This document shows positions 1-14,441 of a DNA stretch of 14,441 nucleotides, piece by piece. The translations under genes were made by a program, and so were the position numbers. The DNA is taken from positions 1-14,441 of the forward strand of contig RFHZ01000886.1 in assembly GCA_003696125.1 (NCBI GenBank), in the 5' to 3' direction. Source of the DNA: Nitrospinota bacterium. GTDB lineage: Bacteria; Tectomicrobia; Entotheonellia; J063. The notes below the pieces were generated by a model that did no database searches, was not told where the DNA came from, and was given only the letters and a program-made list of their open reading frames with translations. The first letter of the stretch is position 1. Every line of letters begins with the position of its first letter.

Positions 1-1
1 C

Positions 2-706
2 CTCTCTACCCTGGACGAGGTGGATGGCTTTATCCTCAAAAGCCGTTCCCCTTCCTGTGGCCTCCGGGATAGCAAGCGCTACCCGACGGTCGAGAAGGGA
101 GCTGCTGTCGGAAAGGGAGCGGGCGTCTTTGCCGCCCAGGTGCTGGAACGATTTGGAGATCTGGCAGTGGAAGATGAGAAGCGGTTGAGTAACCTGCGTA
201 TTCGCGAGCACTTCCTGACCAAGCTCTTCACGCTGGCTCGTTTCCGGATGGTGAAAAGGGTAAAGGCCATGGGAGTCCTGGTTCGTTTTCATACCACCCA
301 TAAGCTGCTGCTGATGGCGTATAACCAGAAAGAGATGCGCCTGCTGGGTCGCATCGTGGCCAATGCCGAAAAAGCCCCCTTCTCCGAAGTGATCGCTGCC
401 TATGATACCCATCTCAAACGCGCCCTGGCCCGTCTCCCCAGGCGCACATCACCGGTGAATGTCTGTATGCACGCCCTGGGGCACGTCTCCCCCAGGCTAT
501 CGGCTCGAGAAAAACGCTTCTTCCTCCATCTACTGGAACGGTACCGGCAGGAACAGGTCCCCCTGCGTGCCGCCCTGAGTGTCCTCCAGTCTTGGATCCT
601 CCGCTTTGAAGAGGAGTACCTGCGGGAGCAGCTCTTCTTCTCCCCCTATCCGGAAGCGCTCGTCGATCTGCACGATTCCGGGAAAGAGAGGGATATTCGG
701 ACCTAG
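2..706 (+). CDS. DUF523-DUF1722 protein (TudS-like N-terminal remnant plus YbgA-like domain), 5' truncated by window edge
   Basis: This is the only plus-strand gene and it is open to the left edge, so its true start lies outside the window. The visible 234 residues begin in the last part of a DUF523 domain. The motif DGFILKSRSPSCG at visible residues 8-20 carries what is normally the last conserved cysteine of that domain. From about residue 73 a complete DUF1722 (YbgA) domain follows, recognised by LRIREHFLTKLF, FHTTHKLLLMAY, the NVCMHALGH segment, VPLRAALSVLQSW and the terminal FFSPYPEAL. DUF523 includes TudS, an iron-sulfur-dependent thiouracil desulfidase, and fused DUF523-DUF1722 proteins of roughly 320 residues are common. 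The role of DUF1722 is not established. A GTG at position 20 is an internal valine codon, not a start. The gene converges on the minus-strand gene ending at 738, with only 31 bp between the stops. Any desulfidase function is a family-based inference, because the other cluster ligands are not visible. Confidence 0.88.
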   Translation, partial: LSTLDEVDGFILKSRSPSCGLRDSKRYPTVEKGAAVGKGAGVFAAQVLERFGDLAVEDEKRLSNLRIREHFLTKLFTLARFRMVKRVKAMGVLVRFHTTHKLLLMAYNQKEMRLLGRIVANAEKAPFSEVIAAYDTHLKRALARLPRRTSPVNVCMHALGHVSPRLSAREKRFFLHLLERYRQEQVPLRAALSVLQSWILRFEEEYLREQLFFSPYPEALVDLHDSGKERDIRT

Positions 707-737
707 CGTTTTCTCCTCCCCTCCAGTCTCTTTAACC

Positions 738-1610
738 TTACGCTCCCCACATTTCCTGGTAAGCGAGTTCAAGGGCAACATCGAGATCGACCGTGCCGCC
801 ATGCCTCCCTCTCTCCCAGAACGCACTGAAGCGGTACTGCCAAATGACGGTGTCTGTCAGCAGTGATCCAACAGGACCAACACCGCCGAAACTTGGAGGA
901 ATGATCTCAGCTCCTGGCGGCGTATCGCTACGCTTATCTACCTGGCGTGGTGTGTTGGTCCAGATGAACACGGAATAAGGCTTGCTGTGTCTACCGGTTA
1001 CCAGATCGGTGAGCAAGCCAGGCCAACGCCGTTCTGCTACCCTGTCTTCGGCGGTTAAGACCCGCTGAGCCCAGCCCCTGCTGTAGGGACGTCTCCGGAG
1101 ATCTGGCATGGGACTGCGCCGTCGGCGCCGCACCTCAGCTCCTCGTCCATAAATTCCACCTGCACCCGCATAGGGTGAGTCGTACATCACATCCCACCAG
1201 CCTTCTAAAAACTCTGGCTGGACGAACCAGCCCTCAAGGTCGAGATAGATACGCACACCCTGGGGAACATGGTAACCACGGGCCAGGCGAATGGCATTAC
1301 GCGCTGCCTTTTCACCCTCCCTTCTCCCTCTCCTCCCTGGAGAGGGCTGACGGCGAATCCCGTTATAAACAAGTAAAAGTCGGCAGCCTCGTGTGAAGAG
1401 GTACTCTGGCTCATCAGGTCTGAGGCGACTGGGAGGGTGGTTGTCGTTCAGATAACGCCCCCAAAATTCCGGCGATCGCCCTGCGCGCCGGGTCACGTAA
1501 TCAAAAAGAGGCTCTCTTACAGGTCTCTGTTCGCCAGGCCTATAGAAACGCTCCGGCACGGTCACGACCTGGTTGACCTGATACCAGCTACTATCAACCC
1601 CCCATCTCAT
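738..1610 (-). CDS. Rv2525c-like, glycoside-hydrolase-like (DUF1906) domain protein
   Basis: A 290-residue protein that fits the DUF1906/Rv2525c-like family, a TIM-barrel fold related to glycoside hydrolases and lysozyme-like cell-wall proteins. Landmarks in order are GVDSS (4-8, first strand), FWGRYL (49-54), LLLVYN (78-83), IYLDLEGW (121-128, with acidic residues where the active site would lie), GIYG (152-155), FIWTNTP (215-221), WQYR (257-260) and VDLD (274-277). No signal peptide or membrane segment is seen, so an export route is not apparent. Residues 156-180 are very arginine-rich. Residues 87-101 (RQPSPGRRGRREGE and neighbours) look like a family-atypical insert and coincide with a perfect inverted repeat in the DNA. 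The ATG at 1610 has a good GGAGG 7 nt upstream. The gene is probably monocistronic, since about 180 bp separates it from ppsR. The substrate is unknown. The fold assignment is fairly secure; catalytic activity is not. Confidence 0.72.
   Translation of the reverse strand: MRWGVDSSWYQVNQVVTVPERFYRPGEQRPVREPLFDYVTRRAGRSPEFWGRYLNDNHPPSRLRPDEPEYLFTRGCRLLLVYNGIRRQPSPGRRGRREGEKAARNAIRLARGYHVPQGVRIYLDLEGWFVQPEFLEGWWDVMYDSPYAGAGGIYGRGAEVRRRRRSPMPDLRRRPYSRGWAQRVLTAEDRVAERRWPGLLTDLVTGRHSKPYSVFIWTNTPRQVDKRSDTPPGAEIIPPSFGGVGPVGSLLTDTVIWQYRFSAFWERGRHGGTVDLDVALELAYQEMWGA
1326..1346. repeat. Perfect 8-bp inverted repeat inside the DUF1906 gene
   Basis: The plus strand reads CCCTCTCC, then the five-base loop TCCCT, then GGAGAGGG, which gives a perfect 8-bp stem. 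It lies inside a pyrimidine-rich run (about 1313-1338) and codes in frame for the Pro/Gly/Arg-rich stretch at residues 87-101 of the DUF1906 protein. It resembles the dispersed CCCTCTCC...GGAGAGGG palindromes (REP or MITE-like) found in many bacterial genomes, but only one copy is visible here, so repeat-family membership is inference. Confidence 0.5.
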
Positions 1611-1752
1611 GGCGAATCCTCCCCTTAGACAGTTTGTCGCTCCTCATGATCACATCAAACCTCTGGGTTCAGAGTATCGGTTCTTACACCTCTGTCATGT
1701 ACCGGTAATCACACCACCTTCCAGCTTGTGTAGCAGAGTGATTTTACACAGG

Positions 1753-1780
1753 AAAAAGAGAGGGCGAGTCGTTCTTACCC
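1753..1780 (-). terminator. Weak rho-independent terminator-like hairpin after ppsR
   Basis: Ten bases past the ppsR stop, reading the minus strand, the sequence GGGTAAG-AACGA-CTCGCCC can form a seven-position stem with one G-T wobble and one A-C mismatch. It is followed by TCTCTTTTT. The position directly after the last gene of the operon and the T-run favour a terminator. The imperfect stem keeps confidence low. The rest of the 1611-1790 gap shows only a 5-bp hairpin near 1662-1675 and no convincing promoter for the DUF1906 gene. Confidence 0.35.
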
Positions 1781-1790
1781 GGGGATTCCT

Positions 1791-2600
1791 TTAATCTAGC
1801 GCCTGGTTTTTGCGAAGAATGGCCAGGATCTCTGAGGCGATCTCCTCTATCGGTTTATTGGTCACATTGATAATCGGCCACTGGGGATTGTTGGTAAAGA
1901 TCTGGTGGGCATACATCAGCTCACGGCGCACATATTCGGGATCGGCGTATTCACCTGTGGTGCCTCCCAGGTACTCGTGACGGGCACGCCGCAACAGAAC
2001 GAGCTGGTGCAGGTCAATGGTAAGGCCGAATACCCGCTCCGGAGGGAGATCAAAGAGGATAGGAGGAGGGGGTATTTCCAGGATAATGGGGACATTGGCG
2101 ACAAACCAGCCTTTAAAGGCCAGGTAGATGCTGAGCGGGGTCTTGAAGGTGCGGGAGACTCCGACCAGGACGATTTCTGCCCTACGTAACTCCTCGACCC
2201 GCTGCCCATCATCGTGGTCAAAAGCGAACTCCATGGCCTCTATGCGGCGAAAATACTCTTTGTTCAACTCCCCAAAGAGTCCCGGCTGTTCAGAGGGGGA
2301 ATGGGCCAGTTGGTGGGAGAGTTGAGCCAGCAGAGGTCCCATGAGATCGATGGTCTCCACGTTATGCAGGCGTCCGGTGTGAGCGATCACCTCGCGTAAG
2401 GCGTTAGATACCACCGTATGCACGATGAAACCGTTCACCTGGGCCGCTTCCTTGACCACCTGGACCACCTGCTTCTCTGTCCGGATCTCCGGTCGCCGCA
2501 CCAGGGTTACCTTGGCCTCTGGGAACTGGGTAAGCGCCGCCTTTATCGTCTGTTCTGCTGTTCTCCCGGTTCCATCTGAAAGGATGAAGATATAATGCAT
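1791..2600 (-). CDS. ppsR: PEP synthase / pyruvate,phosphate dikinase regulatory protein (bifunctional kinase/pyrophosphorylase, DUF299 family)
   Basis: A 269-residue cytoplasmic protein of the PpsR/PDRP (DUF299) family. These enzymes inactivate PEP synthase or PPDK by ADP-dependent phosphorylation of a threonine next to the catalytic histidine, and reactivate it by phosphate-dependent dephosphorylation with release of pyrophosphate. Length matches the family. Visible motifs are the N-terminal ILSDGTGRTAEQ (6-17), the P-loop-like GVSRTFKTPLSIYLA (147-161), KGWFVANVP (163-171), FGLTIDLHQL (191-200), an R-x-x-R-like stretch LLRRAR (202-207), and the C-terminal INVTNKPIEEIASEIL (244-259). Residue 152, just before the P-loop lysine, is Phe (TTC), whereas Ser or Gly is usual there. 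The ATG at 2600 has GAGGAGAGG upstream and starts 12 nt after the preceding gene's stop, so the two are probably co-transcribed. It appears to be the last gene of the nuo-linked run. Whether the target is PEP synthase or PPDK cannot be told here. Confidence 0.93.
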   Translation of the reverse strand: MHYIFILSDGTGRTAEQTIKAALTQFPEAKVTLVRRPEIRTEKQVVQVVKEAAQVNGFIVHTVVSNALREVIAHTGRLHNVETIDLMGPLLAQLSHQLAHSPSEQPGLFGELNKEYFRRIEAMEFAFDHDDGQRVEELRRAEIVLVGVSRTFKTPLSIYLAFKGWFVANVPIILEIPPPPILFDLPPERVFGLTIDLHQLVLLRRARHEYLGGTTGEYADPEYVRRELMYAHQIFTNNPQWPIINVTNKPIEEIASEILAILRKNQALD

Positions 2601-2612
2601 GCCTGCCTCTCC

Positions 2613-3158
2613 TCACTCCAGTCTGTCGGCTCCGACAACAGAGCAGTGTAAAGCAGTCTGCATCGTCGCTAATACCTGCCGGGCCTGTTCTCTGGAAAAG
2701 GCTTCCCAAAAATCGAAAGAGACCTTCTCGCCTGGTGAAACAATACGAATCCCCCAGTATACATGAGCCGTCCCTGTACCGGATGAAGAGGGCCCTCTCC
2801 CGATACGAATCTTACGAACTTCCAACACGAGCTCCTTGTTCTTTCCCGTGACCGTCTGGGAAGAAAAAGGCCATAAACCGTGCTGGTATACGAAATGCTG
2901 GTCACCGAGGTCGAGGAGGAGTTTTTGCCGGTACATGGTATATAGTATACCACCGATAGCGCCGATCCCCCCGATGACATAGAGGATGAGGACATCTCCT
3001 GCCCATGCGATTCCCAGGGGTATCAGACCAAAGAAGAAGATGATAACCAGGCCTGCCAGCACCGAACGGGAGGACAGGATGATCTGTCCATGGCGTTGGA
3101 TGATCCTGGTACGGAAGCCGTTGGGACCAAGTGCTTTAAAATCGACCTGTTCGGCCAC
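2613..3158 (-). CDS. Unrecognised small membrane protein with two transmembrane segments
   Basis: I do not recognise this family. Counting from an upstream ATG at 3200 the frame encodes 195 residues. I favour the GTG at 3158 (181 residues), because GGAGG sits exactly 7 nt before it, and the 14 residues between the two starts (rich in Gly, Glu and Lys) look like translated ribosome-binding sequence. Using the ATG-3200 numbering, a short polar N-terminus ends at about 45. Two hydrophobic helices follow at about 47-67 and 69-90, separated by a short AWAGD turn. A soluble C-terminal part of about 100 residues alternates in strand-like fashion (KLLLDLGDQHFVY, LVLEVRKIRIGR, VYWGIRIVS, KVSFDFW) and closes with a helix (REQARQVLATMQTAL). 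This layout resembles membrane-anchored PH-like domains, but that is only a guess from pattern. The gene sits between the HAD gene and ppsR, with 45 nt and 12 nt gaps, so co-expression is likely. Confidence 0.75.
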   Translation of the reverse strand: MAEQVDFKALGPNGFRTRIIQRHGQIILSSRSVLAGLVIIFFFGLIPLGIAWAGDVLILYVIGGIGAIGGILYTMYRQKLLLDLGDQHFVYQHGLWPFSSQTVTGKNKELVLEVRKIRIGRGPSSSGTGTAHVYWGIRIVSPGEKVSFDFWEAFSREQARQVLATMQTALHCSVVGADRLE

Positions 3159-3165
3159 TTCCCTG

Positions 3166-3170
3166 CCTCC
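3166..3170 (-). promoter_or_regulatory. Ribosome binding site deciding the GTG start at 3158
   Basis: GGAGG (CCTCC on the plus strand) lies 7 nt before GTG 3158. The alternative ATG at 3200 has only a GAGG one base upstream, too close to act as a standard site. A second GGAGG lies inside the putative extra N-terminus near 3183-3188, which argues that 3159-3200 is leader rather than coding. Confidence 0.5.
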
Positions 3171-3203
3171 CTCTTCCCCCTTCCCTCCTTTTGTGTCCAT
3201 GCC

Positions 3204-3908
3204 TCAGGTGAGGAGATCGGCCAGTTCCTCCATGTTCCTGACGATCAGGTCCGGCTCATGTGGTGTATCCCCGAAGGGGCGGTTGCGCCGGTTGATAAAA
3301 GCTGTGCGCATGCCGAATGCCTTGGCGCCGATACAATCAAAGGCATGGTTGGCCACATGCATGATAGAGGAGCGGGAAAAACCGAGGATCTCTGCTGCCT
3401 TCTGATAGGTGGCCGGGTGGGGCTTGAAATAGCCGGCTTCCTGGACCGAGATGAGCGCATCGAACTCCACACCGAGATAGGGCCTGGCCGCCTCCAGCAT
3501 GTCACGGTCACCGTTGGAGAGGATGGCGATGCGGTAGTGTCGCTTGAGCCTCTTGAGAGCAGGAACGACCTCAGGAAAAGGACGCAGCCGCTCGATGGCA
3601 GCCACCAGAGACTGCACCTCTGCATTGGTATGCGCGATCCCGGCCCGCTCCAGCACATAGCTCACGGCCCGATGACCGATCTCCCGGTACGGGGTGTGCC
3701 CGCGATCGCACAGGGAATCGATCATGGAGTTCTCGAAGTGGGTGCGACGCCACCAGGTAACGAAGCGATAGGGATCTCCATCCCATCCCTTTTGACGGAG
3801 AAAAGGGGTCACCACCTCGGTTAACCCCCCTTGCATATCGACCACGGTGCCGTAGAGGTCAAAGGTGAGCACCTTCACTTCCCGCCGGAGCAGGGCGATC
3901 TTCTCCAT
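3204..3908 (-). CDS. HAD-superfamily hydrolase, type II haloacid-dehalogenase-like
   Basis: A 234-residue cytoplasmic protein with all HAD motifs. Motif I is TFDLYGTVVD, with the predicted nucleophile Asp17 and Thr21. Motif II is ILSNGD, with Ser131 and Asn132. The motif III region is FKPHPATY, with Lys162 and Tyr168. Motif IV is HVANHAFDCIGAKAFG, with Asp191. The DLYGT start, the FKPHPATY spacing and the GAKAFGMRTAFINRR tail place it closest to (S)-2-haloacid dehalogenases. In the motif IV loop, however, the Ser and Asn used by characterised dehalogenases are replaced by Ala186 and His188, so true dehalogenation is doubtful and a phosphatase on a small metabolite is as likely. The ATG at 3908 follows AAGGAG with 4 nt spacing. 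It lies 67 nt after the isomerase-family gene, with little room before the next gene. No haloacid or aromatic-degradation partner is present. Confidence 0.88.
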   Translation of the reverse strand: MEKIALLRREVKVLTFDLYGTVVDMQGGLTEVVTPFLRQKGWDGDPYRFVTWWRRTHFENSMIDSLCDRGHTPYREIGHRAVSYVLERAGIAHTNAEVQSLVAAIERLRPFPEVVPALKRLKRHYRIAILSNGDRDMLEAARPYLGVEFDALISVQEAGYFKPHPATYQKAAEILGFSRSSIMHVANHAFDCIGAKAFGMRTAFINRRNRPFGDTPHEPDLIVRNMEELADLLT

Positions 3909-3975
3909 AGCGCTCCTTCTGCTATACGCCTACCCTTGCCACCCTCCAGCACACCGCAACAGGGGCAGCAACTCA

Positions 3976-4290
3976 TCATTCCGCGAGCCGCTTCTTCACG
4001 TCAGCCGCAAAATCCTCGTAACGGCGGAGAGGGGTCACCTCAACCTGGACATGTTGCCCATGTTCCTTCATGATGGGGAGATCCATCAGGATCTGGTCCA
4101 GGGTATCCGGGCCGTCCACATCGACCACGGCGATCACCCGGCGGGTACCGACACACTTCCAGAGGTCAACAACCGTACCCGCCTTCTTGGCCCCCAGGGC
4201 AACATCGGCCTCACGGGCCCAGATGGAAAAGAGGTCTTTCTGGGTCATGGTGGGAGGATATTCGACCCGGAAATCGAGTAGATAGAGCAT
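3976..4290 (-). CDS. Muconolactone delta-isomerase family small protein
   Basis: A 104-residue protein matching the muconolactone isomerase (MIase) family in length and pattern. It has an N-terminal strand MLYLLDFRVEYPP, then a helix containing the conserved A-R-E (residues 25-27 in IWAREADVAL). Next come KAGTVVDLWKCVGTRRVIAVVDVD (rough positions 36-59, the L-W-x-x-x-G-x-R core), LDQILMDLPIM (64-74) and a closing VEVTPL strand. Known members isomerise muconolactone in the beta-ketoadipate branch and form ring-shaped oligomers. No other catechol or muconate gene is nearby, so a general ferredoxin-like-fold small-molecule or stress role is equally possible. The ATG at 4290 has AGGAG about 9 nt upstream. 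The gene follows nuoN2 after 79 nt on the same strand, and that gap contains no clear terminator, so read-through from nuo is plausible. Confidence 0.8.
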   Translation of the reverse strand: MLYLLDFRVEYPPTMTQKDLFSIWAREADVALGAKKAGTVVDLWKCVGTRRVIAVVDVDGPDTLDQILMDLPIMKEHGQHVQVEVTPLRRYEDFAADVKKRLAE

Positions 4291-4369
4291 AGCAGGCCTC
4301 TCCTTTCCCGCCTCCTTTTGTCCCTGAAAGGATGGCGTAGATATACCTCCAGGCGCGGCAGTTACACCG

Positions 4370-5863
4370 CTAAGGGAGCATGGCCATGGCCTTTACCGAA
4401 CCGAGAAGAGGAGTTACTGCCGTCTTGGCTGCCGAGAGGAAGGGATGGGGATAGACACCGATGAGCAACGTACCGATGGCCATGACGAGGATGGCAACCG
4501 TTAAGGCAGGGGAGTAAGAGAAAGAGACCGTCTTTTCCGGTTCCCGCATATACATGGCCATGACGACTCGGAAGTAGTAGTAGAGGGAGATGGCACTGTT
4601 GGCAACGCCGATGATGGCCAGCCAGACAAACCCCTCGCGAATGGCTGCCGCAAAGATATAGAACTTGGCCACAAACCCACCGGTCGGTGGAATACCGGTC
4701 AAAGAGAGGAAAAAGAGCACCATGGCCATGGCGGCATACGGCTGTACCCGTGCCAGGCCGGTAAAATCGGAGATAAACTCTCCCCGGTTTTGTTTATCGC
4801 GGCAGAGGAGAATCACCAGGGCAAAGCAGCCGATGTTCATGAACCCGTACACCAGGGCGTAGAGCAGCACGCTGGCCAGACCGATCTCGTTCCCCGCCAC
4901 GATGCCGATCAGGAGGTAGCCGGCGCTGGCGATGCTGGAATAGGCGAGAAGACGTTTGATATTGGTCTGGTTGATCGCCACCAGATTCCCCAGGGTCATG
5001 GTCAGGACGGCCAGCACCCAGAGGAGCGGTTCCCAGTTCGCTTTGCTTCCCCCCAGGGCAACGAAGAAGATCCGGAGCAGGGCTGCAAAGGAGGCGGCTT
5101 TAGAGCCGACCGACAAAAAGGCGGTGATGGAAGTGGGTGCTCCTTCATAGACATCGGGTGCCCACATATGAAAAGGGACCGCCGACACCTTGAATCCGAA
5201 CCCGGCGATCAGGAGCACCATGGAGAGGATAAGGATCGGATTCCCGTACAGGTTCTTCTCGGCCAGGACAGCAGCAATGCGGGGCAGGGCCGTCTCTCCG
5301 GTCAACCCGTACAAGAGGGCCAGACCGTAGAGGAGGATGCCGGAGGAAAAAGCCCCTACCAGGAAGTACTTGAGTGCCGCCTCGATCGATTTCAGCTCCC
5401 GCTTGAAGAACCCGATCAGGACATAGAGGCAGAAGGACATCAACTCCAGCGCGATGTAGATGGTCAGGAGCTCATTGCCGGCCGCCATGATCATCATGCC
5501 GAGCGTGGCCAGCAGGACCAGCACATAGTACTCTCCCCGGCTCGCCTCCTCCACCTCCAGATAGCGTAAGGAGATCATGATGGTCAATGCCGCTACCAGG
5601 AGGAAGACGAGCTTGAAGAAGAGGGCAAACCCATCGACCAGGAACATCCCCCCAAAGGTGGCCAGCGATTTTCCTCCTATCAACATGGCGAGTGAAGCGA
5701 GCATGGCACCCAGAATACCCTGCAGGCTGAGATAGCCGAGCCAGGTGCGCTGGTGTTCCTTGCCCATGGCAAAATCGACCACCAGCACCACACAGGCCAT
5801 AAACAGGATGATGATCTCGGGGAGGATGGCTCCAAAATTCGGCATGGGAAATGTTATCGGCAT
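4370..5863 (-). CDS. nuoN: NADH-quinone oxidoreductase subunit N, second copy (NuoN2)
   Basis: A 497-residue antiporter-like membrane subunit of complex I. It is the pump nearest to the J/K/A/H part of the membrane arm and takes part in proton translocation. It is a chain of hydrophobic helices (14 expected) with the family residues in place: Glu140 (YIALELMS), Lys225 ([14 protein letters not shown]), Lys255 ([10 protein letters not shown]) and Lys400 ([10 protein letters not shown]). The family motif [16 protein letters not shown] is also present. The frame is open to 5950, but I place the start at ATG 5863: it has a perfect AAGGAGG 7 nt upstream, and the extra 29 residues would only overlap the nuoM2 tail. 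Its start overlaps the end of nuoM2 by 10 nt, suggesting translational coupling. It is paralogous to nuoN1 in this window; the central TM7-8 segments are nearly alike while loops differ. It is the last nuo gene of the run. Confidence 0.97.
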
Positions 5864-7605
5864 CGTCCTACCTCCTTGGGAGCAGAGCGGAAGGTTGTCC
5901 ATTCCCCTTGGGATTCCAGACGCGTTCTGCGAGAGGTTCCCTCTCCACACCCACCTGCCGGTTGCTTCTCCCTGGACGCCTGCCAGGTGGCCTCTGCAGG
6001 AGAAAGACCCCCTTTCTCGGCCAGCACAAAGGGAGTCGTCCTATCAGAAGTCTCCTGCCGGGAGAAGACCGGAGCAGAGGCCTGCTCCATCTGGGCCGTG
6101 CGCTCCTGCATCTGCTGCACCAGGTGATTCACCGACGGCTCCATCAGGCGGAGATACGGCTTGGGATAGAGCCCGATCCAGAGCATGAAGATGATGAGGG
6201 GAACCATATACGCCACCTCACGCGGATTACAATCGGTCAGGGTCTCGTTTTCCGGCTTGTCCAGGGTCCCGAACATCATGCGCTGATACATCCAGAGCAT
6301 GTAGGCTGCTCCCAGGATGATCCCTATCACGGCAAAGGCGGCATAGATGGCCTTGGCCTGAAAAGCACCGACCAGGATCAGGAACTCCCCGACAAACCCG
6401 TTGAGTCCGGGTAGCCCGATGGAGGAGAACATGGTGATGGCAAAGATGGTGGCGAACACCGGTACCTTTCGCGATATGCCCCCAAAATCGCTGATCAGCC
6501 GGGTGTGTCGGCGCTCGTAAATGATCCCGACGATCAAGAAGAGGGCGCCGGTACTGAGTCCATGGTTGATCATCTGGAGAATACTCCCCATGATCCCCTC
6601 TGGATTGAGGGCAAACATCCCCAGCATGACAAACCCGAGATGACTCACACTGGAATATGCGACCAGCTTCTTCACATCCTGCTGCGCCATGGCCACCAGT
6701 GCACCGTAAATGATCCCGATCACCGCCAGCACGACCATGGCCGGCACAAAGTACTGGCTGGCATAGGGGAAGAGGGACAGGCTAAAACGCACAAACCCGT
6801 ATGTCCCCATCTTTAAGAGGACCCCGGCCAGAATCACGCTTCCTGCCGTCGGGGCCTCCACGTGGGCATCGGGAAGCCAGGTATGGAAGGGGAACATGGG
6901 GACTTTGATGGCAAAGGCGATGAAGAAAGCCAGGAAGAGCCAGATCTGTTGTGTCGTCGAGAGATTGGTCTGGAGCAATTCGAGGAAATTAAAGGTATAG
7001 ACGCCGGTCTGGCCCCCGTGGATGAAATAGAGGCCCAAGATCCCCAACAACATCAAGACACTGCCGAAGAGGGTGTAGAGGAAGAACTTGATCGCCGCAT
7101 AGAGCTTTCTGGGTCCTCCCCAGATCCCGATCAGGAAATACATCGGCACAAGCATCACTTCCCAGAAGACATAGAAGAGGAAGAGATCGAGGGCCACAAA
7201 CACCCCCAGCATCCCGGTCTCCAGGAGGAGCAGGGAGACGTAGTACTCCTTCTCCCGCTCTGTAATGGCGGTAAAGGAGCTGAGGACCGATATGGCGGTC
7301 AGGATGGTGGTCAAGAGGACGAGCAGGATACTGATCCCGTCTACGCCAAAGAAGTACTCTACCCCGATGGCCGGAATCCAGGAGGCCCGTTCCACAAACT
7401 GGAACTGGTGCGTCGTGGTGTCAAAGTAAGGGACCAGGAAGACGATGGAGATTATCGCATCCACCAGCGAAACACTCAACGCAAAATACTTGATCTCCCT
7501 GGTCTGCTCTTTCTGCAAGAAGGCCATGATAATGAGGGCCCCGACCAAAGGGAGATAGGTAATCAGCGATAAGATTGGGAAGCCACCCAGCGCATGCTCA
7601 ATCAT
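5854..7605 (-). CDS. nuoM: NADH-quinone oxidoreductase subunit M, second copy (NuoM2), with long C-terminal tail
   Basis: A 583-residue complex I antiporter-like subunit forming a proton channel in the membrane arm. The charged residues of the path are all present: Glu149 ([16 protein letters not shown]), Lys234 ([18 protein letters not shown]), Lys265 ([11 protein letters not shown]) and Glu407 ([12 protein letters not shown]). The transporter body ends near residue 498. The last 85 or so residues form a polar tail rich in Ser, Thr, Arg, Glu and Gln that I cannot assign; E. coli NuoM has 509 residues, so this copy is unusually long. ATG 7605 has AGGAGG 8 nt upstream. The gene starts 118 nt after nuoL2, the widest gap in the nuo run, and overlaps nuoN2 by 10 nt. 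It is closely related to nuoM1: in the 60-residue block M2 221-280 against M1 211-270, I count 53 identities. Confidence 0.97.
5871..5877 (-). promoter_or_regulatory. Strong ribosome binding site setting the nuoN2 start
   Basis: AAGGAGG (CCTCCTT on the plus strand) lies 7 nt before ATG 5863, inside the last codons of nuoM2. This near-consensus site decides in favour of 5863 over the upstream in-frame start at 5950. Confidence 0.75.
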
Positions 7606-7723
7606 ACAGACTCCTCCTGATGCCTAATGCCTAACCGTGATACGAGATGTATAATGCGTCAGCCACACCGTCCTGTTCCCATCCTTTGCCTTCGGGCTGC
7701 TTATCCTTCACCCAAGTTAGGGA
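7606..7723 (-). other. 118-nt spacer between nuoL2 and nuoM2
   Basis: No open frame of note lies here. It is the longest gap inside the nuo run; other gaps are 26-97 nt or overlaps. It contains an AT-richer stretch reading GCATTATACATC on the minus strand (about 7650-7661), which could be a -10 element, but no matching -35 box is evident. Nearer to nuoM2 is a 7-nt tandem repeat, TTAGGCA twice (7621-7634). No terminator hairpin was found, so it may be an internal promoter region or simply relaxed spacing. Confidence 0.4.
7621..7634. repeat. Two direct copies of a 7-nt unit before nuoM2
   Basis: The plus strand reads TGCCTAA twice in direct succession, just upstream of the nuoM2 ribosome binding site. 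Two copies of a short unit could arise by chance; it is recorded because it lies in the longest spacer of the operon. Confidence 0.4.
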
Positions 7724-9736
7724 TCAAAAGACCAGGTAGAGCGTGATGATCACGAAGATTCCCAGGACCATGAACAGCAGATAGTTCTGGACAAAACCGG
7801 TCTGGAGGTAACGTAACACCCTGGCCCCCACCGTAATCAGCACCGAGACGCCGTTCACCGCCCCATCAACCGTCCGCAGATCGATATCACCGGAAAAACT
7901 GCTGACCCGCACCGTGCTATTGCTGGCACCATTGACCAGGCCATCGTCGATGACTTTGACATCGACCGCTCCCCAGAGGAAATGGGCGAAGCGCTTGCAG
8001 TTTTCCACGATATAGGTATCGTAGAACTCATCCACCCAGTACTTGTTCAGCAACAGCTCATAGAGGGCAGAGAAACGCTGGGAGAGTTTCTCCGGCGTAT
8101 CAGGACGGAGAATATAGAAATAGTAAGCCACCAGGATACCGGCCACCCCCACCGCGATCGAGATGAGCATCAAGACGGCATCCAGGACATGAAAGCCTCC
8201 TTCCTCCACCGCATGGGCGGCTTCAGCGGCAAAGGCGACATGGGCACTGGCTGCCTGGTGTCCTCCTCCCAGCACCGGCTCAAGAAAACGATGAATCCAT
8301 CCAGCTTCCGGGGGAAAACCGGGGATGAGGCCACCGATGATGGAGAGGATGGCCAGAACGACTAAGGGGATGGTCATTACCGGAGGAGATTCATGCAGGT
8401 GGTGCATGGCCTCCTCACTCACCCGCGAGGGACCGTAAAAGGTGAGGAAGATGAGACGGAACATGTAAAAGGCGGTCATAAACGCTGCCACCACCCCGAT
8501 CAGCCAGAGGAGATAGTGGCCATTCTTGAAGGCCTCGGCCAGAATCTCATCCTTGCTCCAAAACCCGGCCAGTGGTGGGATGCCGGCAATGGCGATTGCG
8601 CCCACCAGAAAGGTCCAGTGGGTGGTGGGAAGATAGGGCCGTAATCCCCCCATCCTCCGCATATCCTGCTCACCGGAAAGGGCATGAATCACGCTACCCG
8701 AGCAGAGAAAGAGGAGTCCTTTAAAGAAGGCGTGGGTCATCAGGTGGAAAATGCCGGCAACGTAGGCTCCTACCCCTGCCCCCAGAAACATATAGCCGAG
8801 CTGGCTGACCGTGGAATAGGCCAGGACCCGTTTGATATCGTTCTGCACCAGGCCGATGGAGGCGGCAAAGATGGCGGTCAACCCACCGATAACCGCCACC
8901 AGTTCGGCGGAAAAGGGGGCTGCGCTATAGAGCACGTTGCTTCGCGCCACCATATAGACGCCAGCCGTGACCATGGTTGCCGCGTGAATCAAGGCACTGA
9001 CCGGGGTCGGGCCTTCCATGGCATCTGGTAACCAGACATAGAGCGGGATCTGGGCCGACTTGCCGATGGCACCCAGGAAGAGGCAGAGCGTGATTGCGGT
9101 CACGATCCCCACACTGACCTCCTCGACGCGAGGAAAGATCTCGCTGTAATTGAGGGTACCAAAGGTGGCAAAGAGGAGGAAAATCCCGAGCAGGAAACCG
9201 GCATCACCGATGCGGTTGACGACAAACGCCTTTTTCCCGGCATCGGCTGCCGATTTCCGCTCAAACCAGAACCCGATTAAGAGATAAGAGCAGAGGCCGA
9301 CCCCCTCCCATCCGACGAACATGAGCAGGTAGTTATTGGCCAGCACCAGCAGCAGCATGGAGAACATGAAGAGATTGATGTAGGTAAAGTACCGATAGTA
9401 ACCACCATCACCGTGCATGTACCCAACAGAGTAGATGTGCACCAGCAGCCCAACACCAGCAACCACAAGGAGCATGATGGCACTGAGGGGGTCGATAAGA
9501 AAACCGACATTCACCTTGAAGGAGCCGGCCGTCACCCATTCATAGAGGCTGACCTCCACACTCCCGTATCCCAAGGCAACTTCCAGGAAAACGATGACCG
9601 AAAGGAGAAAGGAGATGGCTACCGAACCCACTCCGAGATAGTGAGCCTTCTCCCGGATATACTTCCGTCCGAAGAGGCCATTGATGACCACCGCAATCAA
9701 GGGGAAAAGAGGGATAAGCCACGGATAGTATCGCAT
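7724..9736 (-). CDS. nuoL: NADH-quinone oxidoreductase subunit L, second copy (NuoL2), with extended lateral-helix region
   Basis: A 670-residue complex I subunit, the distal antiporter-like pump whose C-terminal lateral helix runs back along the membrane arm. The proton-path residues are intact: Glu144 (FVGWEGVGLCSYLLIG), Asp178 (NRIGDAG), Lys226 (GAIGKSAQIPLYVWLPDAM), His251 region (SALIHAATMVTAGVY), Lys339 (HAFFKGLLFL) and Lys395 (FWSKDEIL). After the conserved LLLNKYWVDEFYD (about 561-573) comes the lateral-helix region. Relative to NuoL1 in this window it carries exactly 27 extra residues before the shared LQTGFV motif at 644. The extra block (592-618) starts DVKVIDDGLVNG and the next block (619 on) starts DLRTVDGAVNG, so it looks like a tandem duplication. 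The ATG at 9736 follows AAGGAG at good spacing. It lies 26 nt after nuoK. The extension is what a complex with an additional pump between L and N would need. Confidence 0.97.
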   Translation of the reverse strand: MRYYPWLIPLFPLIAVVINGLFGRKYIREKAHYLGVGSVAISFLLSVIVFLEVALGYGSVEVSLYEWVTAGSFKVNVGFLIDPLSAIMLLVVAGVGLLVHIYSVGYMHGDGGYYRYFTYINLFMFSMLLLVLANNYLLMFVGWEGVGLCSYLLIGFWFERKSAADAGKKAFVVNRIGDAGFLLGIFLLFATFGTLNYSEIFPRVEEVSVGIVTAITLCLFLGAIGKSAQIPLYVWLPDAMEGPTPVSALIHAATMVTAGVYMVARSNVLYSAAPFSAELVAVIGGLTAIFAASIGLVQNDIKRVLAYSTVSQLGYMFLGAGVGAYVAGIFHLMTHAFFKGLLFLCSGSVIHALSGEQDMRRMGGLRPYLPTTHWTFLVGAIAIAGIPPLAGFWSKDEILAEAFKNGHYLLWLIGVVAAFMTAFYMFRLIFLTFYGPSRVSEEAMHHLHESPPVMTIPLVVLAILSIIGGLIPGFPPEAGWIHRFLEPVLGGGHQAASAHVAFAAEAAHAVEEGGFHVLDAVLMLISIAVGVAGILVAYYFYILRPDTPEKLSQRFSALYELLLNKYWVDEFYDTYIVENCKRFAHFLWGAVDVKVIDDGLVNGASNSTVRVSSFSGDIDLRTVDGAVNGVSVLITVGARVLRYLQTGFVQNYLLFMVLGIFVIITLYLVF
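7883..7963 (-). repeat. 27-residue duplicated unit in the NuoL2 lateral-helix region
   Basis: These 81 bases encode NuoL2 residues 592-618, which have no counterpart in NuoL1. The unit begins DVKVIDDGLVNG; the following segment, beginning DLRTVDGAVNG at residue 619, has exactly the same spacing to LQTGFV as the single DVRRIDGLVNG unit of NuoL1. At the DNA level the two units are already well diverged, so the duplication is old. The exact boundary may slide by several residues (alternatively 598-624, positions 7865-7945). Confidence 0.75.
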
Positions 9737-9762
9737 CCAGAGACTCCTTAGTCAGGCAGAAT

Positions 9763-10065
9763 TTACCACTTCAGTAGATTGACCTCATCGACATTCAGCG
9801 TTCCTTTGAGGCGATGTATACAGATGACAATGGCTAATCCGATTGCCGCTTCAGCCGCGGCAACGGCAATGATAAAGATGGCAAACGCCTGTCCCCGGAA
9901 ATCTCCCAGGAAATTGGAGAAGGAGACCAGGGTAATGTTGACGGCATTGAAGATGAGTTCTATGGACATCAGGATGACGATCGCATTCCGTCGAATAAGC
10001 GCTCCCCATACGCCGATCCCGAAGATAATCGCTCCCAAGGTGAGATAGAATGATAGTGGAACCAC
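9763..10065 (-). CDS. nuoK: NADH-quinone oxidoreductase subunit K (NuoK)
   Basis: A 100-residue complex I membrane subunit with three transmembrane helices, homologous to MrpC/ND4L, which passes the conformational and proton signal between the quinone site and the pumps. The two membrane glutamates known to be essential in E. coli are present at the same numbers, Glu36 (ILMSIELIFNAVN) and Glu72 (VAAAEAAIGLAIV). Length is normal. Translation starts at GTG 10065, 6 nt after AAGGAG. The gene is 28 nt after nuoJ and 26 nt before nuoL2, the usual J-K-L order. Only one nuoK lies in the window. If NuoL1-M1-N1 belong to a separate complete set, their nuoK must lie beyond the right edge. Confidence 0.98.
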   Translation of the reverse strand: MVPLSFYLTLGAIIFGIGVWGALIRRNAIVILMSIELIFNAVNITLVSFSNFLGDFRGQAFAIFIIAVAAAEAAIGLAIVICIHRLKGTLNVDEVNLLKW

Positions 10066-10071
10066 CGCTTA

Positions 10072-10077
10072 CTCCTT
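10072..10077 (-). promoter_or_regulatory. Ribosome binding site for the GTG start of nuoK
   Basis: AAGGAG (CTCCTT on the plus strand) ends 6 nt before GTG 10065. No ATG lies nearby in frame, so this site fixes the non-ATG start. Confidence 0.7.
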
Positions 10078-10093
10078 CACGCGTCTCTCGATT

Positions 10094-10597
10094 TTAATCC
10101 CGTCGCGCCAGGATAATGGCGCCAATCATGGCCGCTAACAGCAGAATCGATGCCACCTCAAACGGTAAGAGATAGTCGGTAAAGAGGACCGTACCGAGTC
10201 CCTCGGTCGGGGTCTGTCCCCCCAGTTGGGCCAGGATGGCGTTCGGTTTGCCTCCCGAGGGGAGTCCCCGCCAGAGCACGACGATCACCTCTAAGAGGAG
10301 AATCCCTCCGATGGCCAGGGCCACCGGCCACTGGCCATGCCACTGTCGCAACCGTTGCAGTTCCTGGAGATTAGAAAGCAAGAGGACAAAGAGGATCAGG
10401 ATGACCATGGCACTGGCGTAGATCAGAATCTGCACCGCGGCTAAGAACTCGGCATAGAGCAGGATATACACCCCGGCCACACAGAAGAAGGTGAGGACCA
10501 GGTAGAGGACACCATGCACCACATTCTTGGCCGTTACCACCTTGATGGCTGCGAAGATCATCACCGCGGCCAAAAGAAAAAAGAGAAGGAATTGCAT
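10094..10597 (-). CDS. nuoJ: NADH-quinone oxidoreductase subunit J (NuoJ)
   Basis: A 167-residue complex I membrane subunit (ND6 homologue) with five predicted helices. Helix 3 carries the family signature AEFLAAVQILIYASAMVILI (about 49-68), including Tyr60 in the position of the conserved tyrosine near the helix break that switches between alpha and pi forms. The C-terminal helix ends IGAIILARRD. ATG 10597 has GGAG 7 nt upstream. The gene opens the J-K-L2-M2-N2 block, 97 nt downstream of nuoN1. Having J directly after an N gene is not the usual order, because J normally follows I, so this marks a junction between two nuo gene sets. Nothing in the protein itself looks unusual. Confidence 0.97.
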   Translation of the reverse strand: MQFLLFFLLAAVMIFAAIKVVTAKNVVHGVLYLVLTFFCVAGVYILLYAEFLAAVQILIYASAMVILILFVLLLSNLQELQRLRQWHGQWPVALAIGGILLLEVIVVLWRGLPSGGKPNAILAQLGGQTPTEGLGTVLFTDYLLPFEVASILLLAAMIGAIILARRD

Positions 10598-10694
10598 CGC
10601 TTATCTCCTACCTCCCTGTCTCCCGTAACAGGCTCAGTAAAAATCGACTTACCTTAACACACGGCAATAGTGATTGCAAGGATTTTTTCTCCCT
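10598..10694 (-). promoter_or_regulatory. Spacer between nuoN1 and nuoJ, possible weak promoter
   Basis: This 97-nt spacer separates the L1-M1-N1 block from J-K-L2-M2-N2. On the minus strand TTGCAA (10674-10679) is followed after 17 nt by TAAGGT (10651-10656), a poor sigma-70-like pair. The region is locally more AT-rich than its flanks. No terminator hairpin with a T-run is seen after nuoN1, so read-through is as likely as a separate promoter. Confidence 0.2.
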
Positions 10695-12152
10695 TTACCC
10701 CCCCATCAATCCCGCCGCTGCCTGCTGGATGATCGGGAGGATCGATCCCGGGAAAAGCCCAAAATAGAGGATTCCCACGCTGGCCAGGACCAGGGCCACC
10801 ACCAGGGCCGGGTCGAAGCTCACCGCCACCCCCTTGGCCGGCTGTTGCATGTACATGACCACCACCACCCGTAGGTAATAGTAGAGGGAAATCAGCGAGT
10901 TGATCACCCCCAGGATGGTGAGAAAGACGTACCCGCTCATCACCGCAGCACTGAAGATATAGAACTTCCCGACAAATCCTGCCGTGGGCGGAATCCCGGC
11001 CAGGGAGAGCATGAAGAGGGCCATGACGACACCCAACAACGGGTAGCGATAGCCGAGTCCCCTGTACTCATCGATCTGCACAAACGCCTCTTCTTCTCTG
11101 ACCAGAAGGGAAACCACGGCAAAGGCACCGAAGTTCATGAAGGTATAGACCAGGAGGTAAAAGAGCGCTCCACCCGCTCCGGCCCTGCTCCCCGCCGTCA
11201 GCGCCACCAGGGTATAACCGGCATGGGCAATGCTCGAGTAGGCCAGCATCCGTTTGATATTCCCCTGCACCAGCGCACTGAGATTGCCGACGGTCATGGT
11301 CAAAGCGGCCAGAATCCAGAAGATCGCCGTCCAGGAAGGACGCAGGGAGAAGAATGCGCTACCGAAGATGCGCAGCAAGACGGCAAACCCGGCCATCTTG
11401 GGTCCGGTAGACATAAAGGCGGTAATCGGCGTGGGTGCGCCTTCATAGACGTCTGGAGTCCACATGTGAAAGGGGACAGAGGCGATCTTGAACCCAAACC
11501 CGACCAGGAGCAATCCCATGCCGACCAGAAAGAGAGGCTCGTTTCCCATCCGATGCCGGCTCGCAAAGAGATGAATCTGGGAGAGATTGGTACTCCCCGT
11601 GGTCCCATAGATCAGGGCGATACCGTAGAGGAGAAACCCGGTAGCAAACGCCCCCAGCAGGAAGTACTTCATGGCCGATTCGATCGATCTGGCTTTGTCT
11701 CGTAAAAATCCGGCCAGGATGTATTGCGCCAGGGAGAGCAACTCCAGCCCGATGAAGATGATGAGCAGGTCTCTTCCGGCCACCATCAGTATCATCCCGG
11801 TCGTGGCCAAAAGGAGCAGCGCATAGTACTCCCCGTTGTTCACCTCTGCTGTCTGCCGCATATACTGCCGGGAGAGAAAAACGGTAAAGAGGGCCACCAG
11901 CAAGAAGAGCAGGGTAAAGAAGGTGCTAAACGCATCCACCGTCAGCATCCCATAGAAGAACGTCCCTTGCTCTCCCCACAGCATCAGGGTGGCCAGGATG
12001 GCTACCCCGATCCCCCCTAAGGTCAGCGAGGAGAGAGCTCCCCGCTCCTGGGAGGAAAAGAGATCCACCAGCAACACCACCAGGCCAAAGCTGGCCAGAA
12101 TGAGCTGGGGTGCCACACCGCTTAAGGTGGTCAATGTCGCACTACCTTCCAT
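10695..12152 (-). CDS. nuoN: NADH-quinone oxidoreductase subunit N, first copy (NuoN1)
   Basis: A 485-residue antiporter-like complex I subunit. Family residues are intact: Glu137 (FIGLELLSLAQYILAG), Lys222 (GFGFKIASVPFHMW), Lys252 (TGPKMAGFAVLL) and Lys396 (AGFVGKFYIF). The motif [15 protein letters not shown] distinguishes N from L and M. Length is normal and there are no disruptions. The ATG at 12152 overlaps the end of nuoM1 by 11 nt and has a GGAG about 8 nt upstream. It is a clear paralogue of nuoN2 but not a recent copy: the two differ throughout their N-terminal helices and loops. It is followed unusually by nuoJ rather than by the end of the operon. Confidence 0.97.
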   Translation of the reverse strand: MEGSATLTTLSGVAPQLILASFGLVVLLVDLFSSQERGALSSLTLGGIGVAILATLMLWGEQGTFFYGMLTVDAFSTFFTLLFLLVALFTVFLSRQYMRQTAEVNNGEYYALLLLATTGMILMVAGRDLLIIFIGLELLSLAQYILAGFLRDKARSIESAMKYFLLGAFATGFLLYGIALIYGTTGSTNLSQIHLFASRHRMGNEPLFLVGMGLLLVGFGFKIASVPFHMWTPDVYEGAPTPITAFMSTGPKMAGFAVLLRIFGSAFFSLRPSWTAIFWILAALTMTVGNLSALVQGNIKRMLAYSSIAHAGYTLVALTAGSRAGAGGALFYLLVYTFMNFGAFAVVSLLVREEEAFVQIDEYRGLGYRYPLLGVVMALFMLSLAGIPPTAGFVGKFYIFSAAVMSGYVFLTILGVINSLISLYYYLRVVVVMYMQQPAKGVAVSFDPALVVALVLASVGILYFGLFPGSILPIIQQAAAGLMGG

Positions 12153-13761
12153 GATCTGCGCTCCGTTGTTGAGTGTTATTCGCTACAGGGACACGGAAAG
12201 CGGTGAGGGGATCGGTACCCTGGCCAGAGAAACCGGCGAGGTGTTCTCCCCGGTTCTGGGGAACCATATACTGCGCACGGGTGGAAGCTGCCTTGACCCG
12301 GCTCAGCAACTGCTGGGTGCTGGCCGCGGTGCGGTGGAAAAAGGGCTGGGGATAGATCCCGATCCAGAAGATCAGCACAACGATGGGGACCAAAAGCCCA
12401 ATCTCGCGCGCACTCAGATCCTTTAACGACCGGTTCTCCTCCCGTGTTATCTCTCCAAACATCACCCGCTGGAACATCCGGAGCATATAGACGGCAGCCA
12501 GGATCACCCCCAGAGCTGCCAGGACAGCAGCAAGCCGGTAGACGCGGAAGGTCCCTACCAGGATCAGGAACTCTCCCACAAAGCCGTTCAACCCGGGTAA
12601 ACCGATGGAGGAGAGGGTGACCACCATGAAGAACCCGGCCAGCACCGGCAACACCCTGGTCAGCCCCCCGAATTCACTGATCAGCCGGGTATGCCGGCGC
12701 TCGTACAGCATCCCCACGATCAGGAAGAGGGCACCGGTGCTGAGACCGTGATTCACCATCTGGATGAGACCCCCACTGACTCCCTGTTCGGTCAGGGCAA
12801 AGATACCGAGCATCACGAACCCGAGATGGCTCACGCTGGAGTACGCCACCAGCTTCTTGATATCCGGCTGCACCATGGCGACCAGGGCCCCGTAGATGAT
12901 CCCGATCACGGCCAGGACCAGAATAAAGGGCACCGCCTCCTGGGCGGCCTGAGGGAAGAGGGGGAGGGAAAAACGGAGAAAACCGTAGACCCCCATCTTC
13001 AGGAGCACCCCGGCCAGAATCACGCTCCCGGCTGTCGGCGCTTCCACATGAGCATCCGGAAGCCAGGTGTGAAAGGGGAAGAGCGGGACCTTGATGGCAA
13101 AGCTGAGGAAAAAGGCGAGAAAGAGCCAGCGCTGCAGATTAAGGGGAAGGGAGAGGGTATAGAGCTGGAGCAGATCAAAACTCAGGACCCCTTTAACTTG
13201 ATAGTAATGGTAGTAGAGGACCAGGATACCCACCAGCATCAGGAGGCTGCCGGCCATGGTATAGAGGAAAAACTTGATGGCCGCATAGATGCGGCGTTCT
13301 CCTCCCCAGCCCCCGATCAAAAAGTACATCGGGATGAGCATGGCCTCCCAAAAGACGTAAAAGAGGAAGAGATCGAGGGCCACAAACACCCCCAGCATCC
13401 CGGTCTCCAAAAGGAGCATGAAGACCATGTACTCCCGGACCCGTTCCGTAATCCCCTGCCAGGAGGCCAAAATGGCCAGCGGCATCAGCAGGGTGGTCAG
13501 CATGACCAGCAGGAGACTGATGCCATCCACCCCTACATGATAGCTGATGCCATAGCTCTCTATCCAGGGGACCTTTTCGACGAACTGCATCTGGGCCAGG
13601 GTCGGATCAAACCCGAAGAACACGCCTAAAGAGAAGAGGAAGACGAGCAGGGTGGTGATCAAGGCCCCACTCCTGACCAGCCTCTCATCCCGCAAGAAGA
13701 GTAAAACCAGCGCCCCCAGCAGGGGGAGAAACACGATTACTGTAAGCAGCGGAATCATCAT
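12142..13761 (-). CDS. nuoM: NADH-quinone oxidoreductase subunit M, first copy (NuoM1)
   Basis: A 539-residue antiporter-like complex I subunit. The proton-path residues are present: Glu139 (YVFWEAMLIPMYFLIG), Lys224 ([18 protein letters not shown]), Lys255 ([11 protein letters not shown]) and Glu397 ([12 protein letters not shown]). The membrane body ends near residue 489 and a polar tail of about 50 residues follows, shorter than and unrelated by eye to the NuoM2 tail. The start is one of two tandem ATG codons (13761 or 13758). No strong ribosome binding site precedes them, so translation may depend on coupling with nuoL1, whose stop lies 38 nt upstream. It overlaps nuoN1 by 11 nt. Sequence similarity to NuoM2 is very high in the central helices, so the two are paralogues with the same function. 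Confidence 0.97.
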   Translation of the reverse strand: MMIPLLTVIVFLPLLGALVLLFLRDERLVRSGALITTLLVFLFSLGVFFGFDPTLAQMQFVEKVPWIESYGISYHVGVDGISLLLVMLTTLLMPLAILASWQGITERVREYMVFMLLLETGMLGVFVALDLFLFYVFWEAMLIPMYFLIGGWGGERRIYAAIKFFLYTMAGSLLMLVGILVLYYHYYQVKGVLSFDLLQLYTLSLPLNLQRWLFLAFFLSFAIKVPLFPFHTWLPDAHVEAPTAGSVILAGVLLKMGVYGFLRFSLPLFPQAAQEAVPFILVLAVIGIIYGALVAMVQPDIKKLVAYSSVSHLGFVMLGIFALTEQGVSGGLIQMVNHGLSTGALFLIVGMLYERRHTRLISEFGGLTRVLPVLAGFFMVVTLSSIGLPGLNGFVGEFLILVGTFRVYRLAAVLAALGVILAAVYMLRMFQRVMFGEITREENRSLKDLSAREIGLLVPIVVLIFWIGIYPQPFFHRTAASTQQLLSRVKAASTRAQYMVPQNRGEHLAGFSGQGTDPLTAFRVPVANNTQQRSADHGR

Positions 13762-13799
13762 GGCTCAACACCAAAGCAACTGACCATCACTCCTTCACC

Positions 13800-14441
13800 T
13801 CACCGATAGGAAAAGAGCAACACGGTGATCACGAAGACCACTCCCAGGAACAGGGAAAGGGCATAATTGCGGACAAAACCGGTCTGCAGCCGACTCACCT
13901 TCAACCCATCCCAGCGCACCATCTCTCCCACACCATTGACCAGCCCATCGATCCGCCGCACATCGCAGCGCTCCCAGAACCAGGTCGCCAGCCGGAGACA
14001 GGGCTGGACGATCCAGCGGTCATAGAGCTCATCCACATAGTATTTGTTCAGCAACAGCGTGTAAAGCTCGGGGAACCGTTCCCGGGTCTGCTGGGCCAGG
14101 GCCGGCTTCTGCACGTACATCCGGTAGGCCAGCCCGATCCCGAGTAACCCGACGACCAGAGAGAGGAGCATCAGGACCAGTTCTTCCCCCCAGGCATGCG
14201 ACTCTGCCTTCTCCAACAGGGGAGCTGCATCGTGAAATACCGGAGCCAGGAAGCGCTCTATCCCGTTGAACCGCTCCCAGAAGGGCAGACCGAAAAACCC
14301 GGCGATGGTGGAGAAGATGGCCAGAATCCCCAGCGGACCGATCATCACGGTCGGCGACTCATGCACATGCTCTTCCACCGCCTCCTCCACGCGCGACTCG
14401 CCATGAAAGGTGAGGAAGAAGAGACGGAAGATATAAAAGGC
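13800..14441 (-). CDS. nuoL: NADH-quinone oxidoreductase subunit L, first copy (NuoL1), C-terminal 213 residues only
   Basis: The frame runs off the right edge, so only the C-terminal third of this distal complex I pump is seen. It begins AFYIFRLFFLTFHGESR, matching AFYMFRLIFLTFYGPSR in NuoL2, then EHVHESP. A loop with LAPVFHDAAPLLEKAES and a transmembrane segment follow, and then LLLNKYYVDELYD, which opens the lateral-helix region. A single DVRRIDGLVNG unit precedes LQTGFVRNYALS and the last helix, so the lateral-helix region is of ordinary length, 27 residues shorter than in NuoL2. The apparent in-frame GTG at 14390 is internal. It starts the visible L1-M1-N1 block; genes upstream of it, presumably other nuo genes, are outside the window. 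Confidence 0.96.
   Translation of the reverse strand, partial: AFYIFRLFFLTFHGESRVEEAVEEHVHESPTVMIGPLGILAIFSTIAGFFGLPFWERFNGIERFLAPVFHDAAPLLEKAESHAWGEELVLMLLSLVVGLLGIGLAYRMYVQKPALAQQTRERFPELYTLLLNKYYVDELYDRWIVQPCLRLATWFWERCDVRRIDGLVNGVGEMVRWDGLKVSRLQTGFVRNYALSLFLGVVFVITVLLFSYR

Follow-up and report, generated by a model that had tools for sequence, protein, structure and literature searches.

How many antiporter-like subunits does a complex I hold when its NuoL carries a lengthened lateral helix (HL), as in 2M complex I, but only one nuoM stands beside it? The question is raised by the window analysed here, 14,441 nucleotides that make up the entire contig C290 of a MAG of 990 contigs. Its minus strand carries the genes L1 (3' part)-M1-N1-J2-K2-L2-M2-N2:

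13800..14441, minus strand: nuoL1, 3' part; the 5' part lies on contig C507
12142..13761, minus strand: nuoM1, canonical type, partner of NuoL1 (TIGR01972, 660.6 bits); falls with the partners of short NuoLs
10695..12152, minus strand: nuoN1 (TIGR01770, 469.9 bits)
10094..10597, minus strand: nuoJ2
9763..10065, minus strand: nuoK2
7724..9736, minus strand: nuoL2, extended NuoL of 670 aa, above the curated NuoL cut-offs (TIGR01974, 787.9 versus 407.5 bits; PRK06590, 791.3 versus 556 bits)
5854..7605, minus strand: nuoM2, the only nuoM downstream of nuoL2 (TIGR01972, 657.5 bits); groups with the NuoM partners of extended NuoLs
4370..5950, minus strand: nuoN2 (TIGR01770, 476.2 bits)

J1, K1 and the remaining part of L1 lie on contig C507, which overlaps the end of the window over 74 identical bases, so that the array consists of two tandem J-K-L-M-N modules. 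The genome encodes six antiporter-like proteins in all (L1, M1, N1, L2, M2 and N2), with exactly two NuoM. The preliminary description had expected a second NuoM to accompany the insert; instead, a single NuoM follows it (J2-K2-L2-M2-N2), and M1 belongs to the separate J1-K1-L1-M1-N1 module. Other nuo genes of the MAG lie on fragments C435, C183, C288 and C977. On C183 (L126, G000:C183, 3912-5288), the end of nuoD and nuoE-F-G are followed by a membrane iron-sulphur heterodisulfide-reductase-like gene, so named from its sequence only. The nearest relative, L015, lacks nuoE, F and G.

The two NuoLs of the array differ in length between the motifs NKYxVDE and LQTGFV, and the parts concerned are as follows:

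7808..8047, minus strand: HL interval of NuoL2, NKYWVDE to LQTGFV, 80 residues (564-643)
7883..7963, minus strand: extra HL unit of NuoL2, DVKVIDDGLVNGASNSTVRVSSFSGDI, residues 592-618; by lag autocorrelation and motif, the second copy of a ~26-residue HL unit
7802..7882, minus strand: second block by the count of the preliminary description, 27 codons, residues 619-645, DLRTVDGAVNGVSVLITVGARVLRYLQ; corresponds to the single NuoL1 unit
7727..7807, minus strand: C-terminal anchoring helix of NuoL2 after the HL (LQTGFVQNY...), conserved past the HL
13890..14048, minus strand: HL interval of NuoL1, 53 residues, one unit, the in-genome control

With 80 versus 53 residues, the difference is exactly 27, and the surplus originally claimed for NuoL2 was confirmed as the block at 7963-7883. 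The insert is one extra HL unit of ~26 residues; the 27 added residues include some that are peculiar to NuoL2 (IDDG for IDG), and the second block, which opens with DLRTVDGAVNG at 7882, takes in the first residues of the LQTG motif. The anchoring helix after the HL is conserved in one-unit and extended NuoLs alike, and the role of this final transmembrane helix has been described (PMC3046159). An assembly or reading-frame artefact, for which we found no support and which could appeal only to the 990 contigs of the MAG, is extremely improbable: the NuoL2 frame is open, and the matching length class in dozens of independent genomes already refutes it.

Canonical NuoL, Nqo12, NdhF and ND5 proteins (E. 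coli, Thermus, cyanobacterial and mitochondrial) align with NuoL2 over the core fold and the start of the HL. They differ in the HL interval, which comprises 49 residues in E. coli and mostly 53-54 in other one-unit NuoLs versus 80 in NuoL2. An AlphaFold2 monomer model of NuoL2 (mean pLDDT 82) superimposed on E. coli NuoL with an rmsd of 1.9 over 541 residues. The last aligned position was model residue 590, equivalent to E. coli residue 562, so the insert begins at the level of E. coli D563, which together with D542 and D546 lies inside the E. coli interval (residues 537-591). The location in the lateral helix that had been proposed for the insert is thus confirmed. DSSP assigned helices to residues 566-598, 600-614 and 616-669, and the pLDDT fell below 50 at 608-627, so that the insert is modelled with low confidence. 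The suggestion that the Ser-, Asn- and Gly-rich unit is partly non-helical is therefore weakly opposed by the model, which is helical at low confidence except for single-residue breaks at 599 and 615. A PDB sequence search found no solved structure of an extended NuoL, the best matches being canonical L/ND5 proteins, and a search of the literature and the PDB found neither structure nor stoichiometry for any extended-NuoL complex.

Could the insert have arisen from the HL unit that was already there? When the two 27-residue blocks of NuoL2 are compared without gaps, they are identical at 4/27 residues; with one gap they have a motif stretch of 13-14 residues in common (local score 34, shuffle p = 0.003). 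In NuoL2 alone, the duplication is therefore visible only in the motif half (D..V.DG.VNG). Each block matches the single NuoL1 unit (shuffle p = 0.0006 and 0.00005), and residues 650-661 of Paracoccus NuoL match NuoL2 at two places in a phmmer search. Across 70 homologous two-unit lateral helices, the mean BLOSUM62 self-score peaked at lag 26 (z = 18.8, against 14.2 at lag 27), and three-unit HLs gave z = 12.7 at lag 26, where z serves as a description and not as a strict probability, the NuoL rows being related. The signal was controlled by within-segment shuffles and by 120 one-unit NuoLs, in which lag 26 scored below chance (z = -6.8). The repeat is clear in L016 (FDAKVVDGAVNG / FDLRTVDGAVNG), and other phyla also keep it clearly. 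The insert thus arose by a tandem duplication of the HL unit that is real but old. The internal duplication claimed in the preliminary description thus holds, with a family step of ~26 residues in place of the 27 then proposed.

Over the loci surveyed, HL intervals form classes of 49-55 residues (one unit), 77-89 (two), 104-105 (three) and 133 (four). The family step is ~26 residues, with 25 added in most. Three units were found in four genomes (L131, L175, L181 and L187) and four units in one (L184), and the length and motif of the extra unit are kept across many phyla. Two of the three units of L181 are alike at 17/26 amino acids and 68% of nucleotides, and by this similarity their duplication looks fairly recent. 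The 101 residues of L197 comprise two units with extra sequence ahead of them. The Chloroflexota NuoLs L190 and L206-L209 have intervals of 65 or 82-83 residues with no clear second unit; as these are not clearly unit-built, they were set aside. Nitrospirota appears in none of the record titles of the 80 named loci.

The preliminary description had also linked the insert to one more antiporter-like subunit, as in 2M complex I, for which Chadwick et al. 2018 is said to be the founding paper. Later work (PMC9040806, PMC6606698, PMC7117926) describes 2M complex I; its NuoL has an HL insertion of the same length as that of NuoL2, for which a 2M use is proposed (PMC9040806). The insertion of ~26-28 residues is found in NuoL2 (+27, at the level of E. 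coli D563); the second nuoM of an LMMN cluster is absent, and one nuoM stands beside NuoL2. Among NuoLs with readable M-N context, all 39 one-unit NuoLs were accompanied by M-N and none by M-M-N, one apparent 'MM' being a broken nuoM. Two-unit NuoLs were accompanied by M-N in 45 cases and by M-M-N in nine, three-unit NuoLs by M-N in three cases and the four-unit NuoL by M-N in one; these are counts of loci and not of independent events, some rows being near copies. Hence 49/58 extended NuoLs with readable context lie in single-nuoM clusters, while the LMMN clusters, from ~7 lineages (L198/L199 and L203/L204 are near copies), have two units in 9/9. Exactly one NuoM scored over the cut-off in seven Chloroflexota genomes with extended NuoLs, namely G042 and G043 (three units), G055 (four) and G045, G062, G077 and G091 (two), from a sample requested at ≥90% completeness with per-genome values not shown; as these are MAGs, any one absence is soft and the repetition is the evidence. 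A second nuoM accompanies two units, yet the extension does not imply a second nuoM. The 2M interpretation is accordingly supported in part, by the nine LMMN clusters and by the length of the insertion, and not as a general rule. The insert is absent from canonical single-NuoM complexes, yet most of its carriers have a single NuoM themselves, which goes half way towards the refutation foreseen in the preliminary description. At a contig end in an Aquificota genome (L135, G007:C4), a third NuoM-NuoN pair was present and no nuoL was seen.

Two further candidates for a general partner of the extended NuoL were rejected. A second NuoM supplied in trans is ruled out as a rule by the seven single-NuoM genomes. 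An extra MrpD-like partner is likewise ruled out as a rule: in a search for all antiporter-like proteins, G012 and G062 yielded nothing beyond L, M and N, to which G045 added a single 22-bit match.

Upstream genes were readable in 53 extended clusters, 51 of which lack E, F and G while two have them; among 29 readable short-HL clusters, 28 have EFG and one does not. Like the 11-subunit complex I without NuoEFG, most extended clusters comprise A-B-C-D-H-I-J-K-L-M-N only, and they differ from it by the longer HL. On FastTree trees, the extension label changed 15 times on the NuoL core and 4 times on NuoM, the latter tree including long branches. For the same 75 clusters, FastTree gave 9 changes on the L core, 3 on M, 2 on N, 4 on H, 5 on J, 3 on K and 1 on D. 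In mixture-model trees, built with the longest branches removed, a single branch (SH-aLRT 97) set the 43 NuoM partners of extended NuoLs, M2 of the window included, apart from the others. NuoM then needed 1 change and the NuoL core 9, of which well-supported branches force at least 5; being unrooted, these trees allow one origin of the extension and do not prove it. The nearest row to M2 among the partners of extended NuoLs was that of Tectomicrobia L015 (73% identity). Many independent insertions, which the 15 changes on the NuoL-core tree had suggested, were rejected: because the M, N, K and D trees hold the label together, we prefer a single group in which the NuoL core was exchanged repeatedly. 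Gene content and these trees show the extension to mark a putative single group of complexes I, mostly without NuoEFG. Elsewhere in the M tree, the second NuoM of the Chloroflexota 2M clusters (L182, L183, L185, L198, L203 and L212) forms its own distant group, and the first stands beside single-M clusters.

Where a genome has both forms, its two NuoLs are in most cases more alike in the core than in the HL and anchor. The readable NuoL core is 92% identical in G021 and the HL 42%. In G013, two nuoL genes are DNA-identical from codon 182 to ~570 (~389 codons) and diverge from codon 571, the start of the HL; metagenome assembly can fake such long identities, a risk that is lowered, not removed, by the copies sharing a contig with different flanks. 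Such comparisons show a NuoL core that has apparently been exchanged repeatedly with its canonical paralogue, with the HL and anchor spared. We read this as gene conversion that would overwrite the NuoL pump core and would not be tolerated in the HL strap. For the G013 pair, recorded under L137 (G013) and L110, gene conversion is the likely cause, and possibly assembly. In Entotheonella (L129, G010), the nuo genes are interleaved as L-M-A-D-E-F-H-J-K-N-J-K-L(ext)-M-N, which separates the canonical nuoL and nuoM from their nuoN.

What, then, would a longer HL do beside one nuoM? A helix rises 1.5 angstrom per residue, and 26 residues span 26 x 1.5 = 39 angstrom. One unit (~39 angstrom of helix) would match one antiporter-like subunit, so the number of units would determine how far the NuoL core lies from NuoN. 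We favour, at a probability of about 0.5, the reading that the HL acts as a strap in which each 26-residue step corresponds to one antiporter slot, the extra slot in single-nuoM clusters most likely holding another copy of the same NuoM. The strap would start at the NuoL core and run along the inner antiporter subunits, with the last transmembrane helix as its anchor beside NuoN, and HL contacts with M and N and an anchor beside N are described in PMC3046159. Each added unit would shift the NuoL core outwards by one subunit and so create another slot between it and NuoN. A second, different NuoM would fill this slot in LMMN clusters, in line with proposals in the literature on 2M complexes (PMC9040806, PMC6606698). 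Where there is a single nuoM, as in J2-K2-L2-M2-N2, the slot would most likely take up the same NuoM once more, and in the genome of the window the canonical NuoM1 could also occupy it. Consistent with a strap, the HL class follows the partner subunits (NuoM) and not the NuoL core. More tentatively, the HL may be a molecular ruler whose unit number sets the number of NuoM protomers in complex I; organisms with a single nuoM and 2-4 units would then build arms with several copies of one NuoM, and pump number would depend on helix length and not on gene number. Other reasons for keeping the units are conceivable, among them stiffness and contacts with K, J, A or H.

Such contacts are central to a rival account that we consider rather unlikely, in which the number of antiporter-like subunits stays at three and the HL uses its extra length to pass NuoN and follow K, J, A and H, thereby bracing an arm that works without the NADH module. 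It fits the one nuoM and missing EFG of most extended clusters, the seven single-NuoM genomes and the near absence of further antiporter-like proteins from G012, G062 and G045. Against it stand the two units in every LMMN cluster and the final anchoring helix, which is still present after the HL. A four-unit HL, moreover, adds ~120 angstrom, which exceeds the rest of the membrane arm and counts against such a course.

Two adjacent modules in a genome with exactly two NuoM would also suit a slot occupied in trans, in which case the canonical module would lend its NuoM1 to the NuoL2 complex and the two tandem modules would together give a 2M complex. We regard this as improbable: seven extended-NuoL genomes lack any second NuoM, and M1- and M2-type NuoMs fall in separate groups, though sharing would not forbid separate groups. 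Still less probable is a relic, that is, an ancestral 2M complex that lost its second nuoM many times and whose longer HL is now slack. The FastTree M tree does make the first NuoM of the Chloroflexota 2M clusters the sister of the single-M Chloroflexota group; yet single-M extended clusters also occur outside that pair, unit length and motif are conserved over many phyla, lineages with a single nuoM gained a third and a fourth unit, and the L181 duplication looks fairly recent.

The HL insertion of 2M NuoL and of other Manganitrophaceae NuoLs is already published. The accessible part of PMC9040806 reports similar insertions in NuoL of the Candidatus Manganitrophaceae complexes other than the unusual Complex_I_3; those of Complex_I_1/2 and of MrpD2, which is not a NuoL, resemble that of NuoL2 in size, and neither a repeat origin nor a ladder of units is described there for them. 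The insertion studied here differs from that of 2M complex I in the single nuoM beside its nuoL and in being shown as a repeat unit, found elsewhere in three and four copies. Our literature search did not find the repeat nature, the three and four units, the single-nuoM majority or the exchange boundary, some of which the founding 2018 paper may contain.

If the HL is a ruler, one in-frame duplication within one subunit could alter the number of pumps and with it the proton-to-electron ratio of complex I, and stoichiometry would be misjudged from gene counts. Even without a ruler, 'extended NuoL = 2M' is an unsafe annotation rule. The exchanged pump core and spared strap amount to a natural experiment, which points to the HL and anchor as the complex-specific part of NuoL.
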